The notes beneath the pieces were generated by a model. That model searched no databases and was not told where the DNA came from. It saw nothing but the letters and a program-made list of their open reading frames with translations. The translations under genes and the position numbers were made by a program. DNA of 64,000 bases, taken from positions 124,001 through 188,000 of the forward strand of contig CALUVT010000002.1 of NCBI GenBank assembly GCA_944324345.1. Reading direction: 5' to 3'. Each line of letters begins with the position of its first letter. The stretch's first letter is position 1. The DNA comes from Candidatus Gastranaerophilales bacterium. Its GTDB lineage: Bacteria > Cyanobacteriota > Vampirovibrionia > Gastranaerophilales > Gastranaerophilaceae. This document shows positions 1 to 64,000 of the stretch, one piece after another.

Positions 1-165
1 CAGCATTTCGACAGTTCCGTCAGTAGACATATTATCAATTACTATATGTTCTATGTTCGGATAGGTTTGTATATCAAGAAGTTTTATCAGAAGATTAAAA
101 TCATCCGCTAAGTTATTTTCTATCAAATTATGAGTTGGTGTTATTACTGTAACAAAGGGTTCCAT
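1..165 (-). CDS. Glycosyltransferase family 2, N-terminal fragment
   Basis: The first 55 residues of a protein that runs off the left edge. The start ATG (complement of 163-165) is preceded by a good ribosome site (AAGGAG). The N-terminus carries the GT-A nucleotide-sugar signature: a beta strand ending in ITPTHN and, about 40 residues later, IDNMSTDGT, the usual 'D-x-S-x-D-x-T' region of family 2 enzymes. Such enzymes transfer sugars to lipid, polysaccharide or protein acceptors on the cytoplasmic face of the membrane. Donor and acceptor cannot be told because the catalytic half lies outside the window. Confidence 0.8.
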   Translation of the reverse strand, partial: MEPFVTVITPTHNLIENNLADDFNLLIKLLDIQTYPNIEHIVIDNMSTDGTVEML

Positions 166-319
166 TATATGCTCCTTTTTTTTGAATATAACACATTTGA
201 TTCTTCTTTTCTAATTGTTACGAGATGTAAATTATGTGTTTATTTTTCAACAAAAATGTATACCTTTGAGTAAAAATGTGTGTGGTTGAGTGTTTATTGA
301 AAAATATTAGGAGGTAATT

Positions 320-739
320 ATGAGTCAGAGTACTACGGTTACACCCTTTGAAGTCGGTGCAGTTTCAGCTGCACTGGGTGCAGGCATAGGTTACGCAGCT
401 GCTCCAAGAAAGTATAGTTTAGAACAGCTGTTAACAATTGAATCGGATGTTTTTGTAAGGTCAATTCCCGAAACAAAGTTATTGAATGCTGGTGAAAATC
501 AAAGGCTTGCTTATGCTGCAATTACTGATGCAAGAAGATCAATAATTGAAGCTTCAAAATCAAATTCAGGTGAAGCAAAGCTTGTCGAACTCTTAAAATC
601 TCAAGAATTAAACGGGGCTTACAAATCTATTAAAAAATTCTTACCTAAAGCAAGGGCTCAAGCTGCAATTGTTTTAGCTGTTGTTGGAGGTGCTATAGGT
701 ACTATTGCCAAGATGATTCACAGTCAAAAAACTTCTTAG
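320..739 (+). CDS. Small protein with terminal glycine-zipper segments, function unknown
   Basis: 139 residues, not recognised. A strong ribosome site (TAGGAGGT) precedes the ATG. Residues about 10-28 are Gly/Ala-rich and hydrophobic (GAVSAALGAGIGYAAAP). A charged, probably helical middle follows, and residues about 110-132 form a second hydrophobic stretch (VLAVVGGAIGTIAKMI). Both ends look like glycine-zipper membrane helices, so an integral membrane hairpin or an oligomer is plausible, but this is inference. There is no signal-peptide cleavage site. The stop overlaps the stop of the convergent carboxypeptidase gene by 4 bases. A similar C-terminal zipper occurs in the unknown protein at 33513-34349. 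Confidence 0.7.
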   Translation: MSQSTTVTPFEVGAVSAALGAGIGYAAAPRKYSLEQLLTIESDVFVRSIPETKLLNAGENQRLAYAAITDARRSIIEASKSNSGEAKLVELLKSQELNGAYKSIKKFLPKARAQAAIVLAVVGGAIGTIAKMIHSQKTS

Positions 740-2082
740 TATTTAGCGTAAATATCTCTTAAAATGTGTTCTTCCAAAGATTTTTTGTCACCTGTTTTAG
801 TTTTAGGGTCATTTATCATGATGTCGAAGGCATAGGTTTTTCCGCTTCTGGAAGTTATATATCCTGCGATCGCACTTACATCAGATAATGTTCCTGTTTT
901 GGCGTGCAAATTATCTCTGAAATAAAGCATTCTGTTTTCTAATGTCCCTTCGCCTGCAGTTGGTAAGGATTTTACAAAGTCTTTATCTTCGGCTTTTTTT
1001 GCTAAGAATTCGCTCATAAAATCTGCTGTCACAATGTTATTTTTAGAAACTCCGCTCCCATCTACAATTTTTACATCGGAAAAATCAATTTTTAATTTTT
1101 CCAAATAAGCATTTAGCATCTGTAATGAATGTTTGAGAGATCCTGTGTTATTCGTAAATTTAGCTCCAGCGGCTTTAAAAACTGTTTCTGCTATAAAGTT
1201 GTCGCTGTCTATTAAAATAGCCTTAATAGCGGGAGTTATTGGATGGTCAACTTGTGCAACGAGATAAATATTTGTTTTAGGTAATTTTTTTTGAACAAAA
1301 TTCCCGTAATAATCCATTTTTTGATCTCTAATTGCATCTTCTAATCTCAGAATGAAATACCTTTTGGGGTGATTTACAGGTATTTGTTTTGTCACCTGTT
1401 CTTTTATTGTCCCTTCTGCATTTATAATATCAGGTGATATATGATTATTTCTGCTTAATTTTATATCTGTAGTATCGCCTGTGGTAACAAGGTTCATAAA
1501 TGTTGTCGGATAAAATTCCGTTACGTATATATTTGCAGGAGCATTTTTTGATGTCGGAGAGAAAATTATGTTCAGCAAATTTCGATCTATGTTGTAAGAA
1601 CTGAATTTTGGCATAAGAGGATTGAGGTCATCATCCCATTGCCAGCCTTCACCCCATTCTACACTGTCAAATATATAATCATCTACGTATATGTTCTTTG
1701 GAGCAGTTATATTTTTTTCTTTTGCTTTTTTTATAAGTGATTTGAGGTCAGTTCCGGAAAAGAAAGGATCCGCACTTAAAACTAAAAAAAGTTCATTGTT
1801 AGTGTTTTTATATAATTTAGTTGAAAACTTGTAATCTTTGCCAAGAGTGTCAATTGAGGCCCCTAGTGTTACTAATTTAAGGGTAGAGGCGGGCATTGAA
1901 GACTTTTTATCATTTAGTTTGTATACTAATTTCCCTGTTGAAGTATCTTTAACAGATATTGAAACAGAATCTTTGTTTATGCCAAAGTTTGCAATTGTCT
2001 TATCTATTTGTCCGGCAGATACAGCCGTATGTACTGAAAATGTGATAGACAAGCAAAGTAGTAATTTTAAAAGTCTTTTCAT
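736..2082 (-). CDS. dacB: D-alanyl-D-alanine carboxypeptidase/endopeptidase (PBP4 type, peptidase S13)
   Basis: A periplasmic low-molecular-mass penicillin-binding protein that trims or cleaves peptidoglycan cross-links. The N-terminus is a signal peptide (KRLLKLLLCLSITFSVHTAVSA). All three serine-penicillin-binding motifs are present in order: SxxK as S-T-L-K near residue 68, SxN as S-K-N near residue 340, and KTG as HAKTGTLSD near residue 395. About 450 residues fits the S13 family. Two starts are possible, 2088 and 2082. I favour 2082 because its ATG overlaps the TGA of the upstream amidase gene (ATGA) and sits about 10 bases from GAGG. It is last of three overlapping minus-strand genes, suggesting translational coupling. 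Confidence 0.9.
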   Translation of the reverse strand: MKRLLKLLLCLSITFSVHTAVSAGQIDKTIANFGINKDSVSISVKDTSTGKLVYKLNDKKSSMPASTLKLVTLGASIDTLGKDYKFSTKLYKNTNNELFLVLSADPFFSGTDLKSLIKKAKEKNITAPKNIYVDDYIFDSVEWGEGWQWDDDLNPLMPKFSSYNIDRNLLNIIFSPTSKNAPANIYVTEFYPTTFMNLVTTGDTTDIKLSRNNHISPDIINAEGTIKEQVTKQIPVNHPKRYFILRLEDAIRDQKMDYYGNFVQKKLPKTNIYLVAQVDHPITPAIKAILIDSDNFIAETVFKAAGAKFTNNTGSLKHSLQMLNAYLEKLKIDFSDVKIVDGSGVSKNNIVTADFMSEFLAKKAEDKDFVKSLPTAGEGTLENRMLYFRDNLHAKTGTLSDVSAIAGYITSRSGKTYAFDIMINDPKTKTGDKKSLEEHILRDIYAKY

Positions 2083-2894
2083 ACACATTTAACCTCATAG
2101 TTTGGTTTTATATCTTTCAAGCAAGTGCATTTTCCCCTAAAATCATACATTGGTTCCATTTTTAATGTAGCATTCATTGCACCTTCTTTTTGGTCTTTAA
2201 TTTCTGATATCGTTTCGCCTTTATAGTCTATAATTCTTGAATGTCCGATATTCCATTCTTGATTCTCGATATATCCTGATTGAGTTAAAGCTACCATATA
2301 AGTTTGATTTTCTACAGCTCTAGACCTTGTCATGCATTCCCAAGGGATAGGCTTTTTTAGCCCCCAAGCAGCACAGTTAACAAACAAATCCGCACCGGAT
2401 TTTCTATACGCTCTGTATATTTCAGGGAATCTTATATCATAACATATAGTAAGGCCTGTTTTAACTCCTTCTATATCAACCAAAACCGGATTATCCCCTG
2501 CTTCAACGAAACAACCTTCTTCACAGCCGTAGTATGAAAAAAGATGGTTTTTAGAATATGTAGTTACCAGATCCCCTTTTCTGTTTAGGATAGGACATGT
2601 GTTGTAGTAATGTCCGTTTTTATTTTCAATAAAGCTTCCGCCGATAACCCAACAGTTATAATTGAGTGCAATATGTGAAAGGAAGTTTATTACTTTACTG
2701 TTCGATATTTTTTCTGCGGTTTCCCTAAAATGTTTTGGAGACCACCCGCAAGTCCACACTTCTGGCAGCACAATGATATCTGTTTTTGATACATCTCTTT
2801 TTACAAGTTCTTCAACTTTTTTTATGTTAGCCTCTGTGTCACCAATTTTCGAACACATTTGGACGGCCGAAACATTGATTATTTTTTCTTCCAT
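2079..2894 (-). CDS. Carbon-nitrogen hydrolase (nitrilase superfamily, omega-amidase-like)
   Basis: 271 residues covering a complete nitrilase fold. The catalytic triad is visible: Glu45 in LPEVWTCGW, Lys115 in TYSKNHLF, and Cys151 in TICYDIRFPE. Length and motif context resemble the YafV/Nit2 branch, which hydrolyses omega-amides such as alpha-ketoglutaramate. Substrate assignment inside this superfamily is unreliable without experiment. No signal peptide, so cytosolic. The gene overlaps dacB downstream and the DUF374 gene upstream, which suggests one mRNA; a functional link to envelope metabolism is only inferred from that. Confidence 0.88.
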   Translation of the reverse strand: MEEKIINVSAVQMCSKIGDTEANIKKVEELVKRDVSKTDIIVLPEVWTCGWSPKHFRETAEKISNSKVINFLSHIALNYNCWVIGGSFIENKNGHYYNTCPILNRKGDLVTTYSKNHLFSYYGCEEGCFVEAGDNPVLVDIEGVKTGLTICYDIRFPEIYRAYRKSGADLFVNCAAWGLKKPIPWECMTRSRAVENQTYMVALTQSGYIENQEWNIGHSRIIDYKGETISEIKDQKEGAMNATLKMEPMYDFRGKCTCLKDIKPNYEVKCV

Positions 2895-3556
2895 AATTTT
2901 TGTTTTAAAGCCTCGTTGTAATATTCTAAGGATTTCTTTTCAATATCAAACAGCTGATTTCTGATGTTTTCTTTGACATTTGCGAGTTCTTCTTCCGTAG
3001 CGTTTTCACTGATGTAGATGGGTTCTCCGTAAATGTTCAATATATTGCATTTCCCAAGAGGTGTTTTCATTTTGTCCCAGGAGGGAAGTGTAATGAAGGT
3101 TTTTTGCGGAGAGAACCAATGAACAGGAATAATAGGAGCTTTTGACATTTGAGCAAGTTTTACAGCACCGTTTTTAACTTTATGCAAAGGACCGTGAGGG
3201 CCATCAACCATAATTGCAACACATTCCCCTTCTTTTAGTCTAGCAAGCATCTGCATGGTCGATTCTACTGCACCTTTTTTACCAGATGAACCTCTTACTA
3301 CACGAAACCCCCAATTTTTACAAACCTCTGCAACGATTTCTCCGTCTATTGATGTGCTGATAAGAACGCTTAATTTGTCTCTGTTCCTTATTCCGTGCAC
3401 CAAAAATTGGTTTGAATGCCAAAGAGCATATATACAAGGAGAAATTCCAGGATTGTTAAACTCTTCAATATGTGTAAATTTTTCTTGAATACGAAGAATT
3501 TTATATGTGATATTCGCTAAGCTTTTTACGTTTTTCCCGTTTATTATTCTTACCAT
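2879..3556 (-). CDS. DUF374 lysophospholipid acyltransferase-like protein
   Basis: About 225 residues from the internal ATG at 3556. A longer frame opens at 3637, but the extra 27 residues are poor and a TACAAT hexamer lies 7 bases before 3556, which suits a leaderless start. DUF374 signatures are present: a HSNQF motif at the position of the acyltransferase histidine box, and MVDGPHGPLHK, the D-G-P-x-G-P element. The family is related to LpxL/PlsC acyltransferases and is thought to modify envelope lipids. The HxxxxD box is not intact, as is usual in DUF374. It overlaps the amidase gene by 16 bases and is the first gene of that operon. Confidence 0.8.
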   Translation of the reverse strand: MVRIINGKNVKSLANITYKILRIQEKFTHIEEFNNPGISPCIYALWHSNQFLVHGIRNRDKLSVLISTSIDGEIVAEVCKNWGFRVVRGSSGKKGAVESTMQMLARLKEGECVAIMVDGPHGPLHKVKNGAVKLAQMSKAPIIPVHWFSPQKTFITLPSWDKMKTPLGKCNILNIYGEPIYISENATEEELANVKENIRNQLFDIEKKSLEYYNEALKQKLWKKK

Positions 3557-3673
3557 ATAAACTATTGTATAACAAAAATAAAATTTCACTTTATATTTTG
3601 GATGAAAACTTGCACAAATTCTTTTTTGAAGTATCATTTAATAAGATGTAATAATTAATATAAGGATAAAAAA

Positions 3674-4966
3674 ATGAAAGTAACTTTAGAAAAAGAAAAA
3701 GAAAATGTAGTTAAACTGGATATTACAATTCCTGCAAAGGATGCAGCCGATGCTTATAACAATGCTGTCAGAAAAATTTCTCAGTATGTTAATATAGATG
3801 GCTTTAGAAAAGGAAAAGCTCCTCGTTCAGTTGTAGAAAGACATGTTGGTACTGAAAGAATTAAGCAGGAAGCAATTGAAGATTTGATGCCTAAAGCTAT
3901 CAATAAAGCAGTTGTGGATAATAAATTGGATTTGGTTGCTCAACCATATATTACAGCATATAACTTCAACGTTGGTGAAGATTTGACAGTTACTGCAAAG
4001 GCTGAATTGAGACCTGAAGTTACATTAGGACAATATAAAGGTTTGAAACTTGAAGTAAAAGATTCTCCTGTTGCTGAAGATGCTATGCAAAAGTCAATTG
4101 ATAACCTTTTAAACCAATATGCAACTCAAGAAACAGTTATTGACAGAGCTACAAAAGATACAGACATTGCAGTAATAGATTTTGAAGGCTTCTGTAACGG
4201 TGAAAAAATCCAAGGCGGTGATGCAAAGAACTATCCGCTAGATTTAGCACATTCTAATTTCATTCCCGGATTCGCAGAACAAATTGTTGGGAAAAATTTG
4301 AATGATGAATTTGAAATTAAAGTAACATTCCCTGAAAACTACCACGATGAAAAGTTGAAAGGTCAACCAGCTACTTTTAAGATTAAGTTAAATGAAATTA
4401 AAGAAAAGAAACTTCCTGAACTGAATGATGAATTTGCTCAGAAAGTTGGGCCTTTCAAAACAGTTGATGATTTGAAAGCCGATGTTCAGAAATATTTGGA
4501 TTCTCAAAGAGAAAGAACAAATAAACAAAATTCTGAAAATGAAGTTTTTAAAACAGTTATTGACTCTTCAAATGTAGACATTCCGGAGACAATGGTTGAA
4601 AGAGAAGTTGAATCTTTAAAAGAAGAATACAAACAAAGACTTGCAGCTCAAGGTATTACTTGGGAAACTCTTGTTAAATCTCAAGGGGAAGAAGAGTTAA
4701 CTAAGAACCTACGCGAAGATGCAAAAACCAGAATTAAAAATTCTCTTGTTATTGACAAGATTGCAAAAGATGAAAATCTTAAACTTGAGCCAAAAGATAT
4801 TGAAGCAAAATTTGCTCAACTCGCAGCAGCTTATGGTATGAAACCTCAAGATTTAGTTAAACAGTTGGGTAAAAATCCGGAAGTATTGACTTCTATATCT
4901 CAACAGGCTATGAATGATAAAGTTAGAGATTTCTTGATGCAAAATAATACTGTTGAAATAAAATAG
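3674..4966 (+). CDS. tig: Trigger factor (ribosome-bound chaperone, peptidyl-prolyl isomerase)
   Basis: 430 residues, the full length expected. The N-terminal ribosome-binding domain has the GFRKGKAPRSVVE signature loop that docks at the exit tunnel. The middle FKBP-type domain spans roughly residues 150-240 (DTDIAVIDFEGFCNGEKI onward), and the C-terminal helical chaperone arms make up the rest. The ribosome site AAGGATAA precedes the ATG. It is followed by clpP and clpX in the order common in bacteria, linking nascent-chain folding to proteolysis. A perfect hairpin lies between tig and clpP and may tune read-through. Confidence 0.96.
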   Translation: MKVTLEKEKENVVKLDITIPAKDAADAYNNAVRKISQYVNIDGFRKGKAPRSVVERHVGTERIKQEAIEDLMPKAINKAVVDNKLDLVAQPYITAYNFNVGEDLTVTAKAELRPEVTLGQYKGLKLEVKDSPVAEDAMQKSIDNLLNQYATQETVIDRATKDTDIAVIDFEGFCNGEKIQGGDAKNYPLDLAHSNFIPGFAEQIVGKNLNDEFEIKVTFPENYHDEKLKGQPATFKIKLNEIKEKKLPELNDEFAQKVGPFKTVDDLKADVQKYLDSQRERTNKQNSENEVFKTVIDSSNVDIPETMVEREVESLKEEYKQRLAAQGITWETLVKSQGEEELTKNLREDAKTRIKNSLVIDKIAKDENLKLEPKDIEAKFAQLAAAYGMKPQDLVKQLGKNPEVLTSISQQAMNDKVRDFLMQNNTVEIK

Positions 4967-4981
4967 TTTTTAATATCTAAT

Positions 4982-5010
4982 ATATGTGCCGTATTTACAA
5001 CGGCACATAT
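4982..5010 (+). terminator. Perfect 11-bp hairpin between tig and clpP
   Basis: ATATGTGCCGT (4982-4992) and ACGGCACATAT (5000-5010) form a perfect 11-bp stem around a 7-base loop. Only TTGATT follows, not a real U-tract, so it is at best a weak terminator. It could instead attenuate transcription or mark an mRNA processing point, allowing clpPX to be expressed at a level different from tig. Confidence 0.55.
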
Positions 5011-5055
5011 TTGATTAAAATAAAAAATGTATACATAATAATAGGAGAGGTTAAA

Positions 5056-5646
5056 ATGAGTTTTGTACCTGTAGTAATAGAACAATCAAGCAGAGGTGAA
5101 CGCTCTTTCGATATTTTTTCAAGATTATTGAGAGAAAGAATTATCTTTTTGGGAACACCTATTGATGATATGGTCGCTAATTTAGTTGTTGCACAATTGC
5201 TGTTATTAGATAGTGAAAATCCTGAAAAAGATATCATGCTTTATATAAACAGCCCCGGAGGGAGTGTAACTGCAGGATTTGCGATTTATGATACAATGCA
5301 GCACATAAGAGCAGATGTATCTACTATATGCTTAGGTCAGGCTGCTTCTATGGGTGCATTCTTATTGTCTTCAGGTGCTAAAGGAAAGCGTATGGCTTTA
5401 CCTCATTCAAGAGTTCTAATTCACCAACCTTTAGGTGGGGCTCAAGGTCAGGCAACTGATATTGAAATTCAAGCTGCTGAGATTATAAGAATTAAAAAAT
5501 CTTTAAACGAAATATTGGCAGCAAATACTGGTCAGTCAATTAAGAAAATTGAAAAAGATACTGACCGCGATTATATAATGACTCCATCGGAAGCTTTAGA
5601 GTACGGTATGATTGATAAAGTTATATCAAGAGATGCGATTAAGTAA
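5056..5646 (+). CDS. clpP: ATP-dependent Clp protease proteolytic subunit ClpP
   Basis: 196 residues from the ATG at 5056, chosen because AGGAGAGG lies just upstream. A longer frame from 4984 runs through the hairpin and adds non-homologous residues. The serine-protease triad is intact: Ser98 in GQAASMGAF, His123 in LIHQPLGG, and Asp172 in DTDRDYIM. The tetradecameric protease degrades proteins unfolded by ClpX, encoded immediately downstream. No propeptide of note. Confidence 0.97.
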
Positions 5647-5700
5647 CAAAGAAAGGATATGCCTATTTAGCTTAATATAGCTTTGGGCAGTGGTAACAAG

Positions 5701-7002
5701 ATGGCAAAACATGATGATAGCAGATTAAAATGTTCATTTTGCGGAAAATCACAGGATCAGGTAAAAAAATTGATTGCAGGTCCTGAGGTTTATATCTGTG
5801 ATGAATGCGTAGATTTGTGTAATCAGATTTTGGATGAAGAATTTTTTGAAAATAAAGATAAGGATGCTTTGGATGCGGAAAATTCAAGTGAAGAAAAACC
5901 GATTCCAAAACCTCATGAAATAAAGGCTTATCTGGATCAATATATTGTTGGTCAAGATGACGCTAAAAAGGTTTTATCAGTAGCTGTTTATAACCATTAC
6001 AAGAGATTAAAACACAACAAGGATAACGATAAAGACTCAGTAGAAATTCAAAAGTCAAACATACTTCTTGTAGGGCCTACGGGTTCTGGTAAAACATTAT
6101 TAGCTCAAACCTTGGCAAAAATGCTTGATGTTCCGTTTGCGGTTGCTGATGCTACCACATTGACAGAAGCAGGTTACGTTGGTGATGATGTTGAAAATAT
6201 TTTGCTAAGACTTTATCAAAACGCGGAATTTGACTCATCAAAGGCAGAACGCGGCATAATTTATATTGATGAAATTGATAAAATTTCAAGAAAGTCCGAA
6301 AATACTTCAATAACAAGAGATGTTTCAGGAGAAGGTGTTCAACAAGCTTTGTTAAAGATGATTGAGGGCACTGTGGCTCATGTTCCTCCTCAAGGCGGCA
6401 GAAAACATCCACACCAAGAGTTTATTGAAATTGATACAAAAAATATCTTATTTATAGTTGGTGGAGCATTTGTCGGTTTGGAAAAAATTGTTGAACGTAG
6501 AGCAGGTGAGGGTACTTCTGTTGGATTTGGTGCAAAGGCTCCTATGACTCAGATTGAAAAAGAAGCTGCTGCTGCTAGAATGCTTAAGAAACTTCAGCCT
6601 GAAGACCTTTTGAAATTTGGTATGATTCCTGAATTCATTGGACGTGTACCTGTTTACGCTGTTTTAGATCAACTTAATGAGAAAACATTAAAAATGATTT
6701 TAACTGAACCTAAGAATGCTGTTTTAAAACAGTATCAGGCATTGTTGGAGATGGATGGCGTTGATTTGGAATTTGAACCAGAAGCCATTGATTTGATCGC
6801 ACAGGAGGCTATTAAACGTAAAACCGGAGCTCGTGCATTGCGTTCAATTGTAGAGGAAATCATGCTTGATGTTATGTATGATGTTCCAACTAAGGGAGAT
6901 GTAACAAAATTTGTTGTTACGGCTGATATGGTTAAGAATAGAAAAAATGCAGAGGTTGTCCAACTTCCGACGCAAAATCATGATAAAGAAATTACAGCAT
7001 AA
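5701..7002 (+). CDS. clpX: ATP-dependent Clp protease ATPase subunit ClpX
   Basis: 433 residues from the ATG at 5701; an upstream in-frame TTG at 5683 is less likely. The N-terminal zinc-binding domain (CSFCG ... CDECVDLC) recognises adaptors. The AAA+ module has Walker A GPTGSGKT and Walker [11 protein letters not shown]. The IGF loop that contacts ClpP is not obvious; the corresponding region reads GFGAKAPM. ClpX unfolds tagged substrates into ClpP. Co-transcription with clpP is likely from the 54-base gap. A strong terminator follows. Confidence 0.97.
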
Positions 7003-7008
7003 TTTGAT

Positions 7009-7034
7009 GGCGGAATTTAAATTCCGCCTTTTTT
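7009..7034 (+). terminator. Rho-independent terminator after clpX
   Basis: The palindrome GGCGGAATTTAAATTCCGCC (7009-7028) is followed directly by six T residues. It lies just after the clpX stop, ending the tig-clpP-clpX unit. Confidence 0.9.
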
Positions 7035-7091
7035 AGCGAAATTTTACTTAACATATTTGTAATATGCGTTTATTTATGAAAAAATATATCT

Positions 7092-9944
7092 ATGGGGAAT
7101 AGCAAAACACTTATTTTAATTGATGGACATGCTCTGGCATTTAGGCAATATTATGCACTTGAGCGAACCAATATGAGGACTTCTGACGGAACACCGACTT
7201 GGGCTGTTTATGGCTTTTTTAAGGCTGTGTTCGATCTTTTAAAAGATGAAACTTTGAAAGCAGATGCTATTGCTGTAGCTTTTGATGTAAGTCATAAGAC
7301 TTTTAGAACTGAAACCTTTACAGAGTATAAAAGTAATCGAGAAGCTATGCCTGATAATATGCGAGCTCAAATGGGACTTATTTATGAGGGGTTGAGAGCA
7401 TTTAATATTCCTGTTTATACAAAGGAAGGATATGAGGCAGATGATGTTATTGGTACTATATCAAAAGAAGCTTGTGAATTAGGACATAAGGTTTTAATTT
7501 TAACAGGAGATCAGGATGCCTTCCAACTGGTTGATAAGGACGGGTGTGTCAAAGTTATATTGCCTTCAAAGGGTGAGCTTGTTGAATATAATTGGGATAG
7601 GATTTATGATAAATTAGGAGTTTATCCTAATCAAGTTATTGATTATAAGGGACTTAGAGGCGATGTGTCCGATTGTATTCCTGGTGTGAAAGGTATCGGT
7701 GAAAAGACTGCTCAAAAACTTCTTGCAAAATACGGAACACTTGATAATGTCCTTGCAGAATGTGAAAATATTCCTGAAAAGTCCGTTCGCGAGAAGATTT
7801 GTGCTGGTAAAGAGCAGGCAAAGTTGAGCCAGTATCTTGCAACTATTGTAAGGGATTTGGATGTTAATTTTGATTTTGAAAAAACGAAAATTGAATTACC
7901 ACCAATTTCTGTTGTTACTGAATATCTTAAAAAAATGCAGTTTTATACATTTATAAAGAATATTAATGAAATAATGTATTCATTTGATAAGGTTGAACGT
8001 ACCACCACTTTAAATCAACAGAACAACGAAGGTTCTTGCCAATTGGGTTTCTTTTCAGAGGCTGTTAATGAAGAAATTAATAAAGAATCAGGTTTTGACA
8101 ATGTCAGTAAGTTAATTGTTGACAGTTCAGGTTTAAGAGAGCTTGTAGATGAATTATCCAAACAATCTATTGTGGCTTTTAATATTTATGCTGATGTTGT
8201 TAATGCTGTAAGATCCGAACTGATTGGGATTGCATTTTGTTTGTCTGACGATATGACAGCGGGAGAAAGAATTGATTGTAAGAGTTCTTCTCGGACTTAT
8301 AGGAGTTTTTATATCCCTTTAAGCCATTCAAATATTGAATCTCAGTTGAATAAAGAAGATGTATTGGAAGTTTTGAAACCCTTTTTTGAAAATATTCTGA
8401 TTAAGAAAGTTACGCATAATGCAAAAAGTGCGTATAATGTTTTAAGATGCTTTGATATTTTTTCTAAAGGTATAATTTTTGATACTATGCTTGCTAGTTA
8501 TGTGAAGGACCCGCAGAGAAATCATGAACTTGATATTCAAGCAATGGAACATTTGGGTCATGCTGTTGTAGCTTTCGCCCCGTTTGAGAAAGACAAAAAG
8601 AAACAGATAAAATTAAATGATGCACCGATTGATGGGGTGTTGACTTATACCTGTGATATGGTTGTTTGTATTTTGGAACTTACAAAATTTTGGCATGAGA
8701 ATTTAGACGAAAAAGAACTTGATATTGTTTATAATATTGAGGTTCCATTGACTTTTGTCCTTGCTCAAATGGAATATGATGGTGTTTCTGTAGATGAGAT
8801 GTACCTTGCCTCGTTGACAAGTTCTATGAATGTGGAGCTTGTAAATATTGAAGAAAAAATATATGCACTTGCAGGCTGCCGTTTCAACATAAATTCTCCG
8901 CGTCAGGTTGGGGAAATTTTGTTTGATAAAATGGGTTTAAAAGCAAAGAAAAAACGCGGGAAAACAAGCTATTCAACAAATGCTGCCGTTCTTGAAGAGT
9001 TGGCAGAAGAACATGAAATTGCACAATTGATATTGGAGTATAGAAAGTATGCTAAGCTGAAGTCAACTTATACAGAAGCTTTACCCGCATTGATTGATAC
9101 GAAAGACAGACGTATTCACACTACTTATAATCAAACGGTCACTGCTACCGGTAGGCTGTCTTCTTCAAATCCGAATTTGCAAAATATTCCTGTCAGGTCA
9201 CAGGAAGGTAATAAAATTCGAAATGCGTTTGTTCCCGAAGATAAAGAGCATTCTTTAATTTTATCTGCTGACTATTCTCAAATTGAGCTCAGGCTTTTAG
9301 CTCACATAACGCAGGACAAACACTTGCTTGAGGCTTTTAATAACGGAATAGATGTTCATACCCTCACAGCTTCAAAGGTTTTTGATGTTCCTGTTGAGCA
9401 AGTCACAAAGGATATGCGTTATAAATCAAAGGCTGTCAATTTTGGTATAATATACGGGCAGAGTAAATATGGTTTGGCGAAGGCTCTTGGAATTTCAAAT
9501 GCTGAAGCTGAGGAATTTATTAACAAGTATTTTGCAACTTATCCTTATGTTAGGGCTTATATGGAAGGTACCGTAAAAGAAGCTGAAGAAAAGGGTTATG
9601 TTCAGACAATTTTCGGAAGAAAACGCTATTTAGGAGCGGAACTTTCAAGTTCTAATGCAATGATAAGAGAATTTGCAAAACGTGCTGCAATAAATCAGCC
9701 TATGCAGGGCTCTGCGGCGGATTTGATGAAAATTGCAATGATTGAATTTTATAATAAATTAAAAGAAAATAAATTAAAATCAAGGATGATTATTCAGGTT
9801 CATGATGAACTTGTTGTTGAAGTTTTGAAGTCTGAGCTTGAAGTTGTGGAAAGACTTGTAAAAGAGGCAATGGAATTAAATCAACCTCTTTCTGTTCCTC
9901 TTGTAGTAGATATAAGTGTAGGTGAATCATGGAAAGAACAATAA
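7092..9944 (+). CDS. polA: DNA polymerase I
   Basis: 950 residues. The N-terminal 5'-3' exonuclease (FEN) domain covers about 1-300 (LIDGHALAFRQYY; YEADDVIGT; LTGDQDAFQL). The middle domain, about 345-540, occupies the 3'-5' exonuclease position but has lost its acidic residues: the FDTETD-type motif reads AFNIYADV. The polymerase domain, about 560-950, is complete, with DYSQIELR (motif A), RYKSKAVNFGIIYG (motif B) and QVHDELVVE (motif C). The enzyme should fill gaps and remove RNA primers but not proofread, as in Bacillus and Thermus PolA. No clear ribosome site precedes the ATG at 7092. Confidence 0.95.
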   Translation: MGNSKTLILIDGHALAFRQYYALERTNMRTSDGTPTWAVYGFFKAVFDLLKDETLKADAIAVAFDVSHKTFRTETFTEYKSNREAMPDNMRAQMGLIYEGLRAFNIPVYTKEGYEADDVIGTISKEACELGHKVLILTGDQDAFQLVDKDGCVKVILPSKGELVEYNWDRIYDKLGVYPNQVIDYKGLRGDVSDCIPGVKGIGEKTAQKLLAKYGTLDNVLAECENIPEKSVREKICAGKEQAKLSQYLATIVRDLDVNFDFEKTKIELPPISVVTEYLKKMQFYTFIKNINEIMYSFDKVERTTTLNQQNNEGSCQLGFFSEAVNEEINKESGFDNVSKLIVDSSGLRELVDELSKQSIVAFNIYADVVNAVRSELIGIAFCLSDDMTAGERIDCKSSSRTYRSFYIPLSHSNIESQLNKEDVLEVLKPFFENILIKKVTHNAKSAYNVLRCFDIFSKGIIFDTMLASYVKDPQRNHELDIQAMEHLGHAVVAFAPFEKDKKKQIKLNDAPIDGVLTYTCDMVVCILELTKFWHENLDEKELDIVYNIEVPLTFVLAQMEYDGVSVDEMYLASLTSSMNVELVNIEEKIYALAGCRFNINSPRQVGEILFDKMGLKAKKKRGKTSYSTNAAVLEELAEEHEIAQLILEYRKYAKLKSTYTEALPALIDTKDRRIHTTYNQTVTATGRLSSSNPNLQNIPVRSQEGNKIRNAFVPEDKEHSLILSADYSQIELRLLAHITQDKHLLEAFNNGIDVHTLTASKVFDVPVEQVTKDMRYKSKAVNFGIIYGQSKYGLAKALGISNAEAEEFINKYFATYPYVRAYMEGTVKEAEEKGYVQTIFGRKRYLGAELSSSNAMIREFAKRAAINQPMQGSAADLMKIAMIEFYNKLKENKLKSRMIIQVHDELVVEVLKSELEVVERLVKEAMELNQPLSVPLVVDISVGESWKEQ

Positions 9945-10351
9945 AATTTTTAATAGTCTTTGTAATTTTTTGTACGCTTACATCTTTGAAAGTTTGTGCT
10001 GAAAATGATTTGTTGCTGAGCAATCTGATAACTCCTCAAAATGTTAATTTTAATATTTGTACAAGAACGTACATTTTACCTCAGGATAAATTGTTTTATA
10101 TGGCTATTGCGAGTGCGAATGCAAATAATTTTGATGTAGAGGAAATTCAATCAAAAACGGGGTACATTCTCTTTTCTGCTGTTAATAAGCAGTACCTTGC
10201 AAGTGTTGTAAAGGTTGACAGTACTCATTCTATGTTAAAAATCACGCCGACAAATAATAACTACTTTTTCCCGCCGGGAATTGTTTTAAATTTCTTCAGA
10301 TATATTGATTTGTATGGGGCAACACCTTTGGTTACTGTTCCAAAAGTTTAG
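9929..10351 (+). CDS. Small exported protein, function unknown
   Basis: 140 residues beginning with a clear signal peptide (KFLIVFVIFCTLTSLKVCA, cleavage probably after VCA). The mature part of about 115 residues has mixed beta character, Asn/Thr-rich stretches and no recognised domain. The start overlaps the end of polA by 16 bases, and AGGTG upstream serves as ribosome site, so it is probably translated from the polA mRNA. The stop overlaps that of the convergent tlyA gene by 4 bases. No function is assigned. Confidence 0.75.
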   Translation: MERTIKFLIVFVIFCTLTSLKVCAENDLLLSNLITPQNVNFNICTRTYILPQDKLFYMAIASANANNFDVEEIQSKTGYILFSAVNKQYLASVVKVDSTHSMLKITPTNNNYFFPPGIVLNFFRYIDLYGATPLVTVPKV

Positions 10352-11160
10352 CTATTTAAATTTGAGTGTGCGTCTTCTACAATTTTTTGTATATCAAACG
10401 AGTTTTTTTCTGAGGGTTCGGTTGAAAGCCATACCAGATATTCAATGTTCCCTGATGGACCTTTTATAGATGAGTATGTAAGCCCTTTAATTGTATAATT
10501 AAGCTTTTGAGCAAATTCTAAAACATTTTCTATAACTTCTTTGTGTACTTTTTTGTCTCTTACTACACCGCCTTTTTCGACTTTTTCTTTTCCTGCTTCA
10601 AATTGAGGTTTTATAAGGCATATCATTTCGTGAAAATGCGGATCTAAAAGAGTTTTTAAATTTCCCATAACTTTTGTAAGTGAAATGAATGACAAATCAC
10701 TCACGAGAAGATTTGCAATCGGCTCATTTTGAGAATAAATGTCTGTGAATTTGCATATTTTTAAATTTGTCCGCTCAATAGTTTTAACACGCTTATCTGA
10801 ACGTATTTTCCAATCAAGTTGGCCATAACCCACATCTACTGCGTATACAAATTTTGCACCGTTTTGAAGTAGACAGTCCGTGAATCCGCCTGTCGACGCC
10901 CCTGCATCAAAGCAAATTCGATTTGTTACGTCAAAATTAAATGCATCAAGTGCTTTTTTTAATTTAAATCCACCTCTGGAAACGTATGGCATTGATTTTA
11001 CCACAATGTCGTATTCTTTTTCAGGATTAATTTGAAATCCGGCTTTTGTTATATATTCGTCATTTATTTTAACGTGACCTGCAAGAATGGCTGCTGATGC
11101 CTTACTTTTGGTTTCAAAGTAACCGAGGTCTGTGAGATATTTATCTAAACGTTCTTTCAT
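10348..11160 (-). CDS. tlyA: TlyA-family rRNA 2'-O-methyltransferase (S4 + FtsJ domains)
   Basis: 270 residues. The N-terminal S4 RNA-binding domain (ERLDKYLTDLGYFETKSKA, then the VKINDEYITKAG loop) is followed by an FtsJ-type Rossmann methyltransferase with SAM motif FDAGASTGGFTDCLLQ and YAVDVGYGQLDW. TlyA enzymes methylate 16S/23S rRNA ribose and some have been called hemolysins. The start overlaps the stop of the upstream tatD gene by 4 bases, so the two are probably coupled. Confidence 0.92.
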   Translation of the reverse strand: MKERLDKYLTDLGYFETKSKASAAILAGHVKINDEYITKAGFQINPEKEYDIVVKSMPYVSRGGFKLKKALDAFNFDVTNRICFDAGASTGGFTDCLLQNGAKFVYAVDVGYGQLDWKIRSDKRVKTIERTNLKICKFTDIYSQNEPIANLLVSDLSFISLTKVMGNLKTLLDPHFHEMICLIKPQFEAGKEKVEKGGVVRDKKVHKEVIENVLEFAQKLNYTIKGLTYSSIKGPSGNIEYLVWLSTEPSEKNSFDIQKIVEDAHSNLNS

Positions 11161-11912
11161 AAATTAAAGATTCTTTCTGCATTTGATGTGGTAACATTTT
11201 TTACTTCTTCATACGATATTTCTTTCAGTTTTGCAATTTCTTCAGCCACATATTTTACGTAAGCCGGTTGATTTTCTTTGCCTCGATATGGTACGGGGGT
11301 TAAGTAGGGGGCGTCTGTTTCAAGAATTATATATTCTAAAGGAATATGTTTTGCTACTTCCTTCATTTTTATGGCATTTTTAAAGGTTACAACTCCGCCG
11401 ATACCTAGATAGTAACCTTCTTTAACGCATTCTTTGGCAAATTCAACGCTTCCGGAAAAACAGTGCATAACAACTTTTGAATTTATGTTATATTGTTTTA
11501 ATATATCAAACGTATCTTTGTGTGCTTCTCTGTCGTGTACATCTAGTGGTAGATTTAGTTCGTTTGCAAGTTTTATTTGCTTTATAAAAACATCCTTTTG
11601 AAGGTCATTGAAACTTTTATCCCAATAGTAGTCAAGTCCTATTTCTCCTATGGCTACAATTTTTTTGTTATTGCACAAATCTTTTATTTGATTAATCAGA
11701 CTGTCATCCCAATCCTTTGCATCGGAAGGGTGTACACCAAGCATCCCATAAACATTGTCATATTTATTAATAAGTTCTGCAATTTCGGGGAAATCTTTAG
11801 GGTTTGCCGACGGTACTATGACTTTTTCAATTCCGTTTTCTTTTGCATTGTTTAGAATTTCTTCTATACTTATGCTTTCTATCATGTTTATGTGCGTATG
11901 CGTGTCTATCAT
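11157..11912 (-). CDS. tatD: TatD-family metal-dependent hydrolase/DNase
   Basis: 251 residues with the TIM-barrel amidohydrolase pattern. Metal ligands are visible: the N-terminal HxH (DTHTHIN), GEIGLDYYWD with its Glu, the HDREAH and MHCFSG histidines, and the C-terminal LETDAPYL Asp. TatD proteins are 3'-5' exonucleases or phosphodiesterases involved in DNA repair or tRNA turnover. First gene of a tatD-tlyA pair and divergent from the gatD-like gene 40 bases away. Confidence 0.93.
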   Translation of the reverse strand: MIDTHTHINMIESISIEEILNNAKENGIEKVIVPSANPKDFPEIAELINKYDNVYGMLGVHPSDAKDWDDSLINQIKDLCNNKKIVAIGEIGLDYYWDKSFNDLQKDVFIKQIKLANELNLPLDVHDREAHKDTFDILKQYNINSKVVMHCFSGSVEFAKECVKEGYYLGIGGVVTFKNAIKMKEVAKHIPLEYIILETDAPYLTPVPYRGKENQPAYVKYVAEEIAKLKEISYEEVKNVTTSNAERIFNL

Positions 11913-11937
11913 ATTTTATATTTTACCACGATAATTG

Positions 11938-11952
11938 TGATATAATAAAGGC
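11938..11952 (+). promoter_or_regulatory. Extended -10 promoter placing the TSS at the gatD start codon
   Basis: TGA-TATAAT (TATAAT at 11941-11946) is a perfect -10 with the TGN extension. Only six bases (AAAGGC) separate it from the ATG at 11953, so transcription should begin at the initiator codon itself. No -35 of quality is seen. This is one of several TATAAT-N6-ATG starts in the window. Confidence 0.7.
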
Positions 11953-12687
11953 ATGAAAGAGGGAAGTTTAAAATTATCAATAGGCCATCTTTATCCCAAA
12001 CTTTTAAATTTATATGGGGATATGGGGAATATAATAACTCTTATGAAACGCTGTGAATGGAGAGGGATTAAGGTTGAATATGATTCTATTGGTATAGGCG
12101 ACAATATAAAAGAACATGATTTATATTTCATTGGAGGAGGTCAGGATAGACAGCAGGTAGAGGTTTCAGAAGAGCTTTACAAGAATAAAGACTTTTTGAT
12201 TGATGAACGCGACAAGAATGCTGTTTTCCTCGGTATATGTGGTGGATATCAGCTATTTGGACATTATTATCAGCCGTTTGATGGTGACAAACTTCTTGGT
12301 ATCAGTTTGCTTGATGCATACACAGTAGCCGGAAAAAAAAGATTTATTGGGAATGTTACTGTTGAAAATAATTTTTTAGATGTAAAAACTTTGGTTGGTT
12401 TTGAAAATCATAGCGGCTTGACTTATATTCAAGGAGATACAGTTCCGCTTGGAAAAGTTATAGTTGGGAATGGAAATAATGGAGTAGATAAAACTGAAGG
12501 TGCAAGGTACAAAAATGTATTTGGAACTTATTTACACGGTTCTCTTCTCCCTAAAAATCCAACTTTTGCAGATTACTTAATTGAACTTGCACTTGAGAAA
12601 AAGTACGGAGAAAAGATAAAATTAGCAAAACTGGACGATGAATTGGAAATTAAAACACATAATTCTCTGGTTGGAAAGGCTTATTAG
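11953..12687 (+). CDS. gatD: Class I glutamine amidotransferase, lipid II isoglutaminyl synthase subunit GatD-like
   Basis: 244 residues of a CobB/CobQ-type glutaminase. The N-terminal LNLYGDMGNI is the typical GatD signature. The nucleophile is Cys in LGICGGYQL and the His is in GTYLHGSLLPKNP. With the Mur-ligase-like MurT, GatD amidates the D-Glu of lipid II to iso-glutamine. No murT is adjacent here, so the partner must lie elsewhere or the enzyme serves another acceptor. The next gene (GtrA family) starts within its stop codon, TAGTG. Confidence 0.8.
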   Translation: MKEGSLKLSIGHLYPKLLNLYGDMGNIITLMKRCEWRGIKVEYDSIGIGDNIKEHDLYFIGGGQDRQQVEVSEELYKNKDFLIDERDKNAVFLGICGGYQLFGHYYQPFDGDKLLGISLLDAYTVAGKKRFIGNVTVENNFLDVKTLVGFENHSGLTYIQGDTVPLGKVIVGNGNNGVDKTEGARYKNVFGTYLHGSLLPKNPTFADYLIELALEKKYGEKIKLAKLDDELEIKTHNSLVGKAY

Positions 12688-13112
12688 TGAGTAGAGAAAT
12701 TGCATTAAATTTTTATAATAAGTGGTGTGCTATCCCTGATAAAATAAGGTTTTTGTTCATAGGCGGTATAAACGCTGCTTTTTCTTATATAATTTTTGCG
12801 ATTGCCGTTTACTTAATAGGACAAGAGCATTATCAAGTTTGTGTTGCATTGCAGTGGGCAATTTCCTCAATTTTCTCATTTGTCAATCAAAAACTGTTTG
12901 TATTCTGTACTAAAGGAAATTGGGTAAAAGAGTATTTAAAGTGTTGCACTACTTGGGTTGTAAGTTATGCATTTAATGCTGTTATTTTGGAGATGATTGT
13001 CAGGTATATAACAAAAAATGTTTACGTTGGTCAAATTATTTCTATTTGTTTAGCGGCTATTGTAACTTATATTTTGTTTAAGTATTATGCGTTTAAGCAC
13101 CATAGTCATTAG
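12687..13112 (+). CDS. GtrA-family membrane protein
   Basis: 141 residues with four predicted membrane helices (FLFIGGINAAFSYIIFAIAV; VALQWAISSIFSFVN; a third near YAFNAVILEM; a fourth near ISICLAAIVTYILF). This matches GtrA proteins, which are linked to flipping or transferring undecaprenyl-phosphate-bound sugars. Start GTG at 12687 shares a base with the upstream TAG, implying translational coupling to the gatD-like gene. The substrate is unknown. Confidence 0.85.
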   Translation: MSREIALNFYNKWCAIPDKIRFLFIGGINAAFSYIIFAIAVYLIGQEHYQVCVALQWAISSIFSFVNQKLFVFCTKGNWVKEYLKCCTTWVVSYAFNAVILEMIVRYITKNVYVGQIISICLAAIVTYILFKYYAFKHHSH

Positions 13113-13831
13113 ACCAAGTCGTCATTAAAATAGCCTACGATAAACTTCATTTTTTTTATTACATCCTGAAATGTTAGTCTTATATTCTTTTGTTGTCTGT
13201 GGTCAAATATTTCTAAGGAATCTTTATTTATACCGTTTAAGCTATAACAGTGGGTACTCATTAAATCTTTATTAAACCATATTGATGTACCTCCAACAAA
13301 ACTGTTATCAGGGTTGTGTTTTATTCTTTCAAATAAATTAGCAGCGGTTTTTTGTTTTGATCTTAGAGTAAGCATTAACCCGCTTTCGTTCAATATTGTT
13401 GGTTTAATTCCTGTAAACATTTCCAGAAAATTAGAAGGTTTATTGAATTCAAATTTTTCATTGCAACGTGGAAATCTACATATCCATGGTTTTTTACCTG
13501 GATTTTGTGTTAAAAGCTTTTCCATTGCAACCTCTATAGCTTTAACAATTGGGTTATGGGGGATTTTTACCTCTATCGGGTTGCAGTATTTATCCATGTA
13601 AATCAGATTATCCATTTCCTTTTGTGTAACAAAAAAATCTCTTGTTTGCCCGTTTATATTTCTAAATCTTACACGAAATCCATCCTGTGTATGTGCGATG
13701 TTTTCTGATAAAATTCTTCTCCCATTAGTGCTGTTTGCCAAGGCCCCGACTGACGATACAAGATAACAATCCTGAAAATGTTGAATTGCAAACCTAAGGC
13801 TATTTATTTCTTCTGTTCGTATCGGCTTCAT
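13109..13831 (-). CDS. Calpain-like cysteine peptidase-type protein (tentative)
   Basis: About 240 residues from the ATG at 13831, which has GGGG eight bases upstream; a longer frame opens at 13849. The N-terminal QHFQDCYLVSSVGALA strongly resembles the calpain active-site helix (Q...GDCWLLAAL), and THCYSLNGI followed by SLEIFDHRQ resembles the His and Asn regions. The third catalytic position appears to be Asp rather than the calpain Asn. No signal peptide or membrane helix is seen. Confidence in the fold is moderate and in activity low. It converges on the GtrA gene, overlapping its stop. Confidence 0.5.
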   Translation of the reverse strand: MKPIRTEEINSLRFAIQHFQDCYLVSSVGALANSTNGRRILSENIAHTQDGFRVRFRNINGQTRDFFVTQKEMDNLIYMDKYCNPIEVKIPHNPIVKAIEVAMEKLLTQNPGKKPWICRFPRCNEKFEFNKPSNFLEMFTGIKPTILNESGLMLTLRSKQKTAANLFERIKHNPDNSFVGGTSIWFNKDLMSTHCYSLNGINKDSLEIFDHRQQKNIRLTFQDVIKKMKFIVGYFNDDLV

Positions 13832-13870
13832 AGTAACCCCAAAAATCATAAATATTAAAATTTGCTCTTA

Positions 13871-13901
13871 TAAAAAAAGCGGTTAATTATTTAACCGCTT
13901 T
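13871..13901 (-). terminator. Rho-independent terminator of proS
   Basis: On the minus strand the stem AAAGCGGTTAA/TTAACCGCTTT (13876-13901) ends in a run of seven T residues. The 5' arm of the stem includes the last codons and stop of proS, so the terminator is built into the end of the coding sequence. Confidence 0.85.
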
Positions 13902-15623
13902 GATTATATCTACAAGTTTTTTACAAGCCTCTTCCGGTGTGTATTTTTCCTGTTCGCCAGTTTCTCTGACTTTATATTCGACAAAACCTTCATTAATAGT
14001 TTTTCCGACAGTTACGCGGAACGGAAATCCGATTAAATCTGCATCTTTAAACTTTACACCGGCTCTTTCGTCTCTATCATCAAGAACAACTTCAATTCCG
14101 GCTTCAGATAAATCTTTATACATCTTTTCTGCAACTTGCATTTGAAGTTCATCTTTAATATTGACAGGAACGATTGCAACATGGTAAGGAGCAATTGAAA
14201 TAGGCCATTTTATCCCGTGTTCATCATAATGAGCTTCTACAGCTGCCGCAGCAGTTCTTGAGATACCTATTCCATAGCATCCCATAACGTAAGGGTGTGT
14301 TTTGCCGTTTATATCTGTATATACTGCGTTCATTGGCTTTGAATATTTTGTTCCCAATTTGAATATGTTCCCAACTTCAATTCCCTTTGTTACTTGAAGA
14401 GGTTTACCACATTGCGGGCATAATTCACCCTTTTGGACAAGTCTTATATCGGTATATTCAATGTTATCTATGCCTAAGTCGCTTAAATTAGCTCCAACTA
14501 AGTGTTTGTCCGTTTGATTAATTCCGACAACGAAATTTTTCATATCCCGTACAGTTTCATCAACAACTATAGTCAGCCCATTCATACCTTTGGGGCCAAT
14601 AAATCCCGGAACAGCGTCAAATCCTTTTTCTTCCATAAGTTCAGCTATTTCGGCAGGGGATGCAATTCTGACTTCTATTCCTTTTGCCGCATTCATTAAT
14701 TTAGTTTCTTCAACGGCTTTGTCCGCTCTAATTAATGCTAATACAGGTTTTTTGTCAACTATATAGACTAAAGTTTTTAAAATCAGAGTATCAGGGATAT
14801 TTAAAAACTTACTTAACTCTTCAATTGAATGTGTGTTTGGAGTGTCAATTATTTGTGTTTTGCTAAAATAATCCTTTCCATCAACTACAGCATCAACTAA
14901 ATTTGATATTGCATGATTGGAATTTGCCGAGTAGTCACAAGAATTGCAATAAAATACATCATTTTCTCCTGCATCAGTGTCTGTAATTACCATAAATTCA
15001 TGTGAAACACTTCCACCAATCGCACCTGAATCAGATTGAACCATTTTTGTTTCAAGCCCGCATCTTTCAAAGATTCTTTTATAAGCTTGGGCCATATTAA
15101 CATATTCTTTATCCAGACCGGCTTCATCAAGGTCAAAGCTGTAAGCGTCCTTCATTATAAATTCACGACCTCTTAAAAGTCCGTATCTTGGTCTGATTTC
15201 ATCCCTAAATTTTGATTGGATTTGATATAAATTTACCGGAAGCTGTTTGTATGACTTCAAACCGTCACGTGCAACTGATGTAATGATCTCTTCATGTGTT
15301 GGTCCTAAGCACATGTCTCTATCATGACGGTCTTTGAGACGCATTAATTCTCTTCCGTATACTTCCCATCTTCCTGATTCTTCCCACAATTCTTTTGGCT
15401 GTACAAACGGCATTAAAAGTTCTTGTGCACCGGAACGGTCCATTTCTTCTCTGACAATGTTTTCAATTTTTTTCAAAACTTTCCACATTAGGGGCATGTA
15501 TGTGTAAATCCCAGGTGCAAGTTTCTTTATAAACCCTGCTCTTGCAAGCATTTTATGAGAGATAACTTCCGCATCAGAGGGAAATTCTCTAAGTGTTTGT
15601 ACAAATAATTTAGACATTTTCAT
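13887..15623 (-). CDS. proS: Prolyl-tRNA synthetase
   Basis: 578 residues, bacterial-type ProRS with the YbaK-like editing insertion between motifs 2 and 3 (about residues 225-390). Class II motifs are evident: FRDEIRPRYGLLRGREFIMKDAYSF (motif 2 region, residues about 135-160) and GCYGIGISRTAAA (motif 3). A CxxC pair (LCPQCGKPLQ) lies near residue 415. It charges tRNA-Pro and clears mischarged Ala. It appears monocistronic, with its own terminator overlapping the stop codon. Confidence 0.96.
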   Translation of the reverse strand: MKMSKLFVQTLREFPSDAEVISHKMLARAGFIKKLAPGIYTYMPLMWKVLKKIENIVREEMDRSGAQELLMPFVQPKELWEESGRWEVYGRELMRLKDRHDRDMCLGPTHEEIITSVARDGLKSYKQLPVNLYQIQSKFRDEIRPRYGLLRGREFIMKDAYSFDLDEAGLDKEYVNMAQAYKRIFERCGLETKMVQSDSGAIGGSVSHEFMVITDTDAGENDVFYCNSCDYSANSNHAISNLVDAVVDGKDYFSKTQIIDTPNTHSIEELSKFLNIPDTLILKTLVYIVDKKPVLALIRADKAVEETKLMNAAKGIEVRIASPAEIAELMEEKGFDAVPGFIGPKGMNGLTIVVDETVRDMKNFVVGINQTDKHLVGANLSDLGIDNIEYTDIRLVQKGELCPQCGKPLQVTKGIEVGNIFKLGTKYSKPMNAVYTDINGKTHPYVMGCYGIGISRTAAAAVEAHYDEHGIKWPISIAPYHVAIVPVNIKDELQMQVAEKMYKDLSEAGIEVVLDDRDERAGVKFKDADLIGFPFRVTVGKTINEGFVEYKVRETGEQEKYTPEEACKKLVDIIKAVK

Positions 15624-15740
15624 AATAATTAATTCCTCATATAAAGTTATTATATGTTAGATTTTATCATAAAAATAACATACAAAACGTTATCTCAATT
15701 AAGGCTGTTTTAATTCACCTTAACAAATATAAATATAAAT

Positions 15741-16337
15741 TTATAATTCACGTCTTCCTTCAATAGCTTTTGCTATCGTTATTTCATCAGCATATTCCAA
15801 ATCTGCTCCTACAGGAAGTCCGAATGCTATCCTTGAAATTTTTATCCCAAAGGGTTTAATCAATTTGCTTAAATAAAGACTTGTGGCTTCCCCTTCAACA
15901 GAAGGACTTAATGCAAGTATAACTTCTTTAATTTCAGTATTTGTGAGTCTGTTAAGAAGTTCTTTTATCCTTATATCATCAGCTCCGATTCCATCCATAG
16001 GAGAAATTAAGCCTTGCAAAACGTGATATAGTCCCTTGTATTCATTTGTTTTTTCAATTGCAATCAAATCTTTAGTTTCGGCTACAACGCAAATGATTGA
16101 TTTGTCTCTTTGAGGAGAACTACAAATTTCGCAAGGACTTGTCACTGAAAGGTTAAAACAAATTTCGCAAGTTCTTGTGTTTTTCTTTGCGTCAATCATA
16201 CTTTGTGCAAATTTTTCCACTTCAGAAATTGGCATTCTCAGCAAATAGAACGCCATTCTTTGAGCAGACTTTGGGCCTACTGAAGGAAATTTTTGGAAGT
16301 GTTCAATTAATGAAGCTATTGATTTTGGATAAATCAT
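15741..16337 (-). CDS. recR: Recombination mediator RecR
   Basis: 198 residues. An N-terminal helix-hairpin-helix (FPSVGPKSAQRMAFYLL) is followed by a four-Cys zinc finger (CEICFNLSVTSPCEIC), then a Toprim domain (IICVVAETKDLIAIE; LALSPSVEGEATSLYL). RecR acts with RecF/RecO to load RecA on gapped DNA. It shares one base with the upstream ybaB gene, the usual ybaB-recR pair. Confidence 0.95.
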   Translation of the reverse strand: MIYPKSIASLIEHFQKFPSVGPKSAQRMAFYLLRMPISEVEKFAQSMIDAKKNTRTCEICFNLSVTSPCEICSSPQRDKSIICVVAETKDLIAIEKTNEYKGLYHVLQGLISPMDGIGADDIRIKELLNRLTNTEIKEVILALSPSVEGEATSLYLSKLIKPFGIKISRIAFGLPVGADLEYADEITIAKAIEGRREL

Positions 16338-16672
16338 TAGAAATTAAGCCCCGGGATATTAATTCCTCCTGTGACTGCTTTCATTTTCTTTTCCATTTCT
16401 TTAGAAGCTTTGTCACTTGCATCAAAAATAGCTGTTGATATAACATCTTCAAGCATTTCGATCATCTCAGGATCAACAGAATCAGGGGCATCAGGGTTAA
16501 TTGCTTCTGCTGTTATTGTTATTGATTTGAATTTCCCTTGCCCATCACATACAACTTTTACGGCTCCGCCTGCAGCTTCACCTGTTATTTCTGTTTTCAT
16601 AAGTTCAGCTTGAGTTTCTTTTAGTTTTTGCTGCATGTTCTGTGCTTGTTTCATCATTTGCATAATATTCAT
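16337..16672 (-). CDS. ybaB: YbaB/EbfC nucleoid-associated protein
   Basis: 111 residues with the family features: N-terminal MMKQAQNMQQKLKETQAEL coiled helix, the central GAVKVVCDGQGKFKSITI strand region and an acidic C-terminal helix. It binds DNA as a tweezer-like dimer. Coupled to recR by a 1-base overlap. GAGAG sits upstream of the start. Confidence 0.93.
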   Translation of the reverse strand: MNIMQMMKQAQNMQQKLKETQAELMKTEITGEAAGGAVKVVCDGQGKFKSITITAEAINPDAPDSVDPEMIEMLEDVISTAIFDASDKASKEMEKKMKAVTGGINIPGLNF

Positions 16673-16722
16673 AAGTTTCTCTCCTAAGTCTTTAATATAT
16701 AGATTTTATCTAACATTTATTA

Positions 16723-16734
16723 TATAATAAAAAT
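16723..16734 (+). promoter_or_regulatory. -10 element placing the TSS at the metalloprotease start codon
   Basis: TATAAT at 16723-16728 is followed by six bases and then the ATG at 16735. No ribosome site fits in between. The mRNA is therefore probably leaderless, as for 11953 and 60282. Confidence 0.65.
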
Positions 16735-17514
16735 ATGCAAAAGTACACTTATGTTGCTGAATCTTTAAAAAATGGGAAAATCATGAGGTGGACGTTTATG
16801 CCTTTAAAGGTTTTTGTTGCACCTATGAAGTTTTACTCAAAGCAGGGAGAAGAGTATAAATATCGTCAAATGGTGTTGAGAGCACTTGATGAGTGGCAAA
16901 AAGCTACTAAGGGAAGAGTTGCTTTTAAGGTTGTTAACAATTTATTGGAATCGAATATCAATGTTGATTGGAAAAGGGTTGAGAGAAAAGCTTTAGGGCA
17001 TTGCTACTTTAATTATGATTCATCGAATAGGCTTTATAGTGCTGAAGTTGCAATTGGGTTAACTGATGGTCGTGTTCATGCGGATTATATGGATGAGGGC
17101 GAGGTTTATCATACCATTTTGCATGAAATTGGGCATGCAATAGGCTTGGGACATAGTCACAATCCGGCAGATATAATGTATACTCCGCATCAAAAAGGAA
17201 TTAATTCTGTTTCTCAAGGTGATGTTTTAACTGTTAATTGGCTTTATACATTGCCTCAAGGAGCTACTACTGCTGAGGTGGCCTCCAAATATTCGATAGG
17301 TGGAAGTAATATTGATGAGATTATCTCAAAATTTATAAATAAAAAATCTCCTTCAGAATTTGAAAAGGTGAAGTCTTCTATAAAAGTCCCTAAAAGAGAC
17401 TTGCTTGAAGAACAAGATGCTATAGCAAATTTGAGAAAATATCATATGTCTTTACAAAATGTTCAAATTTCTGTCGATGTCAAGAAGTTTTTGCAGAACA
17501 AAAAGAATCACTAA
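16735..17514 (+). CDS. Matrixin-like zinc metalloprotease (metzincin)
   Basis: 259 residues. The zinc site HTILHEIGHAIGLGHSH contains the full metzincin motif HExxHxxGxxH, and the following ADIMYT supplies the Met-turn, so a matrixin-like (M10A) peptidase fold is likely. Upstream, RWTFMPLKVFVAPM resembles the matrixin entry strand. There is no signal peptide or prodomain with a cysteine switch, so whether it is exported is unclear. The C-terminal 80 residues are charged and helical. Its 3' end overlaps the convergent unknown gene by 35 bases. Probably leaderless. Confidence 0.85.
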   Translation: MQKYTYVAESLKNGKIMRWTFMPLKVFVAPMKFYSKQGEEYKYRQMVLRALDEWQKATKGRVAFKVVNNLLESNINVDWKRVERKALGHCYFNYDSSNRLYSAEVAIGLTDGRVHADYMDEGEVYHTILHEIGHAIGLGHSHNPADIMYTPHQKGINSVSQGDVLTVNWLYTLPQGATTAEVASKYSIGGSNIDEIISKFINKKSPSEFEKVKSSIKVPKRDLLEEQDAIANLRKYHMSLQNVQISVDVKKFLQNKKNH

Positions 17515-18256
17515 TTTGATAGTCTATATCAAATTTTCTAAAAAGAGCATTAAAGTATTCTTTGTTTTTTAAAATATCTTGTCGGGTTAAAACCATATCA
17601 AACCCTGGATATATTTCAAATTCTTCGTCTCTATTTAACTTGTTTTCAATTACAGTTTGTAAATATTCATAAAGTATATTGTTCCCTTCTTCTAAATGCT
17701 TGTGACTAAGGCTTTTCTTGTTTAACCATTTCTCTGCCAATTCGCAAACATGCTTGAATTTGGGATTGTTGCTTTTATTCAAAATATCATAGTTTATGTA
17801 ATCTGTAAGTTCATTAAAATCTGTTATAGCGGGTTTGAATTTAAATTTTGAGTGAAAATACACAGCTTGCCCGAGTGAGTGTAATTCAATTCTGTCAATG
17901 TTATTTTCAAGCATTGTAATTATTTCTCCAAGTTTCATAACACTGCCCGCACCCAAAGATTTCTTTTTATTACTTCTGACATCAATATTTCTATTGTATA
18001 GAGTATTCTCGTCTTTTATCCATAATGTGCTTGTGCCTATTTCATCAAAATCTAAATCGTCAACTATTATTGACAGTTCTTGGGGAGTATAACCGTTTTC
18101 AATTCGAACAAAGTAGTCCTTTTGTGGACTCTGATTTTTTATTTTTGCTTCACAATGAATTTCATCAAACAATTTGATAGGTTCTAATGTTTTAAATTTA
18201 ATCCCCCAAAAAGGAACTTGTCTATTATAGAAGTTATTTATATTGTTGCTTAGCAT
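17480..18256 (-). CDS. Protein of unknown function
   Basis: 258 residues, not recognised. The N-terminus is Asn-rich and followed by VPFWGIKFKT, similar in style to the short I-x-F-x-G motif near the N-termini of the proteins at 51638 and 53397. The rest is soluble-looking, rich in Asp, Asn, Lys and Tyr, with a likely helical C-terminal half. No signal peptide or membrane helix. No ribosome site is evident before the ATG. It is convergent with the metalloprotease gene. Confidence 0.65.
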   Translation of the reverse strand: MLSNNINNFYNRQVPFWGIKFKTLEPIKLFDEIHCEAKIKNQSPQKDYFVRIENGYTPQELSIIVDDLDFDEIGTSTLWIKDENTLYNRNIDVRSNKKKSLGAGSVMKLGEIITMLENNIDRIELHSLGQAVYFHSKFKFKPAITDFNELTDYINYDILNKSNNPKFKHVCELAEKWLNKKSLSHKHLEEGNNILYEYLQTVIENKLNRDEEFEIYPGFDMVLTRQDILKNKEYFNALFRKFDIDYQISDSFCSAKTS

Positions 18257-18289
18257 AGTGAAGTTTTTAAAACCTGTAAATGTAAAAAA

Positions 18290-18318
18290 TTGCTATTAAT
18301 TTTTTTTTCTAGTATAAT
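18290..18318 (+). promoter_or_regulatory. Promoter of the accD-accA operon
   Basis: TTGCTA (18290-18295), 17-base spacer, TATAAT (18313-18318). A leader of about 35 bases with AAGGGA precedes accD at 18362. Confidence 0.75.
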
Positions 18319-18361
18319 AAATTTGTTATTTATATGATTTTTTTTCAAGGGATATACAAAT

Positions 18362-19234
18362 ATGACAGTACAAGATTGGTTTGAAAAACGTAAGCAGGCC
18401 CAAATTCAGCGTAGAGCCTTAGAAGCTAAAGTGGAAGTTGAAATGGATCCGAATCTTTGGACTAAATGTGTCCATTGTGGTGCCCAGTTGTTAAAAGAAG
18501 ATTTAGAAAAAAATGATATGGTTTGTCCATTGTGTGATTATCATTTCAGGATAAATGCCAGAACCCGTATTAAACAGCTGTTTGATGAAAATTCGTTTGA
18601 AGAACTTTTCTCAGATATACTTCCTACTGATCCTCTTGAATTTTCTGATACAGAAAGCTATAAGGACAGATTAAAGAAAGCTCATGGAAAGACAGGTTTG
18701 AATGATGCTGTAATTACTGGTATTGCATCTATCAATGGGAATAAGGTTGCAACAGCTGTCATGGATTTTGACTTTATGGGCGGATCAATGGGTAGTGTCG
18801 TTGGCGAAAAAGTTACCAGAATTATTGAAAAGGCGATAGAAGAAAGATTGCCTGTCCTTGCAATAACTTCTTCCGGTGGTGCGAGAATGCAAGAAAGTGC
18901 ACTCAGTCTGATGCAGATGGCAAAAACATCTTGTGCTGTTTCAAGGCTTGATGATGAAGGCCTTTTGTATATTAATCTTTTGACAGAACCTACTTTTGGT
19001 GGCGTTACAGCAAGTTTTGGTATGCTTGGTGACATTATTGTTGCCGAACAAGGTGCAAGAATAGGTTTTGCCGGAAGACGCGTTATTGAACAGACAATAA
19101 GGCAAAAGCTCCCGTCTGATTTCCAGACAGCGGAATATTTGTTGAAATATGGCCAGGTTGATGTAGTTTCTTCTCGTAAAAATTTGAGGGAAACATTGGC
19201 AAAAATTCTGGATATGCATAAAGTTGAGCAGTAA
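18362..19234 (+). CDS. accD: Acetyl-CoA carboxylase carboxyltransferase subunit beta
   Basis: 290 residues. The N-terminal four-Cys zinc ribbon (CVHCGAQ ... CPLCDYH) is typical of AccD, followed by the crotonase-like core with SSGGARMQES and the GGVTASFGMLGD oxyanion region. With AccA it transfers carboxyl from biotin-BCCP to acetyl-CoA, the first step of fatty-acid synthesis. accA follows 15 bases later, so the two subunits are made from one mRNA. Confidence 0.97.
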   Translation: MTVQDWFEKRKQAQIQRRALEAKVEVEMDPNLWTKCVHCGAQLLKEDLEKNDMVCPLCDYHFRINARTRIKQLFDENSFEELFSDILPTDPLEFSDTESYKDRLKKAHGKTGLNDAVITGIASINGNKVATAVMDFDFMGGSMGSVVGEKVTRIIEKAIEERLPVLAITSSGGARMQESALSLMQMAKTSCAVSRLDDEGLLYINLLTEPTFGGVTASFGMLGDIIVAEQGARIGFAGRRVIEQTIRQKLPSDFQTAEYLLKYGQVDVVSSRKNLRETLAKILDMHKVEQ

Positions 19235-19249
19235 GAGGATTTTATAATT

Positions 19250-20206
19250 ATGACAGCGATTTTGGATTTTGAAAAACCAATTTTAGAAATTCAGGAAAAA
19301 ATTGAAGAATTGAAAAAGATAAGTTTGGAGTCAGGCATGGATTTAGATAAAGAAATTGAAACTTTTGAACAGCAAGCACAAGACTATCGTAAAGAGTTGT
19401 ATTCAAATCTGAAGCCGTCTCAAAAACTGCAAATTGCTAGACATCCTGAGAGACCAAATTTTATGGATTATGTTGACCACATTTGTGAAGATTTTGTAGA
19501 ACTTCACGGAGATAGAGAAGGTATGGATGATAGAGCAATAATTGGTGGTTTGGCAAAAATTGATGGGAAACCTGTTATGATTATTGGCACTATGAAAGGC
19601 AAGTCGACAAAAGAAAATCTTGAATATAATTTTGGAATGCCCCAACCTCAAGGTTATAGGAAGGCGTTACGTCTATTTAAGCATGCTGACAAATTTAATA
19701 TTCCGATTGTCACGTTGATTGATACCCCTGGTGCATATCCTGGCATTAGTGCTGAGGAAACTAATCAAGGCGGAGCTATCGCAGTTAATTTAAGAGATAT
19801 GGCAAAATTAAAAGTTCCTGTTATTGCTATTATAACAGGTGAGGGCTGTTCCGGTGGAGCCTTAGGCTTGGCTGTTGCAAATAAGGTGTTTTTACTTGAA
19901 CATGCTTATTACACAGTTATTTCCCCCGAAGGATGTGCTTCAATTCTTTGGCGTGATGCTTCAAAAGCAGCTGAAGCTGCAGATGCTTTAAAAATTACTG
20001 CTCCAGATTTATTAAAATTTGACATTATTGATGGTGAAATTAAAGAACCTACTGGTGGTGCTCATACAAATTATGATGAGATTTCTGAAACTATGAAAAA
20101 GACAATTTTGGATTCTCTAGAGGAACTTTCAAAACTAAGCCCTCAAGAATTGAAATCTCAAAGATATGAAAAATTCAGAAAAATGGGTGCTTTTTTAGAA
20201 GGTTAG
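19250..20206 (+). CDS. accA: Acetyl-CoA carboxylase carboxyltransferase subunit alpha
   Basis: 318 residues. Hallmarks are RHPERPNFMDYVDHICEDFVELHGDR (start of the core, about residues 64-88), IDTPGAYPG and GEGCSGGALGLAVANKV, forming the biotin-side half of the active site. The adjacent accD-accA arrangement suits stoichiometric assembly of the alpha2beta2 carboxyltransferase. Confidence 0.97.
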   Translation: MTAILDFEKPILEIQEKIEELKKISLESGMDLDKEIETFEQQAQDYRKELYSNLKPSQKLQIARHPERPNFMDYVDHICEDFVELHGDREGMDDRAIIGGLAKIDGKPVMIIGTMKGKSTKENLEYNFGMPQPQGYRKALRLFKHADKFNIPIVTLIDTPGAYPGISAEETNQGGAIAVNLRDMAKLKVPVIAIITGEGCSGGALGLAVANKVFLLEHAYYTVISPEGCASILWRDASKAAEAADALKITAPDLLKFDIIDGEIKEPTGGAHTNYDEISETMKKTILDSLEELSKLSPQELKSQRYEKFRKMGAFLEG

Positions 20207-20210
20207 TGTG

Positions 20211-21119
20211 ATGCCTAAGGATAGTAATTTATATACCGAGTTGCAGATTAAAATTAATCCCGAAATTGAGGATATAGTATCTGAGTTCTGTTTTGAGAAT
20301 TTGCCCTGTGAGGGTGTGATTTTAGCCGAGGAAACCTATAAGGATTTGGAAATGGTTTCCACAACAGAAGGTATTTTAAAGGTATTTTTAACATCAAAAC
20401 CATCTGATTTAGAAGTGATATTAAATAATCAACGATTATTATTAAAGTCACGGGGATTGTCAGACGAAGAACTTGGAAGTTGGGATTTTGTTGTATCTGA
20501 TAAGCCAAATGAAGACTGGTCTCGCAAGTGGAAAGAAAAATGGGACATAACACGTGTTACAGACAGAATTGTTATTGTTCCTGATTGGTTGGAATATTCA
20601 CCTAAAAAAGATGAGATTGTAATAAGATTGGAACCCGGATGTGCTTTCGGAACCGGGACTCATCAAACTACACAATTGTGTATGAAGGCAATCGAAGAAT
20701 ACATGAATAAGGGAGCAAAAGTTGCAGATATAGGTATGGGATCAGGAATTTTGGCGATATGTGCTAAAAAATTTGGAGCTTCTTATGTCTATGGCTGTGA
20801 TAATGATGAAACTGTTATTGATGTCGCCAGAGAAAATGCTTTAAAAAATGATGTAGAATGTATTTTTGAATTAAATACAGCAGATAAAATAAGTATGAAA
20901 TTTGATTTTGTATTAGCCAATATTTTGCATAATGTTTTAGCTGAAATAATGTCTGATTTAAAAAATATTATGAATAATAATGCAATTATGGTATTGTCGG
21001 GTATTTTAGACGAGAAAAAATCTGTTGTTTATAATGCCATAAAGAAGTGTAATTTTGAATTAATAAAAGAAACTCATCAGGATCAATGGGTTGCAATTAT
21101 TGTAAGAAGGGTGGATTAG
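20211..21119 (+). CDS. prmA: Ribosomal protein L11 methyltransferase
   Basis: About 302 residues; a GTG at 20208 is an alternative start. The SAM-binding core is clear: PGCAFGTGTHQTTQLC, VADIGMGSGILAICAKKFG, YGCDNDETVIDVARENA and VLANILHNVL, the N-I-L element typical of PrmA. It trimethylates lysines and the N-terminus of L11. It begins only 4 bases after the accA stop, so it shares that mRNA. Confidence 0.94.
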   Translation: MPKDSNLYTELQIKINPEIEDIVSEFCFENLPCEGVILAEETYKDLEMVSTTEGILKVFLTSKPSDLEVILNNQRLLLKSRGLSDEELGSWDFVVSDKPNEDWSRKWKEKWDITRVTDRIVIVPDWLEYSPKKDEIVIRLEPGCAFGTGTHQTTQLCMKAIEEYMNKGAKVADIGMGSGILAICAKKFGASYVYGCDNDETVIDVARENALKNDVECIFELNTADKISMKFDFVLANILHNVLAEIMSDLKNIMNNNAIMVLSGILDEKKSVVYNAIKKCNFELIKETHQDQWVAIIVRRVD

Positions 21120-21123
21120 CAAA

Positions 21124-21855
21124 ATGAGTAAGACTGCTATAATAATTCCTGCACGGTATGGATCTTCAAGACTTGAAGGTAAACCTTTAATTAAAGTTCA
21201 AGACAAGCCAATAATTCAATGGGTCTATGAGAAAGCTCAGCAGGCAAAGTTAGCTGATATTATTATTGTTGCAACAGATGATCAAAGAATATATGATGCT
21301 GTCAAATCTTTTGGCGGTAATGTCGAAATGACATCCACAGAACATAAATGCGGATCCGATAGGATTAAAGAAGTTGTTATGCGTCATCCTGAAATTTCTT
21401 ATATAGTTAATTTACAAGGTGACGAACCTTTAATTAGACCTGAAAGTATTGACGAAGTTATAAAAAATGTAAAGGATGATGTTTCTGCTGATATCTCGAC
21501 TTTGATTAGAAAAATTTCATCTAAAGATGCAGAAAACCCAAATCTTGTAAAATGTGTTATTGACAAATTTGGGTATGCTATGTATTTTTCGAGAGCAAAA
21601 ATTCCGTTTGAAAGAAATTTAGGTAAATCCGATTTTTACGGACATTTGGGTATTTATGGTTACAAAAGAGAGTCATTGATAAAAATGACAGAACTTCCCC
21701 AATCCTCATATGAACAGGCAGAAAGCCTGGAACAGTTAAGAGCACTACAAAACGGAATGAGAATAAAAACTTCAATAGTTGATTTTGTCCCTGTGGGTAT
21801 AGATACGGCTGAAGATTTGGAAAAATTTAAAAATATTGTTGCTAAGGCTTTATAA
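21124..21855 (+). CDS. kdsB: CMP-KDO synthetase (3-deoxy-manno-octulosonate cytidylyltransferase)
   Basis: 243 residues. Signatures are IIPARYGSSRLEGKPL at the N-terminus, ATDD, TSTEHKCGSDRI and NLQGDEPLI, plus FVPVGIDTAEDLE near the end. It activates KDO for lipopolysaccharide core assembly and so implies an outer membrane with LPS. It starts 4 bases after prmA and ends overlapping the convergent XRE regulator by 14 bases. Confidence 0.96.
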   Translation: MSKTAIIIPARYGSSRLEGKPLIKVQDKPIIQWVYEKAQQAKLADIIIVATDDQRIYDAVKSFGGNVEMTSTEHKCGSDRIKEVVMRHPEISYIVNLQGDEPLIRPESIDEVIKNVKDDVSADISTLIRKISSKDAENPNLVKCVIDKFGYAMYFSRAKIPFERNLGKSDFYGHLGIYGYKRESLIKMTELPQSSYEQAESLEQLRALQNGMRIKTSIVDFVPVGIDTAEDLEKFKNIVAKAL

Positions 21856-22066
21856 ACAGACTGCTTGGATTTATTTGGAATAGATCAGCAATTTTTAAAA
21901 GCATGTTTAAACTAACCTTTTCCCTTCTGTTTTCCACCCTGCTGATAAATTCTCTTGAACAACTAAGCTTTTCAGCCATAGACTCTTGTGATAATTTTGC
22001 TTCTATTCTTAATCTTTTGATATTTTGAGCAATAATGTCGTGATATTTTCTTTCTTGATTGTCCAT
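21842..22066 (-). CDS. Small XRE-family (HTH) regulator
   Basis: 74 residues that are almost only a Cro/C1 helix-turn-helix: AQNIKRLRIEAKLSQESMAEKLSCSREFISRVENRRE spans the first four helices (residues about 13-49), followed by MLLKIADLFQI. No sensor domain, so probably a constitutive DNA binder or toxin-antitoxin-like regulator; no toxin gene is adjacent. TTTAAT lies six bases before the ATG, again suggesting a leaderless start. It is divergent from the RpaB-like gene. Confidence 0.88.
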   Translation of the reverse strand: MDNQERKYHDIIAQNIKRLRIEAKLSQESMAEKLSCSREFISRVENRREKVSLNMLLKIADLFQINPSSLFIKP

Positions 22067-22173
22067 AGTATTATTAAAACTTTATCTTACAATTAAAGCT
22101 ATGAAGAAATACATCACCCAATTGTCTAATTTTTTAATCTATATAACTGGATAAAATTTAAAAAAAAAAGTAC

Positions 22174-22202
22174 TTGCAATTTTTTGTAAATTAAATTAAT
22201 AT
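22174..22202 (+). promoter_or_regulatory. Probable promoter of the RpaB-like gene
   Basis: TTGCAA (22174-22179), 17-base spacer, TAATAT (22197-22202). A second overlapping option is TTGTAA (22184-22189), 18 bases, TACAAT (22208-22213). An A10 tract lies just upstream. The leader is 60-75 bases long. Confidence 0.5.
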
Positions 22203-22284
22203 ATAGATACAATTATTAAAAAAAATAAATATTTTGTAATATTTGATAAAGTGTTAGATTATATGAATAAAGGAAATGAAGACT

Positions 22285-23034
22285 ATGACTGAGAATGCTG
22301 AAATGCCTAATGAAACAGAAGATCGTCAACGAATACTTCTAGCTGATGATGAGGCTAGTATCAGACGAATCTTAGAAACAAGATTAAAAATGGCTGGTTA
22401 CGATGTTTATACTGCACAAGACGGAGAAGAGGCAGTAAATGCATTTAACAAATACAATCCTGATTTGGTCGTATTGGATGTAATGATGCCAAAGATGGAT
22501 GGTTATGGAGTAACAAGAGAAATTAGAAGAACATCAGATGTCCCTATTATAATATTAACTGCATTAGGAGATGTTTCAGAAAGAATAACAGGTTTGGAAT
22601 TGGGAGCTGACGATTATGTTATTAAGCCATTCAGCCCAAAAGAATTGGAAGCTCGTGTAAAAGCTGTTTTAAGACGTACAAATAATCGAGAAACTTCTGC
22701 ACCTGCAGGTAAGGTTACAAAGAATGTTATTACAACAGGTAACATAAAAATAGATACTGCTCGTAGGCAAGTATTTAGAAAAAATGAAAGAATTCGTTTA
22801 ACCGGTATGGAATTTAGTTTGTTGGAACTACTTGTTAACAATTCCGGTCAGGCTTTTTCAAGAAACGAAATATTGCAGCATGTATGGGCATATCCACCAG
22901 ATCATAGAATAGATACAAGGGTTGTCGATGTTCATATCTCAAGACTTCGTTCAAAACTTGAAACAGATCCTGCAAATCCTGAGCTTATTTTAACAGCAAG
23001 AGGAATCGGTTATATGTTTCAGAGAATAAGCTAG
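22285..23034 (+). CDS. rpaB: OmpR/PhoB-family response regulator, RpaB-like
   Basis: About 249 residues from ATG 22285, with AGGAA about ten bases upstream; an in-frame ATG at 22276 is too close to that site. The receiver domain has the acidic pair (ADDEASIRRILETRL), the phospho-acceptor Asp in LVVLDVMMPKMDGYG, the T/A switch (ILTALGD) and Lys in VIKPFSPKELEAR. The winged-helix domain reads RLTGMEFSLLELL, ending LTARGIGYMFQRIS. Wording and spacing match cyanobacterial RpaB closely. RpaB normally pairs with kinase NblS (Hik33); none is nearby. The symbol is based on remembered sequence similarity. Confidence 0.85.
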   Translation: MTENAEMPNETEDRQRILLADDEASIRRILETRLKMAGYDVYTAQDGEEAVNAFNKYNPDLVVLDVMMPKMDGYGVTREIRRTSDVPIIILTALGDVSERITGLELGADDYVIKPFSPKELEARVKAVLRRTNNRETSAPAGKVTKNVITTGNIKIDTARRQVFRKNERIRLTGMEFSLLELLVNNSGQAFSRNEILQHVWAYPPDHRIDTRVVDVHISRLRSKLETDPANPELILTARGIGYMFQRIS

Positions 23035-23053
23035 TAATATTATATTTTTCTAT

Positions 23054-23085
23054 AAAAAATTCCGCTTTAAAAGCGGAATTTTTTT
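23054..23085 (+). terminator. Rho-independent terminator after the RpaB-like gene
   Basis: AAATTCCGC, loop TTTAAAA, GCGGAATTT, then a T-run. Lies 20 bases after the stop codon. The A-run on the other side makes it potentially bidirectional. Confidence 0.9.
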
Positions 23086-23097
23086 GCAATAATAGTC

Positions 23098-23125
23098 TTG
23101 ATTTCAATAATGTTTATGCTAATAT
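23098..23125 (+). promoter_or_regulatory. Promoter of tRNA-His
   Basis: TTGATT (23098-23103), 16-base spacer, TAATAT (23120-23125), ending 15 bases before the mature tRNA 5' end. Confidence 0.65.
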
Positions 23126-23140
23126 AGAAAAGTAACAAAT

Positions 23141-23217
23141 GGCGTCTGTCGTCAAGTGGTTAAGACCTCGGATTGTGGTTCCGATATGCATGGGTTCGAA
23201 TCCCATCAGACGCCCCA
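23141..23217 (+). tRNA. trnH: tRNA-His (GTG anticodon)
   Basis: Complete cloverleaf. The anticodon loop is TTGTGGT closed by TCGGA/TCCGA, giving anticodon GTG for His. The T arm is ATGGG-TTCGAAT-CCCAT. The acceptor is GCGTCTG/CAGACGC with an extra encoded G at position -1 pairing C73, the bacterial tRNA-His identity element. CCA is encoded at 23215-23217. A terminator follows. The 3' end is repeated almost exactly at 23390-23409. Confidence 0.96.
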
Positions 23218-23226
23218 TTTTAATAT

Positions 23227-23252
23227 AAGCTCTCGAAAGAGAGTTTTTTTTT
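23227..23252 (+). terminator. Terminator after tRNA-His
   Basis: CTCTC-GAAA-GAGAG (23230-23243), a GNRA tetraloop hairpin extended by A-T and G-T pairs, followed by nine T residues. Confidence 0.85.
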
Positions 23253-23271
23253 ATTGCGTATGATGGCGATG

Positions 23272-23409
23272 AGAACCCATTTTTAAGGTTCGAGAGCGAA
23301 CGAGCTTAGGGTGAGGCACTTTCTTTTACTCAAGTGAAGCTTGAAAAAAAAGAAATGCCGTAGACCCGTTAAACGCGAGTGAGCAAGACAATCCCATCAG
23401 ACACCCCAT
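23272..23409 (+). repeat. Copy 1 of a diverged ~140-bp tandem unit; ends in a copy of the tRNA-His 3' end
   Basis: This non-coding stretch shares ordered blocks with 23466-23607: AGAACC, CTTGAAAAAA (23340/23547), CCGTTAAA (23366/23571) and CAAGACAAT (23384/23589), with near-equal spacing. Its last 20 bases, AATCCCATCAGACACCCCAT (23390-23409), differ by one base from the tRNA-His 3' end and flank at 23199-23218. No convincing ORF. It may be a decayed duplication or the scar of an element that used the tRNA as attachment site. Confidence 0.7.
23315..23359 (+). other. Long imperfect hairpin inside the first repeat unit
   Basis: GGCACTTTCTTTT (23315-23327) pairs with AAAAGAAATGCC (23348-23359) with one bulge. 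Inside it, TCAAG (23330-23334) pairs with CTTGA (23340-23344) around TGAAG. The second unit keeps a weaker version. It may be a structured RNA or a cruciform; no function is claimed. Confidence 0.55.
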
Positions 23410-23465
23410 AAATTCGGTTATAACTTAATGTTATGACCGATTTTATTATGTACGATTTAGGAATA

Positions 23466-23607
23466 AGAACCAACAGGTGTAGCTTGGGCAAGGTTAGAGC
23501 GAGAACTAGCCGAGGACGGGATATTCTTTCTTTGTATCAATTGAAACTTGAAAAAATAATGACTGTAGTTCCGTTAAATGTATGTCAACAAGACAATTCT
23601 ATTCACA
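23466..23607 (+). repeat. Copy 2 of the diverged tandem unit
   Basis: Shares the ordered blocks listed for copy 1 but is more diverged at its 3' end (ATTCTATTCACA in place of ATCCCATCAGACA). An open frame of 93 codons crosses it (23433-23714) but has no ribosome site, overlaps ogt and looks non-coding. From 23608 to 23653 I see nothing further beyond AT-rich sequence. Confidence 0.6.
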
Positions 23608-23653
23608 AACAACCTTTTATTAAATTTGACCCTCCTAGGCGGGCTAAGGGCTT

Positions 23654-24106
23654 TTATTTATATAATTTTTCTAACTCTAATAATTTTTCTTTTATTTTTA
23701 TCCCACCTGCATAGCCAGTAAGCGAGCCATCCGCTCCGACAACCCGATGGCAGGGGACAATAATTACCAAAGGATTTTTGTTATTTGCCAATCCAACTGC
23801 ACGATATGCTCTGGGATTTTCTATTAAATTTGCTATATCTTTATAGCTGGCTGTTTGCCCATATGGTATTGATTGTAGTGCCTTCCAAACAGAAATTTGA
23901 AATGGGGTTCCAACAAATTTTATTGGGATATCAAAACTTTTACGATGCCCACTCAAGTATTCACTCAATTCTTTATAGGCTTTTTTTATGAGTGGTGTTT
24001 CCCTAATTTCACAATTTAATTTATGGTATGCAACATTTGTTATGCGACCATTATCTTCTGCAATTGTTATTTCTCCAATAGATGTTATATAACTGTATTG
24101 AAACAT
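23654..24106 (-). CDS. ogt: Methylated-DNA--protein-cysteine S-methyltransferase
   Basis: 150 residues. The active-site motif is IIVPCHRVVGADGSLTGYAGG with acceptor Cys in PCHRV, preceded by the helix-turn-helix (TASYKDIANLIENPRAYRAVG). It directly removes O6-alkyl groups from guanine in a suicide reaction. The start overlaps the dedA stop by one base (TAATG), so the two are translationally coupled. Confidence 0.95.
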   Translation of the reverse strand: MFQYSYITSIGEITIAEDNGRITNVAYHKLNCEIRETPLIKKAYKELSEYLSGHRKSFDIPIKFVGTPFQISVWKALQSIPYGQTASYKDIANLIENPRAYRAVGLANNKNPLVIIVPCHRVVGADGSLTGYAGGIKIKEKLLELEKLYK

Positions 24107-24732
24107 TAAGATTCCTTTAAGTGTTTAACATGCTTGTAAACGTATAAAACACCTAAAATTCCAACAATAAGGACAATTGCAATATCAAATTTATGCCAAA
24201 TATGTTTAAACGCTTCCATATTCTGTCCCATTTTTACACCAACATAAACTAAAACATAGCTCCATACAAGGGAACCTAAAAATGTTAGGGTGAAAAAGAT
24301 TCTTTTTTTAGCTTTCAGTATACCTGCAGGGAGTGAAATAAATGTTCTTACAACAGGGAGCATTCTGCATAAGAAAAATGCCCAATCACCGTATTTTTCA
24401 ACCCATTTGTCAGCTTCCTCTAAATCTTTATGCGAAATTAAAAAATATTTTCCATATTTTTCAACAAATTTTCTCCCTCCAAAATATCCGAGATAATATG
24501 AAGGAATAGAACCAAGTACACAGCCTAAAGCCCCTGCAATTGCCGCAACATGAAAATTCATTTCCCCTTTGCTTACTATATAACCCGCAAATGGGAGTAT
24601 AGCTTCACTTGGAAGAGGAATATTACAAGATTCAATTGCCATCAATAAGCTTATTCCCCAAGGGCCCATAACTGTTATTACTTGTTCTATAAAGTGAATT
24701 AAATACGATAAAATTTGGTTTATAAATTCCAT
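24106..24732 (-). CDS. DedA-family membrane protein
   Basis: 208 residues, multi-pass. Family signatures are ESCNIPLPSEAILPFAGYI near residue 33 and FLCRMLPVVRTFISLPAGI near residue 120, the F-x-x-R-x-x-P-x-x-R motif. DedA proteins are inner-membrane transporters; some flip undecaprenyl phosphate or phospholipids. Lies between a HAD hydrolase gene and ogt on the same strand, so probably one operon. Confidence 0.92.
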   Translation of the reverse strand: MEFINQILSYLIHFIEQVITVMGPWGISLLMAIESCNIPLPSEAILPFAGYIVSKGEMNFHVAAIAGALGCVLGSIPSYYLGYFGGRKFVEKYGKYFLISHKDLEEADKWVEKYGDWAFFLCRMLPVVRTFISLPAGILKAKKRIFFTLTFLGSLVWSYVLVYVGVKMGQNMEAFKHIWHKFDIAIVLIVGILGVLYVYKHVKHLKES

Positions 24733-24743
24733 ACTCTCTCCTT

Positions 24744-25439
24744 TTATATAGCTCTATTGTAGCATGGAATTTCCAAAATGCTTTTATCTATTTCATTAAA
24801 GTTTTTTATAATTTGCGAAACTGCAGGTATATTTTTGTATAAATCTACACTTTCCATAGACGCCATAGCGATAATTTTGCCAATTCCTGCAGCTCTGGCT
24901 GACTCTATCCCTGAGACTGCATCTTCTACAACAATACAATCTTTTGGATTTAAATTTAAATTCTTTGCAGCCTTAAGATATATATCTGGGGCTGGTTTAC
25001 CCGGAATTGTTCCGTCATCGAAAACAATTTTGCTTAGATCAAACCACCTCTCAAGTTTGAATTCTTCTATGTAGAAGTCAACATTGTCTTTTTCAGACAT
25101 TGTTGCAATTGTTCTTGGAATATTGTTTTCTGCTAAAAAATTTAAAAATTCAGTAGCCCCTGGAGCAAGAACGGTATTTTTATAATCTTTTATACACATT
25201 TCTCTATATAAGGCTTCTTTTTCTTTTGCAAATGCTCTGACCATTTCCTTTGTAGGACGTTTTCCTATCAAATATGCAATTATATCTTCGTTTGTGCGTC
25301 CAAACATGAAATCCCTCATTTCTTCATCAGAAAACGGGTAAGATCTTAAACGTTTTGAAAATTCTCTCCATGCCTGTTGATGTTTTTCCGAATCAAAAAA
25401 TAATGTCCCGTTAAAATCAAAAATTATTCCCTTGTACAT
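24744..25439 (-). CDS. HAD-superfamily hydrolase, beta-phosphoglucomutase-like
   Basis: 231 residues. Motif I reads FDFNGTLF: the nucleophile Asp is present, but the second Asp of DxD is Asn, as in some members of this branch. Motif II is IATMSEKD, motif III the Lys in PGKPAPDIYLKAA, motif IV VVEDAVSGIESARAAG. A helical cap (about residues 15-85) fits the phosphatase/phosphoglucomutase group. The substrate is unknown. It starts 7 bases after the upstream TPR gene ends. Confidence 0.88.
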   Translation of the reverse strand: MYKGIIFDFNGTLFFDSEKHQQAWREFSKRLRSYPFSDEEMRDFMFGRTNEDIIAYLIGKRPTKEMVRAFAKEKEALYREMCIKDYKNTVLAPGATEFLNFLAENNIPRTIATMSEKDNVDFYIEEFKLERWFDLSKIVFDDGTIPGKPAPDIYLKAAKNLNLNPKDCIVVEDAVSGIESARAAGIGKIIAMASMESVDLYKNIPAVSQIIKNFNEIDKSILEIPCYNRAI

Positions 25440-25446
25440 TTTGCCT

Positions 25447-26079
25447 CTATATCTGATTTTCTATTAGTTTGTTGTAATACTCTAAATATATTTTTGCTTG
25501 TTTTTCTTTATTTTGTTGTTTATACACATATGCAAGATTGTAGTGAAAATCTGCAACAGTGTTTTTAAGATCAATTGCTGTCAGAAGTTCATACTTAGCT
25601 TTCCCGTATTTCCCAAGTTTTATGTATGCACATCCAAGATTATAATGTGCATAGGCATATTCAGGTTTAAGCTTTATCACTTTCTTATAGTTTTCTACTG
25701 CCATATTGGGACGTCCATCTTTTAGGTAGATGTTGCCCAAATTGTAGTATGCTTTATAATAATTTTCGTCTGTTTGAATTGCTCTGTTATACATAAAAAC
25801 GGTTTCATCAAACTTTCCCTGATCTTGTAAAATGTTCCCTAACAAGAGCCAATTTTGAGCCGTTCTTTCATCCTCAGGAATGCTTAAAAGTAAATTAAAA
25901 GCACTTTTGATATCATTTTCCGCATACAAAACATTTGCCTGGTTTGTTATAGTTTGGAATTGTTCCGATTGTACAACTTTATGTTCATTTTTAGCCTTGT
26001 CTTGTTGCCATGGTAACCCAGCAAAGGCAGCATTTGTACTTAAAAATATTAGTAAAAGTAAATATAAAAATCTCTTCAT
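25447..26079 (-). CDS. TPR protein with signal peptide
   Basis: 210 residues. The N-terminus is a signal peptide (KRFLYLLLLIFLSTNAAFA). From about residue 45 the protein consists of tetratricopeptide repeats, most clearly YKAYYNLGNIYLKDGRPNMA and YAYAHYNLGCAYIKLGKYGK. TPR arrays act as protein-docking scaffolds, here presumably in the periplasm. No ribosome site precedes the start; a TATAAT ends six bases before the ATG, so the transcript is probably leaderless. Confidence 0.88.
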   Translation of the reverse strand: MKRFLYLLLLIFLSTNAAFAGLPWQQDKAKNEHKVVQSEQFQTITNQANVLYAENDIKSAFNLLLSIPEDERTAQNWLLLGNILQDQGKFDETVFMYNRAIQTDENYYKAYYNLGNIYLKDGRPNMAVENYKKVIKLKPEYAYAHYNLGCAYIKLGKYGKAKYELLTAIDLKNTVADFHYNLAYVYKQQNKEKQAKIYLEYYNKLIENQI

Positions 26080-26091
26080 AAGAGGATTATA
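26080..26091 (-). promoter_or_regulatory. -10 element placing the TSS at the TPR gene start codon
   Basis: On the minus strand TATAAT (26091-26086) is followed by six bases and the ATG at 26079. No Shine-Dalgarno sequence is present. Same spacing as at 11953, 16735 and 60282. Confidence 0.65.
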
Positions 26092-26121
26092 AAATAAATT
26101 TTAAAAAATATCCAGAAAAAT

Positions 26122-26215
26122 TTGACTTTTTTTTTATATGGTTCATATTGTTGTTGATGTCTCTTTTACTGATTTAGCACTCGTATTTTGACTCCTTGAT
26201 ACGAGTGTTTTTTTT
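26122..26215 (+). ncRNA. Possible short transcript ending in a strong terminator
   Basis: TTGACT (26122-26127) and CATATT (26144-26149) could form a promoter. About 50 bases downstream is a terminator: CACTCGTAT (26178-26186) and ATACGAGTG (26199-26207), then eight T residues. No ORF lies between, so a very short RNA is possible. The hairpin alone is well supported; the promoter is weak. Confidence 0.35.
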
Positions 26216-26228
26216 ATGATTTTTTCCC

Positions 26229-26260
26229 AAAAAAATAAAGACCGGTTTAACCGGTCCTTT
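26229..26260 (-). terminator. Terminator of the small ORF at 26296-26451
   Basis: GACCGGTTTAACCGGTC is a near-perfect palindrome (26240-26256). On the minus strand it is followed by CTTTATTTTTTT. It lies about 40 bases downstream of the small ORF's stop. Confidence 0.75.
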
Positions 26261-26295
26261 TAATATAAACTCTCAATCTTACTAAACAATAAGCA

Positions 26296-26451
26296 CTACT
26301 TGACTGCTCTCAGTCCAGTTTGAATACCCGCATCTGCATTAATCATTTTAGCAGATGTTAACGCCAATTGGCGGCGTTTTCTCGCTCCTCTTAATATAAA
26401 TTCCACACTGTCGCATACATTACACGAAGGTGATTTAATCTTTTTTAACAT
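26296..26451 (-). CDS. Small basic protein with a C-x2-C pair, function unknown
   Basis: 51 residues. GGAG lies about ten bases before the ATG, and a rho-independent terminator follows the stop, so this looks like a real gene in an otherwise empty 550-base gap. The protein begins MLKKIKSPSCNVCDSVEF and continues with a basic stretch (RGARKRRQLA); the C-terminus is more neutral. The two Cys could bind metal if dimerised. No family recognised. No good promoter found. Confidence 0.5.
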   Translation of the reverse strand: MLKKIKSPSCNVCDSVEFILRGARKRRQLALTSAKMINADAGIQTGLRAVK

Positions 26452-26582
26452 ATATCCGTATCTCCGTTAATTTCTGATTACATTTTCTATATCGGTAGAT
26501 GCGTATAAAATCTTTAAATTTTTGTCTATAACTTTAATATTTTGTAACAATGGATGCTTTTATTATGATAATTTTTAGCAAC

Positions 26583-26616
26583 AAAAAAAGAATCCTGAGA
26601 ACGAGGATTCTTTTTT
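26583..26616 (-). terminator. Terminator of the rplU-rpmA operon
   Basis: AAGAATCCT/AGGATTCTT stem (26588-26612) with loop GAGAACG and T-runs on both sides, 20 bases after the rpmA stop. It can work in both directions. Confidence 0.85.
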
Positions 26617-26636
26617 CGTTAGTTTTATTTTAATGA

Positions 26637-26891
26637 CTACACAGCGTAAACGCTTACTTGTTTTCTGTCACGTCTGTGTGCTTCAAATTTTACTTGACCG
26701 TCAATTAAAGCGTATAATGTATCGTCAGAACCAATACCTACATTGTTTCCTGGATGAACTTTTGTACCTCTTTGACGAACAAGAATGTTACCGGCTTTAA
26801 CGATTTCACCGCCAAATTTTTTAACGCCTAATCGTTTCGCTTCTGAATCGCGGCCGTTACGGGTAGATCCCATACCTTTCTTATGTGCCAT
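26637..26891 (-). CDS. rpmA: Ribosomal protein bL27
   Basis: 84 residues: [20 protein letters not shown] is the conserved flexible tail that reaches the peptidyl-transferase centre, and [15 protein letters not shown] is the core signature. The N-terminus has no cleavable Firmicutes-type extension. It follows rplU in the universal rplU-rpmA order. Confidence 0.97.
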
Positions 26892-26953
26892 AACTTTATT
26901 CTCCTATATTATTATTATCTTATTTGCCTTCTCCGCAATTGCGGAAAATTGGT

Positions 26954-27304
26954 TTAAGCTTCTTCTGTTGTTTCAGCGGCTTTTTTCTGAGCTGATGTTC
27001 TGATTTTTGAAATCATTACTCTTGTGAAGCCTTGTCTGTGACCTTGTTTTCTTCTGTAACCTTTTTTAGGTCTTTGTTTATAAACGATCACTTTTTTGTC
27101 TTTGTCATGTTTTACGATAGTACCTTCAGCAGAAGCTCCTGCAACGTAAGGCTGTCCTACTTTAGATTTTTTACCGTTTACAATCATAACGACTTTATCA
27201 AAAACAACTTTTGAGTCTTTTTCGCCGTCTAATAATTCAACATCAAGGTATCTTCCTTCTTCTACCTGATATTGTTTTCCGCCAGTTTCTACAATTGCGT
27301 ACAT
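26954..27304 (-). CDS. rplU: Ribosomal protein bL21
   Basis: 116 residues from the internal ATG at 27304 ([17 protein letters not shown]), preceded by AGAAAGGAAA. The frame is open to 27427 but that part is untranslated leader, since the -10 lies inside it. Signature near the end: [19 protein letters not shown]. The last residues carry an acidic/Ala tail ([11 protein letters not shown]). Transcribed with rpmA from a near-consensus promoter. Confidence 0.95.
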
Positions 27305-27398
27305 TTTCTTTTTCCTTTCTGGTATCGTAATCCCTGTCATAATGCTAGTGTTTACAGAGATATTTATTAACGAGTTACCGCATACTAATACACCAAAT

Positions 27399-27427
27399 AT
27401 TATCACCCGCTCAAAACCCCTTGTCAA
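27399..27427 (-). promoter_or_regulatory. Near-consensus promoter of rplU-rpmA
   Basis: On the minus strand, TTGACA (27427-27422), 17-base spacer, GATAAT (27404-27399). The resulting leader is about 85 bases long, enough for ribosomal-protein feedback, though no known L21 leader structure was identified. Confidence 0.85.
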
Positions 27428-27511
27428 GCACTATTAACATTTATTAACTTTATGCGTTGGTATGTTTGTTTGCGGTAAAATTATTCTTAGTGAGGGAGAG
27501 TAGTCAGATAG

Positions 27512-28822
27512 ATGAGATTTACTGTAGAGGAATTAAAAAAAGCAACTGATGCAAAGCTTGATGGTAGTAGAGACGGTTCATTTGAAATTTCTACTGATAC
27601 AAGGACTATAAAAAAAGGAGATATTTACCTTCCGTTGAAGGGGGCAAATTTTGATGGCGAAAATTTTTGTTCCAAAGCTTTAGATGCGGGTGCTGTCGGA
27701 TGTTTTTGCACGAAAGATAACAACCTGGATGGGATATGTTTAAAAGTTTCCGACACACTGAGTGCTTATTTAAAGATTGCAAGTTATGCAAGACAAAAAT
27801 ATAACCCAATTGTTGTTGCGATAACGGGAAGTTCGGGGAAAACTACTACAAAGGAAATGGTATATTCTATTTTGTCCGAGAAATTTAAGGCTCATAAAAC
27901 TTATTCAAATCACAATAATGAAATTGGTTTTTGTCAAACTGTTTTGTCTATGCCTGAGGATACTGAGGTTCTGATTGTTGAGATGGGAATGCGTGGGTTT
28001 GGTGAAATAGAATTGATATGCAAGTATGCATTACCTGACTATGCAATCATAACAAATGCTGGTTCTGCCCATATCGGAAGACTTGGAAGTCTTGATAATA
28101 TTGCAAAAGCAAAATGCGAAGTTACCAAGTATTTGAAAAACATGCTTATTGCGAATGATAATAACAGGATTAGAAAATTTGCAGATTTTGATGGAGAAAA
28201 GATATTCTATTCCATTGATAGTGTAAAAATCTTGGAAAAGAGAAGCGGGTATTCAAAATTTGTTTACAAAGAGAAGGTTTATGAGCTCAATGTCGATGGA
28301 GATTACAATATTGAAAATTCACTTTCTGCAATTGAATTAGCTTATAAACTGGGGATGTCCTACGATGAGATTAAAAGAGGACTGGCCTCTTATCACCCGA
28401 TAGAAAAGCGTTGGGAAGTTCAAAATATTAAGGGTATGAGTGTTATAAATGACAGTTATAATGCAAATCCTGAATCTATGAAAGCTTCAGTTTCAACATT
28501 TTTAGAGTTGTATGAAAATCCGGTTGTTGTTTTAGGTGACATGGGTGAGCTTGGTGATGACGAAGCAGAATTTCACCGTCAGGTTGGTGAATATTTGGGA
28601 GAGAAGTTCAAAGGTAAAAAGATTTTATTTTTGACGGTAGGTAAGCTTTCAAAGTATATATGTGATGAACTTTTGAAGTATGGTTTTGATGTTAAGCATT
28701 TTGATAACAACATTGAAACATCTCGTTACATTCTTGATAATTTGCATGAGGGTATTACAATATTCTTAAAAGCTTCCAGAGCCATGAAGTTTGAGGAAAT
28801 TATTGAAAATTTGAAAAACTAA
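27512..28822 (+). CDS. murF: UDP-MurNAc-tripeptide--D-Ala-D-Ala ligase
   Basis: 436 residues. ATP site AITGSSGKTTTKEM, substrate region YSNHNNEIGFCQT and VEMGMRGFGEIE, and the C-terminal INDSYNANPESMKAS are all MurF-like. It adds D-Ala-D-Ala to complete the UDP-MurNAc-pentapeptide in the cytosol. First gene of the murF-mraY-murD-ftsW-murG run; GGGAGA precedes the ATG at a longish distance. Confidence 0.95.
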   Translation: MRFTVEELKKATDAKLDGSRDGSFEISTDTRTIKKGDIYLPLKGANFDGENFCSKALDAGAVGCFCTKDNNLDGICLKVSDTLSAYLKIASYARQKYNPIVVAITGSSGKTTTKEMVYSILSEKFKAHKTYSNHNNEIGFCQTVLSMPEDTEVLIVEMGMRGFGEIELICKYALPDYAIITNAGSAHIGRLGSLDNIAKAKCEVTKYLKNMLIANDNNRIRKFADFDGEKIFYSIDSVKILEKRSGYSKFVYKEKVYELNVDGDYNIENSLSAIELAYKLGMSYDEIKRGLASYHPIEKRWEVQNIKGMSVINDSYNANPESMKASVSTFLELYENPVVVLGDMGELGDDEAEFHRQVGEYLGEKFKGKKILFLTVGKLSKYICDELLKYGFDVKHFDNNIETSRYILDNLHEGITIFLKASRAMKFEEIIENLKN

Positions 28823-28837
28823 CGGAGATATTAACTT

Positions 28838-29818
28838 ATGATAATGCTTGCTGTTGCATTTTTACTTGGAATGATATTATGTCTACTATTCGGAGTGCCT
28901 TATATAGATTTTTTGAAAAAACATATGATTGGTCAGTATGTAAAAGATTGTGCTCCTGAGGCTCATGCAAAAAAACAAGGAACTCCGACAACTGGCGGTG
29001 TATTTATTATTTTAGCTACAATTCTTGGGTCTGCTATTGCTCTTGCTATGGCTCAGAGGTTAAATACTGGTGCTTTTATAATTCTTTTAACCCTTTTATT
29101 TTATACTTTTGCAGGATTTCAGGATGATTACATAAAGCTTAAGGGAAAAGGAAACGATGGATTAACTCCCAGAGGTAAATTATTAAGACAAATTGCTATA
29201 GCTATGTTGCCGACTTTGTATTTAATAATGACTAAGACAAATGCGTTTGATGTGTATATTGGAAATTATGTTTTAAATTTATCTTGGTTTTACCCTGTAT
29301 TTGCGGTTTTTGTTATTACTGGCGCATCAAATGCTTATAATTTAACCGATGGTTTGGATGGCCTTGCAGCATCCACTGGAATATTTGCATTTTCTGCGTG
29401 TGCGATAATCTCTCTTTTTTCAGGTTGTCCTGAAGGTGCTATTATTTCAGCTTGCGTAGCCGGTGCATTGGCTGGGTTCTTAAAGTATAACAAGCCGAAG
29501 GCAGAAGTTTTCATGGGAGATACAGGATCTCTTGCAATCGGAGGTTTGCTTGGGACTGTTGCAGTTATGGGTAAATTTGAAATCTTACTTGTGTTGATTG
29601 CAGGTGTTTTTGTTATGGAGACGCTTTCTGTTATTATTCAGGTTACAAGTTTTAAAACAACAGGAAAAAGGGTTTTCAAAATGGCTCCTATTCACCATCA
29701 TTTTGAATTGTGTAATTGGAGTGAGAAAAAGATTGTTGTTGTATTTGCTTTAGTTTCAGCTTTACTTTCTTTTTCTGCTGTTTTTTTATATTTTTTCTTT
29801 AACAGAGGTATTATTTAA
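28838..29818 (+). CDS. mraY: Phospho-N-acetylmuramoyl-pentapeptide transferase
   Basis: 326 residues with about ten membrane helices. Signatures are HAKKQGTPTTGG, FQDDYIKL (catalytic Asp pair), NAYNLTDGLDGLA, GDTGSLAIGG and APIHHHFEL. It makes lipid I from UDP-MurNAc-pentapeptide and undecaprenyl phosphate at the membrane. Its stop overlaps the murD start (TAATG). Confidence 0.96.
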   Translation: MIMLAVAFLLGMILCLLFGVPYIDFLKKHMIGQYVKDCAPEAHAKKQGTPTTGGVFIILATILGSAIALAMAQRLNTGAFIILLTLLFYTFAGFQDDYIKLKGKGNDGLTPRGKLLRQIAIAMLPTLYLIMTKTNAFDVYIGNYVLNLSWFYPVFAVFVITGASNAYNLTDGLDGLAASTGIFAFSACAIISLFSGCPEGAIISACVAGALAGFLKYNKPKAEVFMGDTGSLAIGGLLGTVAVMGKFEILLVLIAGVFVMETLSVIIQVTSFKTTGKRVFKMAPIHHHFELCNWSEKKIVVVFALVSALLSFSAVFLYFFFNRGII

Positions 29819-31185
29819 TGAAAGCTATTTGTCCGAATTTAAAATTGTTTGATAAAAAAGTATTAGTTTTGGGTTTGTCTAAAAGCGGAATTTCTGCTGC
29901 AAAGTATTTAAATTCAGCAGGTGCTGATGTTTATTTAACAGAAAGCAGAGAACCAAAATCCGGGGATAATGTAAAAATTGAAGAATTAAGGAATTTGGGT
30001 GTGCATGTTGAAACAGGCGGACATAGTGATGAATTTATAAAGGATTCATATATAGCTGTGACAAGCCCGGGCATTCCTCCCCGAAGTGATATTATGGCTC
30101 GTTTGAAAAAAGAAAATATTGAAGTAATCTCAGAAGTTGAGCTTGCTTTTACTCAAACAGGTGTTCCTTTTATTGCGATAACTGGAACTAACGGGAAGAC
30201 TACCACAACAGCTCTTACCGCACATATACTGTCAAGTGAATATAAGGCTGAACCATGTGGAAATTATGGGGTTCCCCCTTGTGATCTTTTGGATAAAGAT
30301 TTAGATTTTATGGTTTGTGAATGTAGTTCATTTCAGCTTGAATATAGCAATTCATTTGTCCCTCAGATTTCTGTATGGACAAATTTTACACCTGATCATA
30401 TAGATTGGCACGGTGGGTTGGAAAATTACTTTAAGGCAAAGGCTAAAATATTTAAGGGCCCTCAAGCTCCCCAATTTTCGGTTTTGAATGCTAAAGATAA
30501 AAAACTTCTGGAATTTTCCAAAGAATGTACAGGGACAGTATTTTTATTTGATGGTGATGTCGGTGAAAACTGCTCTTATATAAGAGATAATTCTATATAT
30601 TATAAAAGAAGCGGAAAAGAAGAAAAAATTATTGACTTGTGCGATTGTCCGCTTATTGGAAATCACAATTATCAGAATGTGATGTGTTCGGTTATTGTGG
30701 CAAAAATAGAAGGTGTTTCAAATGAAAACATCAGAAACTCTATAATGACATTTAAGGTGCCTGAACATAGATTAGAAAAGTTTGCTCATACTGACAAGAC
30801 AGTATTTTATAACGACTCAAAGGCTACGAACCCCGAGGCTAGCTTAGTTGCGATAAATTCATTTAATGATTGTGATGTTGTCTTAATAGCCGGTGGACGT
30901 GATAAAAATACTGATTTAAGTGAATTTTGTGATGCCATAAAAAAACATATTAAGACCGTTGTATTAATTGGAGAGGCTGCTGACAGGTTTGAAGAAAACC
31001 TTCGTAAAAACGATTTCAATAACATATTAAGAGCATCTTCGATGGAAGAAGCAATAGACAAATCAATAGAATTGAATTCGGATGTTGTTTTGCTATCTCC
31101 TGCATGTGCAAGTTTTGATATGTATAGTGGATATGAAGAAAGAGGAAGGGTATTTAAACAATATGTCTTATCAAAGATCAACTAG
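29818..31185 (+). CDS. murD: UDP-MurNAc-L-Ala--D-Glu ligase
   Basis: 455 residues. N-terminal Rossmann domain (KVLVLGLSKSGISAAKYL), central ATP motif AITGTNGKTTTTAL, ligand region NFTPDHIDWH, and C-terminal YNDSKATNPEASLVA. It adds D-Glu to UDP-MurNAc-L-Ala. Its 3' end overlaps ftsW by 23 bases. Confidence 0.96.
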   Translation: MKAICPNLKLFDKKVLVLGLSKSGISAAKYLNSAGADVYLTESREPKSGDNVKIEELRNLGVHVETGGHSDEFIKDSYIAVTSPGIPPRSDIMARLKKENIEVISEVELAFTQTGVPFIAITGTNGKTTTTALTAHILSSEYKAEPCGNYGVPPCDLLDKDLDFMVCECSSFQLEYSNSFVPQISVWTNFTPDHIDWHGGLENYFKAKAKIFKGPQAPQFSVLNAKDKKLLEFSKECTGTVFLFDGDVGENCSYIRDNSIYYKRSGKEEKIIDLCDCPLIGNHNYQNVMCSVIVAKIEGVSNENIRNSIMTFKVPEHRLEKFAHTDKTVFYNDSKATNPEASLVAINSFNDCDVVLIAGGRDKNTDLSEFCDAIKKHIKTVVLIGEAADRFEENLRKNDFNNILRASSMEEAIDKSIELNSDVVLLSPACASFDMYSGYEERGRVFKQYVLSKIN

Positions 31186-32341
31186 ACGAGAACCACGATC
31201 CGGTCGTGATGATCATCCTATTCAAAGTGTGATAATATCTTCGCCTGATAAAACACTTTTAATAGTTGTTGCTTTCCTTGTTATTATTGGCTTTTTGGCT
31301 ATATTTTCCGCAACAGCTCCAAAATGTTTGGATGAGGGCGGAAATCCCGCACAGTTTTTAATAAAGCAAGTTATTTGTTTTGTTGTCGGGTTTATTGGTT
31401 TAAAATTTTTCATGAATTATGATTACAAGAAACTTGCTGATTGGAATGTCATAATAATGGTTTCCATTTTACTTGCATTGATTCTTGTTGATTTTACTCC
31501 TCTTGGTGTTACAGTAAACGGAGCAAAAAGATGGATTAATATTGCTGGATTTCAGCTTCAGCCTTCTGAATTTGCTAAGCCTGCAGTTGTTTTGCTCTTG
31601 GCTAATGCTTTTAGAAAAGATGCTAATCTTTTTGATCAGGATAAGTGGGTTTGGGCGTTTTTGCCGATAATTATGATGGCCGGTCTTATATTTATTCAGC
31701 CTAACTTGTCAATGGTTATTCTGCTTGGGATGACAACTGTTGTTATGTACATGGCAGCCGGTGGGTCTTTAAAGCTGTTTTTGAGTTGTGTTGGAGCTTT
31801 AATTACTACAGTTATTATTGGTTTGACAACTATTATTAAACCGTATCAGCTTCAGCGTTTAAAAACTTGGCGAAATCCCGATTTAGATCCTTTGGGTGCT
31901 GGGTACAATATTATTCAGTCGCTTATTGCTTTCGCATCCGGCGGTTTTAGCGGTGTCGGATATGGCGGATCTATTCAAAAATTATCTTATTTACCTGAAT
32001 GTCATACTGACTTTATTTTCGCAATTATAGCTGAAGAACTTGGTTTTGTCGGATGTGTTCTTGTAATAGGATTATTTTTCACGTTTATGCAAAGAGGCTT
32101 TTTGATTGCTGCTCGCTGCCCAGATATATACGGAAAATTGTTGGCGGTAGGAATTACATTTTCTATTGTATTTCAGGCGTTTATGAATATGAGTGTTGCA
32201 AGTTCTTTTCTTCCAACAACCGGCGTTCCTCTTCCTTTTATAAGTTATGGGGGGTCTTCTTTAATTGTTTCACTTATAATGGTAGGTATACTTTTAAATA
32301 TTTCTAAAAAAAGAATTAAAAAGATAAGGAACAGATATTAA
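31163..32341 (+). CDS. ftsW: FtsW/SEDS-family peptidoglycan glycosyltransferase
   Basis: 392 residues from ATG 31163, chosen because GAGGAAGGG lies upstream; an in-frame ATG at 31133 lies further inside murD. A charged cytosolic tail precedes about ten membrane helices. SEDS signatures are INIAGFQLQPSEFAKPAVVL, GAGYNIIQSLIAFASGGFSGVGYG and the late PLPFISYGGSSL. It polymerises septal glycan from lipid II. The next gene begins at its stop codon (TTAATG). Confidence 0.95.
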   Translation: MSYQRSTRREPRSGRDDHPIQSVIISSPDKTLLIVVAFLVIIGFLAIFSATAPKCLDEGGNPAQFLIKQVICFVVGFIGLKFFMNYDYKKLADWNVIIMVSILLALILVDFTPLGVTVNGAKRWINIAGFQLQPSEFAKPAVVLLLANAFRKDANLFDQDKWVWAFLPIIMMAGLIFIQPNLSMVILLGMTTVVMYMAAGGSLKLFLSCVGALITTVIIGLTTIIKPYQLQRLKTWRNPDLDPLGAGYNIIQSLIAFASGGFSGVGYGGSIQKLSYLPECHTDFIFAIIAEELGFVGCVLVIGLFFTFMQRGFLIAARCPDIYGKLLAVGITFSIVFQAFMNMSVASSFLPTTGVPLPFISYGGSSLIVSLIMVGILLNISKKRIKKIRNRY

Positions 32342-33429
32342 TGAAAAAATTTTTTATAACAGGTGGCGGAACAGGTGGACATATTTATCCTGCTATAGCT
32401 GTAGCTGATGCGTTAAAGGATTATGAAATCTATTACGTGGGAAATCCAAAGAATTTAGAGTTTGAAATAGTTAGCAAGAAGGGATATAATTTCTTGGGTG
32501 TTGACATTTCAGGAATGCCAAGAACTTTTGGATTAAAGCTTTTTAAGTGGATTTTTCAGCTTTGTTTTGCTATTTTGAAGTGTTGTGGTTATATTTCTAA
32601 ATATAAGCCTGATGCTGTTTTTGGTACAGGTGGTTATGTTTCTGCTCCGGCTCTCCTTGCTGCAAAAATAATGAATGTCCCTTTTATGATGCATGATTGT
32701 GATGCTCAGCCTGGGCTTGTTACAAGAAAAATCGCTCCTTATGCATCGTGTGTTTCGTTAGCGTTTGACTGTGCGGAAAAATATGTTAAAAATAAAAACT
32801 GTCACATTAATGGAAATCCTATAAGAGCTGAGTTTCAAACTTTATCAAAATCTAACGCAAGAGAACGTTTGGGATTGGAAAATAAATTAACGCTTTGTAT
32901 TATGGGTGGTTCCCAAGGGGCTCGCTCTATTAATGATGCTTCTATTCATGTTTTGAAACAGCTTTCAAAAGAATTTGATACGCAAATTATATTCCAAACA
33001 GGTAAGAAAAATTTTGGAACCGTTATTGAGCAGTTGCTAAAAATTTACCCTGAGTATGAGACTGACAAAAATATTATTATTAAACCTTATTTTGATGACA
33101 TGGTAACGGTTCTAAAGGCTTCTGACATAGCACTGTCAAGGTCTGGCTCATTAAGTATTTCTGAAATTTGTGCATCGGGAATTGCTTCTGTATTTGTACC
33201 TTATCCTTATGCTGCGGCAGATCATCAACGTAAAAATGCTCGGTACATGCTTGAAAAAAATGCTGCACTTTATATTGAAGATGATGAACTAAATCCTGCA
33301 AAGCTTTTGAACGTTTTGACTCTTATAATTGCAGATAAAACAAAATTGGCAGAATTGCAAAATAGTGCCCTATCTTTGGCAAAATTTGACGGAGTTCAAA
33401 GAATTGTTGAACAATTGCTAAATATTTAA
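32341..33429 (+). CDS. murG: Lipid II synthase (UDP-GlcNAc transferase)
   Basis: 362 residues. N-terminal FITGGGTGGHIYPAIAVADAL, central IMGGSQGARSINDA, and C-terminal SRSGSLSISEICASGIASVFVPYPYAAADHQ with the UDP-binding His/Gln. It adds GlcNAc to lipid I on the inner face. Last of the cluster here; murC, murB and ftsQ, often next, are not present. Confidence 0.96.
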   Translation: MKKFFITGGGTGGHIYPAIAVADALKDYEIYYVGNPKNLEFEIVSKKGYNFLGVDISGMPRTFGLKLFKWIFQLCFAILKCCGYISKYKPDAVFGTGGYVSAPALLAAKIMNVPFMMHDCDAQPGLVTRKIAPYASCVSLAFDCAEKYVKNKNCHINGNPIRAEFQTLSKSNARERLGLENKLTLCIMGGSQGARSINDASIHVLKQLSKEFDTQIIFQTGKKNFGTVIEQLLKIYPEYETDKNIIIKPYFDDMVTVLKASDIALSRSGSLSISEICASGIASVFVPYPYAAADHQRKNARYMLEKNAALYIEDDELNPAKLLNVLTLIIADKTKLAELQNSALSLAKFDGVQRIVEQLLNI

Positions 33430-33454
33430 AAAAAAGAGGTTATTTCTAACCTCT
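33428..33454 (-). terminator. Terminator of the minus-strand gene at 33513
   Basis: AGAGGTTA/TAACCTCT stem (33435-33454) with loop TTTC. On the minus strand it is followed by a run of T residues. In the plus direction, after murG, the U-tract is missing, so it mainly serves the convergent gene. Confidence 0.75.
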
Positions 33455-33457
33455 AGT

Positions 33458-33490
33458 CTACACTTTCACACTATACTTTTACACTACACA
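33458..33490 (-). repeat. 13-bp imperfect tandem repeat, 2.5 copies
   Basis: CTACACTTTCACA, CTATACTTTTACA, CTACACA in the 3' untranslated region of the gene at 33513. Too short to assign meaning. Confidence 0.5.
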
Positions 33491-33512
33491 TTTATATCTA
33501 TTTTGAATTGTT

Positions 33513-34349
33513 TTATGTTGCACTGTTTTTAATTATCCCTAGAGCTGCAAGTGTCCCTATTACTGCTCCTACAGCTATACCTAAAAATGTTTTACTTTTT
33601 GCACCGGTTTTAATTCCCTTCCAGATAAGCCCTGCTGAGCCCAATAGACCACCACCAACTACTGCACCGCCTGCGATATTACCTGCGAATTTTTTAGCAT
33701 CCTCACTTCTTCCAACCGGTTGCCCTGTTAGTAAAGCAATGTTTTCTTCCGCAGTTTTGTTATCTGCAAATCCAAATGTTAATGTTTGGAGGAATCCTTG
33801 AGTGAATGAATCTCTGCCGTTTTGTCTTATATCATCCATTACACTGCATCCGTTAATTTGCTTATACATAGTCGTTGCACGATTGCTTATTTCTTCTTCA
33901 CTTGCGTTCGGATATAAACTCCTTACACTTTCTATGAAGTCTCTATATGCCAATTGTATTTGTTGCTGTTCATTTCTCATGATCTTGTCATGCAAGTAAC
34001 CGGCTTTTTTGGAGATCCCTTCCAGTGGAGAATTTAATTTTAGGTCTGCATTACGCATATTTTCTTGCATTCTAATATTATTATTAATCATGAAATCCTG
34101 GTAATTTTGGAAGTTTTTAAAGTAGTTTTCGTAGCTATAGTCTCCACCATAATACCCTGGCATATATGGTATAGCTCCCATAGCATTCATTCCAAATACA
34201 CTACCATTCATTGTCAGCATTGGATCCATAGCCATACCGCTATATGGATATACATCCAATCCAGTCAAGTCATTTAATGCTATTTGATTATTGTACAGGT
34301 TTGGAAATAATCCATACATTCCTGCTGCTGCCATATTATAACCTGACAT
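33513..34349 (-). CDS. Met/Tyr/Asn-rich protein with C-terminal glycine-zipper hairpin, unknown
   Basis: 278 residues. The first about 95 are low-complexity, rich in Met, Tyr, Gly, Asn and Pro, with no signal peptide. Residues about 100-190 form a charged helical region. From about 218 to the end come two Gly/Ala-rich hydrophobic segments (AGGAVVGGGLLGSAGLIW; LGIAVGAVIGTLAALGI), likely a membrane hairpin. GGAGG precedes the start and a terminator follows the stop. No family is recognised. The composition suggests a structural or surface role, which is inference. Confidence 0.7.
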   Translation of the reverse strand: MSGYNMAAAGMYGLFPNLYNNQIALNDLTGLDVYPYSGMAMDPMLTMNGSVFGMNAMGAIPYMPGYYGGDYSYENYFKNFQNYQDFMINNNIRMQENMRNADLKLNSPLEGISKKAGYLHDKIMRNEQQQIQLAYRDFIESVRSLYPNASEEEISNRATTMYKQINGCSVMDDIRQNGRDSFTQGFLQTLTFGFADNKTAEENIALLTGQPVGRSEDAKKFAGNIAGGAVVGGGLLGSAGLIWKGIKTGAKSKTFLGIAVGAVIGTLAALGIIKNSAT

Positions 34350-34460
34350 AACCTAACCTCCAAATTAAATTTTAACCTACCTTACTTATATAAAAACTTT
34401 CTGCTTTAACAAATTGCTTTTTTAATATTAAAAATATTACAATTTCGTAACAATAGTGTA

Positions 34461-34489
34461 TTGATTTTTTTTACAAATACCTGTAAAAT
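34461..34489 (+). promoter_or_regulatory. Promoter of the TPR gene at 34513, with a dyad in the spacer
   Basis: TTGATT (34461-34466), 17-base spacer, TAAAAT (34484-34489). The perfect dyad TTTACA-AATACC-TGTAAA (34470-34487) overlaps the spacer and -10 and could be an operator. Confidence 0.5.
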
Positions 34490-34512
34490 GCTTTTATATT
34501 GAGGTATTACGG

Positions 34513-35622
34513 TTGAAAAAGTTCTTTTCCGGATTATTAACATTATTTGTATTCGCTGCTTTTGGTGCGGCTATTTATTTCTATCCAGAGTTCTTTCAAA
34601 GACAGATTGATAAAGTTCAGGGTATTTATTTTGTACATAAAGGTGATAAGGCTTTAAAAAAAGAAAAGCTGCAAAAAGCTATTGAGTATTATAATAGAGC
34701 TGTAAAACTCTACCCGGGACATTATGGTGCTTGGTATAACTTGGGAAATTTGTATGTAATTTATGAAGATTATTATTCTGCCGTTGATGCATATGAAAAG
34801 GCTTTTGAATATAACCCTAAAATGGTTATTGCCAGAATGAATTACGGTATTGTTTCTGCTGAAAAGTTGGGAGATTTTGACGGTGCAATTGATCAGTATA
34901 ATGAAATAATCAAAACAAAAAGACATCTTCTTTCTATTCCTTTTGTTTATAGTAATAAGAAAAGTTACAAGGTTAACAAAGGATTAGCCTTTTATAACAA
35001 GGGTGTTGCCTATAAGCAAAAATCAGTTTTCTTGAACAGTGAATATGAGATGAGAAGGCAATATTTGTTGAAGGCTTTAGATGCATACAAAGATGCTTGT
35101 AAAATCTTAAAGAAAGATTATGATTCCAGATACAATCTAGCGTTAACATATCATCTTTTAGGTGACTATCATGAAGCAGGTCTAAATTATTGTAAAGCAA
35201 TTGAACTTGCCCCTATGAATTATGAGGCTCATTATAATCTTGCTATTCTTTTAAAACATTTAAAATATTACAAAGAGTCATTAGAGGAGCTCGAAAAAGC
35301 AACTGTTTTAATAACTAATTCCAATGCAAATTCTAATCGCAAAAGATATGTATTTGATGTAATGAATGATGTTACAAGAACAATTTTGGCAAACTCTGAT
35401 AATGAACTGATTGACAAAATTAGTTCTGATAAAAAAGATACAAATACAGCTGTTACTTATGTTAATGGCAAAATTGTATTAACAGATGATTTAGACAATG
35501 CTATAATCAAAAATTTTAAAGTCTGCGGATCCAAGTCAGTTTTTCTTGATGAAATTGATAGTGGATATGATGAATATGATTATCTACGCAACAATGTAAA
35601 CATTCCAGATGTAGAGAATTAA
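34513..35622 (+). CDS. Membrane-anchored TPR protein
   Basis: 369 residues starting at TTG 34513, with GAGGT upstream. One N-terminal membrane helix (SGLLTLFVFAAFGAAIYFY) is followed by TPR units (LQKAIEYYNRAVKLYPGHYGAWYNLGNLY at residues about 55-83, further units near 90, 205 and 240). The last about 90 residues are non-repetitive and acidic. Probably an envelope scaffold. It converges on the ABC permease gene, overlapping its stop by 4 bases. Confidence 0.85.
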   Translation: MKKFFSGLLTLFVFAAFGAAIYFYPEFFQRQIDKVQGIYFVHKGDKALKKEKLQKAIEYYNRAVKLYPGHYGAWYNLGNLYVIYEDYYSAVDAYEKAFEYNPKMVIARMNYGIVSAEKLGDFDGAIDQYNEIIKTKRHLLSIPFVYSNKKSYKVNKGLAFYNKGVAYKQKSVFLNSEYEMRRQYLLKALDAYKDACKILKKDYDSRYNLALTYHLLGDYHEAGLNYCKAIELAPMNYEAHYNLAILLKHLKYYKESLEELEKATVLITNSNANSNRKRYVFDVMNDVTRTILANSDNELIDKISSDKKDTNTAVTYVNGKIVLTDDLDNAIIKNFKVCGSKSVFLDEIDSGYDEYDYLRNNVNIPDVEN

Positions 35623-36464
35623 CCCTTTACTGCTCCCTCATTTTCTCCTGATATAAAATATCTTTGCATAGCAAGGAAAAATATTAAAATCGGAATAGTC
35701 GAAAGTATTGAACCGGCAGCTATAAATCTCCAGTTTGAGCTGAACATTCCCTGTAGATTATTCACTCCAACGGGTAGAGTATACATGGTTTCTTTTGTCA
35801 ATACAATACTCGGCCACAAAAATTCCCCCCAAGATCCGATAAATGTAAATATCGCAAGCACGGCAAGAGATGGTTTTACCATAGGCATAAGAACTTTCCA
35901 AAAAACCTGCCAAACATTGCATCCGTCAACAATGGCCGCCTCTTCCATCTCTCTAGGAATCCCTAAAAATGCCTGCCTCATTAAAAATATCCCAAATGCG
36001 TTTACCGCAAACGGCATAATTAATCCCATAAAACCTGCAAAGTTGTTTACACTATCGACCAAATGAAGTTTTATTGTTATTAAGTAGACAGGAAGCATGA
36101 TAGCCTGAAAAGGAATCATTATAGTTGCAAGTACTGCAAAAAAAGTTATTTTCTTTCCCTTGAATTCCATTCTCGCAAGAGGATATCCTGCCATAGCAGA
36201 TAATATAAGGTTCAAGACAACTGTTCCGCCTGCAACTATCATACTGTTTATAAAGTATCCGATAAAATCTACCTTATCCCATACCCCTGTATAGTTTGCC
36301 CAAGTAAAATCAGATGGTATGATTTGCGGAGGATAAGCAAATATGTTTTCTCCATTACCCTTTAAGGATGTTGATATCAGCCATATGAAAGGGAAAATTG
36401 AAAGCAGTGAAACCGCTATTAAGATTATGTGTGTATACAAGTTTTTTAATTTTATACTTTTCAA
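35619..36464 (-). CDS. Sugar ABC transporter permease, MalG type
   Basis: 281 residues with six membrane helices. The EAA loop that contacts the ATPase is present: EEAAIVDGCNVWQVFWKVLMP. The first helix is preceded by a short cytosolic tail, as in MalG/UgpE/LacG. It pairs with the MalF-type permease encoded 15 bases upstream. No binding protein or ATPase gene is adjacent, so these must be supplied from elsewhere. The substrate cannot be read from sequence. Confidence 0.9.
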   Translation of the reverse strand: MKSIKLKNLYTHIILIAVSLLSIFPFIWLISTSLKGNGENIFAYPPQIIPSDFTWANYTGVWDKVDFIGYFINSMIVAGGTVVLNLILSAMAGYPLARMEFKGKKITFFAVLATIMIPFQAIMLPVYLITIKLHLVDSVNNFAGFMGLIMPFAVNAFGIFLMRQAFLGIPREMEEAAIVDGCNVWQVFWKVLMPMVKPSLAVLAIFTFIGSWGEFLWPSIVLTKETMYTLPVGVNNLQGMFSSNWRFIAAGSILSTIPILIFFLAMQRYFISGENEGAVKG

Positions 36465-36479
36465 ATTTTGTCCCTTCCG

Positions 36480-37352
36480 TTAAACCTGATATTTATTTTT
36501 CTCAAAACAAAGAATATTTATGAGAGAAAAAATCATTACTATTATTAGCAGTATAACAGCCATCGCTGATGCAAAGCCTAAATCCAAATTTTCAAAAGCT
36601 CTTTCGTAAATATAATAAACTATAGTTTTGCTAGAATTTAACGGCCCACCCTTTGTCATAACATAAATTTCAGCAAATACCTTCATTGCGGAAATTGCAC
36701 TGATTGTTGTAACAAGTGCAATAGTGGGCATAATATGTGGAATTGTGACCGTTAAATGTTTTGTTAAGAAGTTTGCTCCATCAATTTCGCATGCTTCATA
36801 AAGTTCTTTTGGAACACTCATAAGAGCGGCAAGGTATATTATCATGTAGTATCCTATGCCTTTCCAAATTGTGACAATTATGACGGAATACAGTGCATAT
36901 TTTGGGTCAGTCAGCCATCCTACTGCCTCAAATCCGAAAACTGTTACAAGATAATTAAGTATCCCTTGATCAGCATAAAGCCATTTAAAAGCAATAGCTG
37001 CAACAACGATTGAAACAATAACAGGCAGATAAATAAGAATTTTATAAAGGGTTACTCCTCTTATTTTTTGGTTTATCAAAACCGCAAGAAAAAGCGGTAA
37101 AATCGCAAGTATCGGTACTGCAACAAAAAGGTATATGAAAGTGTTCCACAAAACTTTATAAAATATTGGATTATGGAAAAGTTTTATGTAGTTATCTATA
37201 CCTATAAATTGAGGATTGTATATATTTTTAGAATAATCAAGAAAACTTAATATAAAAGTCTGAAAAAATGGGATGAAAAAGAATATTACAAGAACAATAG
37301 CCGCAGGTAATATAAACAAATAAGGTGCGTATTTCCCATAATATTTAAACAT
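36480..37352 (-). CDS. Sugar ABC transporter permease, MalF type
   Basis: About 290 residues from ATG 37352; an open frame to 37451 reaches into the divergent promoter region. Six membrane helices and the EAA loop ELYEACEIDGANFLTKHLTVTIP. Upstream on the minus strand TTGACC (37387-37382) and TAATAA near 37365-37360 could form a promoter whose TSS lies close to the ATG. First gene of the two-permease unit, back to back with the prepilin gene. Confidence 0.9.
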   Translation of the reverse strand: MFKYYGKYAPYLFILPAAIVLVIFFFIPFFQTFILSFLDYSKNIYNPQFIGIDNYIKLFHNPIFYKVLWNTFIYLFVAVPILAILPLFLAVLINQKIRGVTLYKILIYLPVIVSIVVAAIAFKWLYADQGILNYLVTVFGFEAVGWLTDPKYALYSVIIVTIWKGIGYYMIIYLAALMSVPKELYEACEIDGANFLTKHLTVTIPHIMPTIALVTTISAISAMKVFAEIYVMTKGGPLNSSKTIVYYIYERAFENLDLGFASAMAVILLIIVMIFSLINILCFEKNKYQV

Positions 37353-37392
37353 AAACCAATTATTACATTTTTTTTTATTTCGGTCAATTTTA

Positions 37393-37420
37393 TTGTTTTT
37401 CTTAAAGAATATGTTATAAT
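37393..37420 (+). promoter_or_regulatory. Promoter of the prepilin gene
   Basis: TTGTTT (37393-37398), 16-base spacer, TATAAT (37415-37420) with TGT extension. Its -35 lies 6 bases from the -35 of the divergent permease promoter, so the two may compete. Confidence 0.7.
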
Positions 37421-37453
37421 AATTGTAGACAATTAAGCTTTGGAGAGGCAATT

Positions 37454-38295
37454 ATGGAAATTGTGAACAATACTAAAAACATCGGGGGGGGGGCACTCAC
37501 AGCTTAGCCACTCAATTTGAGTCTTGCGTAAAAAGAGGTTTTACTTTATCAGAGATGTTAATAACCCTTGGGATAATAGGCATAGTATCTCTGACAACAA
37601 TCCCCGTAATAAATGTTATTCAAGAAAAACACTTCCATGCGAAGTGGAAAGAGTGTTATTCAATATTGAATAATGCATTTTTGATGGTAGCATCTGAAAA
37701 TCCAAACATGGTAGTTTCAGAAGAAAAAAGTTATGACATGACAAGAGAATTTATAGATACAATGTTATCAAAACTAAAAGTTGTAGATACATGTGGTATT
37801 TCAAAAGATTGGGATGATGAGATTTGTGATAATTATTATTATATAAATTCTCGTAAAAAATTTCCTTGGGCAGGTATTGGAAATATATATTCAGTTTATT
37901 ATTCTTTAGCTGGTGATAGGATTACTGGTTATGATTTCGACCTAAAAGCAGCTTTGCTGGCTAATGGTGCAGTAATTCATTTTGGCGGGGAGCATTCGGG
38001 TTATACAATATTGGTTGATGTAAACAGTGCTGCCAAAGGACCTAATGTTTTGGGCCGGGATGTATATGCAATGAGTTTGACTGTTCCGAAATATCCTGCG
38101 GCTTGGATTGCATATTCAAAATTAATAATAGTAGAAGATATTAAAGTATTGCCATTAGGTGCTGTTGGAACAATCGGACAAACAGATGGTAGTTATGGTT
38201 CTTCTGGATGTTCCAAAGATATCGGATCTGCTTCAGCAAGTAATGTATATTCTGCAGCAGGTGCCGGGTGTTCTTATAAGTATTTAAGTGAGTAA
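37454..38295 (+). CDS. Type IV prepilin-like protein, out of frame at a G10 tract
   Basis: GGAGAGG and an ATG at 37454 start a frame that meets a run of ten G (37484-37493) and stops at TAG 37505 after 17 codons. Downstream, in another frame with no usable start, lies a prepilin N-terminus KRGFTLSEMLITLGIIGIVS, the pre-pilin peptidase site and hydrophobic helix, followed by a globular domain with Cys pairs ending at 38295. One more G (or two fewer) joins both parts into a protein of about 280 residues with a 28-residue leader. The G tract in AT-rich DNA suggests phase variation; a sequencing error is possible. Confidence 0.75.
37484..37493 (+). repeat. G10 homopolymer, candidate phase-variation tract
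   Basis: Ten consecutive G residues ten codons into the frame from ATG 37454. No other G or C tract of this length was noticed in the window. Length 10 gives the OFF frame; 8 or 11 gives ON. Confidence 0.8.
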
Positions 38296-38357
38296 CTCTG
38301 CACTATTATTCAAAGTTATAGCTGGATTTCAAAACACAAAATACATATTATGCAATA

Positions 38358-39221
38358 TTAGTTTTCACATCTTGCAAGCCAAATATCGCTTACAACATTT
38401 TCAAGAACCCTTTTGCTTACTGAGCCTGTTAAAAATCTGTCAAGTTTTGATTTATTTTTTGAACCAAGTACGATTAAATCTATTTCGTTTGTTCTTGCAT
38501 AGTCAATTATTTTTTGTGCAGGAATGCCTGTTAATATAACTGTTTCATTGATTTTTATGTTTTGTTCTTGAAGCAGTGATTGCATATCTTTTATTGCACT
38601 TGCAGCATATTTGTGTTGCTGTTTTTGAATTTCGATTAGCCAATTCGTATCAAGAGCTCCGTCTAAAAACAAGAAGTTTGGATCTTCGTTTACCATGCAT
38701 ATATGAATTTCTTTGTTTTCCAGTTTTAGGTCAGGTAAAATTTTGCTGATAATTTCAAGGGAACACTTTGTTCCATCAGTTGTTAACAAAAGCTTTTTAC
38801 GGTTATTTTGCTCCTTTGCAATGTAGTCAGATATTTTACTGCTGTTAATTATTTCTTGAGAAACTGAACCCAGCCATTTTTGAATTCCTTTTTTCCCATG
38901 TGAACCCATTAAGATTAAGTCATAATCGTCGCTTTCTGTTTGTTCAAGTATGCTGTCTATAGCTGAACCGCAACTTTTTATTCTGTTGCCAATTATTAAT
39001 CCGAGTTTTTTAATTTCTTCTTCGGCATAGTCCAGAATTGTATCTGCTACGTTCGCACAAGAATAAGTAAAATTTTCTTCTTCTACTGTTATTTCATCCG
39101 GTAAAAAACTCCAGTCAATTACGCAAATTGTATCTATAACTGCACTCTTAATCCACGCTGATATATTATAAAGTGCATTAAAACTTATTTTTGAACCATC
39201 AGTGCAAAATAATATTTTCAT
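38358..39221 (-). CDS. Universal stress protein, tandem UspA domains
   Basis: 287 residues from ATG 39221, preceded by GGAGG; the in-frame TTG at 39236 overlaps that ribosome site. Two UspA folds lie in tandem (about 1-140 and 145-287). The nucleotide-loop motif MGSHGKKGIQKWLGS is good in the first; the second has LGSKNKSKLDRFLTGS. Tandem Usp proteins bind ATP or other small ligands under stress. Its role here is not clear from the neighbours. Confidence 0.9.
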   Translation of the reverse strand: MKILFCTDGSKISFNALYNISAWIKSAVIDTICVIDWSFLPDEITVEEENFTYSCANVADTILDYAEEEIKKLGLIIGNRIKSCGSAIDSILEQTESDDYDLILMGSHGKKGIQKWLGSVSQEIINSSKISDYIAKEQNNRKKLLLTTDGTKCSLEIISKILPDLKLENKEIHICMVNEDPNFLFLDGALDTNWLIEIQKQQHKYAASAIKDMQSLLQEQNIKINETVILTGIPAQKIIDYARTNEIDLIVLGSKNKSKLDRFLTGSVSKRVLENVVSDIWLARCEN

Positions 39222-39360
39222 TTCTTTAGCCTCCAATCTGAATTTTAATTTTTTAATAATATAATTTATGTTAAGGAAAATTACATTGTCTGGTATTCTA
39301 TATTTTTTTCTGCTATTATGTTCTTATGGGAAATGTTTTTATAGGAATAATGTTATAGTT

Positions 39361-39981
39361 ATGTCATCACAGCAAGATGTAAAACAAAAAGTCAATTTAA
39401 GGGATTATAAAACTTTAATAGAAACAATTGCAAAAGTAGAATATCAAAAGTTTTCTACATCTCATTTAATAGATTTACCTGAACTTATAAATATAGGAAA
39501 TCACACTTTATATATCCTTTTTAAAAATCATTCCCCTGAGAGTTTTAATACAACCTATCTTTCAACAGCTATAAAATGGGCGATAAGAAATGAAGTAAGA
39601 CGCAGATATAAATGGTACTCTTTGAAAAATCGCAGACAAAGTGTTGATACTGATTCCGAAGAAAACATAAGAGAAGAAGTTTATAAAACAATTCTTTCTA
39701 TTGATGAAATGCAGGATGCAGAGGTTCCGACTCAGATAAAGGCTGAGGATATGACCCCTGAGGAGTGTATTGAGTTAAGTGAGCTCAAGGCTGAAATTCT
39801 TGAGTCAATGAAGAAACTTTCTCAAAGAGAAAGGGAACTTATTGAATATAAATTCTTCAAGGATATGAAACTTCGTGAGATTGCTGAGGAATTCAATATT
39901 TCTCAGTCCAGAATTTCTCGTATTATTCAGTCAGGATTAGATAAAATTAAAAGGGATTTAAAAAAACAGGGGATTATTTAG
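39361..39981 (+). CDS. Sigma-70 family RNA polymerase sigma factor
   Basis: About 206 residues from ATG 39361; a frame from 39268 would add an unlikely hydrophobic leader. Region 2 is recognisable but divergent (LPELINIGNHTLYILFKN, then FNTTYLSTAIKWAIRNEVRRR). Region 4 is clear: LSQRERELIEYKFFKDMKLREIAEEFNISQSRISRII. The linker is short, so an alternative sigma of the sigma-28/ECF-like size class. No anti-sigma gene is adjacent. Its stop overlaps the GTG of gcvPB by one base. Confidence 0.85.
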   Translation: MSSQQDVKQKVNLRDYKTLIETIAKVEYQKFSTSHLIDLPELINIGNHTLYILFKNHSPESFNTTYLSTAIKWAIRNEVRRRYKWYSLKNRRQSVDTDSEENIREEVYKTILSIDEMQDAEVPTQIKAEDMTPEECIELSELKAEILESMKKLSQRERELIEYKFFKDMKLREIAEEFNISQSRISRIIQSGLDKIKRDLKKQGII

Positions 39982-41405
39982 TGAAAACTATTTTTGAAAA
40001 GGATAAAGGTATATCTGGGATAAACCTTTGTGATGGTGATTTAGAGTGTGATTTTCTGAAAGATGAATTTAAAAGAAAGTCTCAACTTGGTTTACCAAAT
40101 GTTAGTGAACTTGAAGCTTTAAGACACTATAAGGCTTTGTCGGACAGAAATTTTTGTATTGAAAAAGGATTTTATCCTTTAGGCTCTTGTACGATGAAGT
40201 ATAATCCCAAAGTAAATGAACTTTTAGCATCTTTGGATGGTTTTGTAAATTTGCACCCGCTAGTTGAGGATAGTGATTGTCAGGGTGCTTTAGAGTTAAT
40301 GTTTAAACTTCAAGAAGCATTAAAAAAAATTACAGGGATGGATTACATTACTCTTCAACCTGCTGCAGGGGCTCAGGGTGAGCTTACTGGCATGATGATT
40401 ATAAAAAAATACTTTGAGGTGAAGGGTGAGAAAAGATCAAAGGTTATTATTCCGGATTCCGCTCATGGGACAAATCCTGCTAGTGCACATCTTTGCGGAT
40501 TTGACATTGTCCCTGTCAAGTCAAATGAAAAAGGACAGGTTGATATAGAGGCTCTTAGATCTCTTGTTGACAGTGATGTAGCGGCGATAATGATGACAAA
40601 TCCTAATACTTTAGGGATTTTTGAAGAAAATGTATTAGAAATTTCTAAAATTATGCATGAAAATGGTTCGTTGCTTTATTATGATGGAGCAAATTTTAAT
40701 GCTATTATGGGCTATTCAAATCCTAAACTTATGGGATTTGATGTTGTTCATTTGAACTTGCACAAGACCTTTGCGACTCCTCATGGCGGTGGCGGACCTG
40801 GCAGCGGGCCTGTTTGTGTTGTGGAATGTTTGAAGGATTTTTTGCCGACTCCTGTTGTTGCTTATGATGGTAACAGGTATTTCAGGGATTATAATATCAA
40901 ACACTCTATTGGCAGTGTGAAGGCTTTTTATGGGAATTTTTCTGTTCTTGTTAAAGCATATGCTTATATTTTAATGATGGGTAAGAATTTGAAAGAGGCC
41001 AGTGAAAACGCTGTACTGAATGCAAATTATTTGAAAGAAAAATTAAAACAAGCATATTATTTACCGTATGATGAGCCTTGTATGCATGAGTTTGTATTAT
41101 CCGGTGACAAGCAGAAAGAATACGGAGTTTCAACTTTAAATATCGCAAAAGCTCTAATGGATGGAGATACTCATCCTCCAACGGTTTACTTCCCGTTAAT
41201 TGTTCATGAAGCAATTATGATAGAGCCTACAGAATCTGAAACCAAAGAAGTGATGGATGATTTTGTTAGCATTATGTTAAAAATAGCTGATGATGCAAAG
41301 GTTTGCCCCGAAAAAATAATTTCGGCTCCTCACAATACTCCCGTAAAGCGTATTGATGAAACATTGGCAGCACGACATCCAAATTTAAAATTTGTACAAG
41401 AATAA
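39981..41405 (+). CDS. gcvPB: Glycine dehydrogenase (decarboxylating) subunit 2
   Basis: 474 residues starting at GTG 39981. The PLP-lysine motif is NLHKTFATPHGGGGPGSGP; AHGTNPASAHLCGF is also typical. This is the C-terminal half of a split P-protein. Subunit 1, the H and T proteins and Lpd are not in the window, so the glycine cleavage genes are scattered. Coupled to the sigma gene by TAGTG overlap. Confidence 0.94.
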   Translation: MKTIFEKDKGISGINLCDGDLECDFLKDEFKRKSQLGLPNVSELEALRHYKALSDRNFCIEKGFYPLGSCTMKYNPKVNELLASLDGFVNLHPLVEDSDCQGALELMFKLQEALKKITGMDYITLQPAAGAQGELTGMMIIKKYFEVKGEKRSKVIIPDSAHGTNPASAHLCGFDIVPVKSNEKGQVDIEALRSLVDSDVAAIMMTNPNTLGIFEENVLEISKIMHENGSLLYYDGANFNAIMGYSNPKLMGFDVVHLNLHKTFATPHGGGGPGSGPVCVVECLKDFLPTPVVAYDGNRYFRDYNIKHSIGSVKAFYGNFSVLVKAYAYILMMGKNLKEASENAVLNANYLKEKLKQAYYLPYDEPCMHEFVLSGDKQKEYGVSTLNIAKALMDGDTHPPTVYFPLIVHEAIMIEPTESETKEVMDDFVSIMLKIADDAKVCPEKIISAPHNTPVKRIDETLAARHPNLKFVQE

Positions 41406-41421
41406 AAAAGAGAATAAAATT

Positions 41422-42576
41422 ATGTCAAAAGAGAATAAAAAATTAAAAGTAGCATTTCCTCACATGGGCACGGTATCAATTGCTTGGGCCGCAGCATTAA
41501 AAAAGATTGGAGTAGAACCTTTTATACCCCCATATACAAGCAAGAAAACATTATCCTTAGGGACAAAGCATTCTCCAGAGGCAATATGTTTGCCTTATAA
41601 GCTAATTTTGGGGAATTTTATTGAAGCAATTGAGGGCGGCACTGATTATGTAGCTATGATTTCATCTCCGGGGTGTTGCCGTTTGGGTGAGTATGGAAAT
41701 TGTATAAAAAATGCTTTGACTGACTTGGGATATGATGCAAAATATATTGAATTAACTCTTTATGACGGGTTAAAAGGTATGTATAATTTCTTAAAAGAAA
41801 TAAGCGGTAAAAATGACCCAATTTTGTTTGCTAGAGCTATTAATATTGCTATTAGGAAAGTTTTTATTCTTGATGATTTGGAGAACTTATTATCTTTTTA
41901 TAGAGCACGTGAAATAAATTACGGCGATGCGGAAAAACATTATAATAAAGCTTTGCAATTGATAAAGGATGCAGATAACACCAGAAAATTGAATAAAGCC
42001 AAAAAATTGGTTCGAGAAGAGATGCAAAAAACAAAAATTGATCCTAATAAGGAGGTTTTGTATGTTGATTTAACAGGCGAAATTTATCTTGTTTGTGATG
42101 AATTTTCGAACCAGAACATAACTAGAGAACTTGGAAAAATGGGAGTTCAAACTCGAAGAAGTCTTACTATAAGCAGTTTTTTGAAGGATGCTATTATACC
42201 TAAAGTTTTTCGAAAAGGTGAAACCCATCTTCAAAGAGCATTTCGTATGGCTAAGCCATATTTGATGAGGGATATTGGTGGAGATTCGCTTGAGTGCGTT
42301 TCTGATGTCGCTTACGCTGATGAAAGAGGAATTGATGGAATTATACATATCAGTCCTTTCACTTGCATGCCGGAAATTATGTCACAGAATATTTTTCCTG
42401 CTATGCGTGAAAACTGTGACATTCCAATACTTCCTTTGATTATGGATGAGCAGACAGGTAAGGCAGGCTATTTGACAAGGTTGGAAGCTTTTGTTGATTT
42501 GATGAGGAGAAGAAAGAGAAAGCTTTCAGTACAAACTTCCGGGGTAGAAGAAAAACAAGAAGAATTTATTAAGTAA
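41422..42576 (+). CDS. Acyl-CoA dehydratase activase-related protein
   Basis: 384 residues from ATG 41422. It resembles DUF2229 / 2-hydroxyacyl-CoA dehydratase-like proteins: AFPHMGTVSIAW at the start, a Cys-containing EAICLPYKL, SSPGCCRLGEYGNC, and near the end ISPFTCMPEIMSQN and MDEQTGKAGYLTRLEAFVD. The conserved Cys suggest an Fe-S cluster. The family's real function is unknown. The ATPase-type activase normally encoded with it is not adjacent. A relative lies at 47925-49001. Confidence 0.85.
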   Translation: MSKENKKLKVAFPHMGTVSIAWAAALKKIGVEPFIPPYTSKKTLSLGTKHSPEAICLPYKLILGNFIEAIEGGTDYVAMISSPGCCRLGEYGNCIKNALTDLGYDAKYIELTLYDGLKGMYNFLKEISGKNDPILFARAINIAIRKVFILDDLENLLSFYRAREINYGDAEKHYNKALQLIKDADNTRKLNKAKKLVREEMQKTKIDPNKEVLYVDLTGEIYLVCDEFSNQNITRELGKMGVQTRRSLTISSFLKDAIIPKVFRKGETHLQRAFRMAKPYLMRDIGGDSLECVSDVAYADERGIDGIIHISPFTCMPEIMSQNIFPAMRENCDIPILPLIMDEQTGKAGYLTRLEAFVDLMRRRKRKLSVQTSGVEEKQEEFIK

Positions 42577-42619
42577 GATGGACATTCAAATTATTCATTA
42601 ATTGAGGTTTTTATATTGT

Positions 42620-43486
42620 ATGAAAGAATTGTTTAAAGATGCTGTAAAAATAACAAATTATAACCTTATTTTAACTATTCCTTTAATAGTATTTGTAAAA
42701 ATTTTGGATTTGTATTCCTTGTATTCCAAGTACAGTGTTGATTCAGTTCCAAAATTTGTTATTGCATCTATCACAATACTTTTTATGTTTGGAGTATTCT
42801 GTGCCGGTTGGTTTTATATGGTTGAGCGTGCAGTTGATCTTTCAAAAAAAGTTTTCGTATTGGATGAGGACAGGGCAAAGGCTACTTTGAATTTATTTAA
42901 GACTATTCCTGAGGGTGTTGGGAAATTTTTTCTATCATTCGTTGGGGTTTATGTAATTTTCTTTTTCATCCAAATAGTGATTACTCCGTTGGTATATTTT
43001 TTAGGTGCAAATATTATAGGGCTCTTGGATGAAAGTTCAATGATGAGTTTACAAAAGATTATTGTTGATCCGTCATTGTCCAATGAGGGTATGGCGTCAT
43101 TTATTGATAAACTTTCCCCTGAACAAATTGTTTTTTTAGGGAAGTGGAGTCTTTTGTTTATGGTAATTACTTCGGTTGTAATGTATTTGCTTATGCTTTG
43201 GATTCCGGAAATTATTTATAAAACAAAAAATCCTATTGTTGCATTGTATCGCTCATTGGCAAAACTTTTTAAAGATTTTTTTGTCTCATTCAGATTATAC
43301 ATTGCTTTATGGCTGATAGGATTTGGATTGTTGTTTGTGAATACATTTGCTATTCTTAATCCTTTTGCTTATGTATTTATGAGTATAGTTTTATTTTATT
43401 TTGCTGTTTATTTTGTTGTATTAATATTTTTGTATTACGACAGAAAATTTGTAGACTCGGATGTTGTTGAAAATGATGCAGAATAA
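42620..43486 (+). CDS. Multi-pass membrane protein, unknown
   Basis: About 288 residues from ATG 42620 with six predicted membrane helices, for example ITILFMFGVFCAGWFYMV and VGVYVIFFFIQIVITPLVYF. A TTG at 42602 is a possible longer start. A hydrophilic loop (residues about 70-95) contains an Asp/Lys-rich segment. No family is recognised with certainty. Its end overlaps miaA. Confidence 0.7.
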   Translation: MKELFKDAVKITNYNLILTIPLIVFVKILDLYSLYSKYSVDSVPKFVIASITILFMFGVFCAGWFYMVERAVDLSKKVFVLDEDRAKATLNLFKTIPEGVGKFFLSFVGVYVIFFFIQIVITPLVYFLGANIIGLLDESSMMSLQKIIVDPSLSNEGMASFIDKLSPEQIVFLGKWSLLFMVITSVVMYLLMLWIPEIIYKTKNPIVALYRSLAKLFKDFFVSFRLYIALWLIGFGLLFVNTFAILNPFAYVFMSIVLFYFAVYFVVLIFLYYDRKFVDSDVVENDAE

Positions 43487-44345
43487 TAATGTTATAGCTA
43501 TTGTTGGGGCAACTGCAAGTGGGAAGACATCTTATGCAATAAATCTTGCAAAAGAAATCGGTGGTGAAATTGTTTCCGCTGATTCACGTCTTGTGTATAA
43601 AGGAATGAATATAGGTACAGCAAAACCTTCAATAGAAGAGCAAGATGGGATTCCTCATTATATGATAGACATTGTTGAACCTGAGGTTGACTATTCTGTT
43701 GGATTATATGTTAAAGAAGCCAAATTGCATATAGATGATATTCTATCAAGAGGTAAAGTTCCAATTATTGTTGGAGGTACAGGGTTATATTTTCGTATTT
43801 TGCTTGAGAACTACAGTTTACCTGAGACTACCCCTGATTATTCGTTAAGAAAAAATCTTGAGAAACTTGATTTTCAAACACTTTATGACATATTAAAAGG
43901 GCTTGATCCTGATGCTGTAAATCTTTTAAATGATAACGACCGAAGACGGGCAATAAGATTTATAGAAATTGTAAAGCAAACACAAGTTCCGCTTTCACAG
44001 GCCAGAGGTTTTAAACCTCCCGAATACAGCGTAAAATGGGTAGGTTTGAATTATCCAAGAGAAGAACTTTATGAAAGAATTAATAGAAGAGTTGATTTAA
44101 TGTTTGAGCAGGGGCTTGTGGATGAAACAAAATTTTTACTGGAAAAACATGGAAGAATCCCAAATATTATTGATACTATTGGCTATAAAGAAGTTATATC
44201 ATATTTGGATGGGCTTATGACTTTTGAAGAAGCTGTAGAAAAGCTTAAACAAAATACTCGAAACTATGCTAAACGTCAGTTAACTTGGTTTAGGAAAAAC
44301 GGTGAAATTTCTTGGAATTGTTACCCTGAAAAAATGAAAAAATAA
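43473..44345 (+). CDS. miaA: tRNA dimethylallyltransferase
   Basis: About 290 residues; ATGs at 43461, 43473 and 43476 are all possible and none has a ribosome site, so translation is probably coupled to the overlapping upstream gene. P-loop AIVGATASGKTS, SADSRLVYKGMNIGTAKPS, IVGGTGLYFR and the C-terminal RNYAKRQLTWFRKN are diagnostic. It prenylates A37 of tRNAs that read UNN codons. Confidence 0.95.
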   Translation: MMQNNNVIAIVGATASGKTSYAINLAKEIGGEIVSADSRLVYKGMNIGTAKPSIEEQDGIPHYMIDIVEPEVDYSVGLYVKEAKLHIDDILSRGKVPIIVGGTGLYFRILLENYSLPETTPDYSLRKNLEKLDFQTLYDILKGLDPDAVNLLNDNDRRRAIRFIEIVKQTQVPLSQARGFKPPEYSVKWVGLNYPREELYERINRRVDLMFEQGLVDETKFLLEKHGRIPNIIDTIGYKEVISYLDGLMTFEEAVEKLKQNTRNYAKRQLTWFRKNGEISWNCYPEKMKK

Positions 44346-44390
44346 ACCTGTTGTAGTACCTGGATGATTTATAAAAAAAGTTTTCTGTGT

Positions 44391-44396
44391 TATAAT
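44391..44396 (+). promoter_or_regulatory. -10 element of the AsmA-like gene
   Basis: TATAAT, 21 bases before ATG 44418, giving a leader of about 15 bases that contains GAGGG. Confidence 0.55.
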
Positions 44397-44417
44397 CTTT
44401 CAAAAGAGGGTTATGTG

Positions 44418-47400
44418 ATGAAAAAATTTTTTAGATATTTAGGGCTTGGTATACTATCATTCCTTTTAATAGTTTATTTAATGTTTCTTGTTATTCCTTT
44501 TTTCCTTACAGGAGTGGCAAATTCATATAGTGGTAAATTGACTAAAATTATTGAAGATACAAGCGGTTTTAGTGTAAAGTTAGAAGGTATAAAGATTTTA
44601 ACGACTCCAAAATTAACGGCCGGCTTGTATGCAGGACATGTTGAGGTGGCTTTACCAAATGGTGATAAATTCATTATGGCAGATAATTTAGAGGGGAAAA
44701 TATCTCTCATACCTTTGCTGTTAAAAAAAGTTGAAGTTGACATGGTGGCTTCCGATAATTTAAATGTAAATTTAAAAGTAAAGAAAGATGGAAAATTTAT
44801 TATAGAGGACTATATCCCAAAATCTGAAAAAAACGAGGATGCAACTGTGGATGAAGTCGTAAGTGGTCTCCCTTATGGATTAAAGCTTTCTAATAGTTTA
44901 CCCGATATAAAAATTAATAATTATAATATTTCCTTTATTGATGCGACTTCTGATAAATCATATTCTATATCTGGTGCAAAATTTTACATAACAGATTTTG
45001 TTTTAAATAAAAAAGTAAAAATTTCGTCACTGGGACAAATTATGTTGGATGATAGAGTTCAATTCAACTACAATGTCAATTTGTATAACAAAGTTATGCC
45101 GAATCTGGATTTGAATGAGCTTGTTTTCTCTTCTGAACAAAATAAGTCTGCTAATACACAAAATCTAAATGTTAATATAATTGATATTTTTAAAAATTTA
45201 TACAAAAATAATGTTTGTGCAAACTTAACAGCTGATATAAAAACTACAGGTACTTTTGATAATATTCATATTAAAGGTTTTGCAGATACTTCTGATATTA
45301 AGATTGCTGTTAAAGGAAAGACTCTTCCGTCGAGTAATGTTGATTTGAAGTTTAATGCAAATAAAATAGATATATATTCAAAATTGTATACTGCTGAAAA
45401 TGAAGTAACAGAATTTATTGGCAACATAAAGCATGGTAAATCCGTAAAATTAGATTTGAACTGTAAATCAAATGCAAAATTTAACAGTATAATAAGAATA
45501 ATAGACAGTATAGCTGAATCTTTTAATATTTATGATTTTAATACTTTAAGTGCAACGGGTGGGGTTGATGCTGACTTTAGCTTAAAATCAAATTTGAAGA
45601 AAGTTGAGTCGTCAGGCTACATAAAAGTTATTCCGTCCTCTTTAAATTACAAACTTTATAATGTTTCTGTCGATGACATTAAGGCTGATATTGATTTGTC
45701 CAATAATATGATTGATATAAAAAATGCAGGACTCTCAATATTAGGTCATTCTTTAAAAATGTCAGGGACTATAACAAACGATGCAAACGCTGATTTATCA
45801 ATAATTGCCGATAAACTTCAAATAAAAGGATTGTTAACGGCTTTAGGACAATTCAGTTTATTAAAAGATAATGACCTGAAATCCGGTACATTGTCTTTAA
45901 ATTCAACGATTAAAGGTCGTTTAGATAAGCTTGTCCCAAATGTTAAGTTAAGTGTTGAAAACTTAAACATAAAAAATATCCCTTCGAATATTTTATTAAA
46001 AGCTCCTTTATCTACAATTGATATTTTAGCAGATAATAAAAAAATGAGCGGCACTGTAAAAGTAAGTGATGTAAATATAACCAATCCTTTGGGGACTATT
46101 TCTTTGCCCAACGGTCAAGTTACAATTGGTGAAAAAGATGTCATAATTGATAGTGCTGATGTTTATTTTAATAAATCAAAAATCTCAATAACCGGCAAAA
46201 TTGAAAACTATTTGCAAAAGACTCTAAACATTGATGTTAAAGCTAACGGGAGTCTGCTTGCATCTGATCTGAAATCTTTATTACCTCCAGACTATCAAAA
46301 GATGGTCAAATCATCAGGTTCTTTGCTTTTGTCTGTTTTGTTAACAGGAGATTTAAATTCTCAGAATGTAGATTTTGCATTGAATGCAAATTCTTCAAAT
46401 TATTTGTCTCTTTTAAATGTTAGTCAATTAAATGGTAAAAATACTTCGATAAAAGGAGGTTTAAAAATCTCTGGTGATACGCTTAGATTCTCTGATACAG
46501 GAATTTTTGCGAACAATCAAGGGCTTTTGTATCTAAAGGGTTCAGTAAATGACTTATACAAGATACAAAATTTGGATTTAAATATTTCAATACCTTCGAA
46601 AATATCTATGGAAATTCCAGGTTTGCAAAAGTCAAAAATGGATATGTTTGGAGAAGTAAGTCTTTCAGGAGCTCTCCTAAATCCCTATCTTTCAGGAAAT
46701 ATAGAAATTCCGATTATTAAAATTGATAGCATGCTTCTTAATTTAAATGACATGTCAATTTTTCTTAACGGCCCTATTCTAAAAGGAAAAGGTACATTAA
46801 TGAAATTTGTATCCGGAGGCATTGTTGCAGAAAATTTAGCTTCTGATTTTTCTTTTACAAATAATGTTTTTTATTTAAAAAATATAACAGGAGATGCCTT
46901 TGACGGTAAAATAATCGGTAATATATCTTATAATATTTTGAACGGATTTACGTGTGTCAAACTTAAGGGTTCCGAGATGGATGCTCAAAAAGCAATTGCG
47001 GGTTCTGCAGGAATAAAGAACGCTCTTTCAGGTAAATTAAACTTTGGGGCAGATGTTAATCTTTCCGGAGCGACTGACGTTGAAATGATTAAAAATCTGA
47101 AAGGGAAAGCAGATTTTGAAATCAAAGACGGTACCCTTTTAAATATAGGGCGTTTTGAAAATTTCTTGTTCGCTCAAAACCTTCAATCAAACAGCGTTAT
47201 TAAAGCCGCAGTAAACTCTATTTCATCACTACCAACAATAAAAAATACTGCAGAATTTAAAACTATATCAGGGAATTTGTCTTTTAATAACGGTTGGGCG
47301 ACATTGAACCCTGTTAAACTTTCTGGCCCATCAATGGCCTACTATATAACAGGCAAATACAATATTTTAAATTCTACCGCAAACGTAATTGTCCTTGGCA

Positions 47401-47882
47401 GAATATCTTCTGATGTAGTATCACTTTTAGGACCTCTTGGAGAACTATCAGTTACAAAATTAACCTCTTATATCCCAAAATTTGGTGCATTGACCGGCAA
47501 TATAATAAATTCTTTGACTTCTGATCCAAAGAATGAAAAAGTTGCAAATATCCCTCAGCTTTCTTCAGGGAATACTAATTACAAAGATTTTAAAGTTGTG
47601 TTCAATGGGGGTGTAGAGAGCAAAAGTTCCGTAAAATCATTTAAGTGGCTTTCTAAATGTGATACGTCTGCAATAGAAAAACCTACTCTAAAAGAACAGG
47701 TTGTTGAAACGAAGCAGGCTGTAAAAGATGCTGTACAACAGAAAGTGGATGATATTAATGCAAAACTTCAATCTCAAAGTCAGTCTGCACAAGAGGCAAA
47801 TCAACAAATGAAAGACGCTGTACAAGGCCTCAAAAATCTGTTTAAAAATAATAATACCACAGATACAAAACAAGGTTCATAG
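44418..47882 (+). CDS. AsmA/TamB-like inner-membrane-anchored protein
   Basis: 1154 residues from ATG 44418, where GAGGG and the promoter fit; an ATG at 44364 lies upstream of the -10. One N-terminal membrane helix (LGILSFLLIVYLMFLVIPFF) is followed by more than 1000 residues of beta-rich repeats typical of AsmA-like proteins (TamB, YhdP), with an AsmA C-terminal-like region around residues 850-1050. The last 60 residues are Gln/Lys-rich and probably coiled. Such proteins are proposed to form a lipid-conducting groove across the periplasm. Membership is by architecture, not by a single motif. Confidence 0.82.
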   Translation: MKKFFRYLGLGILSFLLIVYLMFLVIPFFLTGVANSYSGKLTKIIEDTSGFSVKLEGIKILTTPKLTAGLYAGHVEVALPNGDKFIMADNLEGKISLIPLLLKKVEVDMVASDNLNVNLKVKKDGKFIIEDYIPKSEKNEDATVDEVVSGLPYGLKLSNSLPDIKINNYNISFIDATSDKSYSISGAKFYITDFVLNKKVKISSLGQIMLDDRVQFNYNVNLYNKVMPNLDLNELVFSSEQNKSANTQNLNVNIIDIFKNLYKNNVCANLTADIKTTGTFDNIHIKGFADTSDIKIAVKGKTLPSSNVDLKFNANKIDIYSKLYTAENEVTEFIGNIKHGKSVKLDLNCKSNAKFNSIIRIIDSIAESFNIYDFNTLSATGGVDADFSLKSNLKKVESSGYIKVIPSSLNYKLYNVSVDDIKADIDLSNNMIDIKNAGLSILGHSLKMSGTITNDANADLSIIADKLQIKGLLTALGQFSLLKDNDLKSGTLSLNSTIKGRLDKLVPNVKLSVENLNIKNIPSNILLKAPLSTIDILADNKKMSGTVKVSDVNITNPLGTISLPNGQVTIGEKDVIIDSADVYFNKSKISITGKIENYLQKTLNIDVKANGSLLASDLKSLLPPDYQKMVKSSGSLLLSVLLTGDLNSQNVDFALNANSSNYLSLLNVSQLNGKNTSIKGGLKISGDTLRFSDTGIFANNQGLLYLKGSVNDLYKIQNLDLNISIPSKISMEIPGLQKSKMDMFGEVSLSGALLNPYLSGNIEIPIIKIDSMLLNLNDMSIFLNGPILKGKGTLMKFVSGGIVAENLASDFSFTNNVFYLKNITGDAFDGKIIGNISYNILNGFTCVKLKGSEMDAQKAIAGSAGIKNALSGKLNFGADVNLSGATDVEMIKNLKGKADFEIKDGTLLNIGRFENFLFAQNLQSNSVIKAAVNSISSLPTIKNTAEFKTISGNLSFNNGWATLNPVKLSGPSMAYYITGKYNILNSTANVIVLGRISSDVVSLLGPLGELSVTKLTSYIPKFGALTGNIINSLTSDPKNEKVANIPQLSSGNTNYKDFKVVFNGGVESKSSVKSFKWLSKCDTSAIEKPTLKEQVVETKQAVKDAVQQKVDDINAKLQSQSQSAQEANQQMKDAVQGLKNLFKNNNTTDTKQGS

Positions 47883-47906
47883 CTGAACCTTGTTTTAGTT
47901 TATTTT
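47867..47906 (+). terminator. Terminator overlapping the end of the AsmA-like gene
   Basis: AAAACAAGGTTCA (47867-47879) and TGAACCTTGTTTT (47884-47896) form a 13-bp stem with loop TAGC, followed by AGTTTATTTT. The stop codon TAG lies in the loop. Confidence 0.85.
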
Positions 47907-47924
47907 ATAGTCCTAATAATCAAT

Positions 47925-49001
47925 TTATTTTTTTGTTTCAATATAATTAGTGTTTGGGATGTAGGAACTCTCCCCGCTAATTTCTATTTTATTTATGATT
48001 TTTGCACGTTTTTTCCGGTATAACATGTCAACGAATGCTTCAAGCCGTGTGATAAATCCCGCTTCACCTGTTTGCTCATCAATCGTTAAATTCAAAAGCG
48101 GTTTGTTAAAACGTTTTGCACGTCTTGTAATTCTTTCTATCATTAAAGAATCCGGTCCGCAACCAAATGCAGTTAGAGTGATAATTCCGTCAATTTTTAT
48201 GTCTTTAAGGTAGTGGCCTGCTGCTCCGGTCATTTCACGTTCATTAGCCCAATACATATCTTCTCTTAAAGCCTTTATCCCGTCATCCATTTGCTCGTTT
48301 GAAAGTTGAAGTGATGAATAAACTCTTACATCCATTTTTTCAAGCTTGTCAAATATTTTCATGGAAGTTCTCTCATCAAAAATGTTATATCCGTGAGATA
48401 TTAAGGCAATGGAGATTGGAAACTCCTTGGTTTGATTTTCAATGAATACTTTACCTTGAAGAGCGTAGTTCATTGCTTTTTTGTAGCTCATGCCGGATTT
48501 TGACATAATATGAAAATTATTATATGTTCTCCATCCTGCTTTTGACGCTTTTTTTATTTTTTCCATGTCTGTAATTCCAAAGGGTTCAACCATTTCTTTC
48601 AAGAATTCATACAGACCATGTCCCTTTTCAGACTTGTCCAAGGTCGCTTCAATCATCGTGAAATCTTTTTTTACAACATTTCTAACCAAATCCGGCAAGC
48701 CTCTGATTTTTGAACAGTTATAAACTTTTGGAGCAATAGACTGTATTGAAGGGACAAGTATTTTATCAACACCCTTGTCTATTAAATTCAAAACATGTCC
48801 TATGTAAACCTTTATCGGGAGGCAAGTCTCAGTGACAACTAAAGCTGAGCCTCTAGTCATTGTTTCCTTTGTAGTTACGTCTGATAAAACAATTTTTATC
48901 CCTAAATCTGTAAAAAATCCGTGATAAAAAGGATAGTTATGGTAAAAGGACATCCCTCTTGGTATGCCTATTGTCATTTCATTATTTTTATTACTTTCCA
49001 C
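47925..49001 (-). CDS. Acyl-CoA dehydratase activase-related protein, second copy
   Basis: 358 residues from GTG 49001, with AAAGGGGA upstream. Same family as 41422-42576: IGIPRGMSFYHNYPFYHGFF at the start, VTETCLPIKV with the Cys, IQSIAPKVYNCS, ITLTAFGCGPDSLMIE and IDEQTGEAGFITRLEAFVDML near the end. It may form an Fe-S protein pair with the other copy, as tandem copies do elsewhere; that is inference. Alone on its strand. Confidence 0.85.
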   Translation of the reverse strand: MESNKNNEMTIGIPRGMSFYHNYPFYHGFFTDLGIKIVLSDVTTKETMTRGSALVVTETCLPIKVYIGHVLNLIDKGVDKILVPSIQSIAPKVYNCSKIRGLPDLVRNVVKKDFTMIEATLDKSEKGHGLYEFLKEMVEPFGITDMEKIKKASKAGWRTYNNFHIMSKSGMSYKKAMNYALQGKVFIENQTKEFPISIALISHGYNIFDERTSMKIFDKLEKMDVRVYSSLQLSNEQMDDGIKALREDMYWANEREMTGAAGHYLKDIKIDGIITLTAFGCGPDSLMIERITRRAKRFNKPLLNLTIDEQTGEAGFITRLEAFVDMLYRKKRAKIINKIEISGESSYIPNTNYIETKK

Positions 49002-49221
49002 GATTATAAATCCCCTTTGCTACTTTTATAATAATTCAAAATTAAAATTTTTGCTAATATTTTATTTAAAATGTTACATTGTTATTTAAAAGCAATGCAA
49101 AAAATATTATAAGAACCATATTGGTTAGTTAGGTATATTATGATATTTGTCAGGCAATTTTCTTAATTTTGTTTTTTAACTTAAATTTTTTTATGTTAAT
49201 ATTTATGAAAAGGAGTTTTGA

Positions 49222-49971
49222 ATGCCTCATTTTTTTATAAGTTCGAGAGATGTAGTAAATAATGAAGTTTTAATTTCCGATAAAGATAATTATAACCACC
49301 TTGCAAAGTCATTGCGTATAAAAAAAGGTGAAAAACTTTTATTAATAGATGAAAATCAGGTTCAATACGAAACTTTTGTTGAGAAAATTACAAATAAAGA
49401 TATTTTAGTCGTTGTTGAAAAAAGTTATAAGTCGTTAAGATATCTTGATTTTAAACTATATTTAGCTCAAAGTCCTCTCAGAAGTGTTGCTCAATCGATT
49501 GTTGTCGAAAAAGCTACAGAACTTGGTGTTGATGGTATTTATCCTGTTTGTACGGATAATTGTGCTCTTAATAAGTCTGTTATTGAAAAGAAAATAGATA
49601 AATGGAAACGGATCATGTATGAATCTTCCAAACAATGTGAAAGAGCATACGTGCCGGAATGTTATCCTATGTCCTCTTTAGAAACTGTCATTGATTTGCA
49701 AAATGATGGTTACAAAGTCATTGCTTTTTGCGAGAGGCTGGCTAATGAATCTTTGCATGAATATGTTACTTTAAACCCGATAAATCATGGTGACAAGGTC
49801 ATTTTGATTATAGGCCCTGAGGGTGGGTTTTCAACAAGAGAGTTTGAACTGTTCAAAGAAAAACATATTCCTATGCTTACTCTCGGAAATTTAATTTTAA
49901 GGGCTGAAACTGCGGTAATTGTTGCTTTAGGAAATTTGATATATGAATTCGAAAATTGTAGAAAAAATTAA
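49222..49971 (+). CDS. rsmE: 16S rRNA m3U1498 methyltransferase
   Basis: 249 residues. PUA-like N-terminal domain, then the SPOUT fold with KATELGVDGIYPV, ESSKQCERAYVPE, LIIGPEGGFSTREFELF and LGNLILRAETAVIVALG, the knot region that binds SAM. AAGGAG precedes the ATG. It overlaps cca by 29 bases. Confidence 0.95.
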   Translation: MPHFFISSRDVVNNEVLISDKDNYNHLAKSLRIKKGEKLLLIDENQVQYETFVEKITNKDILVVVEKSYKSLRYLDFKLYLAQSPLRSVAQSIVVEKATELGVDGIYPVCTDNCALNKSVIEKKIDKWKRIMYESSKQCERAYVPECYPMSSLETVIDLQNDGYKVIAFCERLANESLHEYVTLNPINHGDKVILIIGPEGGFSTREFELFKEKHIPMLTLGNLILRAETAVIVALGNLIYEFENCRKN

Positions 49972-51340
49972 ATCTGACTTTATTTTGTCAAATATTGTAA
50001 ACAAATTTGATAACAAACTGTACCTTGTTGGCGGTGCTGTTAGAGATTTTTTTATGGGGCAAGAAAGTTCTGACAGAGACATAGTTGTAATGGATGAAGA
50101 TGCAAAAATTTTTGCATTAAAATTGGCAGATTTTTTCAAGGCAACTTTTGTCCCTTTGGATGAAGAAAATAAAATATATCGTATAGTAATGCCAGATAAG
50201 ATTAATTATATTGATGTTACAAATCCTTTTGGAGGAAGTATTGAAAAGGATTTGATGCGTCGTGATTTGACTATAAATGCAATCGCTGTTGATATTAGAA
50301 GCGGAGAAATAATTGATATTTCTGGAGGAATTTGTGATATCAAAAATAAGTGTTTAAACTATGTGAATGAACACAATTTTGTTGATGACCCGTTACGTTT
50401 ACTTCGTGTGTATAGATTTCAGGCATTATTTGGATTTGAATTGTCTGCAGAAACAATTAGTGCAGTGTGTAAATATTCAAATTTAATTTGTAAGCCTGCA
50501 GTAGAAAGAATAAATTATGAAATATTGAAGCTTTTTAGTGGAAAATATGCCGATAAAGCTCTTGAAAATATGAACAAAACTTGGATTTTGGAAGAAATTT
50601 TTCCATTCGTAAAGGAGCTTAAGCAGGTTCCGCCGAACAGTCATCATCACTTGGATTTGTTTCATCATTCAATAGAAACTGTAAAACAAATTCAAATTTT
50701 GTACGAGACTAGCGATGACGTAGTTCGACAACATTTAGCAAAAGTTGATTTCGGTGGTTTTTCAAGGCTTTCACATTTGAAATTAGCCGGTTTTCTTCAT
50801 GATATAGGCAAGTTTTCAACTTGGACAATAGAAGAAGGCAAGCATCGTTTTATAAAACATGATGATGTTGGCTCTAAGTTGGCTGCAAAATTTTTAAAAG
50901 GATTACATTTTTCAAACAAGCAAATTGATTATGTTTCATCAATGGTAAAATACCATATATATCCATCAAGTGTTATGGCATCAGCACAAATAACAGAAAA
51001 AATAATGATGCGATATGTCAGAAAAATGGACTCAAACGCAATAGATGCGATTATTCTTGCTCAGGCTGATCGTCTTTCTGCTCGCGGGCCTGAAATTACA
51101 GAAGCAATTGTTGAACGTAATATTAATTCTTTAAATATGCTTTTAAAATTTTATTTGGAGGTTAAAGATAGCTTAAAGCCTTTACCAAAACTTTTGTCAG
51201 GGAATGAAGTTATGGAAATTTTAAATATAACTCAGTCCCCAAAATTAGGTGAAATTATGGCAGCCTTACATGAAGCACAAATGTCAGGAGAAGTAACAAC
51301 GAAAGAGCATGCTATAAATTTTGTTAAAAACTTGATTTAA
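49943..51340 (+). CDS. cca: CCA tRNA nucleotidyltransferase / poly(A) polymerase family with HD domain
   Basis: 465 residues. Class II nucleotidyltransferase core: LVGGAVRDFFMG, SDRDIVV (catalytic acidic pair), LMRRDLTINAIA and DPLRLLRVYRFQA. A C-terminal HD domain follows (KLAGFLHDIGKFST). It may add the full CCA or only part of it; cyanobacteria and some others split CC- and A-adding activities, which cannot be decided here. The tRNA-His in this window encodes its own CCA, so this may mainly repair ends. Confidence 0.9.
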   Translation: MNSKIVEKIKSDFILSNIVNKFDNKLYLVGGAVRDFFMGQESSDRDIVVMDEDAKIFALKLADFFKATFVPLDEENKIYRIVMPDKINYIDVTNPFGGSIEKDLMRRDLTINAIAVDIRSGEIIDISGGICDIKNKCLNYVNEHNFVDDPLRLLRVYRFQALFGFELSAETISAVCKYSNLICKPAVERINYEILKLFSGKYADKALENMNKTWILEEIFPFVKELKQVPPNSHHHLDLFHHSIETVKQIQILYETSDDVVRQHLAKVDFGGFSRLSHLKLAGFLHDIGKFSTWTIEEGKHRFIKHDDVGSKLAAKFLKGLHFSNKQIDYVSSMVKYHIYPSSVMASAQITEKIMMRYVRKMDSNAIDAIILAQADRLSARGPEITEAIVERNINSLNMLLKFYLEVKDSLKPLPKLLSGNEVMEILNITQSPKLGEIMAALHEAQMSGEVTTKEHAINFVKNLI

Positions 51341-51381
51341 TATATACAAAATATATATAAAATCAAAAAATAAGCGTAATT

Positions 51382-51399
51382 GTTACAATTATTTACAAT
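51382..51399 (+). promoter_or_regulatory. Perfect match to the HLR1 (RpaB-binding) motif
   Basis: GTTACAAT-TA-TTTACAAT fits the published consensus (G/T)TTACA(T/A)(T/A)-NN-(G/T)TTACA(T/A)(T/A) at every position. A candidate promoter overlaps it (TTTACA 51392-51397, 16 bases, TATTTT), which would suit repression. The first downstream gene is at 51638. Confidence 0.5.
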
Positions 51400-51597
51400 A
51401 AATTTCTAAAAAATATTTTAATGTTTTGATAACTTTTGTTTATTTTTTTTCAATATTAGTGAACATGTTTTAAAAATTTTTGTTTAAAGTTTTGTATTTT
51501 TAAAAAACAATTCAAAATCTCATCTTAATATCTCCTTTACAATTCATGGCATTAAGGCAATTTTTTTTTTGCCCGACTTTTAATATTCTTGTGTCAT

Positions 51598-51606
51598 TGT
51601 TATAAT
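51598..51606 (+). promoter_or_regulatory. Extended -10 promoter of the gene at 51638
   Basis: TGT-TATAAT, perfect -10 with TGN extension, 31 bases before the ATG. A T10 tract (51561-51570) lies upstream of the -35 region, flanked by GGCAA and TTGCC. Confidence 0.65.
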
Positions 51607-51637
51607 AGGTGTGAAGTTTTAAAGACCAGACATTATT

Positions 51638-53383
51638 ATGATTGAAAAAATTGGATTAATAAATTCTGAAAATAAAAAATATACCCCTCAGAAACAAAAA
51701 GGGCACTCTAGCGATCATACTTCTAATATTTATTTCAGCGGATTAGGAGATATGTTAGTTGGTGCTGTCCAATTATGTGAAAAATACCCAATGGTGAATG
51801 TTTCAGCTTTGGATTTATCTACAGCTATTGTTCCTAGAACTATTGTTGAAACTAAAGAATCTAACGGACATGCAGGATTTGAGGCATTTAGACGTGAGTC
51901 CTCCGGGTTGATTGTAAACTGCTTGATACCTAGTTTTATTGTAATGGCTGTTGCAAAGTTATTGCAGCGTCCTATTATGGGAAATTTTAAGAAGTCAAGT
52001 CTTGTTAATACTTGGGCAAACAGTGATTCTATTGATAAAGTTCATCAATTCTATGGAAATGCTTCAGGCAGTACTCAGAGAGAACGCGTATTTAACACTT
52101 TCAGAGATCAACTTTCAAGTTTGTCTGGCATAGACGGTTACGATAGAAAAGAATTTGCTGAATTGTTCCAGCTTTCTAAAGATGCTGATGGACGCATTGT
52201 AGTTGGAAATACTAAGATAAATAATGCATTGAACTCTTTAACTGATGCGGTAATGGCTGACAAGTTAGATAAAAAGGCAGTTAAAAAGGCTTATAATGCT
52301 ATTGTCGCTGAAACCCATATCGCGGAGAATATCAAATTTAAAGGTGATAAAGCATTTTTCTCTAATAATTTGGAATCAATATGTGATGATACCGTAAAAC
52401 TTTTACGCGGTGTCATAAAAGAGAATATTACAGATGCGTCAAAACTCGCTGAATATTTTGCTAAAGCTAAAAAACTTGTTAATTGGAAGAGCGTTGGCGG
52501 CTTAGGTTTAATTATTCCTTTAGCTATTTCAATGCAGCCTATTAACAGATGGATCACTCATAAAACTTCAGGTCAAAAGGGTGCTCCTATCTATAAAGAT
52601 TTTGGAAAGCAAAAAGAACATAGAGAACTAACCCCAAAAGAAAAAGCTCAGCTTTTAGCTCAAAAATTCATATCTATATCTTCAATGATTGGTGTTGCAG
52701 GCCTTTCAATGTTTATGGACAAACCTTCATTAAAAATGTTCCAGTTTAAAGGTTTGTTCCCGACGATGGATCAGGCAAGAATTATTTCTACTGCCACTTT
52801 TGCAAGCCGTATGGGTGCAGCAGAAGATATAAATGAACTTAGAGAATCAACTATTAGAGATATAGCAACGTTTTCAAGCTTCTATTTTGTCGGAGATTAT
52901 GTTGCTAAAGGAATTGCAACCTTACTGGAAAAAATGCACCAAAATGAAGGAGTTCATTTAATTAATCACACTGGTGTTAAACGTCCCGGTAAAGATGCAA
53001 ATGTTTTGCAAAAATTCTGGTATTGGGCAAAACATACATCTTTGAAATCTTCTGATGAATTAGCAACTGTTAAGGATAAACGATTAAGAACTATTTGTCA
53101 GATAGGTAATATTGCCTTCTCATTGTTGGCTTTAGGTTTGTTTATTCCACTTTATACAAGAACAAAGACTAATAAAAAACATGCAGAAGAGCTTGCAAGA
53201 TTAAATGCTAAAAAAGGTAATTCAGATACAAATGCTTCTTTAGATAAAGAAAATGATACTTCTGCCTCTGCATCACAAATTCAATTATCTTATACAGGAA
53301 ACAAAAACAAAGTTGATTTTGAAAAATTTTCAGGTTTGTTTCCAAGAAGTAACGAAGCATTTAAATCTTTTATAAATTCTTAA
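51638..53383 (+). CDS. Membrane protein of unknown family, paralogue A
   Basis: 581 residues. After a polar N-terminus comes NIYFSGLGDML, then DLSTAIVPRTIVETKE and FEAFRRESSGLIVN, both shared with the next gene. Several hydrophobic helices are predicted (near residues 93-112, 283-300, 343-360, 410-430 and 485-505). Also shared are MQPINRWITHKTSG, FKGLFPTMDQARII and ELRESTIRDIATF. The C-terminal 60 residues are Ser/Asn/Lys-rich. There is no signal peptide. No known family is recognised. No clear ribosome site; the leader is about 25 bases. Confidence 0.75.
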   Translation: MIEKIGLINSENKKYTPQKQKGHSSDHTSNIYFSGLGDMLVGAVQLCEKYPMVNVSALDLSTAIVPRTIVETKESNGHAGFEAFRRESSGLIVNCLIPSFIVMAVAKLLQRPIMGNFKKSSLVNTWANSDSIDKVHQFYGNASGSTQRERVFNTFRDQLSSLSGIDGYDRKEFAELFQLSKDADGRIVVGNTKINNALNSLTDAVMADKLDKKAVKKAYNAIVAETHIAENIKFKGDKAFFSNNLESICDDTVKLLRGVIKENITDASKLAEYFAKAKKLVNWKSVGGLGLIIPLAISMQPINRWITHKTSGQKGAPIYKDFGKQKEHRELTPKEKAQLLAQKFISISSMIGVAGLSMFMDKPSLKMFQFKGLFPTMDQARIISTATFASRMGAAEDINELRESTIRDIATFSSFYFVGDYVAKGIATLLEKMHQNEGVHLINHTGVKRPGKDANVLQKFWYWAKHTSLKSSDELATVKDKRLRTICQIGNIAFSLLALGLFIPLYTRTKTNKKHAEELARLNAKKGNSDTNASLDKENDTSASASQIQLSYTGNKNKVDFEKFSGLFPRSNEAFKSFINS

Positions 53384-53396
53384 GGAGCATAATAAT

Positions 53397-55064
53397 ATGA
53401 AAGTACAACCTCTTATACCCCAGATAAAACAAAATAACGAAAATAATAAAAACAATATAAAGTTTACAGGTGTTTTTGATGCGTTTACTTTAGGCTTGAG
53501 ATTTTTGGAAACAAATCAAGCTTGGGGTGCTAATGCTGTTGATTTAGGTTCAATGGTTATTCCTAGAACTACTATAGATCTTGTAAATAGAGGCCCTGCA
53601 GCAGGTATGGAAACAGGAAGAAGAGAGGCTTCTGGTACTATCAACCACTCCTTGGTAGGGGTTTATGGAACTTTAGCTGGAATGCTTCTTGCTGCTTCTT
53701 TAAATGCTAAATATGGGGTAAAAGCTCATAAGATATTTGTTGACGATGAAACTTTAGGAATTTTAGGTCAGGCTTGGGATAAGCAGGTTAGGGCAAAAAA
53801 TTCTACTCCTTTAAAAGATTATTTGTTGGATGTTTTTTCTAATGCAAAAACTCGTATTGGAGATGATTGGATTAATATTCCAAAAGATAAAGTTGACAAT
53901 ATTGTTGAAAAATTTGCAGAAGAGCTTTCTTCTAAGGATGCTCCAATAACTATTTCCAAAGATTTAAAAGCTTATGCTCAGTCTGTTATTACCCATGCAA
54001 CAGGTTCTGAAACTAATTTTAAACTTGCAGAAAAACAACATGTTGTTACTTTGTCAAATATGTTAGACAGTATTTATAATGTTTCCAGAACTTTTGTTAC
54101 AGAAAAAGTAGGTGAGGCTTTTAAATTAAGTAGTGATATTAATGCAAACAGCTTTATCAACGCTTTGAAACGAATGAATTTACATCGTTCTATGTTAGGG
54201 TTAGGAATTGCTGCTGCAATTGGTATGTCTATACAGCCTTTGAATATTTATTTGACCAAAAAGAAGACTGGAAGTGATGGCTTTGTTGGAGTTGAAGGGC
54301 GACAAAAAGACAATTCGGCAGGGTTCTGGGGCTTGAAAGGATTAGCTGCAGCTGTATTTGGTGGTGGAATCCTTGCTTCGATTGGCCTAAAAGACGGTTT
54401 AAACGGTTTATTGAAGAAAATTCAATTTAAAGGACTTATTCCTACATTAAATCAATTTAAATTTATTTATGGCGTTACAATTATGTCAAGATTTTTGGCT
54501 GCAAGAGATAAAGATGAATTGAGAGAATCTGTGGTAAAAGATGTTCTCGGATTTTTCAACTGGTTAATATTAGGAAACTTTGTTGCAAAAATAACTGCAA
54601 ATGCTATGGATAAATCTCTATTGAATTACAGTGAAAAGGAACATGGAAAAGGTGTGTTGAAGAAAATCTTAAATGCTCCTATGAAAACTAGAGATGAAGT
54701 ATTACATGCAGGTTTGAAAAAAGCTGGAATTGATTCAATAGAAGGTGGTAAAGCGTTATCATTTAAACAAATGTTGAAGAAATTATCAACTTCTGCGGTT
54801 CCGGAAGCTATTCGTAAAGAAACTAAGGGTAAACTTAGAGTATTAAGTATTGCACAGATTGCAGGTTACTTGTATTCTGGCCTTGTTCTTGGTGTAGGTA
54901 TTCCTAAATTAAACATATACATGACAAATAAATCAGAAGCAAAACGTAAGGCAAAACTTGCTGCTCAAAAAGCTGAAAATTCATCAAAAGAAACTACGCA
55001 ATTTGAGCCTTACCAATCAATGATGAAGCCGGAAAATCTTGCATTCTTAAGTAGTCAAATGTAA
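53397..55064 (+). CDS. Membrane protein of unknown family, paralogue B
   Basis: 555 residues, clearly homologous to the preceding gene along its whole length: NIKFTGVFDAF, DLGSMVIPRTTIDLV, METGRREASGTINHSL, IQPLNIYLTKKKTG, FKGLIPTLNQFKFIY and ELRESVVKDVLGF. About five hydrophobic helices. AAGGAG precedes the ATG, 14 bases after the stop of paralogue A, so they are co-expressed. The conserved P-R-T, R-R-E-x-S-G and E-L-R-E-S elements could be functional. Function unknown. Confidence 0.78.
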   Translation: MKVQPLIPQIKQNNENNKNNIKFTGVFDAFTLGLRFLETNQAWGANAVDLGSMVIPRTTIDLVNRGPAAGMETGRREASGTINHSLVGVYGTLAGMLLAASLNAKYGVKAHKIFVDDETLGILGQAWDKQVRAKNSTPLKDYLLDVFSNAKTRIGDDWINIPKDKVDNIVEKFAEELSSKDAPITISKDLKAYAQSVITHATGSETNFKLAEKQHVVTLSNMLDSIYNVSRTFVTEKVGEAFKLSSDINANSFINALKRMNLHRSMLGLGIAAAIGMSIQPLNIYLTKKKTGSDGFVGVEGRQKDNSAGFWGLKGLAAAVFGGGILASIGLKDGLNGLLKKIQFKGLIPTLNQFKFIYGVTIMSRFLAARDKDELRESVVKDVLGFFNWLILGNFVAKITANAMDKSLLNYSEKEHGKGVLKKILNAPMKTRDEVLHAGLKKAGIDSIEGGKALSFKQMLKKLSTSAVPEAIRKETKGKLRVLSIAQIAGYLYSGLVLGVGIPKLNIYMTNKSEAKRKAKLAAQKAENSSKETTQFEPYQSMMKPENLAFLSSQM

Positions 55065-55075
55065 ATCAAAGTTAG

Positions 55076-56008
55076 CTATCCTAACTGTGCATTTGCACCG
55101 GAGACTACTTCGATGATTTCTTGAGTTATTGCAAATTGTCTTGTCTTGTTGTACACAACAGATAATTCATTAATCATCTTATCAGCATTACTTGTAGCTG
55201 CTGACATAGCTGTCATTCTGCTTGCAAGCTCGCTTGCTTGTGCTTCAAGAAGTGATTGATATAAAATATTTGTCATATACATTGGAACAATTTTTTGAAG
55301 AATACTATGCATATTTGGCATAAATTCCATTAAAGGATCTAACTTGCTGTCTTTCTTTTGCTCAGCGTCTTCCTCTAAGCCTTTTAGAGGCAGTATATCC
55401 CAATTTTCGACAAAATAACTCATCATATTTTTAAATCGAGTAGTAATAACCTCAATTTTATCTATTTTTTGAGAAACAAAATATTCTGCAATATCCTCAA
55501 TGATTAAGCTTGCTCCTTGCGGTGTTGGAGAATTTGCAGCTTCAAAGTATGTTTTAACTATTTCACAATCTAATTCTTGACACTTTCTTCTAAGTGACGA
55601 TACACCTTTTTGTCCAACAACAAATAATATAGTCTTTATGCCTTGATTTTTGTAATCCTTTATTGTTTGAACAGTTCGTCTTATAATATTTGCATTATAA
55701 GCTCCGGCAAGTCCCTTGTTAGATGTTATTACAAGAAGCCCGACAGTCTTAATTTCCCTTACTTTCAATAGTTCCGGGTAATTATCAATTGCAGATTTTA
55801 TCTTTAATCCCTGAGCATTGGAATTTCCAACTGAATCCAACAGCTTTTTAAACATAGAAACTAATTCTCTAGTAAATGGACGTGAAGTTTTTACTGTGTT
55901 TTCAGCCTTTTTTACTTTAGCTGCTGCAACCATTTTCATTGCTCTTGTAATTTTCTGTGTACTCTGTACACTTTGTATTCTATTTTTAATGTCTTTTAAA
56001 TTTGCCAT
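55076..56008 (-). CDS. atpG: ATP synthase F1 subunit gamma
   Basis: 310 residues. N-terminal MANLKDIKNRIQSVQSTQKITRAMKMVAAAK and C-terminal ELASRMTAMSAATSNADKMI plus the final helix are typical of the rotor shaft. An insertion around residues 200-225 is modest; the regulatory Cys pair known from plant gamma is not present. Last gene of the operon, 130 bases after atpA. Confidence 0.96.
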   Translation of the reverse strand: MANLKDIKNRIQSVQSTQKITRAMKMVAAAKVKKAENTVKTSRPFTRELVSMFKKLLDSVGNSNAQGLKIKSAIDNYPELLKVREIKTVGLLVITSNKGLAGAYNANIIRRTVQTIKDYKNQGIKTILFVVGQKGVSSLRRKCQELDCEIVKTYFEAANSPTPQGASLIIEDIAEYFVSQKIDKIEVITTRFKNMMSYFVENWDILPLKGLEEDAEQKKDSKLDPLMEFMPNMHSILQKIVPMYMTNILYQSLLEAQASELASRMTAMSAATSNADKMINELSVVYNKTRQFAITQEIIEVVSGANAQLG

Positions 56009-56138
56009 TTTCTCTTACCGTATTTTATAAAGTTTATACAGGTGTCTTTATTAGTTAAAGGTGCTGCCTATAATAACCCTATTCCACACCTGTCAAACTT
56101 TTTACAAACTGTTTTGTTATTGCACAAACTGAACAAGC

Positions 56139-58212
<2,074 letters not shown>

Positions 58213-58215
58213 AAA

Positions 58216-58719
58216 TTATACCTTGTCTATATTTGCAATGCTTTCATCAATATATTTTTTGTGAAGTTCAGGATTACTTTCAAGCATTTCAATAATCTGC
58301 TTTTTTGCAAGTTCAACGGATGATTTTACGGTCTTTTGTGCCAAACTTGCCGAAATAGTCTTTTCTTCTGCACTTATTACACGTTCTATATTTTTCTCAA
58401 TAAGTGCAACCTGATTATCTGTATTTTCCAAAATTTGCTTAGAAATGCTTTCAGCTCTTTTACCTGCTTCATTCAAGCGTTCTTTAATATCATCATCAAT
58501 ATGTTCAATTGCTTTTTGAGCGTTAGCCAACTTGCTTTTAGCATCTTGCTGTTCTTTTTTGACGTTATCAATTGTTCTTACGATATCAAGTCTTATTTTT
58601 TCAATAGTGTCTGCAAGATTAATCTTCTTAAACAGTATTGCGAAAATAAGTATAAGAACAACAAAATTAAACGTATTTGATTCTACTATAAGTTTCCAAA
58701 AATTAAGCAATTCGTTCAT
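58216..58719 (-). CDS. atpF: ATP synthase Fo subunit b
   Basis: 167 residues: one N-terminal membrane helix (TFNFVVLILIFAILFKKI) and a long charged coiled coil. With the b'-type subunit encoded just before it, it forms a heterodimeric peripheral stalk, the cyanobacterial and plastid type. The start lies 1 base after the b' stop. Confidence 0.9.
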   Translation of the reverse strand: MNELLNFWKLIVESNTFNFVVLILIFAILFKKINLADTIEKIRLDIVRTIDNVKKEQQDAKSKLANAQKAIEHIDDDIKERLNEAGKRAESISKQILENTDNQVALIEKNIERVISAEEKTISASLAQKTVKSSVELAKKQIIEMLESNPELHKKYIDESIANIDKV

Positions 58720-58720
58720 A

Positions 58721-59188
58721 TTAATTTAAAATCCTGTTTACAATCTCATTGTCGGTATTGTCTATTTTTACGTCAATACCAAGAACTTTTGAAGATATTA
58801 CTTCTGCCAAATCTTTTACTTTATTTTTTAGTTCTTCTTTACTTTGATTAGCTTCGTCGTGAAGACTTAATTTGGCAGAAGTTATTTCTTCCATTGATTT
58901 TTGTTTGGCTTTGCCTGTTAGTGTTCTAGAATTTTCATTGGCTTCATTTACTTTATCCGCAACAAGTTTTTTAGCGTCAGCAACTGACTTGCTCAGTTTG
59001 TCATCTCTATCTTTTAGAATAGCTTCAGCCTTATTGTTTGAAAACAAAACATCATTTCTGGTTTCATCCAAAAACTTCTGTCTTTCCGAAATGACCCTGC
59101 CAAGCGGATTATAAAATATTTTATTCATTACAAACGTAAATACAATAAAACTTATTGCAGATACAAGAAATGTAGCATTAAATTCCAT
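58721..59188 (-). CDS. atpF2: ATP synthase Fo subunit b'
   Basis: 155 residues: membrane helix FLVSAISFIVFTFVMNKIFYNPLGRVISERQ, in which the PLxxxxxxR element is typical of b/b' proteins, then a coiled coil. It is distinct in sequence from the next b subunit, so this is a b/b' pair rather than a duplicated homodimer gene. Upstream neighbour is atpE. Confidence 0.88.
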   Translation of the reverse strand: MEFNATFLVSAISFIVFTFVMNKIFYNPLGRVISERQKFLDETRNDVLFSNNKAEAILKDRDDKLSKSVADAKKLVADKVNEANENSRTLTGKAKQKSMEEITSAKLSLHDEANQSKEELKNKVKDLAEVISSKVLGIDVKIDNTDNEIVNRILN

Positions 59189-59203
59189 TACATCTTTCTC
59201 CGA

Positions 59204-59443
59204 TTACTTTCCTAATAGCAAGAATGCTATAACGAATGCATACAAAGCACAAGCTTCTGATAAAGCAGCACCTAATAAGAAGAAACCGAATGCTTTACCG
59301 GCAACTTCAGGTTGTCTAGAAACTGCATCCATCAAACCTTTTGTCGCAAAACCAATACCAAGTCCTGCACCAACTGCACCAAAACCGATTGCGATACCTG
59401 CACCTAAATGTGCCATTTGTGAAATTGTAGCTGTGTCTACCAT
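59204..59443 (-). CDS. atpE: ATP synthase Fo subunit c
   Basis: 79 residues, two membrane helices joined by the SRQPEV loop. The ion-binding Glu is in GAALSEACALYAF. Na+-type rings have Gln in helix 1 and E-S/T in helix 2; here these positions are Ile (GLGIGFA) and E-A, so the ring should translocate protons. GGAGAG precedes the start. Confidence 0.96.
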   Translation of the reverse strand: MVDTATISQMAHLGAGIAIGFGAVGAGLGIGFATKGLMDAVSRQPEVAGKAFGFFLLGAALSEACALYAFVIAFLLLGK

Positions 59444-59479
59444 TTTTTCTCTCCTTTATCTAATACTTTTTCAAGTAAC

Positions 59480-60172
59480 TTAATGTTCTTCTCCAGTAGC
59501 TGAACCTATATATGCAATAGTCAGCATCATAAATACTGTTGCTTGTATAAATGCAACAAGAATTTCAAAAAGCATAATCGGTAATGGCAGGAAATATGCC
59601 AGTCCACCGAGTGCAATTGAAACCAATATTTCTCCGGCAAATATATTTGCAAAAAGTCGGATTGCAAGACTCAAAGGTCTTGTAAACATTTCTAAAAGCT
59701 CGACAAGTGCCATAACAATACCTGTAAAACTTAATTCATGTAAAAAGAATTTTGGTCCCTTTGCCTTAATACCCATAAAAACATAATAGACTAATACAAT
59801 TATAGCCATTGCTGCTGTAAGGTTAATATCGTTTGTCGGAGATGCAAGTTCTCCACCATTTTTTAAATGAATTATTCTCAAAGGCAACTGTCCCATAAGG
59901 TTTGCTGTTACAATAAACAGAAAAAGCGATGCTACTAAAGGAACATGCTGTCTGTTTTCATTTTCTACCATGGTATCAAGTGTGCCGTAGAAAAATTTCA
60001 TAATCCCTTCTGATACAGCTTGAAGCTTTCCGGGAACAAGAGATAAATTTCTGGTTGCAATAATTGCAAAGATAATTACGACAGCCATTGCAAACCACAT
60101 TGTGAATATAGTATCCAGATTAACCGCTAGAGCATGCCCTGCAATCTTAAATGTGTAAACCCAATGTTCCAT
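59480..60172 (-). CDS. atpB: ATP synthase Fo subunit a
   Basis: 230 residues with about five or six membrane helices. The essential Arg is in LSLAIRLFANIFAGEIL, and the final FIQATVFMMLTIAYIG is typical. It forms the ion half-channels against the c-ring. First gene of the operon; GGGAG precedes the ATG. No atpI precedes it. Confidence 0.96.
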   Translation of the reverse strand: MEHWVYTFKIAGHALAVNLDTIFTMWFAMAVVIIFAIIATRNLSLVPGKLQAVSEGIMKFFYGTLDTMVENENRQHVPLVASLFLFIVTANLMGQLPLRIIHLKNGGELASPTNDINLTAAMAIIVLVYYVFMGIKAKGPKFFLHELSFTGIVMALVELLEMFTRPLSLAIRLFANIFAGEILVSIALGGLAYFLPLPIMLFEILVAFIQATVFMMLTIAYIGSATGEEH

Positions 60173-60196
60173 ATATTTCTCTCCCTTACGTTACCT

Positions 60197-60225
60197 ATTG
60201 TAACTCGTAAAAAAAAAATCGCAAA
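60197..60225 (-). promoter_or_regulatory. Probable promoter of the ATP synthase operon
   Basis: On the minus strand, TTTGCG (60225-60220), 17 bases, TACAAT (60202-60197). The short dyad GTTAC-CTATT-GTAAC (60190-60204) overlaps the -10 and could be an operator. Confidence 0.5.
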
Positions 60226-60246
60226 TATTTATTTATAATTATTTTG

Positions 60247-60281
60247 TTGCCTTAAGATTTAATATACTTTATAATGCTAAA
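60247..60281 (+). promoter_or_regulatory. Promoter placing the TSS at the birA start codon
   Basis: TTGCCT (60247-60252), 17-base spacer, TATAAT (60270-60275), then six bases before ATG 60282. No ribosome site fits. Best example of the TATAAT-N6-ATG arrangement, as both promoter boxes are good. Confidence 0.7.
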
Positions 60282-61013
60282 ATGAATGATATGAACATTA
60301 TAAATTTAGAGGAAGTAGATTCAACTAATTCTTACGTTAAGGCAAATATCTTTGGACTATCTGACAGAACGGTTGTTATTTCTGAAAAACAGTCATGCGG
60401 CAGGGGAAGATTTGATAGAAAATGGGTTGATTTTGGCAGCGGCAATCTTTTTATGTCCATTATTCTGAAACCTTCTGATTGTTTTAATCCAGTATATTCA
60501 AATTTAACTCAATACATGTCCGTTGTGCTGTGTAGAATTCTTGAGGATTATGGTTTGGAACCTGAAATAAAATGGCCCAATGATGTTTTGATAAGTGGAA
60601 GAAAAATTGCAGGTATATTGTGTGAAACAATTTTATCCGGTTCTTTGTTAAAAGGTATTGTGCTCGGTGTCGGCGTGAATTTAAATGTTGACAAGGACAA
60701 ACTTAGTTTGGTTAAAGATAAGGAAATTACTGCTCTTAACTTGGAACTTTCAAGAGAGTATGAGGATAAAAAGCTTTTTACCGAAAAATTATTGAGGGAA
60801 TTTTTTAAAAATTATGATAATTTTCTTCATTGTGGATTCTCTTCTATACGAGATGAATACACTAAGAGATGCAGTTTTTTAGGTACAAAAATTAAAGTAA
60901 AATTATATAGCGATTACGTAACTGGTGAAGCTGTTAACTTAAGTGATACCGGGGAATTGATTGTAAAAGTTAAGGGTGATAGTATTGCTTTAAATGCGGG
61001 AGATATATTGTAA
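60282..61013 (+). CDS. birA: Biotin--[acetyl-CoA-carboxylase] ligase
   Basis: 243 residues, catalytic domain only, no N-terminal helix-turn-helix, so not the repressor type. Signatures are EVDSTNSYVK, QSCGRGRFDRKW (biotinyl-AMP loop), EIKWPNDVLISGRKIAGIL and the C-terminal SH3-like domain. It biotinylates BCCP, the partner of the AccD-AccA enzyme encoded at 18362-20206. Probably leaderless. Confidence 0.95.
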   Translation: MNDMNIINLEEVDSTNSYVKANIFGLSDRTVVISEKQSCGRGRFDRKWVDFGSGNLFMSIILKPSDCFNPVYSNLTQYMSVVLCRILEDYGLEPEIKWPNDVLISGRKIAGILCETILSGSLLKGIVLGVGVNLNVDKDKLSLVKDKEITALNLELSREYEDKKLFTEKLLREFFKNYDNFLHCGFSSIRDEYTKRCSFLGTKIKVKLYSDYVTGEAVNLSDTGELIVKVKGDSIALNAGDIL

Positions 61014-61033
61014 TTAAATAAAAAGAGGTACAT

Positions 61034-61627
61034 ATGAAAAAAATAGCTGTTTTAGGTTCATCTTCTGGACAAAACTTAAAGGCAATCGCAAATTATTTTG
61101 CTGATAAAAGTGTTTCTGTTGTTGCAGTTTCTGACATTGAAAATTCTGACTTTTTAAAAGTTGCAAAAGAATTGGATTTGGATTGGAAATTTTTGCCTAA
61201 TGAGCAAAATTTTGAGTACTTTTCTTCCCATAACTTTGATTTGGTTGCGATTTCTGATTACAGATCAGAGTTAAAGTCAGATATTTTTGAATTAGGGGAA
61301 TATTTGAATCTCCACCCTTCACTTTTGCCCTCATTTAAGGGTGCTGATGCAATTAGTAGAGCCTTTTTGTCTGGTGTAAAAGTTTCGGGTATTACAATAT
61401 TGCGTGTAAAAGATGATTTATGCAGCGGTAAAATACTTGCTCAATATCCTGTTTTGATCGGTAACTTGACTCATTTTGATGAATTTAAGTCAGAAATATT
61501 TTCACTGGCTGATGTTCTTTATCCTATTGTTATTGATAAAATTCTAAATAATCAGGTATTTGATTTTCAGGACTTAATTACAGCTTCTTCTAACTGCAAA
61601 GGTTGTGGAGGCTGCACAAAAAGTTAG
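61034..61627 (+). CDS. PurN-like formyltransferase-fold protein with altered active site
   Basis: 197 residues. Overall fold and motifs follow phosphoribosylglycinamide formyltransferase: AVLGSSSGQNLKAI at the start and LNLHPSLLPSFKG, which keeps the catalytic Asn and His. But the segment matching E. coli Asp144 reads DDLCSGKILAQ, with Cys instead of Asp, and the preceding His is lost (GITILRV). A Cys-rich tail CKGCGGC ends the protein. It may use another acceptor or bind metal; true PurN function is doubtful. GAGGT precedes the ATG; 20 bases after birA. Confidence 0.8.
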   Translation: MKKIAVLGSSSGQNLKAIANYFADKSVSVVAVSDIENSDFLKVAKELDLDWKFLPNEQNFEYFSSHNFDLVAISDYRSELKSDIFELGEYLNLHPSLLPSFKGADAISRAFLSGVKVSGITILRVKDDLCSGKILAQYPVLIGNLTHFDEFKSEIFSLADVLYPIVIDKILNNQVFDFQDLITASSNCKGCGGCTKS

Positions 61628-62976
61628 TTTGGCTTTACAGCTTCACCACTATCATTGAAGTATAAAATTTCACCGTCATTAGTTTGAAGAGTATAGTATT
61701 TAATACCGTTTGCATCTGCTTCTAGTGCTGGAAATTGGACAATATTAAATCCTGTGTCGCTTTTTAGAATTTTGTTGTCTTTGAAGTTATTACCATTAAC
61801 TGCCTCACTTACAAAGGCTTTGTATAAATCTGTGTTTTGTAATGGTGTGTTAATTGCAACATAGTTGCCTTCAGAATTTTTCTCAACAATTGAAGCTTTG
61901 TTATAGTTATTTCCCATGAGTTTTTTAAGGATATCAACTGCAGCAGTGTCACGTTGATTTATGCCATTACCAACATTAAGTTGTATATCAAGTCTGCTTG
62001 CTTTGTTTTCATCATTTAGAGTTTGTTTCATAAATGTATTTACGTTATTTTGATAAAAATTTGATTTAAGCCCGCTTTTATTTTGGACTTCCCCGTTTAC
62101 GTAGAATTCTCCTACGTTTAATGCTTTGTCATTATAGTCATTGTGGGGCTCAAATTTATCTATTGTTGGTTTTGTTACTGTGATTTTTTCACTATTTGTA
62201 ACAGTTGGTTCTGGTGTAGTCGGAACTTTTGAAGCACCTTCTATCAAACCATCTTTGAAGGCAACCTTTTTACCTGTTTCGTCAAAATATAGTATTTCAT
62301 TGCTTCCATGTAGAGTGAAATATTTAACTCCATTTTTGTCTATTTCAACAGCAGGAATCTGGACATTATTTCCACTTTCTCCACGAGGGAACAATTTGTC
62401 GTTTGCACCGGTAAAATTGTCACCATTTACGTCTTCGCTTATAAACGCTTTGTATAAATCAGTGTCTTCAAGCCATTGATTTTTTGCAGTCAGTTCGCCA
62501 TTTTCATTTTTTATTATTGTACTGTTATTGTTTATATGATCTCCTAAAACTTTGTTTAAAATGCTGTATGGAGTATCATTGTCCTTTCTGGTCATTGACT
62601 TTCCTGCTTGCATTTCAACTACAATTTTAGTTGCATGATCTGTATCATTTAGTGATTCATTGCTTAAACTTGAAAGATTGTTTGCGTAAAAATTTGATTT
62701 CAAATCTTTACCGTTTATTTGTGTTAATTCTTTATCGCCAACAGTAATTGTTCCCAAATTCATATTTTGAGGGCTGTAGTCTTCTTTTTGTATGAATTTT
62801 TCATTATTATCTAAGACCAGTTGTTTACCTGCGTAAATTTTATTTCTATCTTTTATGTATGGATTTAATTTTAATATTGTTTCAATATTTGTATTAAACC
62901 TTTTTGATATTTTTGTTAAATTATCACCATATTCTATAGTGTAAATAAGTTTGTTACCGTTAATGTTGTCAACCAT
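61624..62976 (-). CDS. LysM protein with two homologous C-terminal modules
   Basis: 450 residues. A LysM domain lies at about 10-56 (YTIEYGDNLTKISKRFNTNIE ... YAGKQLVL), normally peptidoglycan-binding. Then come two copies of a module of about 165 residues: one from about 70 to 245 and one from about 283 to the end. Both contain LKSNFY, a D-LYKAF-SE-VNG-NF segment and a terminal KY-TL ... EILYF element. No signal peptide is visible, which is odd for a LysM protein. AAGGAG precedes the ATG. The 3' end overlaps that of the convergent PurN-like gene. Confidence 0.82.
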   Translation of the reverse strand: MVDNINGNKLIYTIEYGDNLTKISKRFNTNIETILKLNPYIKDRNKIYAGKQLVLDNNEKFIQKEDYSPQNMNLGTITVGDKELTQINGKDLKSNFYANNLSSLSNESLNDTDHATKIVVEMQAGKSMTRKDNDTPYSILNKVLGDHINNNSTIIKNENGELTAKNQWLEDTDLYKAFISEDVNGDNFTGANDKLFPRGESGNNVQIPAVEIDKNGVKYFTLHGSNEILYFDETGKKVAFKDGLIEGASKVPTTPEPTVTNSEKITVTKPTIDKFEPHNDYNDKALNVGEFYVNGEVQNKSGLKSNFYQNNVNTFMKQTLNDENKASRLDIQLNVGNGINQRDTAAVDILKKLMGNNYNKASIVEKNSEGNYVAINTPLQNTDLYKAFVSEAVNGNNFKDNKILKSDTGFNIVQFPALEADANGIKYYTLQTNDGEILYFNDSGEAVKPN

Positions 62977-63086
62977 TTTTCTTCACTCCTTATATTTATA
63001 ATAAATTGTTTTTCCTAATCTGAATTCAATATTAAGCATTTTTGATACAAAATTTAATATATCATTTTGTTAACGTAGTGCAATAT

Positions 63087-63104
63087 TTTACATAGTGTTA
63101 TATA
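63087..63104 (+). promoter_or_regulatory. HLR1-like site upstream of glgC (one mismatch)
   Basis: TTTACATA-GT-GTTATATA fits the HLR1 consensus except for one base (TTATA for TTACA). It overlaps the likely -10 TATAAT (63101-63106), with GTGCAA at 63078-63083 as a weak -35, so binding would block transcription. Confidence 0.35.
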
Positions 63105-63127
63105 ATTAGTTCAAAGGAGTTGTTATC

Positions 63128-64000
63128 ATGTCTATAGATAATGCATTGGTTATGATTTTGGCAGGTGGTGAAGGAAAGAGGTTGTATCCTTTAACTAAAG
63201 ATCGTGCAAAGCCCGCTGTGCCTTTTGGTGGTAGATATAGGATTATTGATTTTGTTTTAAATAATTTCATAAATTCAGGTTTCTTTAAAATAAAAGTTTT
63301 AACTCAATACAAATCAGATTCTCTAAATAAGCACATAACAAGAGGTTGGGCATTATCCCCTTTTTTAAATCAGTATGTTGATCTTGCTCCAGCTCAAATG
63401 AGAACTGGTTCAGATTGGTATTTGGGAACTGCTGATGCTATTTATCAAAATATTTTTCATATTACCGATGAAAATCCTGATTATGTCTGTATATTTGGAG
63501 GCGACCATATTTATAAGATGGATGTTTCTCAAATGTTGGATTTTCACAAAGAAAAGAATGCGGATTTGTCTATTTCTGCAATTCCTATTCCTATAGAAGA
63601 AGCTCATGAATTTGGAATTATTGAGGTGGATGACGATTGGAAATTGATTAATTTTGTTGAAAAACCAAAAGAAAAACCAAAATCAATTCCTGGGAATCCT
63701 AATATGTGTCTTGCATCTATGGGAAATTATATATTCAATAAGGATGTACTTCTTGATGCTTTGTACAGAGATGAACAGATTAAAGAATCAAGTCATGATT
63801 TTGGTAAAAATGTTATTCCTATGCTTTTGAGTGAAGGTAAAAGAATATATATTTATAATTTTAATGATAATTCTTTCCCGGGAATGACGGATACTGAACG
63901 TGGATACTGGAGAGATGTCGGGAGTATTGATGCTTACTGGCAGGCAAACATGGATTTGTTGGCTTACGATCCGGAATTAAATATGTATTCTCAAGATTGG
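63128..64000 (+). CDS. glgC: Glucose-1-phosphate adenylyltransferase, partial
   Basis: 291 residues visible; it continues past the right edge. AAAGGAG precedes the ATG at 63128. Signatures are [54 protein letters not shown] and [12 protein letters not shown]. It makes ADP-glucose for glycogen, allosterically controlled in most bacteria. It suggests carbon storage. Confidence 0.96.

Follow-up and report, generated by a model that had tools for sequence, protein, structure and literature searches.

How can a pilin be made from a gene whose start codon and coding body lie in different reading frames? This question is raised by a locus at positions 37454 to 38295 on the forward strand of the window, by which we mean the whole stretch of 64,000 nucleotides analysed here, from contig CALUVT010000002.1 of a Candidatus Gastranaerophilales bacterium. 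By direct reading, a sigma-70-like promoter (TTGTTT at 37393-37398, a spacer of 16 nt and TATAAT at 37415-37420) and the Shine-Dalgarno sequence GGAGAGG (37442-37448) precede an ATG at 37454, which opens a leader frame of 17 codons that runs through ten G residues (37484-37493) and ends at a TAG (37505-37507) in the G10 state. The tract lies within a conserved DNA motif (37481-37505), which here takes the form ATC-G10-CACTCACAGCTT and has the family consensus TTC-G10-C[A/G]NT...AGCTT. The prepilin body, KRGFTLSEMLITL, extends from about 37531 to the TAA at 38293-38295; it is intact, carries the N-methyl motif (Pfam N_methyl, PF07963, scoring 25 bits where the cut-off is 21.2), lies in another frame than the leader and offers no start codon upstream of the peptidase site. 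The locus had been noted in an earlier sequence-only reading, whose description of promoter, ribosome-binding site, start, tract and early stop proved exact on re-reading, as did its placing of the body in a startless second frame. Its further claim, that one G more or two fewer would fuse leader and body, was confirmed by computed fusions: tracts of 11 or 8 give proteins of 280 and 279 aa, and changes of -1, 0 and +2 give only 21, 17 and 22 aa.

The sequence-only reading had treated the tract as a single switch and had suggested looking for similar tracts at other pilin genes. The window tract is real, but what had been missed is that it belongs to a family of about 47 genes. The genome (1.76 Mb in five contigs) contains 48 distinct G10 or G11 tracts in one DNA context, the window tract among them, 44 of length ten and four of length eleven. 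N-methyl prepilins follow 47 of the 48 (46 and one, L010, that was recognised separately), and the remaining tract is found inside an acyltransferase gene (L041). The same genome has about 20 prepilin genes that lack a tract, 68 matches to N_methyl (PF07963) at E<=0.001 and a single match to prepilin peptidase (PF01478, 34 bits against a cut-off of 26.5); the family products are predicted type IV/II prepilins. That a G10 run in AT-rich DNA would hardly persist by chance, as had been argued, is borne out by run counts, which put the window tract far beyond chance: 464 kb of the genome contain 338 G4, 36 G5 and four G6 runs, no G7 or G8, and then a single G9 and five G10. When the whole genome was scanned for runs of six or more G flanked by C, only the G10/G11 class and one unrelated G6 came up. 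Because runs dwindle by G6, vanish at G7 and G8 and return at G9 to G10, the tracts form a separate class. They are longer than base composition predicts and lie inside or before their genes, one of the features by which SSR phase variation is recognised.

Three loci of this genome deserve separate mention. L010 (G000:C1:211896), a tract gene in frame at G10, combines N_methyl with YadA-head repeats and a weak match to the Peptidase_S74 chaperone. L167 (G000:C1:380678) is a tract-less prepilin gene with CCCCCTCCC at the usual place of the tract, which looks like a decayed tract. In L041 (1254-2375; G000:C3, tract 52088-52097) the C10 form of the motif stands in the middle of a gene for a membrane acyltransferase (Acyl_transf_3) that is in frame at C10; possibly this is a surface-modification gene, in which a switch would go OFF instead of ON.

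Does tract length set the reading frame throughout the family? Among 122 genes with both start and body located, 117 require a length of 2 mod 3 (i.e., 11) and 107 are OFF by one at G10; six combinations of start and tract phase are represented, each of the three start-to-tract phases occurring in either orientation. The same length class yields the longest open reading frame in 128 of 136 tract genes when the pilin motif is ignored, so that G10 leaves them OFF by one, and the leaders run up to 81 codons. In this genome only five of the 47 prepilins are ON, three of them at G11 (L030, L035 and L038) and two in frame at ten (L037 and L010). The bodies are nevertheless intact, mostly 200-280 aa long, and their dN/dS is mostly about 0.1-0.3, pairs of two G10 genes included, which indicates purifying selection, although the values are rough, as many pairs approach saturation at synonymous sites. 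Given intact bodies under purifying selection, the out-of-frame genes appear to be used.

Tract length itself is almost fixed, yet not frozen. Among the 150 matches listed in each of two hand-counted sets, G10 occurs 134 and 128 times, uninterrupted G11 nine and 15 times and uninterrupted G9 two and three times, with rare G8, G12, G13 and interrupted tracts; overall, about 87% of the matches listed are G10, 8% are G11 and a few are G9. Length does vary between copies with near-identical flanks within one genome, which carry G10, G11 and G12 (L087, L081 and L093), and between the orthologues L124 and L077 (G10 versus G11). Moreover, the compared genomes represent one per species and many are metagenome-assembled, so the consensus hides minority lengths. 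With the fused frame retained, selection on the bodies and these length variants, the reading of the tract as a putative ON/OFF switch by frame, as proposed from the sequence, is well supported. What that proposal overlooked is how nearly constant the length is, at the OFF value: the classic picture, in which tract length varies freely, does not fit unless there is a strong pull toward G10. If length is pulled to ten, OFF is the default.

A further regularity concerns the strand. The run reads as G on the sense strand in 41 of the 48 tracts and as C in seven, but it lies as G on the GC-skew leading strand in all 48, whatever the direction of the gene. This association was tested in 20-kb stretches with coding asymmetry removed (t = 8.1); local GC skew over 3-8 kb was dropped as a measure, since it is confounded by the pilin gene's own strand. 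Hence, the 41 sense-G genes are codirectional with replication and the seven sense-C genes are head-on. Contigs of other species that bear both kinds have one common G strand in seven of seven cases, and the bodies of L044 and L121 are homologous (75% identical), with tracts of opposite sense. Both orientations share their flanks, with TC before the tract in 45 of 48 and C after it in 47 of 48, and AGCTT follows at a distance of 4-16 nt in 32 of 48, against about 0.5 expected. The same motif occurs in two non-pilin genes (L041 and L067). Flanks common to both orientations, together with a motif in the middle of non-pilin genes, imply a pattern at the level of DNA and not the product of one peptide. 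The single-gene view taken earlier missed both the C10 tracts in the sense of opposite-strand genes and the fact that the G strand follows replication. The combination of near-uniform length, flanking motif and strand rule is unusual. In L067 (2835-6269), from another species, the motif lies mid-gene in the coding sequence of a 1145-aa protein, in frame at C10, for which no Pfam match was found.

How widely is this arrangement distributed, and does it move? The motif is present in at least 25 of the 33 genomes of the genus and in 29 of 286 genomes of the order Gastranaerophilales, mostly of the same genus, with few in the other sampled genera; named records with the motif are mostly Candidatus Gastranaerophilales or Melainabacteria MAGs. 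Seven genomes of the genus gave no match to the tract motif (G002, G003, G004, G022, G024, G025 and G026, with 9 to 128 prepilin matches each), and viral contigs gave one match, in a context that is not pilin-like. The sequence-only reading had asked whether relatives carry a tract at the same place, and they do: the window slot is syntenic in three other species (L138, L123 and L055), where it is occupied by G10 prepilins with different bodies, in one case by two genes. Flank homology with another species extends up to about 37420, breaks off shortly before the leader and picks up again beyond the pilin stop. The window body has a paralogue in L024 (68.7% identical). The leaders of L011 and L013 differ by two mismatches in 80 nt and their bodies are 56% identical, and L044, L045 and L019 have nearly identical leaders on different bodies. 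Judged from such comparisons, leader and tract together resemble a module that can be exchanged. At L024 (1404 and 2379), two adjacent prepilin genes have identical leaders and tracts and different bodies. L051 and L095 are 98.6% identical over 1849 bp, including a tract prepilin, in genomes that are otherwise about 80% identical; this match reflects recent transfer or contamination.

Many sister genes contain a further element that had escaped the earlier reading and that the window gene lacks. CYNSDM-like peptides are encoded 3' of the tract in 41 of 129 tract genes, by DNA of roughly the form TTGnnn-N17-TATAAT-N6-ATG in frame with the body, and the strict in-frame form occurs in 27 genes against 0.6 in shuffles. 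This is a putative leaderless-promoter pattern, found in about a third of the tract genes; these may have basal expression whatever the state of the tract, and in them expression may thus not depend on frame.

How might such genes be expressed? We favor, with reasonable though far from complete confidence, phase variation by DNA slippage around a default-OFF length, leading to a sparse stochastic choice among about 47 prepilin genes. Each gene would be gated by a G10 tract (or C10 in sense) near its start codon; slippage during DNA replication would take the tract from 10 to 11, with length 11 fusing leader to pilin (ON) and length 10 keeping them apart (OFF), and the pull of length to ten would make OFF the default. 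Few pilins would be ON in a cell at once, and the sets would differ between cells; probably, few of the many pilins are made per cell at a time. In about a third of the tract genes, the window gene excepted, the leaderless-promoter motif may add expression that is independent of the tract. We infer that slippage takes place at the DNA level and is reversible within a population, that ten acts as an attractor for mutation and that slippage is tuned by the rules of strand and flank. Provided that ten is such an attractor, replication slippage accounts at once for the frame rule, for the length variants and for the strand rule. Against it stand a spread of lengths far narrower than expected of a tract that slips freely, the intact MutS, and the leaderless-promoter motif of 41 of 129 tract genes, which may free their expression from the frame. 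A more specific version, which we offer tentatively and consider rather doubtful as a whole, is a dedicated slippage system that depends on the replication strand, in which a motif of about 25-30 bp around a leading-strand G10 holds the length at ten and permits occasional 10-to-11 changes, so that a few random pilins are made per cell, and that this motif is portable between genes and orientations. Loss of MutS was considered as a cause of unstable tracts and rejected, MutS being present and intact; an apparent MutS extension of 40 aa in tract-bearing genomes is open sequence before the conserved start.

Tight lengths invite an explanation in which the DNA does not change. The tract might stay at G10 and be read by programmed recoding, through +1 slippage of RNA polymerase or a -1 ribosomal shift, giving low and constant expression of every pilin. 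Such a process would account for a length near-fixed at ten across species, a required frame that is constantly one off and selection on bodies in the G10 state, but it leaves unexplained that the G run keeps to the replication strand whatever the direction of the gene, and that G11 and G12 copies with near-identical flanks exist. Ribosomal slippage would also need to give the same -1 result on runs of Gly and of Pro codons. A review of recoding has little to say about G runs as recoding sites in bacteria (PMC5009743), and we regard this reading as unlikely. Alternatively, the tract may mainly be a DNA element, a mark for recombination or replication that aids the exchange of leaders and cassettes, with expression from the leaderless promoter and frame mattering little. 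This would suit a motif that occurs in either orientation and also within two non-pilin genes, near-identical leaders on different bodies, cassette replacement at the syntenic window slot and the promoter-like motif of many sister genes; yet the fused frame is kept open in nearly all tract genes, across even the longest leaders, and the second promoter is absent from most genes, including the window gene, which makes the idea distinctly unlikely in our view.

Two simpler readings fare worse. Sequencing or assembly might under-call G11 as G10 in genes that are truly in frame, and most genes would indeed be in frame at 11, but the same G10 recurs in many independent assemblies (contig names point to different assemblers), the same genomes do yield calls of G11, G12 and G13, and both non-pilin genes read in frame at ten; we consider such an artefact very improbable. 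That the genes are decaying, functionless pseudogenes would agree with most being out of frame, but is scarcely credible for intact bodies of that length and dN/dS.

How does slippage around a default-OFF length relate to known systems? Neisseria varies its pili by G-tract switching of pilC and, with a G4 element upstream, by gene conversion between pilE and pilS (PMC11868660 for the gene conversion). The genes described here resemble Neisseria pilin variation in that a pilus would vary and G-rich DNA lies beside a pilin gene, but here the tract is inside the leader and sets the frame. We saw no sign of 5'-truncated silent cassettes of the gonococcal pilE/pilS type, the tract loci being complete with Shine-Dalgarno sequence, start, leader and full body. 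As in the programmed transcriptional slippage of IS elements, for which a bacterial survey concerned A/T runs (PMC1088944), and as at recoding sites (PMC5009743), a homopolymer joins two frames; unlike at those sites, the runs are G or C, near-fixed in length and spread over about 47 genes. Our search of the literature, mostly outside subscription journals, found no report on this lineage that deals with phase variation, SSRs or pilin switching. A 2025 review counts among the open questions why genomes rich in phase-variable loci seem to be restricted to pathogens (PMC11868660). Here, a gut-associated non-photosynthetic cyanobacterial lineage has more candidate loci than Campylobacter jejuni NCTC11168, nearly all in one family of surface proteins, which suggests that common gut bacteria may have a built-in variety of pili at the level of single cells. 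The rules of length, frame and strand are testable constraints on how homopolymer length is maintained and on whether the direction of replication affects slippage. In C. jejuni NCTC11168, 29 poly-G/C loci have tracts of seven or more (PMC4965091; for mixed populations the same paper reports 20-35-fold overestimates, a matter of PCR stutter), and these contingency loci are the closest likeness: many genes gated by G or C tracts of similar lengths within the reading frame. In contrast to C. jejuni, however, the tracts described here belong to one gene family, about 87% have one length, the default state is one base away from ON, they come with conserved flanking DNA and obey a rule of replication strand, and the cyanobacterial host has MutS. 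Poly-G/C phase variation is of a known kind; its form here is new in the near-fixed length at the OFF value, in the motif and in the rule of strand.
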